64,000 bases of DNA from Bacteroidales bacterium (GTDB lineage Bacteria; Bacteroidota; Bacteroidia; Bacteroidales; Bacteroidaceae): NCBI GenBank assembly GCA_015060905.1, contig SUXQ01000003.1, forward strand, positions 124,001-188,000, given 5' to 3'. The notes below the pieces were generated by a model. That model made no database searches. It had not been told where the DNA came from and saw nothing but the letters and a program-made list of their open reading frames with translations. The stretch's first letter is position 1. Every line of letters begins with the position of its first letter. A program made the translations under genes and the position numbers. Shown piece by piece: positions 1-64,000 of this stretch.

Positions 1-1
1 G

Positions 2-1246
2 CTTTTCGGCAGCATGTATTATACTAATCCCATGATAGGCATTGTAAAAACAATACTTTCGGGAGGCACATTGCTGCTTGTAATGCAAGCAAACAAATGG
101 TTGCGCAGCGCAAATACCACCCACAAGCAAGGTGAATTCTACACACTGCTGCTGAGCACCCTCTTCGGAATGTACATAATGATTAGCGCACGTCATTTTC
201 TGCTGTTCTTCATAGGACTGGAGCTTGCCTCGTTGCCGCTTGCCTGCCTTGTGGCATTCGACAAATATCGCCACCACTCGGCCGAGGCGGGGGTAAAATA
301 CATATTAAGTTCGATGTTCTCTTCGGCGGTGATGATATACGGAATTTCGTTCCTCTACGGCACTACCGGCACCCTATATTTTGCGGACATGGTGGCGAAC
401 ATCAACGGAAGCCCCTTGCAGATATTCGCCCTTGTGCTGTTCTTCGCAGGTATGGGATTCAAAATATCTCTTGTGCCGTTCCACCTGTGGACAGCCGACA
501 CCTATCAAGGTGCGCCCACAGTAGTATCATCCTATCTGTCGGTAATTTCCAAAGGTGCAGCTGCCTTCACTCTTATGGTCATACTGATGAAAGTGTTTGC
601 CCCCATGATGAAACATTGGCAGATTATAACCTACATTCTTACTGTTGCCAGCATCACCGTTGCCAACCTTTTTGCCATCAGGCAAAGTGACCTTAAAAGA
701 TTCATGGCATTCAGCAGTATTTCGCAAGCAGGCTACATAATGCTTGCGGTAATTGGCGGCACAAAGGATGGAATGAGCGCACTTGTATTCTACGTGCTTG
801 TATATATATTTGCCAACCTTGCGGTGTTTGGCGTTATTGAGACTCTTGAACACCACACACGCTCGAGCGTGTCGCGCGACGACTGTAACGGACTTTATAA
901 GACTAATCCCCGCCTGACACTGCTTATGACTCTTGCCCTCTTTTCACTTGCAGGAATTCCACCCTTTGCAGGATTCTTCAGTAAGTTCTTTGTATTTATG
1001 AGCGCATTTAAAGCCGGTTTTTGGGTGCTTGTATTTATCGCTCTTATAAACACTGTCGTGTCGCTATATTATTATCTGCTTATTGTAAAAGCTATGTATA
1101 TTACCCCCAACGACGAGCCTATCGAACACTTCAACAGCAGCAAATATTCGCGCGTAAGCCTTGTTATTTGCCTTGCAGGAATATTGCTTTTGGGAATATG
1201 CAGTTTCATTTTCGAGGAGATTGACCGCTTGTCGTTTGGAATGTAA
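2..1246 (+). CDS. nuoN: NADH-quinone oxidoreductase subunit N (3' part)
   Basis: Membrane subunit of respiratory complex I, one of the antiporter-like proton-pumping subunits. The frame is open to the left edge, so the N-terminus lies outside the window; the ATG at 14 is internal. Strongly hydrophobic throughout. It carries the hallmark antiporter segments [20 protein letters not shown] (about residue 155) and [15 protein letters not shown], with the conserved helix lysines, and [14 protein letters not shown] near the C-terminus. A full NuoN is about 480 residues, so roughly 70 are missing. It converges with the ribosomal cluster. Confidence 0.95.
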
Positions 1247-1311
1247 ATAGCAGCCGAATGAAATAAAGCCGCGTCTCCGATTATAGTAATTGAGGGGAAT
1301 ATTACCATAAA

Positions 1312-1340
1312 ATAAGCTGGAGAAATAATCTCCAGCTTAT
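1312..1340. terminator. Hairpin terminator after nuoN
   Basis: Perfect 12-bp inverted repeat (1312-1323 with 1329-1340) around a 5-nt loop, in the 291-bp gap between the convergent nuoN and rplQ genes. No strong T-run follows on the plus strand, so termination strength is uncertain. Confidence 0.6.
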
Positions 1341-1458
1341 AGGCGGTGCAGTTTAATCTCTCGCGCCTTTTAAACACTCACGCCAAATATTTGTTTGCGC
1401 AAGTATAAGCACTATTCTCAAAAAAAACATTTTCTGAAAATCCGACACCAACCAACAA

Positions 1459-1492
1459 AAAGTGCATCAAGATTCACATCTTGATGCACTTT
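1459..1492 (-). terminator. Terminator of the ribosomal cluster
   Basis: Perfect 15-bp stem (1459-1473 with 1478-1492) with a 4-nt loop, followed on the minus strand by TTTTGTT. It sits 45 bp after the rplQ stop and is the only strong terminator-like structure seen at the end of the ribosomal cluster. Confidence 0.8.
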
Positions 1493-1537
1493 CTCTATCA
1501 TTTACATTTCCCTTTTGCGGGATATTCGTATTTTGGC

Positions 1538-2005
1538 TTATTCAGCAGCTGCCTCTTCGGCGGGTGCTTCAGTTGCAACGGGAGCAGCAGCCTTCTTGCC
1601 TGAACGACGTGTACGTGCCTTCTTAGCAGTGGGCTTAGCCATATTCTCGTTGAAATCAACCAACTCGATGAAACACATCTCAGCAGCGTCACCAAGACGA
1701 GTACCCAACTTAATGATACGTGTGTAACCACCGGGACGCTCGGCAACCTTTACAGAAATATTCTTGAAAAGCTCGATAATAGCCTCTTTGTTCTGCAAGT
1801 AGCTGAAAACTACGCGACGAGAATTGGTTGTGTCTTCTTTAGACTTTGTGATCAAAGGCTCAACAAACTTCTTAAGCTCCTTTGCCTTTGCAAGAGTCGT
1901 AGTGATTCTTTTGTGCATGATCAACGAAATTGCCATATTTGACAACATGGCCTTACGGTGAGATGCAGTACGACCCAAATGGTTAAAAGATTTTTTATGT
2001 CTCAT
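1538..2005 (-). CDS. rplQ: 50S ribosomal protein L17
   Basis: Large-subunit protein near the exit tunnel. It starts with [20 protein letters not shown], diagnostic of L17. At 155 residues it is longer than the E. coli protein (127). The extra is a low-complexity Lys/Ala/Glu tail from about residue 120, which I associate with Bacteroidota L17. Last gene of the cluster, 2 bp after rpoA, and followed by the terminator at 1459-1492. Confidence 0.97.
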
Positions 2006-2007
2006 AA

Positions 2008-3000
2008 TTATTCTTTATCTAATTTATATTTTGAAATATCTGTTCCAAACGAAAGATTCAGACTCTCGAGCAAATCATCAAGCTCAGTGAGCGATTTCTT
2101 ACCGAAATTACGGAACTTAAGAAGGTCTGTTTTATTGTACTGTACCAACTGACCGAGTGTTTCAACGTCAGCAGCCTTCAGACAGTTAAGAGCGCGAACC
2201 GAGAGGTTAAGATCAACCAATTTGCTCTTGAGCAACTGGCGCATGTGCAATACCTCTTCGTCAAACTCTTCGTTACCGTCAATGTCACTTGTCTCAATGG
2301 TTATCTTCTCATCAGAGAAAAGCATAAAGTGGTAAATCAATATTTTTGCAGCCTCTTTAAGAGCCTCCTTCGGGTGTATGGAACCATCTGATGTAATCTC
2401 AAGTACCAAACGGTCGTAGTCAGTCTTCTGCTCAACGCGGAAAGGCTCAACCTGATACATGACATTACGAATAGGAGTGTAGATAGAGTCGATTGGAATC
2501 ATTGTAGGGTCGGTGCAGTACTCTCTGTTCTCGTCAGCGGGCACATATCCACGACCTTTATTAATGCTGATTTCAATCTGCATTTTAGCCGATGAATCGA
2601 GATGGCAAATGACTAACTCCGGGTTTAACACTTCAAATCCGGTTAAATACTTACTGATGTCTCCAGCCTTAAATTCTTCTGTATTTTCAACGTTGATTGA
2701 GACTTTCTCTGTTTCGAACTCCTCAACAACTCTTTTGAATCTAACCTTCTTCAGATTCAATATAATGTTGGTAACATCCTCTTTTACACCGGGAACGGTT
2801 GCAAACTCGTGCTCTACCCCGGCAATGCGGATGTAGTTGATTGCAAAACCTTCGAGTGAAGAAAGGAGGATACGGCGCAGGGCATTACCGACTGTTGTGC
2901 CGAAGCCCGGCTCCAAAGGACGAAACTCGAACTTTCCGAAGAAGTCGTTCGCCTCCAACATTATTACCTTATCAGGTTTTTGAAATGTTAATATCGCCAT
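2008..3000 (-). CDS. rpoA: RNA polymerase alpha subunit
   Basis: Alpha subunit of RNA polymerase. The N-terminal dimerisation domain (about residues 1-230) contains [20 protein letters not shown], which nucleates beta/beta-prime assembly. The C-terminal helical domain (about 250-320, with [20 protein letters not shown]) contacts UP-element DNA and activators. Full length at 330 residues. Lies between rpsD and rplQ, the usual alpha-operon position. Confidence 0.98.
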
Positions 3001-3009
3001 TATTAATTA

Positions 3010-3615
3010 TTATTTGCTATACAACTCAACGATTAATTGCTCCTTGATGTTCTCGGGAATCTCTGCACGCTCGGGAACGTTAAGATACTTACCTTCCATT
3101 GCAGACTCATTCCACTCCAACCAAGAGTATTTGCTGTGGTTTACACCGGCCAATGAGTTCTGGATAACTTCGAGAGATTTTGAACGCTCACGAACACCAA
3201 CAACCTGACCGGGCTTAACATGACACGAAGGAATGTTATTTACCTTACCATCGAGAACAATGTGACGGTGGCTAACCAACTGACGAGCAGCAGCACGTGT
3301 GGGAGCAATACCGAGACGATAAACAATATTGTCAAGACGTGACTCCAAGTTCTGCAAAAGAACCTCACCGGTGATACCGGGAGCTGAATCAGCCTTCTTA
3401 AATGTGTTACGGAACTGTTTCTCGAGTACACCGTATGTATACTTTGCCTTCTGTTTCTCGGCCAACATTATTCCGTACTCCGAAGTTTTGCGACGACGGT
3501 TGTTACCGTGCATACCGGGAGCATAATTTTTCTTTGAAAGCACCTTGTCGGGGCCGAAGATGGGCTCGCCGAAACGACGTGCAATCTTACTTTTAGGTCC
3601 TATATATCTAGCCAT
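3010..3615 (-). CDS. rpsD: 30S ribosomal protein S4
   Basis: Primary 16S rRNA-binding protein needed early in small-subunit assembly; in E. coli it also represses the alpha operon. [20 protein letters not shown] is typical. The S4 RNA-binding domain covers about residues 92-155 ([24 protein letters not shown]). The N-terminal region has no cysteine cluster, so this is the zinc-free form. 201 residues, normal length. Confidence 0.97.
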
Positions 3616-3638
3616 TTCTAAATTCTTATATTAAAACA

Positions 3639-4028
3639 TTATACTCTTCTTCTCTTCGGAGGACGGCAACCATTGTGAGGTATTGGTGTTACGTCAACGA
3701 TTTCTGTTACCTCGATACCTGCGCCATGCACAGTACGGATTGCAGATTCACGACCGTTACCGGGTCCTTTAACATAAGCCTTCACTTTGCGCAAGCCAAG
3801 ATCGAATGCGATCTTTGAGCAAGCCTCAGCAGCCATCTGAGCAGCATAAGGAGTGTTCTTTTTAGAACCTCTGAAGCCCATCTTACCGGCAGAAGACCAT
3901 GAGATTACCTGTCCCTCGTCATTGGTAAGGCTAACAATAATGTTGTTGAATGACGAGTGAACGTGAAGCTGACCGTTGGCACTAACCTTCACATTTCTCT
4001 TTTTTGTTGCAACTGTTTTCTTTGCCAT
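3639..4028 (-). CDS. rpsK: 30S ribosomal protein S11
   Basis: Platform protein of the small subunit, near the Shine-Dalgarno helix and E site. Core motifs include [38 protein letters not shown] and the C-terminal [10 protein letters not shown]. 129 residues, normal length. It is 23 bp upstream of rpsD and 13 bp downstream of rpsM in the alpha operon segment. Confidence 0.98.
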
Positions 4029-4041
4029 ATTACTTACTTAT

Positions 4042-4422
4042 TTATTTCGTAGCTTTTTTCTTGTTAGCAACCGTTTTCTTACGTCCCTTACGTGTACGTG
4101 CATTGTTCTTAGTGCTCTGACCGCGAACGGGCAAACCGATACGATGACGAATTCCACGATAGCAACCAATATCCATCAGACGTTTGATATTCAATTGAAT
4201 CTCTGAACGGAGGTCACCCTCTACTTTGTACTCGGCACCAATGACTTCACGAACTTTTGCAGCCATGTCGTCTGTCCAATCCTGAACTTTGATGTCCTTG
4301 TCTACTCCCGCTTTTGCGAGGATTTTGGTAGCACTGCTGCGTCCGATACCGAAAATGTATGTCAACGCAATCTCACCTCTTTTGTTCTGAGGAATGTCTA
4401 CACCTACTATTCTTATAGCCAT
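4042..4422 (-). CDS. rpsM: 30S ribosomal protein S13
   Basis: Head protein of the small subunit, bridging to the 50S subunit and contacting t[23 protein letters not shown] and the helix-hairpin segment [16 protein letters not shown] mark the family. The basic C-terminal tail ([19 protein letters not shown]) is the tRNA-contacting extension. 126 residues. First gene of the alpha-operon part after rpmJ. Confidence 0.98.
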
Positions 4423-4456
4423 ATACGAATATATATTATTTAATTATCACAATAAA

Positions 4457-4573
4457 TTAACCCTGACGCAACTTGAACTTGGGGTTCTTTTTATTAATCA
4501 AATACAAACGTCCGTTACGACGAACGATTTTGCAATCAGGGGTGCGTTTCTTGATAGATGCTTTTACTTTCAT
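4457..4573 (-). CDS. rpmJ: 50S ribosomal protein L36
   Basis: 38-residue protein read directly from the minus strand (ATG at 4571-4573, TAA at 4457-4459); it starts [20 protein letters not shown] and ends KFKLRQG. Of the four zinc ligands of classical L36 (three Cys and one His) only Cys14 remains, so this is the zinc-independent form. It lies between infA and rpsM, its normal position. Confidence 0.95.
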
Positions 4574-4585
4574 AATATTTATTTT

Positions 4586-4804
4586 TTATTTATATCGGAA
4601 TACGATTCTGCCTTTGGTCAAATCATAAGGAGACATTTCAATGCGCACCTTGTCGCCGGGGAGAATTTTTATATAGTGCATTCTCATTTTTCCCGAAATG
4701 TGAGCAATTACCTCGTGTCCGTTCTGCAATTCTACGCGGAACATGGCATTCGATAATGCCTCTACGATTGTACCATCTTGTTCAATAGCATTCTGTTTAG
4801 CCAT
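4586..4804 (-). CDS. infA: Translation initiation factor IF-1
   Basis: S1-like OB-fold protein that blocks the A site during initiation. At 72 residues it is exactly the usual length. It starts [20 protein letters not shown] and contains the RNA-binding strand [20 protein letters not shown] and the [14 protein letters not shown] end. Only 1 bp separates it from map upstream and 12 bp from rpmJ downstream. Confidence 0.98.
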
Positions 4805-4805
4805 A

Positions 4806-5603
4806 CTAATAACCTTTACTTCTTAAAACTTCTTCTACAAACTCGAATGAGGATAAAATATCCGCCCCGTGACGACCCACTGCAACTGTGTGCTCAAAAT
4901 GGGCCGCGTTTCTACGGTCGCGAGTCTTTACTGTCCATCCGTCACGTTCCATAAATATCTGGCGTTTACCCAAGGTAATCATCGGCTCAATGGCAAGACA
5001 CATGCCTTCGCGCAACTGTAACCCGTTACCTTTTCGACCATAATTGGGAACTTCGGGAGCTTCGTGCATGTCACGACCGATGCCGTGACCTACAAACTCG
5101 CGTACAACACCAAATCCGTTTGACTCGCAATGTGTCTGAATGGCACTGCCGATGTCTCCCAAACGTTTACCGTGAACGGCCTGTTCAATACCTAAATAGA
5201 GCGACTCTTTTGTTACCTGCAACAACTTTTTTGTCTCCTCGTCTACCTCACCCACACAGAATGTGTAGCACGAGTCACCGCAAAAGCCATTCAATGAAGT
5301 TCCACAATCAACCGATATTATATCTCCCTCTTTCAAGGGAACATCATTGGGGATTCCGTGTACAACAACCTCATTTACCGAAGCACATATTGAACCCGGA
5401 AATGGCGTTCCGTCGTAATTAGGATAACCCTTGAACGTTGGAATTGCGCCATTATCGCGTATAAATTCCTCGGCAACTTTATCAAGTTGGCGGGTTGTAA
5501 CACCCGGCTCTATTATTTTAGCTACTTCGGCAAGCGCCTTGCCTACAAGCAGATTGCTCTGCCGAAGTAGTTCTATCTCATCTGCTGTCTTAAGAAATAT
5601 CAT
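4806..5603 (-). CDS. map: Methionine aminopeptidase, type I
   Basis: Removes the initiator methionine from nascent proteins. The dinuclear metal site is complete: Asp99, Asp110, His173, Glu206 and Glu237, plus the substrate-binding His82 and His180. 265 residues, type I (no insert domain). The N-terminal zinc-finger extension of some homologues is absent. Position between secY and infA is the standard Bacteroidota arrangement and couples its expression to ribosome synthesis. Confidence 0.97.
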
Positions 5604-5615
5604 TCTTAATTTAGA

Positions 5616-6965
5616 TTAACCCATACGACCTTTTATATGACCTGATTTTAACAAGCCATCGTAATGTCTCATCAACAAGTAACTTTCAATCTGCTGCAGA
5701 GTGTCGAGAACAACACCTACGAGAATCAAAAGTGAAGTACCACCAAAGAACTGAGCAAACTCTTGCTGTACACCGAAGATTCCTGCAAATGCGGGAAGGA
5801 TAGCAACTACAGCGAGGAAGAGTGAGCCGGGTAGTGTGATGCGCGACATAACCGTATCGATATATTCAGCTGTGGGCTTACCGGGCTTGATGCCGGGAAT
5901 AAAGCCATTATTGCGTTTCATATCCTCAGCCATCTGAACCGGATTGATAGTGATAGCTGTATAGAAATATGTAAACAGGATAATAAGCAAAGCGAATATA
6001 AGATTATATACCCACGATGTGTGATCCAACATCAAACGGACGAAAGTAGGAACGTCTGCCTCTGTGTACAAGTTTGTAAGCAAAAGAGGGAAGAACATTA
6101 TTGCCTGTGCAAAGATAATGGGCATTACATTTGCGGCATTTACTTTCAAAGGAAGATATTGACGGGCACCACTGAATGTTGCGCCGTTAGCAGACTGCTT
6201 CGCATACTGCACGGGAACTTTGCGAGTACCTTGCAACAGTGCAATTGCACCACATATAACCAGAAGTAAAAATACAATCTCAATGAGGAACATAATTACA
6301 CCACCGCCCGTAGCCGCTGTAAAGCGAGAAACGAACTCCTGCATAAACGCCTGAGGCAAACGTGCGATAATACCGATCATGATTATCAATGATACACCAT
6401 TACCAACACCTTTATCAGTGATGCGCTCACCCAACCAGAGAATAAACATACTACCTGCAGCAAGGATGATTGTCGAAGTTACATTGAACAACACAGGATT
6501 GATTGCGCTGTTAAACGCACCTGCTGAAGTATAATGCAAGTTCATCAAGTAAGAGGGAGCCTGAACCAAAAGTATCACAAGTGTCAAATAACGTGTGTAC
6601 TGGTTGATTTTACGACGACCGCTCTCGCCCTCGCGCTGTAATTTCTGGAAGTAAGGAACCAACATCGCCAACAACTGCACAACTATAGATGCTGTAATGT
6701 AGGGCATAATACCGAGTGCAAAAATTGAAGCGTTAGAGAATGCACCACCCGAGAACATGTCAAGCAACGACATCAAGCCGCCACTTGTCTGTTCCTGGAG
6801 CTTAGAGAGCATGCTGGGATCAATACCGGGCAATACTACAAATGAACCGAAACGGTAAATTGCAACTATTGCGATAGTGACACCCAAGCGCATTCTCAGG
6901 TCCTCAATCTTCCAGATGTTTTTTAATGTCTGGATAAATTTAAGGTTAGATAACTTTTTAGCCAT
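5616..6965 (-). CDS. secY: Preprotein translocase subunit SecY
   Basis: Channel subunit of the Sec translocon in the inner membrane. 449 residues with about ten hydrophobic segments. Family landmarks: YRFGSFVVLPGIDPSML at the first membrane segment, the MLVPYFQKLQREGESGRRKI loop, and the cytosolic GFIPGIKPGKPTAEYID loop (about residues 345-361). Lies 3 bp after rplO and 12 bp before map. Confidence 0.98.
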   Translation of the reverse strand: MAKKLSNLKFIQTLKNIWKIEDLRMRLGVTIAIVAIYRFGSFVVLPGIDPSMLSKLQEQTSGGLMSLLDMFSGGAFSNASIFALGIMPYITASIVVQLLAMLVPYFQKLQREGESGRRKINQYTRYLTLVILLVQAPSYLMNLHYTSAGAFNSAINPVLFNVTSTIILAAGSMFILWLGERITDKGVGNGVSLIIMIGIIARLPQAFMQEFVSRFTAATGGGVIMFLIEIVFLLLVICGAIALLQGTRKVPVQYAKQSANGATFSGARQYLPLKVNAANVMPIIFAQAIMFFPLLLTNLYTEADVPTFVRLMLDHTSWVYNLIFALLIILFTYFYTAITINPVQMAEDMKRNNGFIPGIKPGKPTAEYIDTVMSRITLPGSLFLAVVAILPAFAGIFGVQQEFAQFFGGTSLLILVGVVLDTLQQIESYLLMRHYDGLLKSGHIKGRMG

Positions 6966-6968
6966 TTT

Positions 6969-7421
6969 TTAGAGCTTTACTACTGTTCCACCTACTGCCT
7001 CAATAGCCTCAATAGCTTTTTGAGAGAAAGCGTGAGCCTCTACTGTCAATTTCACTTTAAGTTCTCCGTTTGCGAGAATCTTAACAAGCTGCTTCTCTGA
7101 GATGTAACCTGCAGCAATCAATGTAGCAATATTGATTGTCTCCAATGAATTCACCTCGGCAAGACCCTGAAGTGTCGACAAATTGATAGCTTTGTACTCT
7201 ACACGGTTTACATTCTTGAAACCGAACTTGGGAACGCGACGCTGCAAAGGCATCTGACCTCCCTCGAAACCGATCTTCTTCTTGTAACCCGAACGCGACT
7301 TGGCACCTTTATGACCACGAGTTGAGGTACCACCTCTACCCGAGCCTGTTCCGCGACCAATTCTTTTGCGAGCTTTTACTGAGCCTTCGGCAGGCTTCAG
7401 ATTATTTAATTTCATAGCCAA
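6969..7421 (-). CDS. rplO: 50S ribosomal protein L15
   Basis: Large-subunit assembly protein. The glycine/arginine-rich N-terminal extension (KRIGRGTGSGRGGTSTRGHK, about residues 20-39) threads into 23S rRNA; the globular C-terminal part carries the L15/L18e fold (VEAHAFSQKAIEAIEAVGG). 150 residues, typical length. Lies between rpmD and secY. Confidence 0.97.
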   Translation of the reverse strand: MAMKLNNLKPAEGSVKARKRIGRGTGSGRGGTSTRGHKGAKSRSGYKKKIGFEGGQMPLQRRVPKFGFKNVNRVEYKAINLSTLQGLAEVNSLETINIATLIAAGYISEKQLVKILANGELKVKLTVEAHAFSQKAIEAIEAVGGTVVKL

Positions 7422-7437
7422 ATCTTTTTTAAATTAA

Positions 7438-7617
7438 TTACTCTTCAACAATGGCAACCAAATGCTGAACTTTCTTAATCATACCACGAACAGAGGGATT
7501 ATCTTCACATTCAACCACTTTGTTCATTTTTGTAAGACCCAGAGCATCGAGTGTGAGTTTCTGTGTCTTGGGAGCGCCGATGCGGCTTCTCACCTGTTTT
7601 ACTTTGATAGTAGCCAT
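7438..7617 (-). CDS. rpmD: 50S ribosomal protein L30
   Basis: 59-residue protein read from the minus strand, ATG at 7615-7617 and TAA at 7438-7440. It begins MATIKVKQVRSRIGAPKTQK and ends VQHLVAIVEE; the SRIGAPKTQKLTLDALGL stretch is the L30 signature. It sits between rpsE (11 bp upstream) and rplO (16 bp downstream), as in other bacterial spc operons. Confidence 0.95.
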   Translation of the reverse strand: MATIKVKQVRSRIGAPKTQKLTLDALGLTKMNKVVECEDNPSVRGMIKKVQHLVAIVEE

Positions 7618-7628
7618 AATGTTTCTCC

Positions 7629-8150
7629 TTATCCGTTAAATACTTTACTCAAACTTACACCTCTGTTCTGAGCAACTGTGCGAGCGTCACGCATCATGCT
7701 GAGTGCCTCGATTGTTGCTTTTACAAGGTTGTGAGGGTTTGAAGAACCCTTAGATTTAGCCAATACGTCAGTGATACCAACGCTCTCAAGTACGGCACGC
7801 ATAGCACCACCGGCTACTACTCCGGTACCGTGAGATGCAGGCTTGATAAACACTTCAGAACCGCCGAAACGTGCAATCTGCTCGTGAGGAACAGTTCCCT
7901 TAAGTACGGGAACACGAACCAAATTCTTCTTAGCAGCCTCAACGCCCTTTGCGATAGCAGCGGTTACCTCGCTGGCCTTACCAAGACCGTAACCAATGAT
8001 ACCATCCTCGTTTCCAACAACGACAATTGCAGAGAAACTAAATGTGCGACCACCCTTTGTAACCTTGGTTACACGGTTGATTGCAACCAATCTGTCTTTT
8101 AATTCAACGTCGTTTGCGACTTTTACTCTATTATTAACTGCCATATTCAT
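7629..8150 (-). CDS. rpsE: 30S ribosomal protein S5
   Basis: Small-subunit protein important for decoding fidelity. The N-terminal double-stranded RNA-binding-like domain ([20 protein letters not shown]) is followed by the S5 C-terminal domain ([20 protein letters not shown]). Two starts are possible: 8150, whose ATG overlaps the rplR stop as TAATG, and 8144, giving MAVNNRVK as in homologues. The overlap suggests coupled translation either way; residue 1 is uncertain by two positions. Confidence 0.96.
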
Positions 8151-8491
8151 TAGAATTTAAGCCCACCATTACGTGCAGCATCAGCAACTTCTTTAACTCT
8201 CCCGTGGTAGAGATAACCATTACGGTCAAAAACAACAGTTGTAATACCTGCCTCTTTTGCCTTCTGTGCAATCATCTCACCAACTTTCGCAGCCTGTTCT
8301 TTCTTAGGCATTGCCTCAAGACCAAGTGATGAAGCTGATGCCAATGTACAACCTGTAAGGTCGTTTATAATCTGAACATAAATCTGTTTGTTGCTGCGGA
8401 AAACGCTCATACGGGGACGCTCGGCAACACCTGTTACCTTATTGCGTACTCTATATTTAATTTTGGTCCGTCTTTCTATTTTTGTAGTCAT
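8150..8491 (-). CDS. rplR: 50S ribosomal protein L18
   Basis: Binds 5S rRNA in the central protuberance. The basic N-terminus ([18 protein letters not shown]) and the core [20 protein letters not shown] and [20 protein letters not shown] are typical. 113 residues. Its stop shares a base with the first possible rpsE start. Confidence 0.97.
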
Positions 8492-8507
8492 ATGCTTACG
8501 TATTTAA

Positions 8508-9086
8508 TTATTTAGCACCTGCCGACTTACCAGACTTGCGACGGATAACCTCGCCAACAAACTTGACACCTTTACCCTTGTAAGGCTCGGGCTTGCGGAA
8601 TGAACGAATCTTTGCGCAAATCAGACCAAGCAACTCTTTGTTGCAAGACTCCAATATGATAAGCGGGTTCTTATTTCTCTCTGACTTTGTTGTTACCTTA
8701 ACCTCAGCAGGGAACTGAATGTAGATGGGGTGTGTAAAACCAAGCAACAACTCAATTGCATTGTTGGGTTTATCATTCACACGGTAACCTACACCTACGA
8801 GCTCAAGCTCTTTGGTAAAACCGGTAGAAACACCGATTACCATATTGTTTATAAGAGCACGGTATAGACCATGATAAGCATGCTCCTGCTTTGTAACTTC
8901 GGCAAGTGTCTTACCACCGGCAAAAACAAATGAGAGAACACCATTCTCATTAACTACTTCAATAGAAGGATCAACTTTCTGTGAAAGTTCACCTTTAGGA
9001 CCTTTGACAGTAACTACATTCTCTTCGCTAACTGTAACTGTCACCTTTTCGGGGAGACTGATAGGTAATTTACCAATTCTAGACAT
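8508..9086 (-). CDS. rplF: 50S ribosomal protein L6
   Basis: Large-subunit protein at the base of the L7/L12 stalk, near the factor-binding site. It begins MSRIGKLPISLPEKVTVTV. Two repeated L6 domains are visible (about 1-82 and 83-180), and the conserved C-terminal motif PEPYKGKGVKFVGEVIRRK is present. 192 residues, slightly longer than E. coli (177), mostly by a C-terminal KSGKSAGAK tail. Confidence 0.97.
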   Translation of the reverse strand: MSRIGKLPISLPEKVTVTVSEENVVTVKGPKGELSQKVDPSIEVVNENGVLSFVFAGGKTLAEVTKQEHAYHGLYRALINNMVIGVSTGFTKELELVGVGYRVNDKPNNAIELLLGFTHPIYIQFPAEVKVTTKSERNKNPLIILESCNKELLGLICAKIRSFRKPEPYKGKGVKFVGEVIRRKSGKSAGAK

Positions 9087-9105
9087 TGTTCTATTCCTCC
9101 CTTAA

Positions 9106-9501
9106 TTAGTAGACGTAGCAGAGAACCTCACCACCGATTTTCTCAACAGCGGCCTCTTTGTCTGTCATTACACCTTTGGATGTCGACAAAATTGCGATAC
9201 CCAGTCCATTAATCACTCTCGGCATATCTTTGTATCCCGTATAACGACGCAAACCGGGTGATGATACACGTACAAGGTTGCGAATAGCATTTACCTTGTT
9301 TTTTGCGTCGTACTTCAAGGCAACTTTGATTGTGCCCTGAGGGCCATCTTCAACGAACTTGTAGTTCAAGATGTAACCCTTGTCAAAAAGGATTTTTGTA
9401 ATCTCCTTCTTGATGTTCGAGGCAGGAATTTCTACCACCCTGTGCTTAGCCTGGATGGCATTTCTCAGTCTCGTCAAATAATCTGCAATAGGATCAGTCA
9501 T
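9106..9501 (-). CDS. rpsH: 30S ribosomal protein S8
   Basis: Central-domain 16S rRNA-binding protein; in E. coli it represses the spc operon. It starts MTDPIADYLTRLRNAIQAKH and ends with GIAILSTSKGVMTDKEA and GGEVLCYVY, the diagnostic C-terminal motif. 131 residues, normal. A 62-bp gap to rpsN is one of the larger gaps in the cluster and holds only a weak 5-bp inverted repeat. Confidence 0.97.
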   Translation of the reverse strand: MTDPIADYLTRLRNAIQAKHRVVEIPASNIKKEITKILFDKGYILNYKFVEDGPQGTIKVALKYDAKNKVNAIRNLVRVSSPGLRRYTGYKDMPRVINGLGIAILSTSKGVMTDKEAAVEKIGGEVLCYVY

Positions 9502-9563
9502 AAAAACTTAACTTAAATTAATCAGGACTACCCTGACAATATTTATAATTAAACACTAATTTA

Positions 9564-9863
9564 TTACCAACTTGCTTTTCTTACTCCGGGGATAAGGCCC
9601 TGTGAAGCCATCTCACGGAACTGGATTCTTGATATACCGAAAAGACGGATGTAACCTTTGGGACGACCTGTCAGCTTGCAACGGTTGTGCATACGGATGG
9701 GGTTTGAGTTCAAAGGCAGGTCTTGCAATTTGCGTGCAGCTTCGTAAGCCTCCTCAGCACTACCTGTGTTGATGATGTTCTTAAGAGCCTCGCGCTTAGC
9801 GGCATATTTCTTTGCCAATTTTGCTCGCTTAACCTCGCGAGCTTTCATTGATTCCTTTGCCAT
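9564..9863 (-). CDS. rpsN: 30S ribosomal protein S14
   Basis: Small-subunit head protein. At 99 residues it is the long type; the C-terminal block [20 protein letters not shown] and [11 protein letters not shown] is diagnostic. There is a single cysteine instead of the two CxxC pairs of zinc-binding S14, so it is the zinc-free form. Lies between rplE and rpsH. Confidence 0.97.
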
Positions 9864-9872
9864 AATCTATAG

Positions 9873-10430
9873 TTATGAATTTTTTGCGTTCTTAAAAGGT
9901 AAACCGAACTCCTTAAGCAATGCGTAACCCTCTTCGTCTGTCTTAGCGGTAGTAACAAATGTGATGTTCATACCTGTGAGACGCATGATGTTATCAATGT
10001 TAATTTCGGGGAAGATAATCTGCTCCTTGATACCCAAAGAGTAGTTACCGTTGCCGTCCAACTTGCTCTCGATACCTTTGAAGTCACGGATTCGGGGAAG
10101 AGCTACACGAACAAGACGCTCGAGGAACTCGTACATGCGCTCGCGACGCAATGTTACCATAACGCCGATGGGCATTTTCTTACGAAGTTTGAAGTTCGAG
10201 ATGTCCTTGCGTGAAACTGTTGCTACCGCTTTCTGACCTGTGATAGCTGAAATCTCGTTGATGGCTACGTCAATAATCTTCTTGTCTGCAACTGCAGCAC
10301 CGAGACCCTCGTTGATAACGATTTTCTTGAGTACGGGCACCTGCATGGGTGAAGAATAATTGAACTGCTTCATCAAAGCCGGAGCAATACGCTCGGCATA
10401 TTCTTTTTTAAGGCTAGCTGTATTACTCAT
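9873..10430 (-). CDS. rplE: 50S ribosomal protein L5
   Basis: Binds 5S rRNA and contacts P-site tRNA. Signature segments are [20 protein letters not shown] near the N-terminus and [20 protein letters not shown] in the middle; the C-terminus carries [10 protein letters not shown] and [20 protein letters not shown]. 185 residues, normal length. 2 bp after rplX and 9 bp before rpsN. Confidence 0.98.
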
Positions 10431-10432
10431 TA

Positions 10433-10750
10433 TTAAATCTCCTCTCCTGATTTTTTAGCATAACGAACCTTCACACCACTCTCGTTAATCTTGCGACCGA
10501 TACGTGTGGGCTTGCCAGACTTGGGGTCGATGAGATTAAGGTTAGAAACGTGGATTGAAGCCTCTTGTTTTACAATACCTCCATGGGGATTCTTTGCGCT
10601 GGGTTTCGTGCTTTTTGAAACCATATTAACGCCCTCAACAATGGCACGGTCTTTCTCTACGAGGACCTTCAAAACCTTACCGGTCTTGCCTTTGTCCTCG
10701 CCAGAGTTTACGTATACCGTATCACCTTTTTTGATATGTAATTTCTTCAT
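10433..10750 (-). CDS. rplX: 50S ribosomal protein L24
   Basis: Assembly initiator of the large subunit with a KOW motif at the N-terminus ([20 protein letters not shown]). The central [20 protein letters not shown] and the basic C-terminus complete the family pattern. 105 residues, normal. Follows rplN after 20 bp. Confidence 0.97.
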
Positions 10751-10770
10751 TACTTCAGTTTTTTATAATG

Positions 10771-11139
10771 TTAAAGTACCTCCGGAGCCAACGATACTAC
10801 CTTTGTGAAGTCTGTAGCACGAAGTTCGCGGGCAACCGGGCCGAAAATACGGCTTCCACGCATTTCGCCGGCATTATTCAAGAGAATGCAGGCGTTGTCG
10901 TCGAAGCGGATGTACGATCCGTCCTGACGACGAACCTCCTTTTTAGTACGAACGATAAGAGCTTTTGAAACGGCTCCTTTCTTGATATCGCTTGAGGGGA
11001 TTACGCTCTTCACAGCGACCACAATAATATCCCCGACAGAGGCATAGCGACGGCGTGTACCACCGAGTACACGGATGCAAAGAGCCTCCTTAGCACCGCT
11101 ATTATCACATACTGTAAGTCTTGATTCAACCTGTATCAT
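10771..11139 (-). CDS. rplN: 50S ribosomal protein L14
   Basis: Subunit-interface protein and binding partner of silencing factor RsfS. It starts [20 protein letters not shown], exactly the family signature, and contains [17 protein letters not shown] and [11 protein letters not shown]. 122 residues, the usual length. Lies 2 bp after rpsQ. Confidence 0.98.
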
Positions 11140-11141
11140 AA

Positions 11142-11399
11142 TTACTTAACTTTTTCGATGATTTCTACTAATCTCCATCTCTTTGTCTTACTCAACGGAC
11201 GAGTCTCCATTATGCGTACTGTATCGCCGATTGAACACTCGTTTTTCTCATCGTGTACATGATATTTCTTTGTTCTGCTCACGAATTTACCATAGATGGG
11301 GTGCTTTTCTTTGAACTTAGCAGCAACAGTAATCGTTTTTTCCATCTTATTGCTGAGAACGATTCCTGTACGCTCTTTTCTTAAATTTCTTGCTTCCAT
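11142..11399 (-). CDS. rpsQ: 30S ribosomal protein S17
   Basis: OB-fold protein that binds 16S rRNA helix 11. Motifs [20 protein letters not shown] and [20 protein letters not shown] are diagnostic. 85 residues, typical. Lies between rpmC and rplN with short gaps. Confidence 0.97.
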
Positions 11400-11407
11400 A
11401 GTCCTCT

Positions 11408-11605
11408 TTATTTTTGATTTAATTCGCGAGAACGCAATTCGCTTTTCATGCGTGCAATAGAGCGACGCAAATCCTTAATCTGTGAAGGATTTTCCAGAGG
11501 TGAAATTGCGTGATTCAGCTTCATTTGTGCATAACGAGTAACATCAGCCTCAACTCTCTCTTTGAGCTCTTGTGTAGAGAGCTCTCTAATTTCTGCTATT
11601 TTCAT
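11408..11605 (-). CDS. rpmC: 50S ribosomal protein L29
   Basis: Two-helix protein at the tunnel exit, part of the docking site for trigger factor and SRP. 65 residues beginning [20 protein letters not shown] and ending with the conserved [20 protein letters not shown]. Lies between rplP and rpsQ. Confidence 0.97.
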
Positions 11606-11613
11606 AATTATGC

Positions 11614-12039
11614 TTAATTTTGAGCGTCGTAATCGCGTCTAACAATAAACTTAGTTGTAACAGGCAGTTTCTGAGCTGCGAGACGCAAAGCCTCTTTTGC
11701 AACCTCAAAAGGAACGCCTTCCACCTCAATCAATACACGTCCGGGATTTACGGGATATACAAATCCTTCGGGATCTCCCTTACCCTTACCCATACGTACG
11801 TCAGCAGGCTTTCTGGTGATAGGTTTATCAGGGAAGATACGAATCCATATCTGACCTTGACGCTGCATGTAACGTGTTACGGCAATACGGGCTGCCTCAA
11901 TCTGGCGTCCGTTTATCCATTTATATTGCAGACATTTAATGCCGAAAGAGCCAAACGCCAACTGTGTTCCACGCTGTGCGAAACCCTTCTGACGGCCATG
12001 CTGCACTCTTCTATATTTTGTTTTCTTTGGCTGTAACAT
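11614..12039 (-). CDS. rplP: 50S ribosomal protein L16
   Basis: Lies close to the peptidyl-transferase centre and the A site and helps position tRNA. Landmarks: [39 protein letters not shown] (read with V for the first residue) and [20 protein letters not shown], which contains the arginine hydroxylated in some bacteria. 141 residues, slightly longer than E. coli (136). Confidence 0.97.
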
Positions 12040-12060
12040 AATTCTTGAAATTCAAATTCG

Positions 12061-12789
12061 TTAACGATTGTTGTTTTTCTTACGTTTGAAGTTTCTTCCA
12101 CCAGCCTGGTTGTTGCTGAAATTGCCCTCCTTGCCTTGTGTAAAGTTAGGAGTCAAATCTCTCTTACCATATACCTCACCACGGCAAATCCAAACCTTAA
12201 TACCAAGCAAACCTACTTTTGTCAAAGCCTCTGTCTGACAGTAGTCAATATCTGCACGGAATGTATGCAAGGGTGTACGACCCTCTTTATACATCTCTGA
12301 ACGTGCCATCTCAGCACCATTCAAACGTCCTGAAATCAAAATCTTAATACCTTCTGCACCATTGCGCATGGTATTTGCGATAGCCGACTTAATTGCACGG
12401 CGGTAAGCGATTTTACCCTCTACCTGACGTGCGATGTTGTTTGCAACGATTGTTGCGTCCAAGTCGGGTTTCTTAACCTCGAAGATATTGATCTGAATCT
12501 CTTTATCAGTGATCTTCTTCAATTCCTCTTTCAGTTTATCAACCTCCTGACCACCTTTACCGATGATAATACCGGGTTTTGCGGTGCATACAGTGATTGT
12601 AACCAATTTCAAAGTGCGCTCAATGACAATTTTCGATACGCTAGCTTTAGCGAGACGAACGTCAAGATACTTTCTGATTTTTGAATCCTCAACCAATTCG
12701 TCACCGTAGTTTTTACCACCGTACCAGTTGGAATCCCATCCTCTGATGATACCTAATCGATTACTAATTGGATTAACCTTCTGTCCCAT
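12061..12789 (-). CDS. rpsC: 30S ribosomal protein S3
   Basis: Small-subunit protein at the mRNA entry channel with helicase-like function. The KH domain carries [20 protein letters not shown] (about residues 70-90); the C-terminal domain includes [20 protein letters not shown]. 242 residues with an Asn/Lys-rich tail. The first 17 bases overlap the end of rplV, which points to translational coupling. Confidence 0.97.
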
Positions 12790-13207
12790 TGCTTTCTACC
12801 TTTTGATTGTCATTACTTACTTTTGTATCCACGTAGATTGTTACGTGGTTAGAACGCTTACGGATTCTGTATCCGCGACCCTGAGGCGCAGGGCGCATAC
12901 GATAGAGTGTGCGTGCCTCATCCACAAAAATCTGAGAGATGAAGAGTTCTCCGTTTTCAGCCTTACGCTCGTTTTTCTGCTCCCAGTTCGCAATAGCAGA
13001 ACGCAACAGTTTCTCAACGTTGGCAGAAGCGGCTTTTGTAGAGAACTTCAAGACACCCAATGCACGTCCGACTTCCATTCCGCGGACCATGTCAGCAACA
13101 AGGCGCATTTTGCGGGGTGACGAGGGAATGTTTCTCGCACTGGCAAAATACAGACTTTTGCGAGCCTCTTTTTTCTTGTCAGCAGCTATTTTTTTTCTTG
13201 CTCCCAT
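12773..13207 (-). CDS. rplV: 50S ribosomal protein L22
   Basis: Its beta-hairpin lines the exit tunnel. [20 protein letters not shown] and the hairpin tip region [20 protein letters not shown] are clear. 144 residues; the acidic/polar C-terminal tail (about 13 residues) is what overlaps rpsC by 17 bp. Macrolide-resistance mutations in other bacteria map to the hairpin; nothing unusual is seen there. Confidence 0.97.
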
Positions 13208-13244
13208 TATATATTATTATTTAATTCAATTTTTAATAACCTGT

Positions 13245-13514
13245 TTATTTTTTACGGTTACCTGAGTGACCACGGAATGTACGTGTAGGAGCGAACTCGC
13301 CCAACTTGTGACCTACCATGTTCTCGGTTACGTAAACAGGGATAAATTTATTTCCGTTATGAACAGCTATTGTGTGTCCCACAAAATCGGGAGAAATCAT
13401 AGAAGCACGAGCCCAAGTCTTGATGACCGATTTCTTACCGCTCTCGTTCATGGCAAGCACTTTGCTCTCCAATTTCACATTGATATACGGACCTTTCTTT
13501 AATGAACGACTCAT
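13245..13514 (-). CDS. rpsS: 30S ribosomal protein S19
   Basis: Small-subunit head protein that forms a complex with S13. [40 protein letters not shown] and [20 protein letters not shown] are diagnostic. 89 residues, normal. Lies 37 bp before rplV. Confidence 0.98.
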
Positions 13515-13540
13515 ATTATTTCAAAAAATTAATCCTGTTA

Positions 13541-14365
13541 TTACTTCTTTCTTCTCTCGATAATGTATTTTGTAGACTGTTTCTTCGGTGCGCGTGTCTT
13601 AAGACCCTTAGCATAGAGTCCCTTACGTGATCTGGGGTGACCACCGGAAGCACGACCTTCACCACCACCCATCGGGTGATCTACAGGGTTCATAACAACA
13701 CCACGGTTGTGAGGACGACGACCGAACCAACGTGAACGACCTGCCTTTCCTGAGCTTTCGAGTGCGTGGTCTGAGTTACCTACTGTACCGATTGTCGCAC
13801 GGCATGTGCCGAGGATACGACGAATCTCGCCTGAAGGCAATTTAACTACGCAATAGCTCTCCTCACGTGAAACGATCTGAGCAAAGTTACCTGCCGAACG
13901 AACAAGCGCCGCTCCCTGACCGGGACGCAACTCAATGTTGTGAACAACGGTACCGATGGGAATTGACTTCAAAGGAAGTGTATTTCCAAGCTCGGGGGCT
14001 GCATTCTCACCTGACATGAGAACTGCACCTACCTCCAAACCGTTAGGAGCAATTATATAACTCTTCTCGCCATCAGCATAATAAAGAAGTGCAATGCGAG
14101 CCGAACGGTTAGGATCGTACTCGATGCTCTTTACTGTAGCGGGAACACCATCTTTACAACGCTTGAAGTCGATGAATCTGAATTTGCGTTTGTGACCACC
14201 GCCTCTATAACGCATGGTCATCTTACCGGTGTTGTTACGACCGCCGGTTGAACGCTTACCGCTTACAAGCGACTTTTCTGGTACCGTAGCAGTGATCTCA
14301 TCAAAGGCACCAATAATTTTATGTCTCTGGCCCGGTGTTGTAGGCTTAAATTTACGTACTGCCAT
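13541..14365 (-). CDS. rplB: 50S ribosomal protein L2
   Basis: Essential for subunit association and for peptidyl-transferase centre assembly. Core blocks include [40 protein letters not shown] and the C-terminal [20 protein letters not shown], which carries the conserved functional histidine. 274 residues, normal. Lies between rplW and rpsS. Confidence 0.98.
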
Positions 14366-14370
14366 TTTAT

Positions 14371-14661
14371 TTAGATGTTACTATAAAAATCTATGGTATC
14401 GCCATCTTTCAATGTGACGATAGCTTTTTTAACAGCGATAGTGCGGCCTTTCACAAAGCCTGCTTTTGTATAACGGCTCTTTGACTTACCTGCATAGTTC
14501 ATTGTATTAACATCAACTACTGCAACGTTATACATCGCTTCAATTTCTTTCTTTATCTCCAATTTGTTAGCTTCCGGACGCACGATAAAACCAAAACGAT
14601 TGAACTTCTCAGTTGTTTTGGTCATCTTCTCCGTAACCAACGGTTTAATAATCATAGCCAT
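14371..14661 (-). CDS. rplW: 50S ribosomal protein L23
   Basis: Tunnel-exit protein and main docking site for trigger factor and SRP. It starts [20 protein letters not shown] after three residues. The conserved family segment runs [20 protein letters not shown]. 96 residues. Only 3 bp follow the rplD stop and 5 bp precede rplB. Confidence 0.97.
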
Positions 14662-14664
14662 TTG

Positions 14665-15303
14665 TTACGCCTCCTTTTTGGTTAAGATTTCACTAATAAT
14701 TTCCAAAGAACCCTCGGAAATGACCAAAACATCAGAATTCATGATTCCGTAAGTGTTTAAGTTTGAAGCCATTACCATGTCAGTCTTCTTCAAATTACGA
14801 GCAGACAAATATACGTTTTTATTGCTAGATGGCAAAACAAAAAGTTGCTTCTTTTCGCAAACGTTAAGTTTATTTAACATCTCGGTAAAAACCTTTGTAT
14901 TGGGAGCCTCAAAAGAGAAGTCCTCAACTACGATTATCGCATTCTCGATAGCCTTCTGTGAAAGGGCTGATTTACGAGCGAGCTGCTTAACTTTCTTGTT
15001 GAGTTTGAAGTAGTAATCACGGGGATGGGGGCCGAATACACGTGCACCACCTACCAACAGAGGAGAGTTAATATCACCACGACGAGCACCACCGCCACCT
15101 TTCTGACGACCGAGCTTACGTGTTGAACCTGAAATTTCGCTTCTCTCTTTTGACTTGTGTGTACCCTGACGCTGGTTAGCAAGATACTGTCTAACCGCCA
15201 AGTATACTACATGTTCATTGGGCTCAATGCCGAAGATAGATTCGTCTAACGTAACCTTTCTTCCGGTGTTCTCACCATTAATATTTAATACGCTGACTTC
15301 CAT
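14665..15303 (-). CDS. rplD: 50S ribosomal protein L4
   Basis: Lines the exit tunnel; in E. coli it also represses the S10 operon. The extended loop [20 protein letters not shown] and [20 protein letters not shown] are diagnostic. 212 residues, typical. The ATG overlaps the rplC stop as TAATG. Confidence 0.97.
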
Positions 15304-15920
15304 TATTTCTCTACTATTACGATTGAACCATTATAACCGGGAACAGAACCTTTGATAACAAGAAGATTGTGTTCGGGTATTACTTTTAACACTTGCAGAT
15401 TTTGAGTAGTTACACGAGCGTTGCCCATCTGTCCACCCATGCGCAAACCTTTGAATACTTTTGCGGGATACGAACATGCACCGATTGAACCCGGTTTGCG
15501 AGCGCGGTTGTGCTGACCATGTGTAGCCTGACCTACACCACCAAAGCCGTGTCTTTTTACAACACCCTGGAAACCGCGACCCTTAGAGGTACCAACTACA
15601 GTTACAAAAGATGTGTCTGCAAAGAGATCAACCGTGATAACATCACCTACGTTGAGAGCTGTCTCAAAATTCTTGAACTCGGCCAAGTGTCTCTTGGGGC
15701 TTACTCCGGCTTTTTTGAAGTGACCGAGGAGGGGTGCGCTTACGCGGCTCTCCTTCTGCTCCTGAAAACCAACCTGAACAGCTTCGTAGCCATCCTTCTC
15801 GATTGTTTTCACCTGAGTAACTGCACAAGGACCTGCTTCGATAACAGTGCATGGAATATTCTTACCCTCGGCACTGAAAACGGAAATCATTCCGATTTTT
15901 TTTCCTAATAATCCTGGCAT
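15303..15920 (-). CDS. rplC: 50S ribosomal protein L3
   Basis: One of the first proteins to assemble on 23S rRNA; its loop reaches the peptidyl-transferase centre. It starts [20 protein letters not shown]. The loop contains [20 protein letters not shown], including the glutamine methylated by PrmB in other bacteria. 205 residues, normal. Its stop overlaps the rplD start by one base. Confidence 0.98.
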
Positions 15921-15960
15921 TTCAGTTTTGATTTAGATATTTATAAAAAAGATTTATTTA

Positions 15961-16266
15961 CTACACTTTGATTTCTACCTCAACACCGCTGGGCAATTCG
16001 AGCTTCATAAGAGCGTCTACAGTCTTTGCTGTTGAGCTGTAGATATCGATAAGTCTCTTGAAAGAAGAGAGCTGGAACTGCTCGCGTGACTTTTTGTTTA
16101 CGAAAGTCGAACGGTTTACTGTAAAAATACGCTTGTGTGTGGGCAAGGGTATGGGACCGCTAACGATTGCACCTGTTGCCTTCACTGTTTTTACAATCTT
16201 CTCGGCTGATTTATCAACCAAGTTGTGATCGTAAGATTTGAGTTTGATTCTGATTTTCTGACTCAT
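15961..16266 (-). CDS. rpsJ: 30S ribosomal protein S10
   Basis: Small-subunit head protein; as NusE it also takes part in antitermination. It starts [20 protein letters not shown] and contains [20 protein letters not shown] and [19 protein letters not shown]. 101 residues. First gene of the S10 part; the 81-bp gap to fusA holds the hairpin at 16302-16337. Confidence 0.98.
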
Positions 16267-16301
16267 CTGTTTTATTATTAATATTATTTTTACAAGTAAT
16301 T

Positions 16302-16337
16302 GCCCGCCGGTTAAGAGTCATTCGCTAACCGGTGGGC
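16302..16337. other. Hairpin between fusA and rpsJ
   Basis: 12-bp inverted repeat (16302-16313 with 16326-16337), 12-nt loop. One position is G.U on the plus strand but A.C on the minus strand, although the genes are on the minus strand. It sits where the str and S10 operons of other bacteria are separated, so it may be a relic terminator or an attenuation/processing site. No T-run follows on the minus strand. Confidence 0.6.
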
Positions 16338-16347
16338 TTTTACATTA

Positions 16348-18453
16348 TTACTTATTGTTAATCTCTTCGAGAATTGTTTTTGTGAGCGATGCGCTTACCT
16401 GCTCGTGGTGATCGTAGATCATTGAAGATGTTGCACGACCTGAAGTGATGGTACGCAATGATGTCACATAACCGAACATTTCTGACAGAGGTACCATTGC
16501 CTTGATAATACGAGCACCTGTACGGCTGGTCTCAAAACCTTCCACCTGACCACGACGTTTGTTAAGGTCGGCGATTACATCACCCATGCTCTCCTCGGGA
16601 GTTACAACCTCGAGTTTCATGATAGGCTCGAGAAGTACGGGGTTAGCCTTGAGGCAAGCTGACTTATAAGCCTGGATGGCACAAACCTCGAACGACAATT
16701 GGTCAGAGTCCACTGTGTGGTAGCTACCGTCGAGAAGTGTTACTTTCAAAGAGTCTACAGGATAACCTGCAAGTACACCAGACTTAAGCGCATTCTGGAA
16801 ACCTTTCTGAACTGCGGGAATGAACTCTTTGGGCACGTTACCACCCTTAACCTCGTTGATGAACTGCAAGCCACCCTCTTTGAAGTCGGGATCGGCAGGA
16901 CCAACAGAAACAACGATGTCAGCAAACTTACCTTTACCACCGGTCTGTTTCTTGTAGGTTTCGTGTACCTGTACTGTATCTGTGATTGCCTCTTTGTAGC
17001 TAACCTGAGGTTTACCCTGGTTACATTCTACACCGAACTCACGTTTCAGACGGTCGATGATAATGTCAAGGTGAAGCTCACCCATACCCGAGATAATTGT
17101 CTGACCTGACTGTTCGTCTGTCTTAACAGTAAATGTGGGGTCCTCCTCGGCGAGTTTACCAAGACCTGTAGCAAGTTTGTCGAGGTCTTTCTGTGTCTTA
17201 GGCTCTACCGCGATGCTGATAACGGGATCGGGGAAGTCCATAGACTCGAGTACGATAGGTGCATCCTCGTCGCACAATGTGTCACCTGTACGAACATCTT
17301 TCATACCGATGATTGCGCCAATATCACCTGCGCCCAATACCTCAACAGGATTCTGTTTGTTTGAGTGCATCTGGAACATACGTGAGATACGCTCTTTGCG
17401 ACCTGAACGGCTATCGTAGATATAAGAACCTGACTCTACCTTACCTGAGTAAACACGAATATAAATCAAGCGGCCCACGAAGGGGTTTGTAGCAATCTTG
17501 AAGACAAGAGCCGATGTTTTCTCTGACTCAATAGGCTGACGGCCTTCTTCCTCGTCTGTCTTGGGGTTGATACCTGTAACAGCCTCAATATCGAGGGGCG
17601 AGGGGAGGTAAGCACAAACATAGTCGAGAAGAGGCTGAACACCCTTATTCTTGAACGAAGAACCGCAAGTCATGGGAGTAAGCTCCAATGAAAGTGTACC
17701 TTTGCGGATAGCAGCTCTCAACTCCTCGGTAGTGATTGAATCGGGATCCTCGAGGACCTTCATCATCAATTCCTCGTCGAAGTCTGCTGCCTTCTCGAGA
17801 AGATTCTCGCGCCACTGTGCTGCTTCGTCTGCAACCTCGGCGGGAATATCCTGAATAGTGTACTCTGTACCTTTATCTGCGTCGTCGTAAACAAACGCCT
17901 TCATGGTTACAAGGTCTACGATACCTTTGAACTGCTCCTCTGCACCGATAGGAATTGCAATAGGACAGGGGTTAGCACCGAGAATCTCTTTCATCTGACG
18001 AACTACCGAGTAGAAGTCAGCACCTGAACGGTCCATCTTATTTACGTATGCGATACGGGGAACATTGTATTTGTCAGCCTGACGCCATACAGTCTCAGAC
18101 TGGGGCTCAACGCCACCTACCGCACAGTATGCTGCGATAGCACCGTCGAGCACACGCAATGAACGCTCTACCTCGGCGGTAAAGTCTACGTGTCCCGGAG
18201 TGTCAATCAAGTTGAACTTATATGTCTTGTCCTGCCATTTCCAGAATGCTGTTGTAGCAGCAGAGGTAATAGTGATACCACGCTCCTGCTCCTGCTCCAT
18301 CCAGTCCATGGTAGCTGCACCATCGTGCACTTCACCGATTTTGTGAGTCAAACCTGTGTAGAACAGGATACGCTCTGACGTTGTTGTCTTACCGGCGTCG
18401 ATGTGCGCCATAATACCGATGTTACGGGTCAATTTCAAATCGATTTCAGCCAT
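16348..18453 (-). CDS. fusA: Elongation factor G
   Basis: GTPase that drives ribosomal translocation. GTP-binding motifs: G1 AHIDAGKT (about residues 16-23), G2 [11 protein letters not shown]3 DTPGH, G4 NKMD. Domains II-V follow, with the domain IV tip and the C-terminal [20 protein letters not shown]. 701 residues, full length. tuf does not follow it, unlike in Proteobacteria; rpsJ comes next. Confidence 0.98.
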
Positions 18454-18473
18454 CTTTCAAATAGTCTTAAAGA

Positions 18474-18950
18474 TTAGAAACGGAAATGTGCGAATGCACG
18501 GTTAGCCTCGGCCATGCGGTGCATATCTTCTTTACGTTTGAAGGCACCACCCTGGTTGTTGTATGCGTCCATAATCTCGGCGCAGAGTTTGTCAGCCATT
18601 GTCTTACCACCGCGTTTGCGAGCGAAAGTAATCATATTCTTCATAGAGATAGATTCTTTGCGGTCTGCGCGAATCTCTGTGGGCACCTGGAATGTTGCAC
18701 CACCGATACGGCGAGATTTAACCTCAACTTTGGGAGTAATATTCTCGAGAGCCTGCTTCCAGATTTCAAGAGCAGTTTTCTCCTCGTTCTTCATTTTTGC
18801 TGCAACGAGGTCGAGAGCACCGTAGAAAATTGTGTAAGAGACGTTTTTCTTTCCGTCGAACATCAAATGGTTAACGAATTTAGAAACCATCTGATCGCTG
18901 TAAACGGGATCGGGAAGGATCACACGTTTTTTTGGTTTTGCTTTTCTCAT
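18474..18950 (-). CDS. rpsG: 30S ribosomal protein S7
   Basis: Nucleates assembly of the small-subunit head; in E. coli it represses its own operon by binding the rpsL-rpsG intercistronic RNA. It starts [20 protein letters not shown]. Contains [20 protein letters not shown] and ends [16 protein letters not shown]. 158 residues. The 190-bp gap to rpsL is large for this cluster and is structured (19075-19129). Confidence 0.98.
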
Positions 18951-19074
18951 TTTCTTTTAGTCGAAAATTGTGTTTTTGTTTGGGGCTGCGTTATTGTTTT
19001 CTTCAACGACTCCTCCGAGTCATTTACTCAACCTTCATAACTTATTCCAACAAACCAAAACTGTTATTAAAATT

Positions 19075-19129
19075 AAGTTTGAAGTCTTATTCTTTTTCAT
19101 CCGAAAGGAAGAATCACTTCGCTAAACTT
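19075..19129 (-). promoter_or_regulatory. Structured rpsL-rpsG intercistronic RNA
   Basis: On the minus-strand transcript three collinear stems can form: 6 bp (19124-19129 with 19075-19080), 5 bp (19116-19120 with 19081-19085) and 6 bp (19109-19114 with 19089-19094), separated by small bulges and closed by a 14-nt loop. The position matches the place where E. coli S7 binds to repress translation. Whether S7 acts here is inference from position only. Confidence 0.45.
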
Positions 19130-19140
19130 TCGCTTTTTAA

Positions 19141-19521
19141 TTATTTCTTAGCTTTAGGACGTTTAGCACCGTATTTTGAACGACGCTGTGTACGGTTGGC
19201 AACACCGGCTGTATCCAATGTACCGCGAACGATGTGGTAACGTACACCGGGGAGGTCTTTTACACGACCGCCACGTACCAATACGATTGAGTGCTCCTGC
19301 AAGTTGTGACCTTCACCGGGAATGTAAGAGTTTACCTCTTTCTGGTTGGTCAAACGCACGCGAGCTACTTTTCTCATTGCAGAGTTAGGCTTCTTGGGAG
19401 TGGTTGTGTAAACACGAACGCACACGCCACGACGCTGGGGACAGTTGTCGAGTGCGGGAGATTTACTCTTCTCAACCAATACATCTCTGCCTTTTCTTAC
19501 TAATTGTTGAATTGTAGGCAT
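19141..19521 (-). CDS. rpsL: 30S ribosomal protein S12
   Basis: Decoding-centre protein. It starts [20 protein letters not shown]. The streptomycin-linked positions are wild type: Lys43 (TPKKPNSA) and Lys88 (GGRVKDLPG), next to Asp89, the residue methylthiolated in E. coli. 126 residues, a little short at the C-terminus compared with typical 123-137. First gene of the whole cluster, behind the promoter at 19611. Confidence 0.98.
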
Positions 19522-19610
19522 TTTGTTTAGTTTTTAATTATTATATTGTATTTTAATATTTTACGTTCCAACTTTGTGCCAAAATTGCACAATACACCTT
19601 TTTCGGTTTG

Positions 19611-19618
19611 CAAAGTTA
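19611..19618 (-). promoter_or_regulatory. Promoter -7 box of the ribosomal cluster
   Basis: Minus strand reads TAACTTTGC, an exact Bacteroidota -7 box (TAnnTTTG), about 90 bp before the rpsL ATG. No good TTTG is seen at -33; an A/T-rich stretch lies there. The leader contains a 6-bp inverted repeat (19574-19579 with 19587-19592). It is the only good promoter match seen at the head of the cluster. Confidence 0.65.
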
Positions 19619-19680
19619 CTGATTTTATTTGGAATAAAAAATATTTGAATTTATTTTTTTGAAAAAAGTTTATAATAAAA

Positions 19681-19710
19681 AAATCTGCGACTCTTTGAGG
19701 AGTGCAGATT
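19681..19710 (-). terminator. Terminator after the DUF3467 gene
   Basis: Inverted repeat with a 7-bp base (AATCTGC with GCAGATT) and an inner ACTC/GAGT stem, followed on the minus strand by a run of T. It separates the DUF3467 gene from the rpsL promoter. Confidence 0.7.
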
Positions 19711-19723
19711 CTTTATTTTCATT

Positions 19724-20038
19724 TTAAGCATCGCCTTTGGTTTTTATTTTCCCTATGGGCGGAAATATTTCAGCTTTTTTTATTTCAATTTCGCCAAAAT
19801 TAGTTTCGTACCTATTTATATTATCACGCAATATAAGCATAAGACGTTTAGCGTGTTCGGGTGCCATTATTACCCTCGAACGTACTTGAGCTTTATTTAC
19901 ACCGGGCAGCAACGAAATAAAATCGAGGACAAATTCCGATGAAGAGTGTGCAATTAACGACATATTTGAATAAACACCTTCGGCCACACTCTCTTTTAGT
20001 TCAATTTCCAATGATGGATTCTTTTTTTTATCGTCCAT
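19724..20038 (-). CDS. DUF3467 family protein
   Basis: 104-residue cytosolic protein of unknown role. I recognise the DUF3467 pattern: EGVYSNMSLIAHSSSEFVLD, then LLPGVNKAQVRSRVIMAPEH and AKRLMLILRDNINRYETNFG, ending in a charged tail. No signal peptide or membrane segment. In Bacteroidota this small protein is widespread and often near transcription or translation genes; its biochemical function is not known to me. It ends at its own terminator. Confidence 0.8.
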   Translation of the reverse strand: MDDKKKNPSLEIELKESVAEGVYSNMSLIAHSSSEFVLDFISLLPGVNKAQVRSRVIMAPEHAKRLMLILRDNINRYETNFGEIEIKKAEIFPPIGKIKTKGDA

Positions 20039-20061
20039 ATTACCTTAATATATATATTTTT

Positions 20062-20685
20062 TTAATAATCATCGGGCACAGGTGTACCTATGGGATAAAA
20101 ATCGACAAGATTGAGGTCGAAAATAAGTGTCGAGTAAGCAGGAATTCCACTTACATCCGTACGTGAGCCATAGCCGAGCGTAGCCGGGACGTATATGCGC
20201 CACACATCGCCTGTTGCGCGAGTTTTCCCCTTAACCATGTGCATCATGGCAGTTGTCCAGCCACGCACACAGCCCGAAAGATTGAGTTTTTGGGGAACAT
20301 CAACCTCGGGTTCCAACTGCCCTAAATAAGACTCGTCGAAAATGTTTCCGTCGGGGTAGGTTTTTGTGGGAATGAATCGTCCGCGATAGTTCACAAGCAC
20401 AGTGTCGGAGTATCCGGGTGATTCTGTACCGTCGCCGTGACGAATAACATTGCAATAGACATAATATTGATTATCCCATTGCAAAGTATCGTTCATTCCG
20501 TATGCCAGAAACACTTTCCAGTCACCCGACTCATTGGCACGGGCAACGGTGGCTATTGAATCTATAAATGCCACGTTTCGTGCCGCCCAATTATCGTATT
20601 CGCCGGCCTCTTCTGTTTCGTCGCAGGAGGCAAACCCCATCAGCGCGACGAACAAAAAGAGTGAGTATATTTTTAAAAATTTCAT
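20062..20685 (-). CDS. FKBP-type peptidyl-prolyl isomerase lipoprotein
   Basis: 207-residue exported protein. The signal peptide ends in a lipobox with Cys21 (GFASC), so it should be a lipoprotein. The C-terminal half is FKBP-like: DTVLVNYRGRFIPTKTYPDG near residue 95, then FDESYL, VRGWTTAMMHMVKGKT and YVPATLGYGSR. The typical FKBP GxxFDxS and IP..LGYG motifs are recognisable but changed, so catalytic activity is uncertain. Lies 10 bp after glyS. Confidence 0.85.
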   Translation of the reverse strand: MKFLKIYSLFLFVALMGFASCDETEEAGEYDNWAARNVAFIDSIATVARANESGDWKVFLAYGMNDTLQWDNQYYVYCNVIRHGDGTESPGYSDTVLVNYRGRFIPTKTYPDGNIFDESYLGQLEPEVDVPQKLNLSGCVRGWTTAMMHMVKGKTRATGDVWRIYVPATLGYGSRTDVSGIPAYSTLIFDLNLVDFYPIGTPVPDDY

Positions 20686-20695
20686 AAACAGTCGG

Positions 20696-22237
20696 TTACG
20701 AAAGTTTCTTTAGTACAGAAGTAATGCTTACCTTATCCTGCAACAATTCGCGGAGGTCGGCAATGGCCACGCGGCGTTGCTCCATTGTGTCGCGGTCGCG
20801 AAGAGTAACCATATTATCTTCGAGAGTCTGATGATCGACAGTCACGCAATAGGGGGTACCGATGGCATCCATACGACGGTAACGTTTGCCGATAGAATCC
20901 TTCTCTTCGTAGTAACAATTGAAACTGAATTTTAGTTCATTCATTATCTCACGAGCCTTTTCGGGCAGACCGTCCTTCTTTACAAGAGGAAGCACCGCCA
21001 ACTTCACAGGTGCAAGGGCTGCAGGCAGTTTAAGCACCACGCGCGACTCGCCATTTTCGAGTTTCTCTTCGTTGTAAGCAGCGCACATCACGCTGAGGAA
21101 CATGCGATCCACGCCGATAGAGGTCTCTATGACATAGGGGGTGTAGCTTTCGTTCAGTTCGGGGTCGAAATATTTGATATTCTTTCCGCAGTACTTCTCG
21201 TGCTGGCTGAGGTCGAAATTTGTGCGCGAGTGGATTCCCTCTACCTCTTTGAAGCCAAAAGGCATCTTGAATTCAATATCTGTCGCAGCATTTGCATAGT
21301 GAGCAAGTTTCTCGTGGTCATGATATCTGTACATATCGTCGCCGAAGCCCAAAGCCTTGTGCCATTTGAGACGGAATGCCTTCCAATGCTCGAACCACTC
21401 CATCTCCTTGCCGGGCTGTACAAAGAACTGCATCTCCATCTGCTCGAACTCTCTCATTCTGAAGATAAACTGACGAGCTACAATCTCGTTGCGGAACGCC
21501 TTACCTATCTGCGCGATACCGAAGGGGATACGCATACGTCCGGTCTTCTGCACATTGAGGTAGTTTACAAAAATACCCTGCGCCGTCTCGGGACGAAGAT
21601 AGACTTTCATTGCACCATCGGCAGTAGAGCCCATCTCTGTCGAGAACATAAGGTTAAACTGACGCACCTCGGTCCAATTGCGAGTACCCGATACGGGGCA
21701 AACAATCTCCTCGTCAATAATAATCTGACGCAGTTCTTCGAGGTCTACATTGTTCATAGCCACCGAGAAACGTTGGTGAAGCGCATCGCGTTTTGCCTTT
21801 TCGGCAAGCACTTTGGGATTTGTTTCGCAGAACATTGCTCTATCGAACGATTCGCCGAAACGTTTAGCAGCCTTAGCAACCTCTTTCTCTATCTTTTCGT
21901 CATATTTTGCAATCTGCTCTTCAATAAGCACATCGGCCCTATATCTTTTTTTAGAATCACGATTATCAATCAAAGGATCGTTGAAAGCATCAACGTGTCC
22001 CGAGGCCTTCCAAATAGTAGGGTGCATAAAAATAGCAGAATCTATACCCACTATATTATCATGAAGCAGCACCATACTCTGCCACCAATAGGTCTTAATA
22101 TTATTTTTCAACTCCACGCCCATCTGGCCATAATCATAGACTGCACCGAGGCCATCATATATGTCACTCGAAGGAAATACAAAACCATATTCCTTACAAT
22201 GGGCTACCACTTTCTTAAATATATCTTCTTGAGCCAT
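20696..22237 (-). CDS. glyS: Glycine--tRNA ligase (dimeric type)
   Basis: Charges tRNA-Gly. 513 residues, the single-chain dimeric class II enzyme rather than the alpha/beta type. Visible blocks: GFVFPSSDIYDGLGAVYDYG at the N-terminus, the motif 2 region FRNEIVARQFIFRMREFEQM, motif 3 IETSIGVDRMFLSVMCAAYN, and the C-terminal anticodon-binding domain (about 395-500). The start at 22237 gives MAQEDIFKKV, as in homologues. Confidence 0.97.
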   Translation of the reverse strand: MAQEDIFKKVVAHCKEYGFVFPSSDIYDGLGAVYDYGQMGVELKNNIKTYWWQSMVLLHDNIVGIDSAIFMHPTIWKASGHVDAFNDPLIDNRDSKKRYRADVLIEEQIAKYDEKIEKEVAKAAKRFGESFDRAMFCETNPKVLAEKAKRDALHQRFSVAMNNVDLEELRQIIIDEEIVCPVSGTRNWTEVRQFNLMFSTEMGSTADGAMKVYLRPETAQGIFVNYLNVQKTGRMRIPFGIAQIGKAFRNEIVARQFIFRMREFEQMEMQFFVQPGKEMEWFEHWKAFRLKWHKALGFGDDMYRYHDHEKLAHYANAATDIEFKMPFGFKEVEGIHSRTNFDLSQHEKYCGKNIKYFDPELNESYTPYVIETSIGVDRMFLSVMCAAYNEEKLENGESRVVLKLPAALAPVKLAVLPLVKKDGLPEKAREIMNELKFSFNCYYEEKDSIGKRYRRMDAIGTPYCVTVDHQTLEDNMVTLRDRDTMEQRRVAIADLRELLQDKVSITSVLKKLS

Positions 22238-22261
22238 TTTATATAAATCTTAAATTTTGCG

Positions 22262-22269
22262 CAAAGTAA
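22262..22269 (-). promoter_or_regulatory. Possible promoter of glyS
   Basis: Minus strand reads TTACTTTGCGC, one base off the TAnnTTTG -7 box, 25 bp before the glyS ATG. No clear -33 element. Confidence 0.4.
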
Positions 22270-22336
22270 ATCATTTTTTCCGAAATACCCCAATCGTATT
22301 CTAAATAATTATTCTTATACACTTAAATATAAACAA

Positions 22337-23491
22337 TTATCCCACCAACCACTTTGCCTTTTTACCAATAACAGCATATATAACTGCAACAAGCAACCAC
22401 GACACTGCAAAAGCCAATATTGCAGCAAATGGAATCTGCGCAGGAATAGGAATATTCAGCGCGCGAGCTATCAACACAGCAGGACCTGTAAAGAAAAAGT
22501 GAACCATATATACACCGAATCCACACTTTGTAAGATTGGCAAGAAGCGACTGCAATTTTAATGATTGTACATTTATACTCTTGGCAAGCATAAAGCATGG
22601 GACAGTCATAATGATGACATTAAGAGAGTTATACGTCCAAAAAAGTTCATACTGCTCGGGAGTGGGATTGGGCAGGTCGCGCATAGTTATAAATCCATAA
22701 TATGTTACAAGATAGCCTGCAACAAACATAGGCAATCCGTAACACAGCAACTGCATTTTGCTCCAATCGTGATGTCTAAGATAGTGACCAAGAAGCAGAT
22801 AGCCATTAAAACCGGCAAAATAATATAACATTCCGTATGCATTCCACGAGCATGTACCCCAAAGATACTGATTGCCAAATTCACAATAGTAAGGCAGCAA
22901 AGACGCCACACCCCAAGCAACAATAAACCATAATTTAGCCCTTTCGCTCGCCTTCTCGACCCAAGCCGAAAATATCGGCAGATAGAGATAAAGACCTATA
23001 AGCAGATAAATATACCACATGTGTACAGCCGTCAGAGGGAAATTAAAAGGTATATCCGAAGCATATTCCACAAATGCCCCAAAGGATTGTCTTGTAACCT
23101 CGTCGCCACCATAAGCAAAAATATCAAGCAATATAGAAGAGTCGAGCCCCATTACACCTGTTAAAAATGGGAAGAGAGCGTAAATAAAAGACCATATCAC
23201 AAATGGGAAAAATACACGAGTAATACGTTTTTTATAAAACAACGACGTCTCTTCCTTTACAGGCAACATCAGCGCACCGGTAATCATCACGAACAACGGC
23301 ACGCAAGGGCGTAAAAACGAGCCCCACAGTGCGCCCCACAATGGAATTTCGGCCGGAGGATTACCACCTGGATAAAAATTAAACGGGTCGGCACAGTGAC
23401 AGCACACAACCATGAACATTGCAAAAAAGCGTGCCACATCGAGCCACACCACGCGGTCACCCTTTAACGATTGCAGATTTTTGTTTTTCAT
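22337..23491 (-). CDS. Acyltransferase 3 family membrane protein
   Basis: Integral inner-membrane O-acyltransferase of the acyltransferase-3 family, which acetylates or acylates surface glycans. About ten hydrophobic segments over 384 residues. The family motif with the catalytic histidine is near the N-terminus (RVVWLDVARFFAMFMVVCCH). The conserved FFTGP and WFIVAWG segments are present. I place the start at 23491 (MKNKNLQS); an upstream start at 23533 would add 14 non-conserved residues. Substrate unknown; no polysaccharide genes nearby. Confidence 0.85.
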   Translation of the reverse strand: MKNKNLQSLKGDRVVWLDVARFFAMFMVVCCHCADPFNFYPGGNPPAEIPLWGALWGSFLRPCVPLFVMITGALMLPVKEETSLFYKKRITRVFFPFVIWSFIYALFPFLTGVMGLDSSILLDIFAYGGDEVTRQSFGAFVEYASDIPFNFPLTAVHMWYIYLLIGLYLYLPIFSAWVEKASERAKLWFIVAWGVASLLPYYCEFGNQYLWGTCSWNAYGMLYYFAGFNGYLLLGHYLRHHDWSKMQLLCYGLPMFVAGYLVTYYGFITMRDLPNPTPEQYELFWTYNSLNVIIMTVPCFMLAKSINVQSLKLQSLLANLTKCGFGVYMVHFFFTGPAVLIARALNIPIPAQIPFAAILAFAVSWLLVAVIYAVIGKKAKWLVG

Positions 23492-23610
23492 AAGTAAATA
23501 TATTAAAAATTTTAGTCCATCGAGAGAATCCACAAAACAGATGCAAAATTAATAAAAACCGACACATTAAGCATACCTGACAGCAACTTACTGAATTTTT
23601 ATTCATTTTA

Positions 23611-23644
23611 TTTGGGGCAAATTTCAAGAAAAAGCCTATTTTTG
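23611..23644 (+). promoter_or_regulatory. Promoter of parC
   Basis: TTTG at 23611-23614 and TATTTTTG at 23637-23644, 22 bases apart, matching the Bacteroidota -33/-7 pattern with slightly wide spacing. The -7 box is 55 bp before the parC ATG. Confidence 0.6.
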
Positions 23645-23699
23645 CAGAATAAAGAATAAATCTTATATAAAAAGAGCATCAACAGTCCACAAACGAGCT

Positions 23700-26363
23700 A
23701 TGAGCGACAATAAAAACGAAGAGAACATAGAAGAGAGAGAAAATATAAAAGCAGGCGAAGAGCATCAGACGAGCGAACTACACTCCGACTACAAGCCGGC
23801 CGGCGAGGATAGCAGACACAAACTCACCGGCATGTACCGCAATTGGTTCCTCGACTACGCCTCGTATGTTATACTCGAACGCGCCGTTCCCCACTTGAAC
23901 GATGGACTGAAGCCCGTACAACGACGCATTCTGCATGCAATGAAAGAGCTCGACGACGGTCGCTATAACAAAGTAGCCAACATCGTCGGTCACACCATGC
24001 AGTACCACCCTCACGGCGACGCCTCCATTGGTGGCGCACTTGTACAGCTGGGACAAAAAGATCTGCTCATAGACTGTCAAGGAAACTGGGGAAACATACT
24101 CACCGGCGACTCGGCTGCAGCACCGCGATACATCGAGGCACGCCTCTCGAAGTTCGCCAACGAAGTTATCTTCAACCCCAAAACCACCGAGTGGAAACTA
24201 TCATACGACGGACGAAACAAAGAACCTATCACACTGCCTGTAAAATTCCCCCTGCTACTTGCACAAGGCGTCGAAGGCATTGCTGTGGGTCTATCTTCGC
24301 GCATACTCCCACACAACTTCAACGAGATATGCGACGCTGCCGTAGCCTACCTTAACAACGAAGAATTTTCGCTCAACCCCGACTTTCAGACCGGCGGCAG
24401 CATAGACGTATCGCGTTATCACGATGGCGACCGCACAGGCCGTGTGCGCATAAGAGCAAAAATATCAAAATCGGAAGACGGCAAAAGCCTATCTATCACA
24501 GAAATACCCTACGGAAAAACAACCCCCGTAGTAATCGACTCCATACTGAAAGCCATAGACAACGGCAAGATAAAAGTGCGCAAGGTGGACGACAACACCT
24601 CGGACAAGGTAGAGATATTGGTACACCTTGCCCCGGGAGTATCTTCGGACAAGACCATCGATGCTCTGTACGCTTTCACCGACTGCGAGATAAGCATCAC
24701 ACCCTGCTGTTGCGTCATCGACAACAACACACCTGTATTCCTTACCGTCAGCGATATACTGCGCCGTTCGGTAGATAACACCCGGGAACTGTTGCGACAG
24801 GAGTTGCTCATACGCAAAGGCGAGCTACAGGAGCAACTGCACTTTGCATCACTCGAACAGATATTCATTGAAGAGCGCATATACAAAGACAAGGAATTTG
24901 AACAGGCAAAAGACATGGATACGGCACTCGCCCACATAGACCTACGTCTGACGCCATACAAAGAGAGCTTCATACGCGAAGTGACACGCGACGATCTTTT
25001 GCGACTGATGGAGATAAAAATGGCACGCATCCTGCGTTTCAACAAACAAAAGGCCGAAGAGCTTATCGCACGCATAAAAGACGAAATTGCCGAAATAGAA
25101 AAGAAACTCGCCAACATGGTAAAAGTAACAATAAAATGGTTCACCATGCTGAAAGAGAAATATGGAGCCGCATTCCCGCGCAACACCGAAATACGCAACC
25201 TCGACACCATCGTTGCCGCAAAGGTAATAGAGGCCAACCAAAAATTATACATAAACCGAGCCGAAGGTTTCATAGGAACATCACTGAAGAAAGAGGAGTT
25301 TGTGACCAACTGCTCGGACATCGACGACATAATACTTTTCTACAAGGACGGAAAATACAAAATAGTAAAAGTAAGCGAAAAGCTATTTGTCGGCAAGAAC
25401 GTCATCCACATAGACGTATTCAAGAAAAACGACAAACGCACCATATACAACGTTGTCTACCGCGACGGTCACAAAGGCATACACTACATAAAACGCTTCG
25501 CCGCAACAGGAATGACACGCGACAAAGAGTACGACCTTACACAAGGTACTCCCGGCTCTAAGGTCGCCTACTTCTCGGCCAACCCCAATGGCGAGGCAGA
25601 GATAATAAAAGTGATGCTCAAGCCCAACCCCCGTCTGCGCAACGCCATCATAGACAAAGATTTTAGCAGCGTAGCCATAAAAGGTCGTCAATCAATGGGT
25701 AACATTCTCACAAAGAACGAAGTGCAACGCATCACACTGAAACGTCACGGAATATCCACGTTAGGCGGACGCAAAGTGTGGTTCGACCGCGACATTCTGC
25801 GCATAAACTTCGACAACCACGGAGAGTATCTGGGCGAATTTCACGGCGACGAGCAGATTCTTGTAATAAGAAACAACGGAGAATTCTATTTAAGCCCCAT
25901 CGACCTTAGCAACCACTACGAGGAGGATATTCTTGTCATCGAAAAATACAACCCGACAAAAGTGTGGACAGCCATACTCTACGACGCATCGCAACAAAAC
26001 ATGCCATACGTCAAACGTTTCACCCTCGATGCAACAAGCAAGAAACAAAATTGTCTGGGCGAGAACAGAGACAGCAAGCTGATATGGTTCAGCGACACCC
26101 CCTACCCGCGCATACAGGTAATGTTCGGTGGTGCCGACCAAGTGCGCGAGCCATTAGTCCTTGAACTTGACGAATTTATCGGAACCAAGAGCTTCAAGGC
26201 ACGCGGCAAACGTCTGACGCAATACATAATAGACGAAATTATAGAATTAGAGCCTACGCGTCAGCCCGAGCCACCGGCGATTCCAGAAACAACAGAAGAT
26301 GAAGAGGATGAAAATAACAGCGAAGGCGACAATGCCGTACAGCTAAACCTTTTTGAAGAATGA
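23700..26363 (+). CDS. parC: DNA topoisomerase IV subunit A (ParC/GyrA family)
   Basis: Breakage-reunion subunit of a type IIA topoisomerase. Catalytic Tyr144 lies in AAAPRYIEARL. The N-terminal catalytic core is about residues 40-490; the C-terminal part is a degenerate beta-pinwheel, and the chain ends in an acidic tail. Its short HPHGDASIGGALVQLGQKDL segment and the C-terminal domain look like the Bacteroidota ParC-type protein rather than GyrA. The quinolone-region residues equal to E. coli GyrA Ser83 and Asp87 are Ala108 and Gly112. Overlaps the next gene by ATGA. No parE is adjacent. Confidence 0.9.
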   Translation: MSDNKNEENIEERENIKAGEEHQTSELHSDYKPAGEDSRHKLTGMYRNWFLDYASYVILERAVPHLNDGLKPVQRRILHAMKELDDGRYNKVANIVGHTMQYHPHGDASIGGALVQLGQKDLLIDCQGNWGNILTGDSAAAPRYIEARLSKFANEVIFNPKTTEWKLSYDGRNKEPITLPVKFPLLLAQGVEGIAVGLSSRILPHNFNEICDAAVAYLNNEEFSLNPDFQTGGSIDVSRYHDGDRTGRVRIRAKISKSEDGKSLSITEIPYGKTTPVVIDSILKAIDNGKIKVRKVDDNTSDKVEILVHLAPGVSSDKTIDALYAFTDCEISITPCCCVIDNNTPVFLTVSDILRRSVDNTRELLRQELLIRKGELQEQLHFASLEQIFIEERIYKDKEFEQAKDMDTALAHIDLRLTPYKESFIREVTRDDLLRLMEIKMARILRFNKQKAEELIARIKDEIAEIEKKLANMVKVTIKWFTMLKEKYGAAFPRNTEIRNLDTIVAAKVIEANQKLYINRAEGFIGTSLKKEEFVTNCSDIDDIILFYKDGKYKIVKVSEKLFVGKNVIHIDVFKKNDKRTIYNVVYRDGHKGIHYIKRFAATGMTRDKEYDLTQGTPGSKVAYFSANPNGEAEIIKVMLKPNPRLRNAIIDKDFSSVAIKGRQSMGNILTKNEVQRITLKRHGISTLGGRKVWFDRDILRINFDNHGEYLGEFHGDEQILVIRNNGEFYLSPIDLSNHYEEDILVIEKYNPTKVWTAILYDASQQNMPYVKRFTLDATSKKQNCLGENRDSKLIWFSDTPYPRIQVMFGGADQVREPLVLELDEFIGTKSFKARGKRLTQYIIDEIIELEPTRQPEPPAIPETTEDEEDENNSEGDNAVQLNLFEE

Positions 26364-27220
26364 GAAACAAAAGACTAACCCTTATTGTGCTTTTAATATT
26401 ATCGGCAATGCCGATAATATTAAAAGCACAATTCATTAACGGCGACACAATAAACACTTGTCGCATAAAAGTAAGCAGCAGCACACATGGTGTAACACTG
26501 CTCAACAACCTCGACACCTACCTATCGGGATACAACTATCATGGTGCGGGCTATCACTACAACCACGAAAATTTTCGCGATGCACGTCTGGGAAAGCACA
26601 AATTCAAATATCAGACAATCTTCAGCGGCATCATAGGAGCAACCGAACTTTACGACTCGAAGCAATATACACTGCTACTGAAAAGAATGTGGAGCGGATA
26701 CCACCCGTTCAAAATAAACGAACGTCTGCAACTGCTTGCCGGAGCACAGATACAACTTGCAACAGGAGCACTCTACATTCCCACAAACGGGAACAACCTT
26801 GTATCGGCAAAACTGCGCACCTCGTTGGCAGCAACGGGTATGGCCATTTACAAAATACCGTTGCGTACAAAAAAAATAACAACGCGCTACCAAATAGATA
26901 TTCCACTAATAGGCGTTGCCTTCTCACCCGGGTTCGGACAATCCTACTACGAAATATTCGGATTAGGGAACTACGACAACATTTTTCACCTCATCCACAC
27001 GTTCAACGCTCCATCGTGGCGACACACCCTGTCGGCCGACATTCCTATAGGCAAAAGAAACAGCACCACCCTACGCGCCTCGTACATTGCCGACATATTC
27101 CAATCGGATATAAACGAACTGCGCACACATATATACAGCCACACATTTTCCATAGGAATAGTAAAAACCTTATATAAAATAAAGGCCGGAGACCCACTGA
27201 AAAAATATTCGCCCTACTAA
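26360..27220 (+). CDS. Exported DUF3316-like protein
   Basis: 286 residues with a signal peptide (residues 1-23, ending LKAQ). The rest is rich in alternating beta-type strands, with SSTHGVTLLNNLDTYLSGYN near the start of the mature part, which resembles DUF3316 proteins of Bacteroidales, probably outer-membrane beta barrels. The assignment is from memory of the pattern and is moderate. It overlaps parC by four bases (ATGA), so the two are probably co-translated. The signal-peptide codons contain the 49-nt palindrome at 26384-26432. Confidence 0.65.
   Translation: MRNKRLTLIVLLILSAMPIILKAQFINGDTINTCRIKVSSSTHGVTLLNNLDTYLSGYNYHGAGYHYNHENFRDARLGKHKFKYQTIFSGIIGATELYDSKQYTLLLKRMWSGYHPFKINERLQLLAGAQIQLATGALYIPTNGNNLVSAKLRTSLAATGMAIYKIPLRTKKITTRYQIDIPLIGVAFSPGFGQSYYEIFGLGNYDNIFHLIHTFNAPSWRHTLSADIPIGKRNSTTLRASYIADIFQSDINELRTHIYSHTFSIGIVKTLYKIKAGDPLKKYSPY
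26384..26432. repeat. 49-nt near-perfect palindrome
   Basis: Arms of 24 nt (26384-26407 and 26409-26432) match perfectly around a single A at 26408. It begins 21 nt after the parC stop and encodes residues 9-24 of the next protein's signal peptide. As RNA it would be a very stable hairpin close to the start codon. Confidence 0.95.
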
Positions 27221-27238
27221 AAACCCTCCCAAGAAAAA

Positions 27239-28273
27239 ATGAGAAGAAAGATATTCACATACATAATAACACTGCTGACACTGTCACTGCCATGTGGCTG
27301 CATAGAGGAAGATCAGTTCGACAACAGCCCCACGGGCAATTTCGATGCATTGTGGAATCTCATAGACCAACGCTACTGCTTTTTCGACTACGCCCAACAA
27401 CAATTCGGGCTCGATTGGAACAGCATATACCACAAATACAAAGCAAAAATAGAGGCTGAGACAAACGACAGTGAACTTTTCGACATCTGCGGAGAGATGC
27501 TCGGCGAGCTGCGCGATGGCCATGTAAACCTCACCTCGGTCTATGGCACAGCATACTATTGGGACTGGAAATTGAACCACCCGGAAAACTTCAGCGACTC
27601 TATACAACGTAAATATTTAGGCAACAAATTCAAGTTTAACAACGGAATAAAGTACACCGAGCTTCCCGACAGCATCGCCTATGCCTACGTTGGCACATTC
27701 GACAATAATTTCGGCAATGGCAATATAACAGCAATGATGCTGGACATCTCTTCGTGCAAAGCATTGATATTGGACATACGCAATAACGGTGGAGGAATGA
27801 TTACAGCAGCCGAGACGTTAGCCTCGCACTTTACAGACGAAAAAATAAAGATAGGCTACATACAGCATAAGACAGGCACTGCGCACGATGCCTTTTCGTC
27901 GCCCGAGGCAATGTACCTGTCGCCCGGCGAAGGAGCTATATGGAAACGCCCCGTCATTGTCCTTACAAACAGAGGGGTATTCAGCGCGGCCAACCATTTT
28001 ATAATCATGATGAAGGAACTGTCACACGTCACCATTGTCGGCGACTATACGGGAGGCGGCTCGGGACTACCCTTCAACAGCACTCTGCCAAATGGATGGA
28101 GCGTGCGCTTCTCGGCCAGCCCCATACTCGACGCCGAGGGCAATCACGCCGAATTCGGCATAAAGCCCGACGTAAAGATAGACATCACCTCGGAAGATTG
28201 GAGCAAAGGGGTGGACACCATCATCGAGGAGGCTATAAAGATAGCAAAGGAGCTTACCAAGAAAAAGGAATAG
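27239..28273 (+). CDS. S41 family peptidase lipoprotein
   Basis: Serine peptidase of the C-terminal-processing/tricorn type, probably anchored in the envelope. Signal peptide with a lipobox-like LPCGC (Cys21). An N-terminal helical region precedes the S41 core, with LILDIRNNGGGMITAAETLA and the probable nucleophile Ser249 in NRGVFSAANHF. No clear PDZ domain, so it belongs to the short S41 lipoproteins common in Bacteroidales. 344 residues. Its last 20 bases overlap the 3' end of the opposite-strand gene. Confidence 0.88.
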   Translation: MRRKIFTYIITLLTLSLPCGCIEEDQFDNSPTGNFDALWNLIDQRYCFFDYAQQQFGLDWNSIYHKYKAKIEAETNDSELFDICGEMLGELRDGHVNLTSVYGTAYYWDWKLNHPENFSDSIQRKYLGNKFKFNNGIKYTELPDSIAYAYVGTFDNNFGNGNITAMMLDISSCKALILDIRNNGGGMITAAETLASHFTDEKIKIGYIQHKTGTAHDAFSSPEAMYLSPGEGAIWKRPVIVLTNRGVFSAANHFIIMMKELSHVTIVGDYTGGGSGLPFNSTLPNGWSVRFSASPILDAEGNHAEFGIKPDVKIDITSEDWSKGVDTIIEEAIKIAKELTKKKE

Positions 28274-29024
28274 AGAAGATATTTTTAGAAACTTCAACAT
28301 CCACATACAGCGGCAAGTGATCCGAGGCTATACTGTCGGCAAACATCACCACGCTTGCACGAGGCTTACACGTATAACCGTTTTTCATAGCATAAACAAA
28401 GTCTATACACTCCTCGGGATTAATCGACGGATAGGTAGCATCTGCAGGATTGTTCAGCACAGTAAAAGTCTTGGCAAGCAACTGTTGTTCGGGGTCACCC
28501 ACATGAGAATTCATATCCCCGACAAGGAGAAGCGGTTTTTTGCACTCCTTCAGCGCATTGCAGAGAATATATGCCGAGGAAAGACGGTCATCATCGTCAA
28601 GCGGAAAGTGAGTGCAACACACCACACAATCCTCGAATTCCACAACCAACAGCCGACGCGCCTCGCCACTGCTTACTAACGGCAACACACACGAAGAGAG
28701 AGGCTCTTCCCTCGACAATAGACCAATGCCGTAACTGCCACCGTCAAATTTTATTGCCGACGCATAAGTTGCAAACATGCCTGTCTCGGCAGCAAGCTCG
28801 TCGATGCACACCCTGCCATTATTGCGAGCCGTCGCACTATCAAGCTCTTGCAGAGCCACAAAATGGGGCGACACGCGATTAATAACCTCGGCAATGCGCG
28901 CATAATCAATCTTTTCATCCATTCCGCGACAATGATGCACATTATAACTCATCACACGCAACGAGTCGCTACACGAAACAAACAAGCAACAAAAAAGAAA
29001 GAAAATACAAATATTCTTATACAT
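28254..29024 (-). CDS. Endonuclease/exonuclease/phosphatase family lipoprotein
   Basis: Exported hydrolase of the DNase I-like fold. Signal peptide with lipobox VSC (Cys18). Active-site motifs are present in order: SYNVHHCRG, ALQELDS, LLVGDMNSH and SDHLP at the C-terminus, that is the Asn, Glu, Asp-x-Asn and Asp-His residues of the family. Substrate (nucleic acid, phospholipid head group or inositol phosphate) cannot be read. Start at 29024 gives MYKNICIF; an in-frame start at 29039 is less likely. Convergent 20-bp overlap with the S41 gene. Confidence 0.88.
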   Translation of the reverse strand: MYKNICIFFLFCCLFVSCSDSLRVMSYNVHHCRGMDEKIDYARIAEVINRVSPHFVALQELDSATARNNGRVCIDELAAETGMFATYASAIKFDGGSYGIGLLSREEPLSSCVLPLVSSGEARRLLVVEFEDCVVCCTHFPLDDDDRLSSAYILCNALKECKKPLLLVGDMNSHVGDPEQQLLAKTFTVLNNPADATYPSINPEECIDFVYAMKNGYTCKPRASVVMFADSIASDHLPLYVDVEVSKNIFSIPFSW

Positions 29025-29053
29025 AATTATATTAGTCAAAGGAAGTTTATCAA

Positions 29054-29091
29054 AATAGGCTGTGCCAAGTAGTGATTGACACAGCCCTATT
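29054..29091 (-). terminator. Terminator of the lysophospholipid acyltransferase-like gene
   Basis: Stem of 11-12 bp with one bulged base (29054-29064 with 29080-29091), 15-nt loop; the minus-strand 3' flank contains TTTT. Lies 19 bp after the acyltransferase-like stop. Confidence 0.65.
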
Positions 29092-29109
29092 ATTTTAGAA
29101 GAGAAGCCG

Positions 29110-30258
29110 TTACTCTGTTGCCTTAATATAGTTTATCACAGGGTTGGCATACATTTCGAGAATCTTTCCGCGCAAGAAAGGAACATCCTTGTTCGGAAGG
29201 TCTATCTTCTCAAGCTGCCCTGCAAGATAGCCATCGAGAGCAACCTTATCCTCGGCAGTATACATATCGGCAAAGCGCGTGTCGCCCGTAAGAAGCTCGT
29301 AAAAATAGTAATTTATAGGCCAGAAACGGTAATTACTATGTATCGCGCGGTCGATAATTTTGGCAGCAGCAGCAAATTTCTCGCCCTTTCCAAGATTCGC
29401 ATCAAGAGCATCAAGCTCGTCGTTTATGCACTTTGCAACATGATAGTGAATGTGCCCTTTGTAGCCGAAGAGTCCCGTCTGCATGTTCAAGAGGTCGTCG
29501 AAAGGCGATTTTTTGTGCTCGGGATTATCGCGTTTCTGCTGAAACTCTTTTGCCTTAAGATAATCACAAGGGTCATACTCGTACGAAATTGAGGTTGGAG
29601 CAATATTCAATGCCTTGAGAGCCTCTATAGGATCGCCGGATGTGTGCATTGCGAGCATCTTCAGCACACTCTCGGCGGTAAAATCGTTGCTATCTTTGGC
29701 GCGTCCCTCGCGCTGAGCAATCCACACAGGCTGTTTTTTATCGACAATAGCGTAACGAATGTACGACGACAAACGTTTGGACGAAGCTAACAATTCGCGC
29801 ATGGTAAGCGAACGTTGCACAATGAAACTGCGGTTCACACGCACAAGTTTCTTTATCCAGGGACGGATGAGAAGATTGTCGCCGATAGCAATTTCTACAG
29901 TATTGTTTATTGCATCAACCAAAAGAACATCCAGAAACGCAGAGTCTAAAATTATATCTCTGTGGTTGGAAATATAAAGCGCGTCGGACAGTTGCTCCTT
30001 ATTGTCACAAGTAAGTTCCAAGCCCTTGCTCAGTTTCTCCAAAAGAGTGTGCAGGAAAGGCTTCACCAATGCCTTTTGAAACTCAAGATTGGTTTTACAA
30101 GTTCGCATCGCGCCACAAATCTGCTCATACGAAAGTTGCGGAAAAGCGCGTGTAATCATCTCTTTAAACTCTGCATCGGCAATAAGTTCTTCAAAAATAG
30201 CAGGAAGTTCCTCGGGGGCATACGGACGAATATCGTCAAATTCTGTGGGGGCTATCAT
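29110..30258 (-). CDS. 1-acyl-glycerol-3-phosphate acyltransferase-like protein
   Basis: About 382 residues. Resembles the Bacteroidota family annotated as 1-acyl-sn-glycerol-3-phosphate acyltransferase. The probable motif I is ALYISNHRDIILDSAF (histidine followed by aspartate), and an EGR motif lies in WIAQREGRAKDSND. No membrane segment is evident, so it would be membrane-associated. A role in phospholipid or lipid acylation is inferred from the family. Start at 30258 (MIAPTEFDDIRPYAPEELP) chosen over 30351, which would add 31 residues lying in the intergenic inverted repeat. Confidence 0.75.
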   Translation of the reverse strand: MIAPTEFDDIRPYAPEELPAIFEELIADAEFKEMITRAFPQLSYEQICGAMRTCKTNLEFQKALVKPFLHTLLEKLSKGLELTCDNKEQLSDALYISNHRDIILDSAFLDVLLVDAINNTVEIAIGDNLLIRPWIKKLVRVNRSFIVQRSLTMRELLASSKRLSSYIRYAIVDKKQPVWIAQREGRAKDSNDFTAESVLKMLAMHTSGDPIEALKALNIAPTSISYEYDPCDYLKAKEFQQKRDNPEHKKSPFDDLLNMQTGLFGYKGHIHYHVAKCINDELDALDANLGKGEKFAAAAKIIDRAIHSNYRFWPINYYFYELLTGDTRFADMYTAEDKVALDGYLAGQLEKIDLPNKDVPFLRGKILEMYANPVINYIKATE

Positions 30259-30293
30259 AATTATAAAATTTGTACAAAGTTTAACATTTATGC

Positions 30294-30340
30294 AATATTC
30301 GGCAAAAATATTGAAATATGCAACACTTTTGCCGAATATT
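30294..30340. terminator. Inverted repeat after the GH43 gene
   Basis: Perfect 14-bp arms (30294-30307 with 30327-30340) around a 19-nt spacer, 17 bp after the GH43 stop and 36 bp before the next minus-strand start. Probably a terminator of the GH43 gene pair; the long spacer and lack of a T-run leave an operator role possible. Confidence 0.5.
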
Positions 30341-30356
30341 ACTGCAAACAAACTAT

Positions 30357-31337
30357 TTACTGCTCTATTCGGGGAATGATAATCTTTTCGGAAACCTCTA
30401 TACGATAAGCACCTTTACCAGCGTCACGGTCGCGGCGCATCCTTATGAGCGCAATCAGTGTCTGACGGGGAGCAATTTTCTCGTGACTATTGTGAGCATG
30501 ATACACCATAAAATACTTTCTGCCCGCACGCAGTATAGCATGATGCCCCGTACCCACATATCCGCAGTGTCTGTGCAACACCGGATTTTTTTCGTAACGC
30601 TTGTATGGCCCCATTGGATTATCGGCAACCGCAAAGCCCACCGCATACTCTTTGCTTCTATAATCGTTGCAACTGAACGTAAGATAATATTTCCCCTTAT
30701 ATTTAAAGGTAAGCGGTCCCTCGGCTATACGCCCCATTTTTCTTTCCCACGTACCCTCGCGAGCATCAATAAGTTCGCGAGCAGTCTCTATCTTCACATT
30801 CATAAGGTCGGGAGTCATTTCGGCCACCCAGATAATGTTTCCTCCGCGCATAAAGCGCACCCAGAATATGTAAGCCTTGCCATCATCGTCGAAAAACAGC
30901 GAAGCATCTATTCCCTCTTCGTCAGGCAGATAAGGGCGCTGTTCTTTCTGCACAAAAGGGCCGCAAGGCGAGTCCGACTCGGCGCAACATATATGAACGT
31001 CGCTGCTGTAGGTCATAATGAACTTATCGCCACGCTTATAAACCTCGGGAGCCCAAAAGAACCGTTCGCCCCACACATCATCCTTGTGCATGGCAAGAGC
31101 CTTTTTAGCCTTTCCGCATCGACTGCTCCACTTTTTAAGGTCGCGCGAACGATAAACGACAATGCCGTCAGCATCCTCGGTGCCGTAAATATAATACCAC
31201 CCATCGTGCTCCAAGATGAAAGGGTCGGCAAGCATCAGTTGGTCGGGAAGAGCGCGGCCTGTATTCTCATTTTCATTATCGGCAACAGCCACACTGCACA
31301 GAACTACAGCAAACAGCAGTAAAAATATCTTTTTCAT
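30357..31337 (-). CDS. Glycoside hydrolase family 43 protein
   Basis: Exported five-bladed beta-propeller glycosidase (arabinofuranosidase/xylosidase type). Signal peptide residues 1-19. The three GH43 acidic residues are visible: Asp38 (LADPF), Asp144 (EEGIDASLF) and Glu206 (IAEGPLTF). 326 residues, a single catalytic domain without accessory modules. I start at 31337 (MKKIFLLL) because this gives a clean signal peptide; a GTG at 31358 overlaps the upstream stop. The pair with a metallophosphoesterase suggests joint export. Substrate unknown. Confidence 0.9.
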   Translation of the reverse strand: MKKIFLLLFAVVLCSVAVADNENENTGRALPDQLMLADPFILEHDGWYYIYGTEDADGIVVYRSRDLKKWSSRCGKAKKALAMHKDDVWGERFFWAPEVYKRGDKFIMTYSSDVHICCAESDSPCGPFVQKEQRPYLPDEEGIDASLFFDDDGKAYIFWVRFMRGGNIIWVAEMTPDLMNVKIETARELIDAREGTWERKMGRIAEGPLTFKYKGKYYLTFSCNDYRSKEYAVGFAVADNPMGPYKRYEKNPVLHRHCGYVGTGHHAILRAGRKYFMVYHAHNSHEKIAPRQTLIALIRMRRDRDAGKGAYRIEVSEKIIIPRIEQ

Positions 31338-31354
31338 AGATGAATAGTTAAAAA

Positions 31355-32485
31355 TCACTTTTTAATTTTTATATCATACTGATCGTACGGGGCTGTGCGC
31401 CACGCAAATTTTTCTGTAAGCCTTGACAATGCAAATAGCGGAGAGAAAGTCCTTACACTTATCGTCTCGCCATCGGGCTTAAACTCCAATATACGCAACC
31501 AACAATCGCCGCCGTTGCCGTTCCAATCGCCATCCCCCTGTTGCGAATTAAACATCATCTGGAAGACCTCGCGACCATTGGCAGCCTTATCCACACGACA
31601 CGACGAAGTGGTGCTATAATCCGTTGCAGCAACATCATCTTTAATTTCGGGTGCTTGTCCGGCGTGCCCACTAAGCACAAGAACAATATTTTCCGAGGGA
31701 TAAACAAGTTTCTGCCACACCTCCTCGGGCTGATTGCAAGGTGCGAGCGTATAACCCTCTTTTTTAATACGTTCGCCCTTATTGTTGAGCCACGAGTGTA
31801 TAAGCACTACGACCCTATGCTTTTTGAAACGCTCGCTGGCTATAAGTTCTTTGGCCCATGCAAGCGCTTCGTCGCGCGGAGCAAATTCAAAGGTAAGCAC
31901 CAAAATATCGCCCCACTTTTTGTCGCGGAACTCATACGCTGAATTTTCCATCGTATGAACACCTTTCCAATTTGGGCATGTAGCAACAAGCGCCGATTCG
32001 AATTTTATATTACGCTCGGGGTAAATATACTGTGGAGCATTTGTATGACGGTCGGTAGCTGTAATATGCCCTATGTCGTGGTTGCCTTGCGCAATAACAT
32101 AAGGCACACGATTGTCCAATCGGGACAAGGCACGCGACACAGCCTGCCACTGCTGAGTACCCGTCTGGTCGCCATTATATTTATTTGGCAAAGGAGCAGA
32201 GACTATTTTTCCATTCTGTTCGACCATATCTCCTGTGAAAAGAGCCGCCTTTATCTTCAGTCGTTTGATATTTTGCGCAATCCACGCCGTTTGCAATTCA
32301 AAGAGCGGCTGATTGGCTGCAAACTTCACATAGCTTTGCGGGTCGGGCACAAGAATCATGCTGAACGAATTTTCATTCTGCAACGATGGATATACAGGAA
32401 CCTGTGGCTCCCCCACAGGAGACTGCGCCATAAGAGTGTTTACTAAACAAAGTGACAGAAAAACTGTAATTAAATATTTCTTCAT
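31355..32485 (-). CDS. Exported calcineurin-like metallophosphoesterase
   Basis: 376 residues with a signal peptide (1-20, ending LMAQ). Metal-site motifs in order: VPDPQSY, FTGDMVEQ, QGNHDIGH, LIHSW and SGHAG, that is the D, GD, GNHD, H and GH pattern of calcineurin-like phosphoesterases. The first motif is DPQ rather than DxH, as in several secreted Bacteroidales members. Acts outside the cytoplasm; substrate unknown. The downstream GH43 frame starts within its stop region. Confidence 0.88.
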   Translation of the reverse strand: MKKYLITVFLSLCLVNTLMAQSPVGEPQVPVYPSLQNENSFSMILVPDPQSYVKFAANQPLFELQTAWIAQNIKRLKIKAALFTGDMVEQNGKIVSAPLPNKYNGDQTGTQQWQAVSRALSRLDNRVPYVIAQGNHDIGHITATDRHTNAPQYIYPERNIKFESALVATCPNWKGVHTMENSAYEFRDKKWGDILVLTFEFAPRDEALAWAKELIASERFKKHRVVVLIHSWLNNKGERIKKEGYTLAPCNQPEEVWQKLVYPSENIVLVLSGHAGQAPEIKDDVAATDYSTTSSCRVDKAANGREVFQMMFNSQQGDGDWNGNGGDCWLRILEFKPDGETISVRTFSPLFALSRLTEKFAWRTAPYDQYDIKIKK

Positions 32486-32538
32486 ACCCTTTTTATTTTG
32501 TAAAAGTATTTATCTATTAATCTTTTGTAGGAAAATAG

Positions 32539-33084
32539 TTATTCAATCTTCTCTAACCACAAATAACCTTCTTCATCTTTAAAAGCTCTGAATTTAGCAT
32601 CATCTTTCTTAACCAAAAGATAATTACCATCATAAGGCATTACTGTATATTTTTGTGGTTCAGATGGATGAAAGTACCAATCTTCGTAAAAAACCACCTT
32701 GTTATTTCGTATAAACATTGCTCTTCTTGAATCAGCTTCACTCAAATCGCCCATGTCTGTTTCAATTGCCAGCTCTTCTTTTATTTTTTTATACTCATAA
32801 AAATGGTAGTAGATAACAAAATAATCCCATTCAAACGGCATTACCTCGGCAAGGTCGATAATACATTCTCCATCATCATTTTTATTCCACCACCATTGAA
32901 ATTCTGTAATATAATCTATTCTATTTTTAATATAGAATCCGCCTAAGCCAAACCCTACTACAATGTACAAGGTAATAAATAATTTGGCTAAAAAAATGGT
33001 AAACACAGTAGCAAATACTAAAATAATTTTCAGTATTTTTTTTACGAGTGGATTAGAAACTATAATAATACCCATTTTTATCAT
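32539..33084 (-). CDS. Membrane-anchored protein, tandem paralogue 1
   Basis: 181 residues, function unknown. One N-terminal membrane segment (about residues 15-50), then a soluble domain with the striking block EFQWWWNKNDDGECIIDLAE followed by VMPFEWDYFVIYYHF, and the ending KKDDAKFRAFKDEEGYLWLE. It is homologous along its whole length to the next gene upstream (33231-33758), and 3' flanks are repeated too, so they arose by tandem duplication. Size, single anchor, AT-rich DNA and tandem copies are reminiscent of immunity proteins, but no toxin gene is present. Confidence 0.8.
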   Translation of the reverse strand: MIKMGIIIVSNPLVKKILKIILVFATVFTIFLAKLFITLYIVVGFGLGGFYIKNRIDYITEFQWWWNKNDDGECIIDLAEVMPFEWDYFVIYYHFYEYKKIKEELAIETDMGDLSEADSRRAMFIRNNKVVFYEDWYFHPSEPQKYTVMPYDGNYLLVKKDDAKFRAFKDEEGYLWLEKIE

Positions 33085-33104
33085 TTCACAGTATTAGGTT
33101 TTTG

Positions 33105-33202
33105 TCATTTTGTCTGCGCTTTTATCAATTCTTCAGGTGTATAGCCATTTCATCGGAACGGCTGTAATGCTCCTTCAGTATATCATATTTTTCTTGAGAA
33201 AA
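33105..33202 (-). pseudogene. Decayed ORF tail B
   Basis: Minus-strand remnant reading FSQEKYDILKEHYSRSDE, then, after one missing A, NGYTPEELIKAQTK and a stop. It has no start codon. The same tail (SDENGYTPEEL) is found before paralogue 2, so each membrane protein is preceded by a copy of the same broken C-terminus. Confidence 0.55.
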
Positions 33203-33230
33203 GCATCAAGCGGATTTTGTAGGAAAATAG

Positions 33231-33758
33231 TTATTCAATCTTCTCTAATATTAAGTACCCCGGCTCATTCTTCTTAGCTTTAAATTTTGCATCCTCTTTT
33301 TTTGTATAAAAGCAATCGCCTGCAAAAAAAACAAGCCCTTCGGGATACAAGTATCCATGTATATCTAATTTTTTACGCCATGCATCATGAAAAACAACTT
33401 TACGATTTTTTATAAAAACAATTTCTTTGTCTAATACAACGTCAAAACACTCGTCGGCTTCTATATCTAATTCTTGCATTATATTTTCTATGTCGCAATT
33501 AGGAGTATAGAATACAAAGTAATCCCATTCGAACGGCATTACCTCGGCAAGGTCTATGATACTCTCGCCATTGCTATCCTTGTTCCACCACCATTCCCAA
33601 AGAATCAAATAGTCTGTCTTGTTTTTTATGTTATATTCAATTATTCCGACGAATTCCAAGATCATGAAAAAAACAAAGATAATAACGGTAGAGAATACCG
33701 TAGCAATAGCTATCAATATCCACTTAACGATTTTATTAAATATTCTAATAAATCCCAT
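33231..33758 (-). CDS. Membrane-anchored protein, tandem paralogue 2
   Basis: 175 residues, function unknown. N-terminal membrane segment (about residues 10-40), then LWEWWWNKDSNGESIIDLAE and VMPFEWDYFVFYTPN, and the end KKEDAKFKAKKNEPGYLILE. Clearly the paralogue of the 32539-33084 product. The last bases and 3' flank, about 34 bp, are almost identical in both copies, giving a duplication unit of about 694 bp. The start overlaps the decayed tail A. Confidence 0.8.
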   Translation of the reverse strand: MGFIRIFNKIVKWILIAIATVFSTVIIFVFFMILEFVGIIEYNIKNKTDYLILWEWWWNKDSNGESIIDLAEVMPFEWDYFVFYTPNCDIENIMQELDIEADECFDVVLDKEIVFIKNRKVVFHDAWRKKLDIHGYLYPEGLVFFAGDCFYTKKEDAKFKAKKNEPGYLILEKIE

Positions 33759-33850
33759 TTCTTTTTAGGTGTTATAAATGCTTTTTGTTCGTCTATCTGT
33801 GCTTGTCTTAGTTCTTCTGGCGTATAGCCATTTTCATCGGGAACGGCTGC
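33713..33850 (-). pseudogene. Decayed ORF tail A
   Basis: Minus-strand open stretch with no start: AAVPDENGYTPEELRQAQID, then EQKAFITPKKK and a stop inside paralogue 2 in another frame. It aligns with tail B (SDENGYTPEEL) once single-base gaps are allowed. Looks like the C-terminus of a lost gene, possibly the partner of the downstream membrane protein. Confidence 0.5.
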
Positions 33851-33887
33851 TTACAGGCCATTGTATCGAAACTCGCCAAGAACCTTA

Positions 33888-34868
33888 TTACCCGTATGTC
33901 TCTTCTATTTTATCGAGGATAGAGAATAGTTCGTCCAGCTTTTCGGCACGCAGCATGGCTATCCTCATGGGACGAAAATCGGTCAGTCCCTTAAGCAGAG
34001 GCGTTGCCGCAAGATGGCGACGTATATGCAAAATTCCGCGACGTTCGTCGAGACGCTCGATGCTGTCAATCACCTGACGACGCAAAATATCCATTGTTTC
34101 TTTGAACGAGAAGGGTGAGGCATGCTCGCCATTTTCAAGATAGTGCTTAACCTCGCGGAATATCCATGGACGTCCGAAGCTGGCGCGCCCTATCATCACA
34201 GCATCGACGCCGTAACGTTCGAAGCACTCCTTGGCGCGTTCGGGGGTGGTAATGTCGCCATTGCCAATAATAGGTATTTTCATACGCGGATTCTCCTTTA
34301 TCTTACCTATGAGTGTCCAATCGGCCTCTCCTGTATACATTTGGGCGCGGGTGCGTCCATGAACAGTCAGGGCTGCAATTCCACAATCCTGCAACGCCTC
34401 GGCAAGTTCCACTATCACTTTGCTATTGTCGTCCCACCCCAGACGGGTTTTTACAGTTACGGGGATATTTACAGCATCGACTACTGCTTTTGTTATCTGC
34501 AACAGCTTGGGAATATTCTGCAACATTCCTGCACCGGCACCCTTACGGGCCACCTTTTTCACGGGACAACCGAAATTAATATCAAGAATATCGGGACGGG
34601 CAGCCTCGACACGTCGGGCAGCCTCGACCATCGGCTCTACCTCATTGCCGTATATCTGTATTGCAACGGGACGCTCCTCGTCGCAGATGTTCAACTTTTG
34701 CACCGAACGGTTCACGTCGCGTATGAGTGCGTCGCTCGATACAAACTCGGTATATACCATGTCCGCGCCGAAGCCTTTGCACATCAAGCGAAAGGCCGCA
34801 TCGGTAACATCCTCCATAGGAGCCAGAAAGACGGGATAGCGACCAAATTCTATATTTGCAATTTTCAT
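33888..34868 (-). CDS. dusB: tRNA-dihydrouridine synthase
   Basis: FMN enzyme that reduces uridines in tRNA D-loops. TIM-barrel core with FLAPMEDVTDAAFRLMCKGF at the N-terminus, the catalytic-cysteine loop LDINFGCPVKKVARKGAGAG, and the RNA/FMN motifs HGRTRAQMYTGEADW, IIGNGDITTPERA and DAVMIGRASFGRPWIF. About 326 residues. Start at 34868 gives MKIANIEFGR. It follows fbp after 5 bp and is probably co-transcribed with it. The DusB rather than DusA/C assignment is from overall resemblance. Confidence 0.93.
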   Translation of the reverse strand: MKIANIEFGRYPVFLAPMEDVTDAAFRLMCKGFGADMVYTEFVSSDALIRDVNRSVQKLNICDEERPVAIQIYGNEVEPMVEAARRVEAARPDILDINFGCPVKKVARKGAGAGMLQNIPKLLQITKAVVDAVNIPVTVKTRLGWDDNSKVIVELAEALQDCGIAALTVHGRTRAQMYTGEADWTLIGKIKENPRMKIPIIGNGDITTPERAKECFERYGVDAVMIGRASFGRPWIFREVKHYLENGEHASPFSFKETMDILRRQVIDSIERLDERRGILHIRRHLAATPLLKGLTDFRPMRIAMLRAEKLDELFSILDKIEETYG

Positions 34869-34873
34869 ACTTA

Positions 34874-36844
34874 TCAATTTTCTTTTAACCAGCCTTTGCG
34901 GTAGGCTCTCAGCAACATCTCGAGTTCGTCTATCTGCTTGCGCAGTTCGCGACCAATATCTGTGTCGGATACAAGCACGCGGCGATTGGAGCTTTCGACG
35001 ATGGAGGTTGTAGACTGAATGTCTATTCCCTCGAGCACAGCCTCTTCGGTGGAGGTGAAGGGTGCATGTTGCACAAGCTGGAAGCCGCGACTGTGATACA
35101 CAAGAGTATATCCCGCAATGCCTGTAGTCGAGTGGTAGGCACGCGCAAAGCCTCCGTCGATGACCATCAACCGTCCCCCGGCTTTAATAGGGTTCTCGCC
35201 CTTGCCAACCTTGACGGGGACGTGTCCGTTTATTATGTGGCGATGCGTTCCGCTCACTTGAAAATCGTCCAACAGTCTGTCGCACACTTCGGCCTTTTCG
35301 CGCAGCTTGAAGTACCAGCCTTTCTCTTCGGCATGTACCTCTTTATTTTTTATAAAATATCGCTCGAAGGTTGTCATTTTGGACTTATCGAAAAGAGGGC
35401 TGTCCACTCCGCACCACAAATACCAAAAGTAGTCGCGGGCATAGGCTTTCTCTTCGTCATCGGTTCCCTCTTCGTAGGCCAGACGTATAATCTGCTCTAT
35501 TCGCTGCATAAGTTCTTTGCCTTTGTAGCACTGTCCCTGAATATTTACCTCGCGCAACGAGCCATCTTCGTTTAGCGGCATCGATGCGTGGAACAAAAGG
35601 TTGGAATTGCACACAGCATACATTCCTCCATGCGTGAGCAGGCACTGCATGTGGCGTTGCAAACGCTCGCTTGTGCGGAACGAACGCACAAGGCTGTCCA
35701 TTATCTCTTGCTCCTCTTCGTTCAGGCAATAGGGGTTACAGGGGTCTATCGTCGGGAAAAATCTATCCTCTATCTTGTAGGTCTTTCCATAATAGTTTAT
35801 TGTGCCCTCTTCGAAATTCATATGCTCGAGCAGGCAACGGTCGGTCATATTCCAATCGGGGTTCTGCAGATAGAGCTGCGACTCTAATTTAAACTGTATG
35901 ACAGCTATCGCCTTATGCATTTGCGCTATAAGGCGTTGAGTCTTTTGTCGTGGAGAATTTGCACCATTATCCTCGATGAAAGGTTTGAACAGGTCGCAAG
36001 GGTCGTCGGCATACGTCTCCATTGCAAATGTTGCCAACGGCACCATATTTATTCCATAGCCATCCTCGAGGGTCTTTGTATTTGCGTATCGCAGCGAGAG
36101 ACGGATAACGGCTGCTGCACATGCGGGATTACCGGCTGCCGCACCCATCCACAGTACATCGTGGTTGCCCCACTGTATGTCCAGATTGTGATAGTTGCAC
36201 AGGGTATCCATTATAAGATGCGCTCCGGGACCTCTATCGAAAATATCACCCAATATATGCAGTCTGTCTATTGCCAAACGCTGTATAAGATAGCACAGTT
36301 GGATGATGAAAGGCTCGGCGCGACGGGTGCGTATGATTGTCCTTATTATTATATTATAATATTCGTGCTTATTCTGCCCGTCGGATGTTTCATTAAGAAG
36401 CTCTTCTATGATAAAGGCAAACTGCTCGGGCAGGCTGCGTCGCACCTTTGAACGCGTATATTTTGACGATACATTGCGACACACCATTATCAATCTGTTG
36501 AGCGTCGTCTGGTAAAAATCTGTCATATTCTTGTGGGACAGCTTTACAAGCTCTAACTTCTCCTCGGGGTAATATATAAGCGTACACAGCTCTTTTATCT
36601 CCTCTTCGCTTAGAAATTTATCAAAAATCTCGCGCACCTTGCGACGAATGTTACCCGAAGCGTTGCGCAGCACATGCTGAAAAGCATCATTCTCGCCATG
36701 AAGGTCGGCAAGGAAGTGCTCAGTAGCCTTAGGCAAATGAAGAATAGCCTCGAGATTGATAATCTCGGTTGTTACTCGCGGCACGTTGGGAAATTCCTTT
36801 GCAAGCAGCTGCAGATAGCGCATATTGTCACGAATATTTTTCAT
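34874..36844 (-). CDS. fbp: Fructose-1,6-bisphosphatase, class 3
   Basis: Gluconeogenic phosphatase of the class 3 (Firmicutes/Bacteroidota) family. About 656 residues, the typical long form. Metallophosphoesterase motifs: LADLHGENDAF near residue 58, LHILGDIFDRGPGAHLIMD, IQWGNHDVLWMGAAAGN and INGHVPVKVGKGENPIKAGG. Start at 36844 (MKNIRDNMRYLQLLAKE) chosen over 36877, whose extra 11 residues would lie next to the upstream terminator. Confidence 0.95.
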   Translation of the reverse strand: MKNIRDNMRYLQLLAKEFPNVPRVTTEIINLEAILHLPKATEHFLADLHGENDAFQHVLRNASGNIRRKVREIFDKFLSEEEIKELCTLIYYPEEKLELVKLSHKNMTDFYQTTLNRLIMVCRNVSSKYTRSKVRRSLPEQFAFIIEELLNETSDGQNKHEYYNIIIRTIIRTRRAEPFIIQLCYLIQRLAIDRLHILGDIFDRGPGAHLIMDTLCNYHNLDIQWGNHDVLWMGAAAGNPACAAAVIRLSLRYANTKTLEDGYGINMVPLATFAMETYADDPCDLFKPFIEDNGANSPRQKTQRLIAQMHKAIAVIQFKLESQLYLQNPDWNMTDRCLLEHMNFEEGTINYYGKTYKIEDRFFPTIDPCNPYCLNEEEQEIMDSLVRSFRTSERLQRHMQCLLTHGGMYAVCNSNLLFHASMPLNEDGSLREVNIQGQCYKGKELMQRIEQIIRLAYEEGTDDEEKAYARDYFWYLWCGVDSPLFDKSKMTTFERYFIKNKEVHAEEKGWYFKLREKAEVCDRLLDDFQVSGTHRHIINGHVPVKVGKGENPIKAGGRLMVIDGGFARAYHSTTGIAGYTLVYHSRGFQLVQHAPFTSTEEAVLEGIDIQSTTSIVESSNRRVLVSDTDIGRELRKQIDELEMLLRAYRKGWLKEN

Positions 36845-36877
36845 AGACAAACCTTTTATCTGTTGAATATCGAGCAA

Positions 36878-36917
36878 AAAAGCCCGCCTGACTTAAAAAA
36901 AAATCGGGCAGGCTTTT
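36878..36917 (-). terminator. Terminator of the leu operon
   Basis: 14-bp stem with two non-Watson-Crick positions (36878-36891 with 36904-36917), flanked by A and T runs on both sides. Lies 18 bp after the leuB stop and before fbp. Confidence 0.75.
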
Positions 36918-36935
36918 GGTTGAAAATATCTCTAT

Positions 36936-38009
36936 TTACTTTTTATTTATGTAATCTACAATCCATGCACCCACCTCGGCAGTTCCATATTTATCGCTAC
37001 CATCGGCCTGCAGGTCGGGAGTACAAATATTTTCGGCCATCGACGCATTGACAGCTTCGCGTATGAGGGCACCCTCGTCGAAGAGCCCGAATGCATACTC
37101 GAACATCATTGCCGCCGAGAGGATTGTCGCCAGAGGATTGGCAATATTCTTGCCTGCTGCCTGAGGCCACGAACCGTGTATAGGCTCGAACAAAGATGTA
37201 TGTACGCCTATCGACGCCGAGGGCAACAGACCCATCGAACCTGTGATTACCGAGCCTTCGTCGGTAAGAATGTCGCCAAACATATTCTCGGTCACCATCA
37301 CATCAAAAGAGGAAGGCCACTGTATGAGTCGCATTGCGGCATTATCCACGAACATAAATTCCGTTTCGACCTCGGGGTACTGAGGTGCAAACTCGCCGGC
37401 CACCTCGCGCCACAGACGCGACGTTGCAAGCACATTAGCCTTATCGACAACAGTAAGTTTCTTGCGACGTTTCATTGCATACTCGTACGCAAGTTTCACT
37501 ATACGCTCAACCTCTTCGCGTGTATAAACGCAGGTGTCATAAGCTGTGTTTCCATCCTCGGAACGTCCCTGAGGACGACCGAAGTATAGTCCGCCTGTAA
37601 GCTCGCGTATACACATAAAGTCGGCACCTCTGACAATGTCGGGACGAAGGGGAGACTTCTCGATAAGTGACTCAAAGGTTGTTACAGGACGCAGGTTGGC
37701 ATAAAGCCCCAGCTTCTTGCGCATGGCAAGAAGGCCCTGCTCGGGACGCACCTTTGCCGAGGGATTGTTATCGAAGCGCAGGTCGCCTACTGCACCAAAA
37801 AGTACAGCATCGCTCTGCATACACAATTCGTGTGTCTCGTCGGGATAGGGGTTACCTGTTGCGTCAATCGCACATGCACCCACAAGCCCGGTCTTATATT
37901 CTAAATTGTGACCGAATTTGTTACATACGGCCTTTGTTACCTCCAATGCCTGTGCTATAATCTCGGGGCCTATTCCATCGCCCGGAAGCACTGCTATTTT
38001 TATATCCAT
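36936..38009 (-). CDS. leuB: 3-isopropylmalate dehydrogenase
   Basis: Oxidative decarboxylation of 3-isopropylmalate, third step of leucine synthesis. [20 protein letters not shown] opens the chain. The substrate-binding region has [10 protein letters not shown] and [15 protein letters not shown]; the metal/NAD region has [20 protein letters not shown] and [20 protein letters not shown]. 357 residues, full length. Last gene of leuA-leuC-leuD-leuB. Confidence 0.97.
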
Positions 38010-38033
38010 ATTGTCTTTTATATTATTGTAATA

Positions 38034-38624
38034 CTATCTTTGTGCCTCCCAGCTCTCTATCTTTTCTTTGTTGCTGAGCAAGAAGTCAATGTCATCCAAT
38101 CCGTTCATCAAGCAATGCTTTTTATAGGCATTTATTTCAAAGGTCTCTGACTTTCCGGTGGCAGTATTTGTAATAGTCTGCTCGGGCAGATTCACTATAA
38201 CCTCGGTGCGGGGATTGGCATATATCGAGTCGAACAGCTCTTTCAGGAACTCCTCTGTCACTACAACCGGTAGCACAAAGTTGTTCAGCTCGTTATTTTT
38301 GTGGATATCGGCAAAGAAGCTCGACACCACCACACGGAAACCATAGTCGGCGATGGCCCACGCAGCATGTTCGCGGCTCGAACCCGAACCGAAATTCTTG
38401 CCTGCAACAAGTATCTTTCCCGAATATGTGGGGTCGTTGAGTACGAAACTCTCTATTTTATTACCTTGCTCGTCGAATCGCCAATCGCGGAAAAGATTCT
38501 CGCCGAAGCCCTCGCGTGTGGTTGCCTTAAGAAAACGTGCAGGCACTATCTGGTCGGTATCTATATTCTCCAACGGCAGAGGTATGCAGGAGTCTTTTAT
38601 TATGTTGAATTTCTCTTTTTTCAT
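38034..38624 (-). CDS. leuD: 3-isopropylmalate dehydratase small subunit
   Basis: Swivelling domain of isopropylmalate isomerase, partner of LeuC. Motifs LENIDTDQIVPARFLKATTR and GKNFGSGSSREHAAWAIADY are diagnostic. 196 residues, normal. Lies 12 bp after leuC and 24 bp before leuB. Confidence 0.97.
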   Translation of the reverse strand: MKKEKFNIIKDSCIPLPLENIDTDQIVPARFLKATTREGFGENLFRDWRFDEQGNKIESFVLNDPTYSGKILVAGKNFGSGSSREHAAWAIADYGFRVVVSSFFADIHKNNELNNFVLPVVVTEEFLKELFDSIYANPRTEVIVNLPEQTITNTATGKSETFEINAYKKHCLMNGLDDIDFLLSNKEKIESWEAQR

Positions 38625-38636
38625 CGTTACTGTTTT

Positions 38637-40031
38637 TTAAAGGAATTTACGCGGGTCGGTTATTTTGCCTGTGATTGCAGCTGCCGCAGCAACATAAGGA
38701 CTTGCGAGGATGGTACGTGCGCCCTGTCCCTGACGTCCCTCAAAATTGCGGTTGCTTGTCGATACGGCATATTTTCCGGCAGGAATCTTATCTTCGTTCA
38801 TTGCCAGACAAGCCGAACATCCGGGCTCGCGCAATTCGAAGCCCGCCTCGGTGAATATCGCGGCAAGACCCTCTTCCTCTATCTGACGGAAAACGCCCCA
38901 CGAGCCGGGTACTATCCACGCTGTAACATTCTCGGCTTTTTTATGACCTTTCACTATCTGTGCAAATGCTCTGAAATCTTCTATACGACCATTTGTACAT
39001 GAACCTATAAAAACATAGTCGATGGGGTGACCTTCGAGCTTTTCTCCCGCGCTGAAGCCCATATACTCGAGAGACTTCAGATAAGATGCTTGTCCGGCCT
39101 CGGGCTGAGTCTCGACAGCAGGCACTGCCTCACTTATGCCTATTCCCATTCCCGGATTGGTACCGTATGTTACACGTGGTTCAATATCAGCAGCCTGGAA
39201 AGTAATCTCTTTGTCAAAGACTGCATCCTCGCTGCTGGGGAGGGTCTTCCAATAGGCAACTGCCTTGTCCCACTCCTCGCCCTGCGGAGCATACTCGCGA
39301 CCTTTTATATATTCAAAAGTAATCTCGTCGGGAGCGACCATTCCTCCACGAGCACCCATCTCTATCGAAAGGTTGCAAAGTGTCAGACGGCTCTCCATGC
39401 TCATAGAACGTATTGCCGAGCCTGCATATTCCACAAAATAGCCTGTCGCACCACTGGTGGTCATTTTCGAGATTATGTAAAGTGCCACATCCTTTGCAGT
39501 AACACCCTTACCCAGCTCGCCCTCGACATTGATGCGCATCGACTTTGGCTTCTGTTGCAGGATGCACTGCGAGGCAAGCACCATTCCCACCTCGCTTGTA
39601 CCTATTCCAAAGGCAACGGCACCCATAGCTCCATGGGTCGAAGTGTGAGAATCGCCACAAACGATTGTCATTCCCGGCAGTGTAAGCCCAAGTTCGGGAC
39701 CAACCACATGAATAATACCGTTCTTGGGATGTTTCATTCCAAAGTGTGTGAGGCCGAACTCATGGGCATTGCGCGAGAGTGTCTCAACCTGCTTGCGCGA
39801 AACAGGCTCTTCAATGGGTTTATCTTGATTTTTTGTGGGAATATTGTGGTCGGGCATACAGTAGATTCTGTCCGGACGAAGGCATTTTATGCCTCGGCTT
39901 CTGAGGTCGTCAAAAGCCTGAGGCGATGTTACTTCGTGACAGTACAATCTGTCTATATATAGTTGTGTAGGTCCATCTTCGACCTTATGCACAATATGAG
40001 AATCCCAAATTTTATCGAAAAGTGTGTTCAT
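38637..40031 (-). CDS. leuC: 3-isopropylmalate dehydratase large subunit
   Basis: Aconitase-like 4Fe-4S enzyme. It begins [20 protein letters not shown]. Cluster ligands are visible as the cysteine in [20 protein letters not shown] and the two in [12 protein letters not shown]; substrate motifs include [20 protein letters not shown] and [20 protein letters not shown]. 464 residues, full length. Six bases separate it from leuA. Confidence 0.98.
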
Positions 40032-40037
40032 CGTTTC

Positions 40038-41534
40038 TTAATCGCGGAATTTGTTTATACAGTCAATGTATGCTTCGACCGAGGCCGAAACAATGTCGGT
40101 GTTTGCACCGAATCCATAGTAATTTACGTCGTTGTACTCTACCTGCATGTGTACCTTGCCTACATCGTCGCTACCCTTGCTGATTGCCTGAATGGTAAAC
40201 TCGCGCAAGGTCATGTCGCGCTTGATTATCTGCTTCAAGGCTTTGATGGCTGCGTCTACGGGGCCGTTGCCGGTGGCTGCGCTCTCGAAGAGCTCACCCG
40301 AAATGCGCAATCCGAGGCTTGCTACCGAACGAATGTTCAGGCCTGTTGTCACCTGCAAATATTCGAGCTTGATACCCTTATTTGTGCTGCGGTCGGCACC
40401 TGCGAGCATCAGAATATCGTCGTCGTTAATCTCCTTTTTCTTGTCGGCCAGACGAAGGAACTGTTCGTAAATTTCGTTCAGCTTATCGGCCTCTACATCA
40501 ATGCCGAGCACCGACAAACGGTGTTTCAACGCTGCACGACCGCTACGAGCTGTCAGCACAATTGAGTTATCGTCGATACCCACATCTTTGGGATTCATAA
40601 TTTCGTATGTGCTTACATCCTTCAGCACACCATCCTGATGAATACCAGAGGAGTGAGCAAAGGCGTTACGTCCCACGATAGCCTTGTTGGGCTGAACGGG
40701 CATGTTCATAAGGCTTGAAATCATGCGGCTGGTGGGGTAGATTTTCTGAGTATTTATATTTGTTTCGATGTTGAGCATCGGATGACATTTTGTAATCATC
40801 ACAATCTCTTCGAGCGAGGTGTTACCCGCGCGCTCGCCTATACCGTTGATGGTTACCTCTACCTGACGCGCACCGTTTATAACACCCGAGAGTGTGTTTG
40901 CTGTTGCCATTCCCAGGTCGTTGTGACAGTGGGTCGAGAGGATGGCCTTGTCGATGCAATCTACATGCTCCATCAAATATTTGATTTTAGCACCATACTC
41001 GTGAGGCAGACAGTAACCTGTTGTGTCGGGGATATTTACCACAGTAGCACCGGCCTTGATAACCGCCTCGACCACGCGCGCAAGATACTCATTATCGGTA
41101 CGTCCGGCATCCTCGGCATAGAATTCAACATCCTCGACATACTTTTTCGCATACTTAACGGCTCTTACAGCTGTCTCAATGATTTTCTCGCGTGTAGAGC
41201 GGAATTTATACTGTATGTGAGAGTCGGATGTTCCTACACCTGTGTGTATACGTTTGCGTTTAGCAAATTTCAATGCTTCGGCAGCGCAATCAATATCTTT
41301 CTCCACAGCACGTGTAAGCGCGCAGATTGTAGGCCATGTAACGGCCTTTGATATCTCTATCACAGAATTGAAATCTCCGGGGCTTGAGATGGGGAATCCC
41401 GCCTCAATAATATCAACACCAAGCATTTCCAGTTGCTTTGCCACTTGAATTTTCTCAACTGTATTCAACTGACATCCGGGAACCTGCTCGCCATCGCGCA
41501 ACGTGGTGTCGAAAATGTAAAGTCTGTTATCCAT
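40038..41534 (-). CDS. leuA: 2-isopropylmalate synthase
   Basis: Condenses acetyl-CoA with 2-ketoisovalerate, the committed step of leucine synthesis. TIM barrel with [20 protein letters not shown] (catalytic Arg-Asp) and the metal motif [22 protein letters not shown]-terminal LeuA dimerisation/regulatory domain (about 370-498) suggests leucine feedback inhibition. 498 residues. First gene of the operon. No leader peptide with leucine codons or T-box was recognised upstream. Confidence 0.96.
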
Positions 41535-41613
41535 AGCTTTATAATTTTTTATTATTACTCTATTTTCTTCGGCTGCATAAGTGTGATTTTAACGCAACCT
41601 ATCTAAAATTTTA

Positions 41614-41621
41614 CAAATATA
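41614..41621 (-). promoter_or_regulatory. Promoter -7 box of the leu operon
   Basis: Minus strand reads TATATTTG, an exact TAnnTTTG box, 80 bp before the leuA ATG. A TTTG lies upstream but only 12 bases away, so the -33 element is unclear. Confidence 0.5.
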
Positions 41622-41759
41622 GCACTTTCTTTTCAAACTTTTGACTCCCATATGTTATTATTTATAAAAAATGCGCGTGCGCAAGCTCAAACATCTAAGA
41701 GGAATCAGGGGCGAAAGAAAATATTTCACATTTTTTCAAGAATTCAAAAGCGTTTCTTA

Positions 41760-41767
41760 TATATTTG
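41760..41767 (+). promoter_or_regulatory. Promoter -7 box of malQ
   Basis: TATATTTGC on the plus strand matches TAnnTTTG, 46 bp before the chosen malQ ATG at 41814. This supports 41814 over upstream in-frame starts, which would lie 5' of or on the promoter. Confidence 0.55.
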
Positions 41768-41813
41768 CAAAATCTTGCAAATGAGAGATGCACGCTTAAT
41801 AGAATATTTATTT

Positions 41814-44354
41814 ATGAAAAAAATAGAATTCATTGTTACTTTTCACACTGATAACAGTGCCACCATACAGATAAAATATCGTTTCCGAACATCAAGAGGC
41901 GAGGAATTTGAAAATCGCTTACAGCTCGATGAAATTTCGCCCGACACATGGAGCGGCTTTTTAACCTTCGACAACAACGCCACAGAGCTTACTTACGGCT
42001 ATGAGGTTACAAAAAACAGCACTACCCTGCGAAGCGAATGGGGTGAGATGCCACACAACGTAAATTTAGTAGCAAACAGCTCTTCGTGGAAGCTCTACGA
42101 CAAGTGGTTCGACGCGCCATTCTGCAACTACATGCAGAGCGGATTATTCAAAAAATTTTACCATCGCAACAACCAGACAACAAACAACAAGGTAACAATC
42201 CCAAGCAAGGAATCAGACCTTTTGTACTTCGACATTCAGGCCTGCGGGCTGACAGCCGACGAAACCCTTATTCTCACCGGCAACGCCGACGAATTTGGCA
42301 ATTGGGAACCCTCGAAAAGCATACAAATGGCCAACGTATCCTTTAACCGTTGGCAATGCGTCGTAGAGGCAGCCACCCTGTGCGGCAATACATTGGATTT
42401 CAAATTTGTAGCCTTAAACACCACAACAGGTGAAGCACGATGGGAAGAGGGCGACAACCGCACCCTGTTCATAGAAAAAGAGGAACGTCCCACCATTCGT
42501 CGCATAACATTCGAAGGGCTGGACTTGGGCGCACCCCGTTTACGCGTCGCAGGTACGGTAATTCCACTCTTTTCGTTACGGTCGGAAAGCAGCTGGGGCA
42601 TCGGCGACTTTGGCGACCTAAAAAAGATGGCCGAGTGGCTGGCTGCAACCGGTCAGCATGTGCTGCAACTGCTACCCGTAAACGACACAACCATCTACGG
42701 TGGCGAGGGAGATTCATACCCATACAACTGCGTATCAGTATTTGCTTTACACCCGCAGTACATTGATATTTCGGCACTTCCGGCAATAAAAGACGGCCGC
42801 ACACGCGCAGGTTTTTTCCGTCGCGCCAAACGCCTGAACGAAAGTCGTACATTCGACTACCCCGCCGTAAACATACTGAAAGAGAATTACCTGAGGAAAC
42901 TATACGAAGAGAGTGGCAAGGAGCTACTCGAAAGCCCCGAGTTCAAGCTTTTCGAGAAAGAGCAACAAGCGTGGCTGAAGCCCTATTGTGCCTATCGTTT
43001 CCTGACAAAAAAAGTTTGTCCCGGCCCGGGCATTTGGGGCACGTACAGCTGCTACAAAGCCGATACATGCAACAAACTCACAAAGGAATACAGCGATGCA
43101 GCCTACGAAATGAACTACCACGCACTTGTACAATATTTTCTATACAAACAGCTAAAAGAGGCCCACGAATATTCACTATCCTTAGGCGTTGCCATTAAAG
43201 GAGATATCCCTATCGGCGTTGCGCCCGACGGAGTAGACGTATGGTGCGACAAAAAGCTCTTCAACTGCAAAGGCTCGGCAGGAGCACCACCCGACGCATT
43301 CTCGGCCGACGGACAAAATTGGGGGTTCCCCACTTATAATTGGGAAGTGATGGCACTTGACGGCTACTCGTGGTGGAAGCGACGTTTGAAATATATGTCA
43401 AATTTTTTCGATGCCTATCGCATAGACCACATCTTGGGATTCTTCCGAATATGGGAGATACCATCGTACGTTTCGAGCGGACTGTCGGGACACTTCAGAC
43501 CCAGCAAACCATTAACCATCGAGGAGATTGAAAAAGCCGGTTTCTACTTCGACGCCACGCAACACTCATGTGCAAAACCCACAGACCTGCCGAGCGACAA
43601 GCCTGCCGACCTGCTATTCATCCCCGACGAGACACTTCCCGGGCACTACCATCCGCGCATCATGGCCTCCGAGACAAAGAGCTACCGCGCATTAGGCGAG
43701 CGCAACAAACAGGCCTTCGACCGCATATACGAAGACTTCTTCTACCATCGCCACACAAATTTCTGGTTCGAAGAGGCTATGAAAAAGCTCGCGCCCCTAA
43801 TGAGCGCAACCTCAATGACTGCCTGCGGCGAAGACTTAGGCATGATACCAGCCTGCGTACCGTGGGCCATGAGCAACCTGCAAATACTTTCGCTCGAAAT
43901 ACAACGTATGCCCAAACAATACGGCGTAAGATTCGCACGTACCGAAGAGTACCCCTACCTATCCGTTGCAACACCATCGACACACGACATGAGCACACTG
44001 CGCGAATGGTGGAAAGAAAACCCCGACGACACCCAACATTTCTACAACGAAGTGGTGGGACACGAAGGGAAAGCACCCGAAGAGCTTGACGGCACGACAG
44101 CAAAAGCCATACTAACCATGCACCTGAAATCGCCCTCGATGCTAACCATGATAGCATGGCAAGACTGGATGGCGATGGACGAACGTCTGCGCCACCCCGA
44201 TGCACGCGAAGAGCGAATAAACATCCCCGCCAACCGAGGCCATATATGGAATTACAGGATGCACATGACCATCGAAGAGCTTGGCAAGCAAAGAGCCTTC
44301 AACGAAACAGTATCACAAATGATACAAGAGGCCGGACGCATCCCCAACGTATGA
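41814..44354 (+). CDS. malQ: 4-alpha-glucanotransferase (GH77) with starch-binding domains
   Basis: Disproportionates maltodextrins in the cytoplasm. 846 residues. Two CBM20-like domains lead (about 1-105 and 125-235), then the GH77 barrel with nucleophile Asp538 (YRIDHILGF), acid/base Glu673 (CGEDLGMIP) and Asp725 (PSTHDMSTL). No signal peptide. The architecture resembles plant DPE2 and Bacteroides homologues. The start at 41814 (MKKIEFIVTFHTDN) is supported by the -7 box just upstream. Monocistronic, with its own terminator. Confidence 0.95.
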   Translation: MKKIEFIVTFHTDNSATIQIKYRFRTSRGEEFENRLQLDEISPDTWSGFLTFDNNATELTYGYEVTKNSTTLRSEWGEMPHNVNLVANSSSWKLYDKWFDAPFCNYMQSGLFKKFYHRNNQTTNNKVTIPSKESDLLYFDIQACGLTADETLILTGNADEFGNWEPSKSIQMANVSFNRWQCVVEAATLCGNTLDFKFVALNTTTGEARWEEGDNRTLFIEKEERPTIRRITFEGLDLGAPRLRVAGTVIPLFSLRSESSWGIGDFGDLKKMAEWLAATGQHVLQLLPVNDTTIYGGEGDSYPYNCVSVFALHPQYIDISALPAIKDGRTRAGFFRRAKRLNESRTFDYPAVNILKENYLRKLYEESGKELLESPEFKLFEKEQQAWLKPYCAYRFLTKKVCPGPGIWGTYSCYKADTCNKLTKEYSDAAYEMNYHALVQYFLYKQLKEAHEYSLSLGVAIKGDIPIGVAPDGVDVWCDKKLFNCKGSAGAPPDAFSADGQNWGFPTYNWEVMALDGYSWWKRRLKYMSNFFDAYRIDHILGFFRIWEIPSYVSSGLSGHFRPSKPLTIEEIEKAGFYFDATQHSCAKPTDLPSDKPADLLFIPDETLPGHYHPRIMASETKSYRALGERNKQAFDRIYEDFFYHRHTNFWFEEAMKKLAPLMSATSMTACGEDLGMIPACVPWAMSNLQILSLEIQRMPKQYGVRFARTEEYPYLSVATPSTHDMSTLREWWKENPDDTQHFYNEVVGHEGKAPEELDGTTAKAILTMHLKSPSMLTMIAWQDWMAMDERLRHPDAREERINIPANRGHIWNYRMHMTIEELGKQRAFNETVSQMIQEAGRIPNV

Positions 44355-44389
44355 AAAAGAGACAAAATTTCTAAAAAAGCAGTACAAAG

Positions 44390-44430
44390 TAACGGGCAAG
44401 AATTTGTATATATTAAATTTTTGTCCGTTA
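44390..44430 (+). terminator. Terminator of malQ
   Basis: 16-bp stem (44390-44405 with 44415-44430), 9-nt loop, then TTTG. The two imperfect positions are G.U pairs on the plus-strand RNA only, which fits a plus-strand terminator. Confidence 0.75.
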
Positions 44431-44483
44431 TTTGTAATCAGTTGTATCGAAGCCCCATAATAACATCAATAAAGATTACGCCT

Positions 44484-47048
44484 ATGAAAAGACTATTTAC
44501 CCTTTTGACAGGACTATATATAACATCTATTCTAATAGCCTCACCTACGTCATTGGTCACAGAGGCGAAAGCCGACGAAGACAACCTTGAATACAGCACT
44601 GCATTTGAAAAGTTCGAGGAAGCCATCGCCATAGCCGACTCGTTGATAGAACTACAAGGCTTCATCGCCGGCAAAGACAACGGCGAATACGAAAAGCTTA
44701 ACAATGCCATAGCCAAAGGGCGCGAACTTCTGAACGACGAAAGCACCACAACAGCTCAGGCAATGCTGAGAACCAACCAGCTAAACTCCCTTGTAACAAA
44801 ATATCGCAAACAATACATATACGTCCTAATAGATTCTGTTACAAACATATTATCGAGCGACGCATTAAACTTTTCGGATGGCAGCGAAGGATGGAAAACA
44901 GGTGACTACCCCGAGGAAAGCCGCACACTCCTGACACAGATTGCCGATGACGCCCAAACAAGCGCAAACAGCGCAAACACACTTGCAAAAGTTTCAACAA
45001 TAATCTCCGAGCTCGAAGAGGGCCTTAACACACTATATAATTCACGCATAGACAAGGCTTGCAAACTTCCCCTGCGATTCAACGAGGAGAGCGGTTTGCC
45101 GGGCAAAAACGAGAGCGACGACCCCAACAGCAGCTTCCTATGGAGCACCCCCCTTATCTACCTCGACAAACCCATAGATGTCATACGCATAACCGTAACC
45201 CGAGCTACCAAACAAGATAACTACGGTGGCAGTGGCACAGTAATGTTCTGCCTAAGCGAATTTGAACTTTACGACGCATCGGACAACCCCATACCTTTGC
45301 GCGAAGAGATGTTCGTAACAAATTCACTCTGTTCATCAGATGGCGGCGGCATTCCGTCACTCATTGACGGCAAGCACAATACATGGTACCATAGCGCATA
45401 CAACGCCGGGCACGACATTGTTCCGGGTGCAGGCGAATATTCATACATCGAAGTTCATCTTGACGAGCCGATATCCGCATTCCGCTACCGCTCGGTAGGT
45501 CGTCCAAGTGCAAGCTACAATCGCGCACCCATAGACTTCGGAATAACAGCCGGCGAGACATACGACCCCGACAAAGTATCCACGCAAGACCCCTACGAAC
45601 TACAGATAATAGAAAAAGTTACCGACGTTTCACAAATTACCGACGGAGGACACTATATCCTTTACGGTAACGCCCTCAGATTCAACGAAAATGGCGATGA
45701 AACAGGCAAAGGCTCGGGATTCTATTCGGGCCTCAACCTACATGACAACAGAAAACCCCTCAGCAACTGCCTCTTCACATTCGAAGATGCCGGCGACGGG
45801 AAATTTCATCTGCACAGCATTCCTAATAATTACTACATAAAGGCACCCGTCACATACGAAAGTGCCAACAGCACACTCTTCAAAAAAGAGGCCGCAGCAT
45901 TTACCATCCAAAAGCATGAATCACGCGAAACGATGTTTACCATCTACCATACAGGACTTGTAAACGACGAATACAACCGGCTTCACGGGACAGAAGCCAT
46001 ATTCCCCCTGCAAGATTGGAGAGGAGAGATGGGCACACGCCCCATTGCCGGATTGAACGAACAAACTGAACTTGACGGATGCAACGAGTGGGAAATTTAC
46101 AAAGTATCAGTTGATAATTTCGAACTGATGTGGCTGCAGAGCGTGCTTGCATCCGTCGAATCCTCGGGCTTTACAGCCGAAATTATCGGCAGCAATCCCG
46201 GACAATACAGCGGTACAGGTGTCGAAGAATTAAAAAATGCCCTTGCAACAGCTTGGGCCGTTGCCGATACAAAAAATGTTTTTGCAGCGAAAAGTGCCGC
46301 CGACAATTTACAAGCGACCATCGACGCACTCTCTACGCTGGAATTAAACCCAATAATTTTAGACGCAGAATATTACATTGTAAACAGCTACGACGCCTTT
46401 TATCAGCAGCAAGGGAAGGAGATGGCACTCTTCGCAGACGCAAACGACAATAGCGACAGCGATGTAAAAAGCGACAACCAACCATATTGGGGGGCATTGT
46501 TCGACGACGAAAATAGCAAACGCGACGAGTTTATATGGATTGCCGAAGAGGCTAATAGCAAGAACATCGAAACGCTCTACGGCGACACATACGTGTACCT
46601 GAAAAACAAGGCGACAGGCGAATATCTTGGCACATGGGACAGCCACTCTACCATACTGCCCATGAGCAAAAGCCCCGTTCTTTACTACTTCAGAAGTGCT
46701 GGCGGCAGTAATTTCAACATAAACTCGGCCGATGCACAGCGAGATTTTACCGAGCAGAATGGCACACACTATGCACTGCACGCCTTAGGGCACAACGATG
46801 GCAAGGCAAGCACAGGACATGTCTGTTTGTGGCACTACGGCGCCCAACAATCAAAATGGAAACTCATATATTTAGGCACAACAGCCATAGATGACAATAT
46901 AGTTGATGAAGCAGAGGGCGAGATTGTATCGACTACATACTTCAGCATGGACGGAAAAATCCTCGCCGAACCCGCCAAAGGCTTGAATATCATAAGGATG
47001 GTCTACTCAAACGGCACGATAAAGAGCAAGAAAATCCTCGTCAAATAA
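44484..47048 (+). CDS. Large secreted protein with discoidin-like domain and sorting-type tail
   Basis: 854 residues, exported (signal peptide about 1-20). A helical N-terminal region (about 25-185) resembles FIVAR-type bundles. A discoidin (F5/8 C)-like domain follows (about 215-360), with FCLSEFELYDASDNPIPL and DGKHNTWYHSAYNAGHD. Two further beta-rich repeats and a second helical FIVAR-like stretch come after. The last 40 residues (YFSMDGKILAEPAKGLNIIR to the C-terminal KKILVK) look like the C-terminal sorting tails of Bacteroidota secreted proteins. Start at 44484 chosen for the signal peptide. Probably glycan or surface binding; no catalytic motif recognised. Confidence 0.75.
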   Translation: MKRLFTLLTGLYITSILIASPTSLVTEAKADEDNLEYSTAFEKFEEAIAIADSLIELQGFIAGKDNGEYEKLNNAIAKGRELLNDESTTTAQAMLRTNQLNSLVTKYRKQYIYVLIDSVTNILSSDALNFSDGSEGWKTGDYPEESRTLLTQIADDAQTSANSANTLAKVSTIISELEEGLNTLYNSRIDKACKLPLRFNEESGLPGKNESDDPNSSFLWSTPLIYLDKPIDVIRITVTRATKQDNYGGSGTVMFCLSEFELYDASDNPIPLREEMFVTNSLCSSDGGGIPSLIDGKHNTWYHSAYNAGHDIVPGAGEYSYIEVHLDEPISAFRYRSVGRPSASYNRAPIDFGITAGETYDPDKVSTQDPYELQIIEKVTDVSQITDGGHYILYGNALRFNENGDETGKGSGFYSGLNLHDNRKPLSNCLFTFEDAGDGKFHLHSIPNNYYIKAPVTYESANSTLFKKEAAAFTIQKHESRETMFTIYHTGLVNDEYNRLHGTEAIFPLQDWRGEMGTRPIAGLNEQTELDGCNEWEIYKVSVDNFELMWLQSVLASVESSGFTAEIIGSNPGQYSGTGVEELKNALATAWAVADTKNVFAAKSAADNLQATIDALSTLELNPIILDAEYYIVNSYDAFYQQQGKEMALFADANDNSDSDVKSDNQPYWGALFDDENSKRDEFIWIAEEANSKNIETLYGDTYVYLKNKATGEYLGTWDSHSTILPMSKSPVLYYFRSAGGSNFNINSADAQRDFTEQNGTHYALHALGHNDGKASTGHVCLWHYGAQQSKWKLIYLGTTAIDDNIVDEAEGEIVSTTYFSMDGKILAEPAKGLNIIRMVYSNGTIKSKKILVK

Positions 47049-47063
47049 GCCCAAAAACGCATC

Positions 47064-47726
47064 ATGATTATCGATTTTATCATAAGACTGTTTGTTGCAG
47101 CCATATTAGGCACAATCATAGGGCTCGAAAGAGAGTACCGCGCCAAAGAGGCCGGTTACCGCACGCACTTTTTAGTGTCATTGGGCAGCGCGCTTATAAT
47201 GATAGTGTCGCAGCATGGATTTTCCGAAATTCTGGGACAACCGGGAATAGGGCTCGACCCCTCGAGAATAGCTGCGCAGGTAGTTACAGGCATCGGCTTT
47301 ATCGGGGCAGGCACCATAATATTGAACAAACAAATTGTTCGCGGACTGACAACCGCTGCAGGAATATGGGCAACGTCGGGCATCGGGCTGTGCATAGGTG
47401 CGGGAATGTATACTCTGGGACTATCGGCTACCGCATTGACGCTTATAGGCTTTGAGCTTCTGAGCAGAATATTCAAAAACTTCGGACTAAGAAGTTTCTT
47501 TATTGAATTTTCCACAAGCAACAAAAATATGCTGAATGAAATTCCGGCAGCTTTCGACAAAAGGGATTTTATAATTGTCTCGTACCGGATGAACGAAAAG
47601 AACATCGGACAAGAGTGCTTCTACAATATCAGCATGGTGGTAAAGTCCAAAAAAAGAGAAGAAGAGTCCAATATTATCGCTTATCTTAATAGTTTCGAGG
47701 ATATTACCATTCATAGGATGGAATAA
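47064..47726 (+). CDS. MgtC/SapB family membrane protein
   Basis: 220 residues. Four to five N-terminal membrane segments carry the family core: GTIIGLEREYRAKEAGYRTH, IAAQVVTGIGFIGAGTIILN, and GLTTAAGIWATSGIGLCIGA. A soluble C-terminal domain (about 140-220) follows. MgtC-like proteins are linked to magnesium homeostasis or modulation of ATP synthase; which applies here is not visible. 15 bp after the preceding gene, possibly read through from it. Confidence 0.88.
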   Translation: MIIDFIIRLFVAAILGTIIGLEREYRAKEAGYRTHFLVSLGSALIMIVSQHGFSEILGQPGIGLDPSRIAAQVVTGIGFIGAGTIILNKQIVRGLTTAAGIWATSGIGLCIGAGMYTLGLSATALTLIGFELLSRIFKNFGLRSFFIEFSTSNKNMLNEIPAAFDKRDFIIVSYRMNEKNIGQECFYNISMVVKSKKREEESNIIAYLNSFEDITIHRME

Positions 47727-47747
47727 TTTTTTCAAGCACAGCTCTAC

Positions 47748-48175
47748 GTTGCACTACCCGGCACTTCCGGAATTTTATTCATACTTCAGCGGTTTGCACT
47801 ACTTTTAATAAGATAGGCGGCACCTCGGAAGAAAAAATAAATACAAATCATTGAACTTCAGCGGGTTGCACTACTTTCAATAAGATAAGCGGCACCTCGG
47901 AAGAAAAAATAAATATAAATCATTGAACTTCAGCGGTTTGCACTACTTTCAATAAGATAGGCGGCACCTCGGAAGAAAAAATAAATATAAATTTATTTTG
48001 TTCTTCGCTCGGTTTGCACTACTTTTAATAAGATAGGCGGCACCTCGGAAGAAAAAATAAATATAAATCATTGGACTTCAGCGGTTTGCACTACTTTTAA
48101 TAAGATAGGCGGCACCTCGGAAGAAAAAATAAATATAAATTTATTTTGTTCTTCGCTCGGTTTGCACTATCTTTG
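47748..48175. repeat. Tandem array of about 73-bp promoter-like units
   Basis: Unit starts at 47784, 47856, 47928, 48003, 48076 and 48151 (spacings 72, 72, 75, 73, 75), preceded by a diverged partial copy from 47748. Each unit contains GGTTTGCACTACTTT and CTCGGAAGAAAAA. Two linker forms occur: CATTGAACTTCAGCGG and TTATTTTGTTCTTCGCTCGG. The last copy breaks off into a working-looking promoter for tRNA-Leu. No ORF is credible; this explains the 486-bp gene-free stretch. Confidence 0.92.
48145..48175 (+). promoter_or_regulatory. Promoter of tRNA-Leu
   Basis: TTTG at 48145-48148, 19 bases, then TATCTTTG at 48168-48175: an exact Bacteroidota -33/-7 promoter, 37 bp before the tRNA. It is the terminal, intact copy of the tandem array. 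Confidence 0.8.
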
Positions 48176-48212
48176 CAAAAGATTAGCGTGTACGGCTTTC
48201 GACACAAAACTT

Positions 48213-48294
48213 GCGCCTGTGGCGAAATTGGTAGACGCGCCAGACTTAGGATCTGGTGTTTTGCGACGTGTAGGTTCGAGTCCTATCAGGCGCA
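48213..48294 (+). tRNA. tRNA-Leu (anticodon TAG)
   Basis: 82-nt class II-like cloverleaf: acceptor GCGCCTG pairs with CAGGCGC, discriminator A. The anticodon stem CCAGA/TCTGG encloses loop CTTAGGA with TAG, reading CUA/CUN leucine codons. A variable arm is present and the T-loop reads GGTTCGAGTCC. CCA is not encoded. Confidence 0.95.
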
Positions 48295-48304
48295 CGATGA
48301 GACA

Positions 48305-48352
48305 AAAGAGGAATTCTCAAAACAGGGAATTCCTCTTTCCTGTTTTGAGAAT
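48305..48352 (+). terminator. Two overlapping, mutually exclusive hairpins after tRNA-Leu
   Basis: Hairpin A: perfect 12 bp (48305-48316 with 48327-48338). Hairpin B: perfect 14 bp (48313-48326 with 48339-48352). The arms share 48313-48316, and the loop of each contains an arm of the other, so a pseudoknot or switch is possible. Probably terminates the tRNA transcript, though there is no long T-run. Confidence 0.65.
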
Positions 48353-48353
48353 C

Positions 48354-48431
48354 GACAATGCCGACAGCGGTTGGTCAAACGAAGTACGGGCGAAGCTCGT
48401 ACCGTTTGGGCCGCGATAAGGCGGCGTTGTC
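48354..48431. repeat. Cruciform unit 1
   Basis: Outer stem 10 bp (48354-48363 with 48422-48431). Inner stems GCGG/CCGC, CAAACG/CGTTTG and an 8-bp stem (48384-48391 with 48395-48402) closed by a GAA loop. Related to units 2 and 3 by the flanks TCGACAATGC and GTTGTCAATT. Confidence 0.75.
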
Positions 48432-48449
48432 AATTTAAAAGATATAATC

Positions 48450-48525
48450 GACAATACTTGCAGCAATAGGTCGCAGGATGCGTGGCGTAGTCACGCCCTG
48501 CGGGTTGCGGTTGGCAAGTGTTGTC
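48450..48525. repeat. Cruciform unit 2
   Basis: Outer stem 12 bp with one G.T (48450-48461 with 48514-48525). Inner 4-bp GCAA/TTGC stem, 6-bp stem (48472-48477 with 48497-48502) and GCGTG/CACGC. Shares almost all of its left 26 bases with unit 3. Confidence 0.75.
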
Positions 48526-48544
48526 AATTACGGCAAACAAAATC

Positions 48545-48604
48545 GACAATGCTTGCAGCAATAGGTCACGCACAGCACCGCAGAATGTGGTGCCTCGTGG
48601 GTTG
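48545..48604. repeat. Cruciform unit 3, truncated
   Basis: Left part nearly identical to unit 2 (from 48545). Inner stems CACG/CGTG and GCACC/GGTGC are present, but the right outer arm is missing. It overlaps the 3' end of the recombinase remnant. Confidence 0.65.
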
Positions 48605-48949
48605 GACTTCATTCCCATCAAAGGTTCGATAATTGTCTTTTTCCTTATCCCACAAAACTCCGTTCGGAAAGAGTAAATTTTGCAGTTTTTGGCAAATTTC
48701 AAGCGAACTATCACGCCACAAACGAGAGAGTTCAGTAACAAGCACCTTGTCGATGGCATTTGCCTCAACGTATTCTACCATGTTAAGTAGTTCTGTACGC
48801 TCTGCGTTTGCCTTTGCACCCGAAATTTTCTCTGCAAACACAGCCTCAACGCTCCAACCCTTACTATTGGCAAGTGCTGTCAGTTCGTTTACTTGTCTGT
48901 CGTACTCTTGTATGTTTGTCGAAACTCTTGCAAAAATTATTGTTTTCAT
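48566..48949 (-). pseudogene. Serine recombinase with internal deletion
   Basis: About 127 residues. The N-terminus is a serine-recombinase catalytic domain: MKTIIFARVSTNIQEYDRQ (catalytic Ser in ARVST), KISGAKANAERTELLNMVEY, VLVTELSRL. After ELSRL it diverges to QKLQNLLFPNGVLWDKEKDN, which resembles the extreme C-terminus of large serine recombinases. The middle (rest of the catalytic domain and DNA binding) is missing, so I read this as an in-frame deletion remnant. Its final codons run into cruciform unit 3. Start at 48949; an in-frame upstream extension is not family-like. Confidence 0.7.
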
Positions 48950-48964
48950 ATTCTTATTATATAT

Positions 48965-48980
48965 TTGTTTTATAAAACAA
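48965..48980. promoter_or_regulatory. Operator-like palindrome
   Basis: Perfect 16-bp palindrome TTGTTTTATAAAACAA between the divergent recombinase remnant and the XRE gene. A close relative (13 of 16 bases) lies at 49411-49426 on the other side of the XRE gene. Confidence 0.5.
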
Positions 48981-49109
48981 TTATTACAATGCAAATGTAC
49001 ATTTAAGAAAATTAAGAAACAAATTTTAATTAGCGAAAATCGCAAATATTTTGAAATATATTGTTATTTATGATAATTTTAGTATATTAGCACCCAAAAT
49101 AGGATATAC

Positions 49110-49394
49110 ATGGAAAAGATATTGGCAGAAAATGTAAAACGCCTTTGCAAGCAACAAGGCAAGCAACTTAAAGACCTTGCAAGCGACATGGATATTGACG
49201 CTTCAAGTCTAACGAGAGCGATGTATGGCAATGCAAGGTTAGATACCATTGAGAAAATGGCAGTCGCTTTGGGCGTTAGTGTAAAATCCCTTTTTGAACC
49301 TATGGGCGATGAGGCTGTAGAGGGGTTTATTAAAATTAGAGGAAAGATATATCAATTTTATAGTAGGAGCGAGTTGGAGAACCTACTTAAATAG
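49110..49394 (+). CDS. XRE-family helix-turn-helix regulator
   Basis: 94-residue DNA-binding protein. The HTH_3 domain spans about residues 5-62 (LAENVKRLCKQQGKQLKDLA, then SSLTRAMYGNARLDTIEKMA). A short beta tail (EGFIKIRGKIYQFYSRSELE) follows and may dimerise. Lies directly upstream of the Mrr-type gene with operator-like palindromes on both sides, so it is probably the control protein of that cassette. AT-rich like its neighbours. Confidence 0.88.
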   Translation: MEKILAENVKRLCKQQGKQLKDLASDMDIDASSLTRAMYGNARLDTIEKMAVALGVSVKSLFEPMGDEAVEGFIKIRGKIYQFYSRSELENLLK

Positions 49395-49402
49395 TTAAAA
49401 AA

Positions 49403-49436
49403 TTGATAATTTGTTTTATCAAAATAAGTAACTTTG
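49403..49436 (+). promoter_or_regulatory. Promoter and operator of the Mrr-EVE genes
   Basis: TAACTTTG at 49429-49436 matches the -7 box, 37 bp before the Mrr ATG. Just upstream, TTGATAA (49403-49409) and TTATCAA (49416-49422) form an inverted repeat, overlapped by TTGTTTTATCAAAATA, similar to the palindrome at 48965. A regulator bound here would cover the -33 region. Confidence 0.5.
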
Positions 49437-49472
49437 TTAACAAATAGAAATAATATTATAATATAGACTTGT

Positions 49473-50426
49473 ATGATACCAAAATATCAAGAATGTATGT
49501 TGCCTCTTTTACAATGCTTTAATGACAGACAAATTCATTCATTAAAGGAATGTACAGAAGTTCTTTCAAACAAATTTAACTTATCAGCAGATGAAAAGGC
49601 AGAACTTTTACCTAGTGGTAATCAGCCAATAATGTACAACAGGGTTGGTTGGGCAAAATTTTATTTAGAAAAAGCAGGACTCTTAAAAGGTGTGACAAGA
49701 GGTAAATATGTAATAACGGAGGATGGGCTAAGACTTCTATCAAAGAACCCGCAATTTATAAATAATGAAACGTTGTCTGCTTACAAACAATTTCGTTATT
49801 TTATAAACAATAGCGATGGAAATGCAGATGGTGCTATGAGAAGTATTAGCACTTCGGATGGCACTGAAAAGAATAAAGAAACGAAACTAAATAATAATGC
49901 AAAACAAATAAATTATAACGAACAGACTCCAGAAGAGATACTTGACACAACTTTTAAACAACTACAAGCAAACCTTGCTAATGAGGTGTTAGAAAAGGTT
50001 CTTGAACAATCTCCACAATTCTTTGAAAAATTAGTTGTTGAACTTCTTGTAAAAATGGGTTATGGAACAGGTAAAATTACAGGTCGTACAGGAGATGGTG
50101 GTATTGATGGTATTATAGACGAAGATAGACTTGGTTTGGATGTTATACATATTCAAGCTAAAAGATGGCAAATAGGGAACAATGTCGGAAGAAGAGAATT
50201 ACAACATTTTGTTGGCGCATTAGATGGAGAACATTGTAAAAAGGGAGTATTTATAACAACCTCATCATTTACACGAGAAGCATTAGAATACAATCCCGTA
50301 AATGTTAAACTTGCAAAGATTGATGGTAAGAAACTTGCCAACTTAATGATAGCATACAATGTGGGTGTTTCAACAAACGTAAGATATGAGATAAAGAAAA
50401 TTGACACAGACTACTTTGAGGAATAA
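49473..50426 (+). CDS. Mrr-type restriction endonuclease
   Basis: 317 residues, two domains. The N-terminal winged-helix Mrr_N part (about 1-100) includes YNRVGWAKFYLEKAGLLKG and YVITEDGLRLL. The C-terminal PD-(D/E)xK nuclease (about 170-300) has Glu190 (VVELLVKMGY), Asp212 (GDGGIDGII) and Gln228-Ala-Lys230 (IHIQAKRW), the Mrr_cat active site. No methyltransferase is adjacent, so a type IV, modification-dependent nuclease is likely. Three bases before the EVE-like gene, hence one operon. Confidence 0.9.
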   Translation: MIPKYQECMLPLLQCFNDRQIHSLKECTEVLSNKFNLSADEKAELLPSGNQPIMYNRVGWAKFYLEKAGLLKGVTRGKYVITEDGLRLLSKNPQFINNETLSAYKQFRYFINNSDGNADGAMRSISTSDGTEKNKETKLNNNAKQINYNEQTPEEILDTTFKQLQANLANEVLEKVLEQSPQFFEKLVVELLVKMGYGTGKITGRTGDGGIDGIIDEDRLGLDVIHIQAKRWQIGNNVGRRELQHFVGALDGEHCKKGVFITTSSFTREALEYNPVNVKLAKIDGKKLANLMIAYNVGVSTNVRYEIKKIDTDYFEE

Positions 50427-50429
50427 TAT

Positions 50430-50840
50430 ATGCAAAACTGGATTTTTATTTCAAGTACAAAATGTTTTAGAATGAATGATTGGCTAGATGCCAATGATTT
50501 TGTTGAGTACGTTCAACGCAATAATGTAAATGTAAATGACATTGTATATTTGTATACTACAGCACCTATTTGTCGTATTGAATATAAAATGATTGTTGAG
50601 CGTATCAATATTCCCTTAAACGAAATTGTAGATGACTCTGCTTATAACATAAGAACTAAAGAACAGAATGCTAAACGCATGATGAATGATAGATTTATAC
50701 GCTTAAGGTTGCTTAAAAAGGTTGACAATCCCAAATTGCACCTTGATTACTTACGTTCTATAGGATTAAAATCAAGTATGCAATCAAATTTGAAAGTATC
50801 TGGAGAATTATTAAAATATATTGAAGAACAAATGAAATAA
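50430..50840 (+). CDS. EVE/PUA-like domain protein
   Basis: 136 residues, function not certain. The N-terminal half (WIFISSTKCFRMNDWLDAND, then VNVNDIVYLYTTAPICRIEY) has the pattern of EVE domains and relatives: NW-type start, then DIVYLY and RIxYK strands. EVE/YTH/SRA folds read modified bases. The C-terminal half (RLRLLKKVDNPKLHLDYLRS) resembles the tail of similar stand-alone proteins. Co-transcription with an Mrr-type nuclease suggests it is the base-recognition partner. The fold call is from sequence pattern only. Confidence 0.6.
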   Translation: MQNWIFISSTKCFRMNDWLDANDFVEYVQRNNVNVNDIVYLYTTAPICRIEYKMIVERINIPLNEIVDDSAYNIRTKEQNAKRMMNDRFIRLRLLKKVDNPKLHLDYLRSIGLKSSMQSNLKVSGELLKYIEEQMK

Positions 50841-50875
50841 TCTTTTAGATTAAATCAATACAAATACACTTATGC

Positions 50876-50929
50876 ACAAAATACATCAAGGTGGGTTCTC
50901 GATAGAGAACCCACCTTGATGTATTTTGT
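50876..50929. terminator. Strong terminator closing the Mrr cassette
   Basis: Perfect 25-bp arms (50876-50900 with 50905-50929), GATA loop, then TCCTTTTAATTTT. Marks the 3' end of the AT-rich cassette. The following bases up to 51093 are AT-rich, with only a weak TATATTTC box before the xylanase gene. Confidence 0.9.
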
Positions 50930-51093
50930 CCTTTTAATTTTACCTTACATTAAAAAGATTTGTTGAAGCAGATAAAAGGTAATCATAAAAAACAAACCAT
51001 AATTCTGAATGCTTAGAAATCTTTCTACGCTTGCTTATTTCCACATTTTTGATTATCATTGCATTGTATATATTTCCGTAATATAAAACTACT

Positions 51094-52244
51094 ATGAAAA
51101 GATTATTTATAATAGCCACCCTGCTGCTGGCTGTTGCAAGCGTCAGTGCGCAAAAAGGCTCAACAAAGCCATTGAGAAAAGCGTTTGCCGACAAATTCCT
51201 TATAGGCGCGGCACTAAATGTGCATCAGGTAAGAAGCGAGGATAAAAGTTTGCACGACCTTATACGCCGAGAATTCAGTTCGGTTGTCGCCGAGAATTGT
51301 ATGAAGAGCGCCTCATTGCAACCACGCGAAGGAGTGTTCCGCTTCGACGATGCAGACAGGCTTGTGGCGCTCGCCCAAAAGAACAAACAAGCGGTCATCG
51401 GACACTGCTTAGTGTGGCACTCGCAAGCCCCGGATTGGTTTTTCACAGATAGCAACGGCAATGATGTCAGTCGCGAGGTGCTCATCGAACGTATGCGCAG
51501 CCACATTCACACAGTCGTGAAACATTTTAAAGGGAAGGTCAAAGGTTGGGACGTCGTAAACGAAGCTATCGAGTGGGACGGCAAGATGCGCGAGTCGAAA
51601 TTCTACAAAATCATAGGAGAGGAGTTTATCAGCCTTGCTTTTAAGTTTGCCCACGAGGCCGACCCTGACGTTGAGCTTTATTACAACGACTATGGAATGG
51701 ACTCGAGAATGAAGCGCGAGGCTGTTGTGCGCATGGTGCGCAAACTGAAATCCGAAGGGCGAAGAATAGATGCAATAGGCATGCAGTCGCACGTATCTTT
51801 CTCGACCCCGCTCGACGAGTATGAGCGCAGCATAGAGGCCTTTGCTGCCGAGGGTGTAAAAGTGATGATTACCGAGCTTGACCTGAGCGTGCTTCCATGG
51901 CCGCATGGAAATATGGGTGCAGCGGTGGAGAATAACTTCGAGTATCAAGAGAGGATGAACCCCTTCCGCAATGGACTTACAAAGGAAATGGAGCAACAGC
52001 AGACTGATTTTTTCTGCCGTCTGTTCGATATTTATCTGCGCCACGCGATGACATTACCCGAGTCACTTTCTGGGGTGTAAGCGACGGAGACTCGTGGAAG
52101 AATAATTGGCCGGTGCGCGGACGCACAGATTATCCGCTGGCTTTCGACCGCGAATATCGTGCAAAGCCTTTTGTGCATGAGATTATAAAAATGGCAAAAA
52201 GATATAAAAAAGGGGCCTTTCGAAAAGCACAAAAAAACAAGTGA
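51094..52244 (+). pseudogene. Endo-1,4-beta-xylanase (GH10), frameshifted near the 3' end
   Basis: Exported GH10 xylanase (signal peptide 1-19). Acid/base Glu157 (DVVNEAIEW) and nucleophile Glu261 (MITELDLS) are intact. The frame stops at 52080 after an unrelated LPESLSGV end. Shifting frame at about 52045 restores [16 protein letters not shown] and continues to a stop at 52242-52244, giving about 382 residues, normal for GH10. One base is missing around CACGCGATG. The lost segment holds the conserved TFWG tryptophan, so the truncated enzyme is probably inactive unless this is a sequencing error. Confidence 0.9.
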
Positions 52245-52258
52245 TTCTATATTATTAT

Positions 52259-52299
52259 AAATTATGCGGGCAGAGGAATATTCCCTGCCCGCATAATTT
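52259..52299. terminator. Bidirectional terminator
   Basis: Perfect 15-bp stem (52259-52273 with 52285-52299), 11-nt loop, with T-rich flanks on both strands, between the convergent xylanase and glucosaminidase genes. Confidence 0.85.
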
Positions 52300-52317
52300 G
52301 TTTTTTTAGCCACGATA

Positions 52318-53265
52318 TTACCTGAGCCTTACAACGTCGCCCACCTTAAGCGGTGAGTAACTTTCGTACTCGGGATTCATCTTGTAGATGTTTTTAAGGC
52401 GCACGCCGTACTTTTGAGAGATTGAGTAGAGGCTTTCGCCGTTGCCTGTTGTGTGGAAACGGTGCTCTTTGCCGGCTTTGCTGTGTTTCTTTTCGAGGTA
52501 TATAATATCCCCGGCTTTTATATTATATTCTTTATATAAGTCGTTGTATTTTATCAGTTTGCGACGCGAAATTCCAAATTCACTCGAAAGTGTTTCAAAG
52601 GTGTCACCGTTATTTGCCACTACATACAGCAGACCACTCGACAGATAGAGAGGACGGCTGCCCGATAAAGTGCTGCCGGAGCTGTTTCCGAGCGCAGACG
52701 AAATATCACCCTTGGAGTATTTGTCATACTCGTATAGTTTGTAGCGCTCTATAAGGTTTATAAGCTTCTGGGGGTAGGCGGGGTCTTCGGCGTATCCGGC
52801 CTTTTTCAGTCCGCGTGCCCAGCCTTTGTAGTCGGTGGTGCTGAGCTTGAACAGGGAGGCGTATCGGGGACGTAAGAGAAATTGCGAGTGGTCTTCGTAC
52901 GACTCGCGTGCGCTGTTGTAGACGCGGAACTCGCACATTCGTCCGTTGTCCATAGTGGTTGTTGTACGACCTTGCCAATTATTGTTAGCTTTAATGCCGA
53001 AGTGGTTGTTCGACTTTTGTGTAAGGGTGCTTTTCCCTGCACCCGACTCGAGGAGACCTTGTGCAAGGGTGATGCTTGCCGGTATTTTGTGACGGTGCAT
53101 CTGCTCTACAGCGATGGGGTAGTATGTGAGAATGTATGCCTCGTAGGAATCGGATGCGCCTGTTACTGTAGCGTTTGTTTTTTGTGATGTTTGTTTGGTG
53201 GTGCTGCACGATGCGAATGTGAATGCCGCAACTACGGCTACCGCAATGATAAGAATGTGTTTCAT
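52318..53265 (-). CDS. Glucosaminidase with two LysM domains, lipoprotein
   Basis: Peptidoglycan hydrolase of the envelope. Signal peptide with lipobox FASC (Cys20). Mannosyl-glycoprotein/glucosaminidase domain about residues 45-185, with the catalytic-glutamate block ASITLAQGLLESGAGKSTLT and NNHFGIKANNNWQGR. Two LysM modules bind glycan: about 213-256 (NNGDTFETLSSEFGI) and 268-315 (GNGESLYSISQKYGV). 315 residues. Cleaves GlcNAc linkages; probable role in cell-wall remodelling. Confidence 0.93.
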   Translation of the reverse strand: MKHILIIAVAVVAAFTFASCSTTKQTSQKTNATVTGASDSYEAYILTYYPIAVEQMHRHKIPASITLAQGLLESGAGKSTLTQKSNNHFGIKANNNWQGRTTTTMDNGRMCEFRVYNSARESYEDHSQFLLRPRYASLFKLSTTDYKGWARGLKKAGYAEDPAYPQKLINLIERYKLYEYDKYSKGDISSALGNSSGSTLSGSRPLYLSSGLLYVVANNGDTFETLSSEFGISRRKLIKYNDLYKEYNIKAGDIIYLEKKHSKAGKEHRFHTTGNGESLYSISQKYGVRLKNIYKMNPEYESYSPLKVGDVVRLR

Positions 53266-53334
53266 GATGTAATTATATTTTCCAAGTTACAAATTAAACG
53301 AATTAATTGGTTTTATGCAAGTGTTTATTTTATC

Positions 53335-53486
53335 TTTATATAAGATATACTGCACTCGCTTTGAAAAATATTCAAGCACGCTTGATATTTCTCGCTCGTT
53401 TGTTATTGTCTTTATATAAGACATACTGCACTCGCTTTGAAAAATATTGAAGCAAGCTTCATATTTCTCGCTCGTTTGTTATTGTC
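53335..53486. repeat. Two tandem 76-bp units with covarying hairpins
   Basis: Units 53335-53410 and 53411-53486 differ at only four positions. Each contains a hairpin (53366-53390 and 53442-53466) and ends CTCGCTCGTTTGTTATTGTC. Two of the four differences (53373/53384 versus 53449/53460) swap a C-G pair for a G-C pair, so the stem is kept. Occupies most of the 328-bp gap between the divergent glucosaminidase and cdd genes. Confidence 0.92.
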
Positions 53487-53515
53487 TTTGAGATAAAACC
53501 TCGAAAATAGGATGT

Positions 53516-53558
53516 GGCTCGGAAGAAAAATAAGTTCACTTGTTTTTTCTTCCGAGCC
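53516..53558. repeat. Inverted repeat upstream of cdd
   Basis: Perfect 15-bp arms (53516-53530 and 53544-53558), 13-nt loop. The left arm contains CTCGGAAGAAAAA, the element repeated in the array before tRNA-Leu. No gene reads into it from either side, so a terminator is unlikely; it lies just upstream of the cdd -7 box. Confidence 0.8.
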
Positions 53559-53564
53559 TTTCAC

Positions 53565-53572
53565 TATCTTTG
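53565..53572 (+). promoter_or_regulatory. Promoter -7 box of cdd
   Basis: CACTATCTTTG contains TATCTTTG, an exact -7 box, 21 bp before the cdd ATG; the same CACTATCTTTG occurs in the tRNA-Leu promoter. CTTG at 53539-53542 could serve as -33. Confidence 0.65.
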
Positions 53573-53593
53573 TAGTGTTAGAAGCTGAAAATT

Positions 53594-54076
53594 ATGAAAG
53601 AGATTATTCTAAGCACTGTTGTTAAGGTCTGCTCTTACGAAGAGCTGTCGCCGGCCGACAGGCAACTGACCGATGCTGCCCGCGAAGCTGCAAAAAAGAG
53701 TTACGCCCCCTATTCGCTTTTCAACGTGGGAGCAGCCGTACGCCTAGATGGCGGGGAGATTGTCTGCGGTAGTAATCAAGAGAATGCAGCCTACCCCTCG
53801 GGGCTATGCGCCGAGCGCACCACTCTCTTTTGGGCAGGAGCACAGCATCCCGACAAGGCTGTCGAGGCAATAGCCATCGCCGCACGCGACAAAGATGGAG
53901 AGATTGAAAAGCCAATATCCCCCTGCGGAGCCTGCCGACAGGTAATGCTCGAGACGGAAATGCGATTCGACCGTCCCATGCGCATCATCCTCTACGGCTC
54001 GCGCGAGTGCTACATAATAAAAGGTGGCACAAAGGAACTTATGCCCCTCTCCTTTAGTTCGGATTTTTTAAAATAG
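53594..54076 (+). CDS. cdd: Cytidine deaminase
   Basis: Deaminates cytidine and deoxycytidine in pyrimidine salvage. Zinc site: Cys72-Ala-Glu74 (GLCAERTTLFWAG) and Cys111/Cys114 (PCGACRQ), the tetrameric T-CDA pattern with three cysteines and the catalytic Glu74. 160 residues, typical for Bacteroidota. Five bases before the phosphatase gene, hence probably one operon. Confidence 0.96.
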   Translation: MKEIILSTVVKVCSYEELSPADRQLTDAAREAAKKSYAPYSLFNVGAAVRLDGGEIVCGSNQENAAYPSGLCAERTTLFWAGAQHPDKAVEAIAIAARDKDGEIEKPISPCGACRQVMLETEMRFDRPMRIILYGSRECYIIKGGTKELMPLSFSSDFLK

Positions 54077-54081
54077 ATAAC

Positions 54082-54558
54082 ATGAAAAAGATTCTATTCG
54101 TCTGTCACGGAAATATATGCCGCTCGCCCATGGCGGAATTTGTCTTTAAAGACCTTGTCGCAAAGCGCGGCCTCGACAAGGATTTTTACATTCGCTCGGC
54201 TGCAACAAGCAGCGAAGAGATTGGAAACGGCATCTACCCTCCTGCGGCCTATGAGCTTGGACGCAACAACGTCCGCATCGACAAAGAAAAACGTGCCACA
54301 CGCATCACTCGCAACGACTATATAGAGTATGATATGATAATTGTGATGGAGCAGTATAACATAAGAAACCTGAGAGACGTCGCAAGGTTCGACCCCGATA
54401 ATAAAATATGGAAACTGCTCGATTTTGACAATCCCAACGACATTGTGCAGTGTGCGGGAGAGGATATTTCGGACCCGTGGTACCACGGAAATTTCTCAAA
54501 GACCTACGAAGAGATTGTCCGAGGCTGTAAAGGATTGCTCGAATACCTCGGATATTAA
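54082..54558 (+). CDS. Low molecular weight protein-tyrosine phosphatase
   Basis: Cysteine phosphatase of the LMW-PTP family. The P-loop CHGNICRS gives Cys8 and Arg14 (C-x5-R-S); the general acid is the aspartate of DPWYHGNF near residue 132. 158 residues, full length. Usually acts on tyrosine kinases of capsule synthesis or on arginine phosphate; no such partner is nearby. Co-transcribed with cdd. Confidence 0.95.
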   Translation: MKKILFVCHGNICRSPMAEFVFKDLVAKRGLDKDFYIRSAATSSEEIGNGIYPPAAYELGRNNVRIDKEKRATRITRNDYIEYDMIIVMEQYNIRNLRDVARFDPDNKIWKLLDFDNPNDIVQCAGEDISDPWYHGNFSKTYEEIVRGCKGLLEYLGY

Positions 54559-54630
54559 GAAAAAAGGTTGCGGATATGAATATTCGTTAAAAAAATTATA
54601 TCTTTACGCGAACAATATAAATTAAAGACT

Positions 54631-56583
54631 ATGAAAAAACTTATTCGTAAGGTGTCTGCCATTATCATATTGGCAATGATACCCATCGCAATGCACGCCG
54701 AGAAGGTTGTAAAAATATCTTCTCCAGACAAAAAAATAACAGTAGACCTTTCAACCGATAAAGGTAAATTCGGCTGGACCGTAAACCGTGACGGAGCAAA
54801 AGTCTACACCGTAGAGGACGTTCGAATGATAGTGAACGGAAAGACTCTCGCAGGCGACGCAGCAGTAAAAAATGTAAAGCAGAAGAGCGTTAGCGAGACT
54901 ATCAACCCCGTCGTTCCAATAAAATTCTCTACTATTGAAAATAATTACACCGAAGCAAAAATTAATTTCGGTTCATACTCAATAGAGATGCGAGTGATGA
55001 ACAACGCCGTTGCCTATCGTTTCGTAACAAACATCAAGGGCGAGGTAACCGTCGAGAATGAATGTTTCACAATGATTCCTGCCGACGGATTTACAGCGCA
55101 CTTTCAGCCATGTAACTCTTTCAACACCTCTTACGAGACACACTATCAACATAAAGAGGTGAAAGATTGGATAAGGGACAACAAACTTGCAACAATCCCC
55201 ATGCTCCTTTCGGACAGCAACGACACGCAACTGCTCATTGGCGAGAGCGACGTAGATGATTATCCCCGTATGTTCTTCAAAGGCAATCGAAAAGGAATCT
55301 CTACAGCCTTCCCAAAATCTCCTGTGAAATGGGAGCCTCGTGGCGACCGCGGATGGACCATCACAGAAGAGGGATACTACATTGCAAAGACACAGGGCAA
55401 ACGCACATTCCCCTGGCGTTTCGTGGTTGTTACCGATTCAAAAGGCATAATTGAGCAGACTGTTCCCGCGCAGCTGGCACGCAAAAGTGTACTTACCGAC
55501 ACTGATTGGATTAAGCCCGGACAGGTAAGCTGGGAGTGGTGGAACGGCGCAGTGCCTTTTGGCCCCGACGTTAATTTCCGCGCAGGAAACAATTACGACA
55601 CATACGCATATTTTATCGACTTTGCCGCAAAGTATGGCGTTGAATATATTCTTCTCGACGAAGGTTGGGCAAAAAGCACACGCGACCCTTACACTGCAAA
55701 GCCCGACATGCATCTTGATAAGCTTATTAAATATGGTAAGGAAAAGGGCGTAGGAATCATCATATGGTTGCCCTGGCTGACAGTTGAACAAAACTTCGAC
55801 GTCTTTAAGAAATATGCCGAGTGGGGTGTAGCAGGCGTGAAAATTGACTTTATGGACCACGCCGACCAGTGGATGGTGAACTTCTACAAGAGAGTGATGC
55901 AAGAGGCGGCTAAGCACAAACTGCTTGTAGACATGCACGGCTCGTTCACTCCTATGGGATTGGAGTATGAGTACCCCAACTTCCTTTCGTACGAAGGTGT
56001 GCTGGGTCTTGAGCAGATGGGCGGTTGTCGTCCCGACAATACGCTGTTCCTGCCTTTCATTCGTAACGCAGTGGGAGCGGCCGACTTTACACCCGGAGGC
56101 ATGAACAACCGTCAGCCCAACAACAATCAGGGTGGTCGCCCCAATTCTGTTGCATCGGGTACACGCGCCTATCAGATGGCACTATATGTAGTGCTTGAGA
56201 GTGCTATTCAGATGCTGGCCGACAATCCCTCGTTGTACTACCAAAATGACGATTGTACAAGATACATCGCATCGGTGCCCACTACATGGGACGAGACACG
56301 CGCCCTTGCCTCAGAGGTTGGGAAATATGTCATTGTGGCTAAGCGTAAAGGCGAAAAATGGTTCATAGGCGGTATATGCAATGGCGAACAGGATGAATTT
56401 AAGTTCAACGTAAAACTTGACTTCCTCGGCGACAAAGAGTACAAGCTCACAGGTTACAAGGATGGTATTAACGCCGACCGTCAGGCTATGCACTATAATA
56501 AGATAGAGCAGAAGGTTACAAAGAACAGTTCTATTGAGATTAAGATGGTTAAGAATGGCGGATTTACTGCTGTAATCGAATAA
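54631..56583 (+). CDS. Glycoside hydrolase family 97 enzyme
   Basis: Exported alpha-glycosidase (signal peptide 1-23, ending MHAE). N-terminal beta-sandwich (about 25-280), then a TIM barrel with WEWWNGAVPFGPDVNF and YILLDEGWAK, and a C-terminal beta domain. The block GVKIDFMDHADQW places an aspartate (Asp406) where retaining GH97 enzymes carry their nucleophile; as I recall, inverting SusB-type enzymes lack it. So a retaining alpha-galactosidase-like activity is more likely than SusB alpha-glucosidase. 650 residues. No SusC/SusD nearby. Confidence 0.92.
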   Translation: MKKLIRKVSAIIILAMIPIAMHAEKVVKISSPDKKITVDLSTDKGKFGWTVNRDGAKVYTVEDVRMIVNGKTLAGDAAVKNVKQKSVSETINPVVPIKFSTIENNYTEAKINFGSYSIEMRVMNNAVAYRFVTNIKGEVTVENECFTMIPADGFTAHFQPCNSFNTSYETHYQHKEVKDWIRDNKLATIPMLLSDSNDTQLLIGESDVDDYPRMFFKGNRKGISTAFPKSPVKWEPRGDRGWTITEEGYYIAKTQGKRTFPWRFVVVTDSKGIIEQTVPAQLARKSVLTDTDWIKPGQVSWEWWNGAVPFGPDVNFRAGNNYDTYAYFIDFAAKYGVEYILLDEGWAKSTRDPYTAKPDMHLDKLIKYGKEKGVGIIIWLPWLTVEQNFDVFKKYAEWGVAGVKIDFMDHADQWMVNFYKRVMQEAAKHKLLVDMHGSFTPMGLEYEYPNFLSYEGVLGLEQMGGCRPDNTLFLPFIRNAVGAADFTPGGMNNRQPNNNQGGRPNSVASGTRAYQMALYVVLESAIQMLADNPSLYYQNDDCTRYIASVPTTWDETRALASEVGKYVIVAKRKGEKWFIGGICNGEQDEFKFNVKLDFLGDKEYKLTGYKDGINADRQAMHYNKIEQKVTKNSSIEIKMVKNGGFTAVIE

Positions 56584-56600
56584 TTCCAAAGAAATATAAA

Positions 56601-56651
56601 CATAAAAACAAATCCGTGCCAAAAATATTTTGGCACGGATTTGTTTTTATG
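56601..56651. terminator. Bidirectional terminator
   Basis: Perfect 24-bp arms (56601-56624 with 56628-56651) with a 3-nt loop and A/T runs at both ends, between the convergent GH97 and AraC genes. Confidence 0.9.
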
Positions 56652-56662
56652 AGCGAGTAGAA

Positions 56663-57568
56663 TTAATTATCACTGTAAGTCAAACGATTGCCCTCGCGAA
56701 ACTGTCGCGGAGTGATACCCTCGACCTTGCGAAAGAGAGTCGAAAATTGCCCGACACTCTCGAAGCCAAGAGCATAGGCCGTCTCACTTATAGTCTTATG
56801 TTCGGACACCAACATCTCTTTGGCTCGGCATATGAGCAGAAGAGAAATATATTGCGCAGGAGAGACACCCGTAACGCGCCTGAACGACTGTCTGAACCAC
56901 GAATATCCCACCCCAAGAGCGTTTGCAATATCTTCGGCACGCAGTGAGTGATGTACCCTCTCGCGCATAAGCTGCCTTGCCTCATTTACAATATCCTCGG
57001 TGCGATTCGCACAATCTGTCGAACTTTTGTGCCTGTATAATATGTGACCAAGCATGTGCATCACTACGCCCGACAACAGTTGCTGCGAGCCCACACTCTC
57101 TTTGGCAGCAATGCGAATAGCGTCGCGGTAAAGCCCCATCAACGAACTGCTGAGGCCTATCTTCAGAAGAGCCTCTTTTGCAGAAAAGAATCCTGCCGAC
57201 AATAAATTATTTGCAATTCCCCCGCGGAACCCTATCCAATATTCACTCCAGCCCGAATGTTCGTCAGGCGCATAGGAGTGACGTTCACCGGGAAAAAGAA
57301 GAATCACCGTACCGGCCTCTATTCTTTGACGAGGAATAGAGTGTGACTCGAAAAATCCCCCTCCCTCGTAAATGTATACAATCTGAAATTCATTCAACAC
57401 GCGTCCTTTTGCAGGCTTGAAATAGTAAGCGTCGGGGTGCTGCATAATCGGATAGTGTGTATTCGGAGCAATAGATTGCCTACCAACCGTTGTTACCACC
57501 AACCCCCAATTTATGTCGTTGGAGCTTACTGTCAAATATTTCAACGAATTAGTATCAAGTTCCTTCAT
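56663..57568 (-). CDS. AraC-family regulator, probably of the rhamnose operon
   Basis: 301 residues. N-terminal sugar-sensing cupin domain (about 35-180, with FKPAKGRVLNEFQIVYIYEG and LLFPGERHSYAPDEHSGWSE). C-terminal double helix-turn-helix (about 200-298): SLRAEDIANALGVGYSWFRQ and ISETAYALGFESVGQFSTLF. Divergent from rhaB with 100 bp between starts, which is the expected place for a rhamnose activator (RhaR/RhaS type). The role is inferred from position and family. Confidence 0.88.
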   Translation of the reverse strand: MKELDTNSLKYLTVSSNDINWGLVVTTVGRQSIAPNTHYPIMQHPDAYYFKPAKGRVLNEFQIVYIYEGGGFFESHSIPRQRIEAGTVILLFPGERHSYAPDEHSGWSEYWIGFRGGIANNLLSAGFFSAKEALLKIGLSSSLMGLYRDAIRIAAKESVGSQQLLSGVVMHMLGHILYRHKSSTDCANRTEDIVNEARQLMRERVHHSLRAEDIANALGVGYSWFRQSFRRVTGVSPAQYISLLLICRAKEMLVSEHKTISETAYALGFESVGQFSTLFRKVEGITPRQFREGNRLTYSDN

Positions 57569-57630
57569 TGCGTGTCAAATTTTAAACATTTAATATCATT
57601 TTTGAAAACCAAAAATAGTAAATACATTCT

Positions 57631-57638
57631 TATATTTG
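57631..57638 (+). promoter_or_regulatory. Promoter -7 box of the rha operon
   Basis: TATATTTGC matches TAnnTTTG, 30 bp before the rhaB ATG at 57669. No -33 box at the standard distance, which fits an activator-dependent promoter. A 7-bp inverted repeat ATTTTTG/CAAAAAT (57598-57616) lies just upstream and could be an operator, weakly supported. Confidence 0.5.
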
Positions 57639-57668
57639 CAAAAATCAAAGAAAAATTTATTCGGCACT

Positions 57669-59138
57669 ATGGGGATTTACAACTTTTTAGCCTTTGACCT
57701 GGGCGCAACAAGCGGACGCTCGGTAATAGGGACACTCGAGAATGGCAAAATTAAAATACGCGAACTTACTCGTTTCCCTAATGGCATTATGGAATTACAC
57801 GGCAAATTCTATTGGAATCTGTTCGGACTATACGAGCATCTGAAAGAGGGCTTGATTGCATGTGCCGACGAAGGTATTACACCAACATCCATCGGCATTG
57901 ACACATGGGGTGTAGATATTGTACCCATCGGAGCAGACGGCTCCATTTTGGGACTGCCGCGAGCCTATCGCGACCCATACACCAATGGTGCGCCGGAAAA
58001 ATTTTTCGAAATTGTTCCGCGCGAGGAGGTCTACGAAAAGACAGGCATTCAGATTATGAATTTCAATACCCTCTTTCAAATTTTCGCAGCAATAAAGGAG
58101 GGTTACACCCCCATAATGAAGGCCGAACGATTGCTCTTTATGCCCGATGCATTGTCGTATATGCTCACAGGCAAAGAGATTTGCGAATATACCATAGCCT
58201 CAACATCGCAGATACTCGATCCTCGCACCGGAAGGCTCGACGAGTCGCTTCTTGCAACTGCAGGCGTTGCCACCGACATTTTTCCCGAAGTGCAATTGCC
58301 CGGTAGCATAATAGGCACATTAACCGACGCACTTGCCAACGAAACGGGCATAGGTAGTGTAAATATTGCAGCCGTCGCAGGACACGATACAGCTTCGGCG
58401 GTAGCCGCAGTGCCCGCCGCAGACGAGAAATTTGCGTATCTCTCATCGGGGACATGGTCGCTGATGGGCATCGAGACTAAGCAACCAATTATCACCGCAG
58501 AGTCCTTCCGCCACAATTTTACAAACGAAGGTGGCGTCGATGGCACTACCCGATTCTTGAAAAACATCTGCGGAATGTGGATATTGGAGCAGTGCCGCAA
58601 GGAGTGGAGCCGCAGCGGCAAGGAATATTCATATTCCGAAATTGTGGCAATGACCACCGATGCCGAGCCTTTTGTATGTTTCATAAACCCCGATGATTCA
58701 TCGTTTGCAAACCCACCGTCGATGCTAAAAGCCATAGAAGAATTCTGTGTACGCACAGGCCAACCTGCGCCACACAGCGATGCACAGATTATACGTTGCA
58801 TATTCGAGAGTCTGGCATTGCGCTACCGCGAGGTATTGGAAATGTTGGAGGAAATTTCACCATTTGCAATAGACGTGCTGCACATTATCGGCGGAGGCTC
58901 TAAAAACACTCTCTTGAACCAATTTACAGCCAACGCCATCGGCAAACGTGTGGTCGCAGGCCCTTCCGAGGCTACCGCCATCGGAAATATAATAATGCAG
59001 GCAATAGGCGCAGGAGTCATCGGCTCGCTTGCCGAGGCCCGCACCATCATCCGCGCCTCTGTCGAAACTGAAGAGTTTCTACCGCAACAGAGCGATGAAT
59101 GGGAGACTGCATACAAGAAATTCAGGACATTAAGATAA
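57669..59138 (+). CDS. rhaB: Rhamnulokinase
   Basis: FGGY-family kinase that phosphorylates L-rhamnulose. N-terminal ATPase fold FDLGATSGRSVIG (residues 7-19), GIDTWGVDIVPIG with the catalytic aspartate, and C-terminal HIIGGGSKNTLLNQFTANAI. About 489 residues. Start at 57669 (MGIYNFLAFDLG) follows the -7 box; the in-frame start at 57636 would overlap it. Identity as RhaB rather than another FGGY kinase rests on the rhaA, rhaT and rhaD genes that follow. Confidence 0.95.
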   Translation: MGIYNFLAFDLGATSGRSVIGTLENGKIKIRELTRFPNGIMELHGKFYWNLFGLYEHLKEGLIACADEGITPTSIGIDTWGVDIVPIGADGSILGLPRAYRDPYTNGAPEKFFEIVPREEVYEKTGIQIMNFNTLFQIFAAIKEGYTPIMKAERLLFMPDALSYMLTGKEICEYTIASTSQILDPRTGRLDESLLATAGVATDIFPEVQLPGSIIGTLTDALANETGIGSVNIAAVAGHDTASAVAAVPAADEKFAYLSSGTWSLMGIETKQPIITAESFRHNFTNEGGVDGTTRFLKNICGMWILEQCRKEWSRSGKEYSYSEIVAMTTDAEPFVCFINPDDSSFANPPSMLKAIEEFCVRTGQPAPHSDAQIIRCIFESLALRYREVLEMLEEISPFAIDVLHIIGGGSKNTLLNQFTANAIGKRVVAGPSEATAIGNIIMQAIGAGVIGSLAEARTIIRASVETEEFLPQQSDEWETAYKKFRTLR

Positions 59139-59159
59139 AACCTTAACAAATATACAATT

Positions 59160-60410
59160 ATGAACGAGACAAGAATAAAACAGGCTTATGATATTGCCGT
59201 TGAACGTTACGCCGAACTTGGAATAGATGTAGAAAAGGTACTCGAAAAGATGCAAACGGTCGAGATTTCCATGCACTGTTGGCAGGCAGACGATGTTGGC
59301 GGCTTTGAATCGGCAGGAGAATTGACCGGTGGCATTCAAGCTACCGGAAACTATCCGGGTAAGGCGCGGAACATTGACGAACTGCGTGCCGATATTCTGA
59401 AGGCCTCTTCGCTCATTCCCGGCAAGCAGCGCCTTAACCTGCACGAAATTTATGGAGACTTCGGCGATAAGAAAGTGGACCGCAACGAAGTGGAGCCTGC
59501 TCACTTTGAGAGCTGGATTCAGTGGGGATTGGAGAATAATATGAAACTCGATTTTAACTCAACATCATTCTCGCACCCAAAATCGGGCGACCTCTCTTTG
59601 TCGAACCCAGACAAGGCCATTCGCGACTTTTGGATCGACCACACTAAACGTTGCCGCGCCATTGCCGAGGAAATGGGACGACGTCAAGGCGACCCTTGTA
59701 TAATGAATTTGTGGATACACGACGGCAGCAAAGATATTACCGTAAACCGCATGAAGTACCGTGCGTTGTTGAAGGACTCCCTCGACCGCATTTTTGCACA
59801 AAAGTACGACAATATGAAAGACTGTATCGAGTCTAAGGTGTTTGGCATCGGCCTCGAGAGCTACACTGTCGGCTCCAATGATTTTTATATTGGCTATGGT
59901 GCACAAAATAACAAGATTGTAACACTCGACACAGGGCACTTCCATCCTACCGAAAGTGTAGCCGACAAACTCTCTTCGTTGCTTTTGTTCGTCCCCGAGG
60001 TTATGTTGCATGTGAGCCGTCCCGTACGTTGGGATTCGGACCATGTAACAATCATGAACGACGAAACTCTTGACCTTATGCACGAAATTGTTCGTTGCGA
60101 CGCACTCGACCGCGTCCACATAGGCCTTGACTATTTCGACGCCTCGATCAACCGCATCGGTGCATATATCATCGGCACCCGCGCAACGCAAAAGTGTCTG
60201 TTGCGTGCTTTGTTAGAGCCGCTGGCACAACTGCGCGAGTACGAGGCAAACGGTCAGGGATTCGAGCGATTGGCATTATTGGAGGAGAGCAAAAACCTGC
60301 CGTGGAACGCTGTCTGGGACATGTACTGCTTGCGAGCAGGCGTGCCTGTGGGCGAAACATTTATCGCCGACGTACAAAAGTACGAAAATGATGTAACTTC
60401 TAAACGATAA
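59160..60410 (+). CDS. rhaA: L-rhamnose isomerase
   Basis: Converts L-rhamnose to L-rhamnulose. 416 residues, the usual size. Diagnostic blocks are VEISMHCWQADDVGGFESAG near the N-terminus, GKQRLNLHEIYGDFGDKKVD, LWIHDGSKDITVNRMKYRA and LDTGHFHPTESVADKLSSLL, which include the metal-binding acidic and histidine residues. Lies 21 bp after rhaB and 6 bp before rhaT. Confidence 0.97.
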   Translation: MNETRIKQAYDIAVERYAELGIDVEKVLEKMQTVEISMHCWQADDVGGFESAGELTGGIQATGNYPGKARNIDELRADILKASSLIPGKQRLNLHEIYGDFGDKKVDRNEVEPAHFESWIQWGLENNMKLDFNSTSFSHPKSGDLSLSNPDKAIRDFWIDHTKRCRAIAEEMGRRQGDPCIMNLWIHDGSKDITVNRMKYRALLKDSLDRIFAQKYDNMKDCIESKVFGIGLESYTVGSNDFYIGYGAQNNKIVTLDTGHFHPTESVADKLSSLLLFVPEVMLHVSRPVRWDSDHVTIMNDETLDLMHEIVRCDALDRVHIGLDYFDASINRIGAYIIGTRATQKCLLRALLEPLAQLREYEANGQGFERLALLEESKNLPWNAVWDMYCLRAGVPVGETFIADVQKYENDVTSKR

Positions 60411-60416
60411 TAATAT

Positions 60417-61451
60417 ATGTATCTGATAGGTCTTTTGATTATAGCAATAGGCGCATTTTGCCAGTCGAGCAGCTATGTTCCCATAAATAAGATTAAGGGG
60501 TGGAGCTGGGAGTCATATTGGCTTATACAAGGAGTTTTTGCTTGGCTCGTTTTTCCATTTTCAGGCGCATTGCTGGCTGTGCCCGAGGGGCATAGTCTCG
60601 GTGAATTATTCTATTCGGGCAACAGTTTCAACATATTGATGACCATCCTTTTCGGCGTATTGTGGGGCGTTGGAGGATTGACTTTCGGTCTTTCGATGCG
60701 CTATTTGGGGGTGGCACTCGGACAGAGTATTGCGCTTGGCACGTGTGCTGCCGGAGGCACTATTTTAGGGCCGGTGCTGCTAAATATACTGTTCCCGGAA
60801 TTGAACACCCTTTCGTCGCTCACCTTTGCAGTGATTATGGGTGTTACGGTCACCCTCATAGGAATCGCAATCATCGGCGTTGCAGGCATGATGAAGGCAA
60901 ACTCTTTGCCCGAGGATGAGAAAAAGGCCGCCGTTAAGGATTTCAATTTTCCGAAAGGAATTGCGATTGCCCTGTTGGCAGGTATTATGAGCGGCTGTTT
61001 CAATGTGGGACTGGAGTTTGGCAAGGATATAAACTTTGGCGAACTTACTCCGGACATGTTCAAGACTTTGCCTGCAACAATGCTTGTGACATTGGGCGGA
61101 TTCCTCACAAATGCCATCTACTGCCTCTATCAGAATTTCAAGAACAAGAGTTTTAGCGACTACAAGCAGTGGAATTTGTGGACGAACAACGCACTTTTCT
61201 GTGCCTTGGCCGGAGTCCTGTGGTACAGTCAGTTCTTCGGGCTGAGCCTGGGCAAAGGGTTTCTCACCGAGTCGCCCACACTGACAACCTTGTCATTCTG
61301 CATATTAATGGCGTTGAATGTTATATTTGCAAATGTGTGGGGCATTATTCTTAAGGAGTGGAAAGGTTGCTCTAAAAGGACCATTATAGTTCTTGTATTG
61401 GGTATTCTTATTTTGGCAACAAGTTCTTTCTTGCCCGAATTGTTGAAATAA
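60417..61451 (+). CDS. rhaT: L-rhamnose/proton symporter
   Basis: Inner-membrane rhamnose importer of the RhaT (drug/metabolite transporter superfamily) family. Ten hydrophobic segments over 344 residues. It begins with GAFCQSSSYVPINKIKGWSW and contains GGLTFGLSMRYLGVALGQSI and SGCFNVGLEFGKDINF, characteristic of RhaT. Overlaps nothing; 6 bp after rhaA and 17 bp before the rhaD ATG. Confidence 0.96.
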   Translation: MYLIGLLIIAIGAFCQSSSYVPINKIKGWSWESYWLIQGVFAWLVFPFSGALLAVPEGHSLGELFYSGNSFNILMTILFGVLWGVGGLTFGLSMRYLGVALGQSIALGTCAAGGTILGPVLLNILFPELNTLSSLTFAVIMGVTVTLIGIAIIGVAGMMKANSLPEDEKKAAVKDFNFPKGIAIALLAGIMSGCFNVGLEFGKDINFGELTPDMFKTLPATMLVTLGGFLTNAIYCLYQNFKNKSFSDYKQWNLWTNNALFCALAGVLWYSQFFGLSLGKGFLTESPTLTTLSFCILMALNVIFANVWGIILKEWKGCSKRTIIVLVLGILILATSSFLPELLK

Positions 61452-61468
61452 AAAGAGTGACAAAAAAA

Positions 61469-62278
61469 ATGGAATCTATATTGAAAAATCGCCCGGCCCT
61501 TGCTGCCGAAATTGAGAAGGTTGCCGAGGTTGCCGGCTATCTGTGGCAAAAAGGTTGGGCCGAAAGAAACGGCGGCAACATTACCATAAACATTACAGAT
61601 GCAGTGGATGAGGCTATTCAGATGATGCCCGCTATCAGCGAGGCGTTCCCTATCGGCGCCACACTCCCAAACTTGAAGGGTTGTTACTTCTACTGCAAAG
61701 GCACAAACATGCGTATGCGAGACTTGGCACGTCGTCCAATGGAAAATGGCTCGATAATTCGCATTCTGGAGGATTGCGCATCGTATGTAATAATCGCCGA
61801 CAACCCCGTAAAGCCAACGTCAGAATTACCATCGCACCTGAGCGTTCACAACTACCTTATCGGCAACGGCTCGCCATATAAAGCCTCGCTGCACACGCAT
61901 CCGATAGAATTGGTGGCAATGTCACATAACTCCAAATTTCTGAAGAAAGATGTTGCTACAAAATTGCTGTGGAGCATGATTCCCGAGACAAAAGCATTCT
62001 GTCCGCGTGGCTTAGGCATAGTACCCTACACATTACCCGGGTCAGTGAAATTGGCCGATGCCACTATCGCCGAATTATCAGAATACGATGTTGTAATGTG
62101 GGAGAAACATGGTGTATTTGCTGTCGATTGCGATATTATGCAGGCATTCGACCAAGTTGATGTATTGAATAAATCAGCACTTATCTACATAGCTGCAAAG
62201 AATATGGGATTCGAGCCCGAGGGCATGAGCGACGAGCAGATGTACGAAATGAGCGTGGCGTTCAATCTACCGAAATAA
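61469..62278 (+). CDS. rhaD: Rhamnulose-1-phosphate aldolase
   Basis: Class II zinc aldolase giving dihydroxyacetone phosphate and L-lactaldehyde. LWQKGWAERNGGNITINI is the family start; zinc histidines lie in SLHTHPIELVAMSH, and the later EKHGVFAVD motif supplies another. 269 residues. I start at the ATG 61469 (MESILKNRPALAAE); a GTG at 61457 would add MTKK. Last gene of the operon; no lactaldehyde reductase follows in the window. Confidence 0.95.
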   Translation: MESILKNRPALAAEIEKVAEVAGYLWQKGWAERNGGNITINITDAVDEAIQMMPAISEAFPIGATLPNLKGCYFYCKGTNMRMRDLARRPMENGSIIRILEDCASYVIIADNPVKPTSELPSHLSVHNYLIGNGSPYKASLHTHPIELVAMSHNSKFLKKDVATKLLWSMIPETKAFCPRGLGIVPYTLPGSVKLADATIAELSEYDVVMWEKHGVFAVDCDIMQAFDQVDVLNKSALIYIAAKNMGFEPEGMSDEQMYEMSVAFNLPK

Positions 62279-62300
62279 CCAAACAGATTACAAATTTAAA

Positions 62301-62349
62301 ATGAAGTGCCCCCAAAAAGTTAGGAAAATACTTTTTGGGGGTACTTCAT
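62301..62349 (+). terminator. Terminator of the rha operon, with IS-end-like sequence
   Basis: 20-bp stem (62301-62320 with 62330-62349) with one pair that is G.U on the plus strand, 9-nt loop, T-run shortly after. The arm sequence GAAGTGCCCCCAAAAAGTTA is like the terminal repeats I associate with Bacteroidota IS3-type elements. Confidence 0.75.
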
Positions 62350-62665
62350 AATCACCTTCTTTTTTTGTTATAATACCCCAGCAAAAACGGTTTCTCAAGT
62401 AGTCAAACGAAGAGGGAAATATTAAAATGTAGCCAAAATTAGGGTTTAAGACAAAAAGAAAAACGCTAATAACTTGTTGTTTAAGCCATTAGCGTTTCTT
62501 GCAAGTGGTGCCACCAGAAAATGAGTTTCATTTCTAAATGGCTCTATATCTTTGCGTTAAAGAATCGCTACAAACGTAATCTCCCGCTATTGCTCCACCT
62601 GATTTCTGCACTATTTTGCAGTGTCTCGCAGAGTCGAGTTCCTACTTTGATGCAAAGGTACTGCT
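62350..62665. other. Gene-free stretch with hairpin and orphan promoter boxes
   Basis: No credible gene in 316 bp. It holds a perfect 10-bp inverted repeat (62461-62470 with 62488-62497), a plus-strand -7 box TATCTTTGC (62547-62554) that leads into the 3' end of the opposite gene, and a minus-strand TACCTTTGC (62653-62660). Short open minus-strand pieces without starts suggest a decayed insertion or attachment region; I could not identify it. Confidence 0.5.
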
Positions 62666-64000
62666 TTATTTTGAAATCGTATCTTGACTACTATTAATTT
62701 TATCGCAGACATCTGCTTTTTTCTTGGTAGGTATTGAGGATTTGTATTGATTAGGAGTTTTCATTTGTGGCAAATCGTATGCTTTAAGTTTAATTTTTCT
62801 TGGATTATTCAGTGTATCATTAGTATTGCTTTTTTTATCGTTATGAATGTTATAAACTACTGAATCAGGAGAAATAGAATGCTCGTTATCCTTATTATCT
62901 AATATCGTTTCTATAGGTTCGTTTGTATTATCAGGTCTAGTATGAGGTACAAATGATATTGTCATAATTATGGCAATTAAAATACAGATAATAAAAGTGT
63001 AGCGGTTGGAAATTTTCTTCATCACCTGTTCTTCTGACATTAACCACCCGCGTGTTGCAATTAGTGCTGCAATAATTGCGTAACTGCAATTGTTAAATGT
63101 TTCTATCATCTTATCCTGAATAGAACCACACAAGATATTGCCAACTAATACAAGACCCCATAAAACGCCTAAATATGCTAAATAGAGCATTACATTATAC
63201 CACACATTTAATGCATTGGGCACATTAATTGAGATTTTAAAATCTATCGACAATTTTTCCCCTTTTGGTGTAAGTACCAATGATGTTATTTCATCATCAT
63301 TGCTAGGAGATGCCTCGTATTGCCCATCTGTGGCATTGTTATTTACTGATAATACAAAATTTGCTGGGGATTTGAAATATACCCATGCATTGGCAGTCCC
63401 AGATATGGTGCTATAGTTATAGCTTATCTGTTTCTCTTGTAGTGGAGACCACCATCTTTCTCTACGATGTAATATTTTATTCCTTATTGAATCGAAGAAG
63501 GTAATACTGAGAAGTAGACTTTGTTGCCCTTTGTACTCTATATTATTAAACTCAATGAAACATGGCTTTCCGTCAGACGCTTCATATAAACGCATGGCGG
63601 CATCTATTGGTGATATGTGAAGAACTGCAGCAAAATTGCCCAATTCAGTATCTAATTTTTTCATCAATAATGATACAACCTTTGCTCGAGAAGCAATAGA
63701 CACTCTTTTTTCTTCAAGAAATATTTTCAACCAACTCAAGCGCTCTCTCGTATTGAACAAGAAATAAAAACCTTGTGATATATTGCCTGCACCTTCAATT
63801 GTATATTCATGAGTCATAGATACACGGCTCGGGGTTTCGAATACAACAAGTCGCTTTTCTCGTTTAATATATTTCTGTAAATCAGAGAAATTTTCAGTGT
63901 AAAATTTGGTAGTTTCTGTGAGTAGAGAATATATATTAGGGAAACGGTTTTTATTTTCTGAAAGAATAGCAACTATCTCGGTATCATTACATGAAGAAAT
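62666..64000 (-). CDS. Unknown membrane protein (5' end outside the window)
   Basis: The frame is open to the right edge, so the N-terminus is missing; the ATG at 63815-63817 is internal. The visible 444 residues comprise a large soluble part (about 1-265), three membrane segments (around WYNVMLYLAYLGVLWGLVLV, CSYAIIAALIATRGW, TFIICILIAIIMTISF) and a 95-residue polar tail rich in Asn, Asp and Lys. No family recognised. AT-rich, unlike the rha operon, and next to a decayed intergenic stretch, suggesting acquired DNA. Confidence 0.75.
   Translation of the reverse strand: MSSCNDTEIVAILSENKNRFPNIYSLLTETTKFYTENFSDLQKYIKREKRLVVFETPSRVSMTHEYTIEGAGNISQGFYFLFNTRERLSWLKIFLEEKRVSIASRAKVVSLLMKKLDTELGNFAAVLHISPIDAAMRLYEASDGKPCFIEFNNIEYKGQQSLLLSITFFDSIRNKILHRRERWWSPLQEKQISYNYSTISGTANAWVYFKSPANFVLSVNNNATDGQYEASPSNDDEITSLVLTPKGEKLSIDFKISINVPNALNVWYNVMLYLAYLGVLWGLVLVGNILCGSIQDKMIETFNNCSYAIIAALIATRGWLMSEEQVMKKISNRYTFIICILIAIIMTISFVPHTRPDNTNEPIETILDNKDNEHSISPDSVVYNIHNDKKSNTNDTLNNPRKIKLKAYDLPQMKTPNQYKSSIPTKKKADVCDKINSSQDTISK

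Follow-up and report, generated by a model that had tools for sequence, protein, structure and literature searches.

Dispersed palindromes and promoter-bearing MITEs are already known from the REP, Correia and BrickBuilt elements. REP/REPIN sequences (TnpA-REP, RAYT) are, like the repeat described here, short dispersed palindromes that occur in many copies and often in arrays. Integron attC sites are folded single strands with an unpaired base, a design that the present units would share. According to the passages of PMC8266576 cited here, the processing of E. coli REP requires a bulge in the stem, the unpaired T17 of IS608 is held by the transposase, and the ends of IS200/IS605 elements (IS608) likewise present a folded single strand with an unpaired base. 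In the cited passages of PMC10969869, Correia elements are small, non-autonomous, located upstream of genes and a source of promoters, and one copy in Neisseria is inserted immediately downstream of the mtrCDE promoter. They differ in their host, and these passages mention neither tandem hairpin units nor a rule of insertion behind the -7 box. BrickBuilt is an intergenic tandem MITE of Porphyromonas gingivalis with reported promoter activity. It shares with the present array the occurrence in Bacteroidales, the intergenic position and the tandem units, but the excerpts of PMC4596501 used here give it 23-bp units, IS5-type terminal inverted repeats and a range of P. gingivalis and P. gulae, whereas in the array studied here hairpin units of about 76 bp follow -7 boxes. 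Inspection of these units by eye showed no IS5-type termini, and the open-access literature searched, exact sequence strings included, yielded no account of this repeat.

The window is the whole stretch of DNA analysed, 64,000 nucleotides from a Bacteroidales bacterium. The tandem units of the preliminary description are two of three copies located before a cytidine deaminase gene (cdd), the third of which is diverged (Table 1). They are members of a dispersed family of hairpin repeats of about 75 bases, and the family is probably mobile. All three units are oriented toward cdd. Their reported position between divergent promoters holds as far as the flanking genes are concerned, which do diverge (glucosaminidase on the minus strand, cytidine deaminase on the plus strand).

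Read toward the gene, a unit runs from a box TAnnTTTG through a hairpin H2, the motif GCACTCG, a main hairpin H1 and CTCGTTTG to another box. TAnnTTTG at -7 with TTTG near -33 is the Bacteroides sigma factor consensus (PMC7366714, relevant passages). GCACTCG and CTCGTTTG are the fixed flanks of H1 in the target subfamily. H2 is an inverted repeat built from the box and the bases that follow it (e.g., TTTGAGG-TAAA-CCTCGAA), and the loop of H1 usually has two bases. Unit length is about 70–85 bp across the family.

Table 1. Features of the cdd array and related elements in the window
Feature	Position	Strand	Evidence or remark
Candidate -33 element TTGG, native cdd promoter	53307..53310	+	20 nt 5' of native -7 box; sequence
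Native -7 box TATCTTTA	53331..53338	+	Units begin directly 3' of box
H2 hairpin, unit 1: TATCTT-TATAT-AAGATA	53331..53347	+	Folding; compensated change relative to unit 2
Unit 1, 76 bp	53339..53414	+	From after native box to end of next box; covariance-model match G000:C15:177340-177417, E 1.4e-19
H1 hairpin, unit 1: AAATAT[T]CAAGC-AC-GCTTGATATTT	53366..53390	+	Extra T in left arm; folding, covariation
Inner box TGTCTTTA, off consensus	53407..53414	+	Sequence
H2 hairpin, unit 2: TGTCTT-TATAT-AAGACA	53407..53423	+	Fold of 53395-53425, z -5.81; 0 of 200 shuffles equally stable
Unit 2, 76 bp	53415..53490	+	Covariance-model match G000:C15:177416-177493, E 7.1e-20
H1 hairpin, unit 2: AAATAT[T]GAAGC-AA-GCTTCATATTT	53442..53466	+	Folding, covariation
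Inner box TGTCTTTG, off consensus	53483..53490	+	Sequence
H2, unit 3: TTTGAG-ATAAAAC-CTCGAA	53487..53505	+	Sequence, folding
Unit 3, diverged subfamily	53491..53572	+	Long GGCTCGG...CCGAGCC hairpin at 53516-53558
Last -7 box TATCTTTG, closest to gene	53565..53572	+	Sequence
Cytidine deaminase gene cdd	53594..54076	+	Pfam PF00383, 9.5e-14; begins 21 bases past unit 3 box
Glucosaminidase with LysM, divergent neighbour	52318..53265	-	Pfam PF01832, 1.4e-37
Second array, same design, different hairpin sequence	47783-48188	+	Before tRNA-Leu 48213-48295; R1 match 48100-48178, E 2.3e-5

As previously claimed, the sequences 53335-53410 and 53411-53486 differ at exactly four positions (53346/53422 T/C, 53373/53449 C/G, 53379/53455 C/A, and 53384/53460 G/C), and the swap from C-G to G-C keeps the pairing of 53373 with 53384 and of 53449 with 53460. 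Tandem Repeats Finder places the array at 53333-53489 with a period of 76. A register shifted five bases to the left (start 53330) reveals a fifth difference, A53332 to G53408. The change from A53332-T53346 to G53408-C53422 constitutes a second compensated pair, which is located in H2. The five differences between units 1 and 2 consist of two compensated base pairs (four positions) and one loop base. The isolated 27-nt H1 hairpins are of modest stability (DNA -3.7 kcal/mol, z -2.90 and -1.47); support for the H1 structure rests on covariation, not on folding energy. The fold of unit 3 (53482-53575) has a z score of -4.42 as DNA and -5.74 as RNA, and its subfamily is present elsewhere in the source genome and in relatives.

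The array before tRNA-Leu contains about five units of a related subfamily. Its inner boxes read TACTTTT or TACTTTC and only the last is TATCTTTG. At 50870-50936, unrelated microRNA models give sub-threshold matches on both strands, as a strong palindrome would; this segment is perhaps another hairpin repeat or a terminator.

In the source genome, a 2.54-Mb assembly of 31 contigs that is 87.5% complete, BLAST with both units found 52 places at E ≤ 10. The preliminary description had proposed a covariance-model search, and such a search of this genome (model R1) yielded at least 121 matches at E ≤ 1 and at least 107 at E ≤ 0.001, numbers that are lower bounds because 150 of the 2472 candidates were scored. 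Matches at E ≤ 1e-4 occur in 42 of 151 sampled genomes of the same taxonomic family, covering 16 of 30 genera, and the nine same-genus genomes listed, the source included, have at least 20 matches each. A pattern scan of named genomes found at least 114 stretches with units. Among 80 listed stretches, 78 belong to Bacteroidaceae or to a Bacteroidales bacterium, one to Muribaculaceae and one to Paludibacteraceae, and many come from the ruminant gut. Two other genera, represented by G105 and G185, possess the same frame with different hairpins, and the start codon is visibly next in several cases. A blastn search of 53300-53600 against plasmids returned no match.

Model matches lie less than 500 bases from a contig end on source-genome contigs C16, C22, C26, C27, C29 and C30, and runs of N are found inside two source-genome arrays (L004/L005 and L007). 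The repeats seem to break or blur the source assembly, leaving unit numbers uncertain. At L066, L091, L100, L116, L130, L146, L148 and L151, the units are contained in a longer common stretch with both flanks similar; one named genome includes at least L066, L091, L100 and L116 among its contigs. This longer stretch may be another repeated element, with a unit inside it. The flanks of L011 (G000:C18 about 98500) and L014 (G000:C13 about 44400) hold ACGTCAGTTCGATATAAA or its complement, which resembles the ISPg3/MITE239 termini of P. gingivalis as given in Table 2 of PMC4596501. An IS5-type MITE may adjoin these two arrays.

The units are present at some orthologous promoters and absent from others. 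At cdd, they occur at 3 of 30 loci (the source, G028 with one unit, and G038 with one diverged unit). Among the 27 cdd loci without units, each of the seven promoters that were read has one native box, and two loci have another gene directly upstream. Five of 30 ssb loci have units (each orthologue set comprises 30 of the 44 matches for its gene), and copy number also differs, with one model hit at the ssb promoter in L030, three in L054 and five in L063. Six tatC loci of at least 90% identity are divided into three with arrays and three without an array at that place. The empty site L117 reads TATCTTTG followed by other sequence, whereas the filled site L136 reads TATCTTTG-unit-TATCTTTG; besides the cdd, ssb and tatC promoters, this is the one pair compared base by base. 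Presence and absence at orthologous sites, as in MITEs, is therefore found at cdd, ssb, tatC and the L117/L136 pair.

We interpret the units, with a probability of about 0.6, as a non-autonomous dispersed hairpin repeat (REP- or MITE-like) that inserts behind -7 boxes and then multiplies in tandem. A repeat of about 70–85 bp would insert directly 3' of TAnnTTTG in Bacteroidales promoters, before genes, and its copies would subsequently multiply in tandem. The box at the end of each copy would usually match the native box, so that the promoter retains its own box and gains a further one toward the gene. Paired changes in the stems would be retained because a folded strand, most likely DNA, is acted on by a mobilising enzyme or by the replication machinery. 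An enzyme would presumably confer mobility, and DNA rather than RNA would be the folded form. Insertion may be near-neutral for the gene, because it leaves the native promoter with its box intact and adds a box closer to the gene. No movement of units was seen, and recombination is enough for tandem growth and loss, which counts against mobility.

The within-genome covariation first noted at this locus is real and strong, both in 29 source-genome units and in 146 distinct units of relatives. The swapped pair is CG in 10 of the 29 units, GC in 10, AU in 5, UG in 1, unpaired in 2 and a gap in 1; independent variation of the two positions in other genomic copies, named in the preliminary description as evidence against it, was not found. 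In a free MAFFT alignment of the 29 units, 97.1% of stem cells are paired versus 89.8% in shuffles, and for two of the five measures of covariation the values stay within the shuffled range, namely double-change pairs (4 versus 2.8; 75 of 500 shuffles) and further pair types (9 versus 9.1). In the 146 units from named genomes, 8 of 11 H1 stem pairs have changed on both sides, 97.1% of cells are paired, and 165 cells are compensated versus 49.6 in shuffles; none of 500 shuffles was as high in pairing or in double-change pairs. This alignment contains the best 150 of 190 matches, taken from 100 of the at least 114 stretches, and was fitted to the model, which favours pairing. Sliding the partner column by 1–3 positions lowers pairing in the 146 rows to at most 50.9%. 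The stem pair adjoining the bulge described below is unpaired in 23 of 146 rows.

The combinations of two variable stem pairs in 192 parsed units are GC/TA in 57, CG/CG in 48, GC/CG in 44 and CG/TA in 3 (5 of 197 units were unparsed and some others misread). Since all four combinations exist, which is impossible from a single ancestral double change, the double changes have recurred. These counts, like those of H2, placement, spacing, flanking TTG and box match below, drop L001, L161, L024, L004, L020, L021, L013 and L017 as duplicates; L001 and L161 are both copies of the target cdd locus, so the target is excluded from them.

Paired changes of this kind may also arise from replication template switching (quasi-palindrome correction), in which the polymerase copies one arm onto the other without selection on structure and the tandem grows by slippage between boxes. 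The mechanism is known to create and repair stems and to yield double changes, according to the passages cited from PMC8794818. Consistent with it, adjacent units already show joint changes in the two arms. The sequence of the H2 stem varies from locus to locus, and inside one array as well (L105), yet the stem pairs: all three variable stem pairs are complementary in 53 of 88 distinct long-form H2s, against a null of 9.0 and a maximum of 19 in 5000 shuffles. Template switching probably contributes to the paired changes, particularly in H2, and is a serious rival for explaining them.

However, homogenisation of the two arms should erase a bulge in the left arm of H1, and such a bulge recurs in the family. 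A best-pairing search with one bulge allowed assigns 220 of 268 hairpins a left bulge, 32 a right bulge and 16 none. Among 176 distinct hairpins, one extra left-arm base fits best in 135, a right-arm base in 25 and none in 16. T accounts for 97 of the left extra bases and C for 27; in 100 hairpins five pairs separate the left extra base from the loop. The method itself does not create the asymmetry, because reverse complements show it on the opposite side (134 right, 23 left) and hairpins with shuffled letters are balanced (47 left, 48 right, 81 none). The G105 hairpins (AAAGT[T]CAAGC) have a different stem and a left bulge in 10 of 12, always T. The G185 hairpins, with other stems again, have it on the left in 8 of 14 (T in 4, A in 4) and on the right in 6. 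The bulge is partly inherited, because related hairpins have sequence in common. A stem irregularity or an unpaired T is used by REP- and IS608-type proteins, as described in the cited part of PMC8266576. Template switching also leaves the placement behind -7 boxes and the presence or absence at orthologous promoters unexplained. It is a possible account of the repeat as a whole, with the odds somewhat against it.

The innermost pair of H1, which closes the two-base loop, is paired in all 145 rows with letters (CG 88, UA 56, UG 1). RNA hairpins need loops of at least three bases, whereas DNA tolerates two. Since RNA should not form such loops, the preservation of this pair points to DNA as the folded form or to a mutational process acting on DNA. 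The same pair argues against a promoter or leader device, in which the hairpins would act as RNA in a 5' leader transcribed from the native promoter and the number of units would tune the gene.

The placement of the arrays is in favour of such a device. Among 36 source-genome arrays, the next gene start is on the same strand in 28 and on the opposite strand in none, while 7 arrays lie inside short ORFs and 1 has no next gene; the median distance from array to gene start in the 28 is 38.5 nt. Among 133 arrays of named genomes, 83 face a gene on the same strand, 18 are opposite, 15 are without a gene and 17 are inside short ORFs. Both sets of counts come from a crude gene caller, and part of the 18 may be false ORFs. 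One array also precedes tRNA-Leu. The native cdd promoter reads TTGG, 20 nt, TATCTTTA, and in the native flanks of 58 other first units TTG is commonest at spacer 20 (21%); many native flanks therefore look like real promoters. With this -33 signal kept, transcripts would run through the units. Within units, TTG is rare at spacer 20 (1%), yet reaches 24% at spacer 22.

Other observations are at odds with a leader function. Units are absent from most orthologous promoters examined (27 of 30 cdd and 25 of 30 ssb loci), and in the target array the inner boxes deviate from the consensus. Nothing but tRNA reached the Rfam cut-off in the 64-kb window, and ten loci with arrays gave no match at cut-off. 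A loose search of 47700-53700 produced, beyond tRNA, sub-threshold matches only, including unit 3 against the plastid family RF04348 (35.4 bits, cut-off 52.7). A role as RNA leader is possible but less supported, and we consider it unlikely.

In the typical case, a unit starts immediately 3' of a native TAnnTTTG box at -7 and closes with another box. Of the 197 parsed units, 165 have a box upstream and 183 have one downstream, partly by construction, as a box was required; this does not apply to the spacing and the NN match. The 197 units are what remains of 320 model hits after removal of 100 without the core pattern and 23 without the right flank, and the box tests were performed on 152 distinct units. 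The distance from box to core is 28 nt in 91 of the 152. In 45 of 56 non-redundant first units the far box has the same variable NN as the native box, compared with a mean of 22.0 and a maximum of 33 in 5000 shuffles. These 56 are 65 units minus one repeated flank class and near-identical flanks; before their removal, the match was 52 of 65 (null 22.4). The bases at -1 to -3 before the box match less well (25, 22 and 25 of 56 versus 16.4, 15.9 and 18.3 expected). Recombination between boxes, as an alternative to target duplication, could account for the box match. Conservation of the copied boxes is not strict: L268 combines a degraded unit box with an intact native box, and the inner boxes of the target array read TGTCTTT.

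Two source-genome loci about 2.8 kb apart on C14, L033 (1494-1566) and L034 (1418-1491), have duplicated flanks, of which the downstream ones are 96% identical. Both loci have TACATTTG as native box; the unit of L033 also has TACATTTG, and that of L034 has TATATTTG.

Boxes on both sides of most units would also permit spread without an enzyme, with homologous recombination or microhomology at the common box copying box-unit-box cassettes between promoters. The cdd unit of G028 is flanked by 16 identical bp on both sides, and in 4 of 49 adjacent unit pairs (L054, L102, L104 and L105) the outer stem pair has different alleles that are both complementary; both observations fit this mechanism. However, an identity of eight bases is short for RecA, and the units keep their regular spacing from box to core. 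Spread of this kind is an improbable explanation.

The covariation was initially attributed to selection on structure or to hairpin inversion. Selection is the likelier of the two, and template switching could also keep the pairing. Hairpin inversion is ruled out, as inverting complementary arms returns the same arms and cannot convert C-G to G-C.

A mobilising enzyme was sought for the repeat through Y1 transposases and integron integrases and was not found. The Y1 transposase PF01797 has no match in the source genome (87.5% complete). Of 44 genus genomes, 5 have it, whereas it was not found in the other 39, many of which are incomplete. When five Y1 loci were checked for units, only L191 matched the model at E < 1e-8, with two matches about 1.35 kb from Y1. 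The integron integrase TIGR02249 gave seven matches, none above the 265-bit cut-off, and 14 control genomes also gave none.

The dispersed hairpin repeat thus differs from each of the known systems. Like REP, the units are dispersed imperfect palindromes with a stem irregularity. However, REP systems have a Y1 TnpA-REP, whereas no Y1 transposase was found in the source genome, 87.5% complete, and the present units are tied to -7 boxes in one orientation. No GTAG-type tag at the hairpin foot is visible by eye in an alignment of 29 units, and we know of no REP counterpart of H2 and the box copy. In contrast to IS200/IS605, the units are without element genes. Moreover, insertion of the IS608 type would not yield a right-end box matching the target, as the present units tend to show. 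In contrast to integron attC arrays, no integrase exceeds the cut-off here. In the open-access literature searched, no regular insertion behind a -7 box, no matching far box and no bulged stems of fixed shape and free sequence were found. A more specific mechanism can be envisaged, in which a gene-less hairpin with free stem sequence is recognised in the form of a folded single strand of DNA, through its paired shape and a single bulged base. An enzyme would insert it into the sigma -7 box, which would be duplicated, the host promoter surviving every insertion. In this full form the mechanism is doubtful.

If the units are indeed a repeat that inserts behind -7 boxes, core promoters of many gut Bacteroidales would gain and lose insertions at one exact site, immediately behind the -7 box, with no obvious harm. 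Such insertions would help explain breaks in assemblies and would complicate promoter annotation. The family would also offer naturally occurring compensatory changes on which structural selection can be tested against template switching, because the recurrent bulge separates the two.
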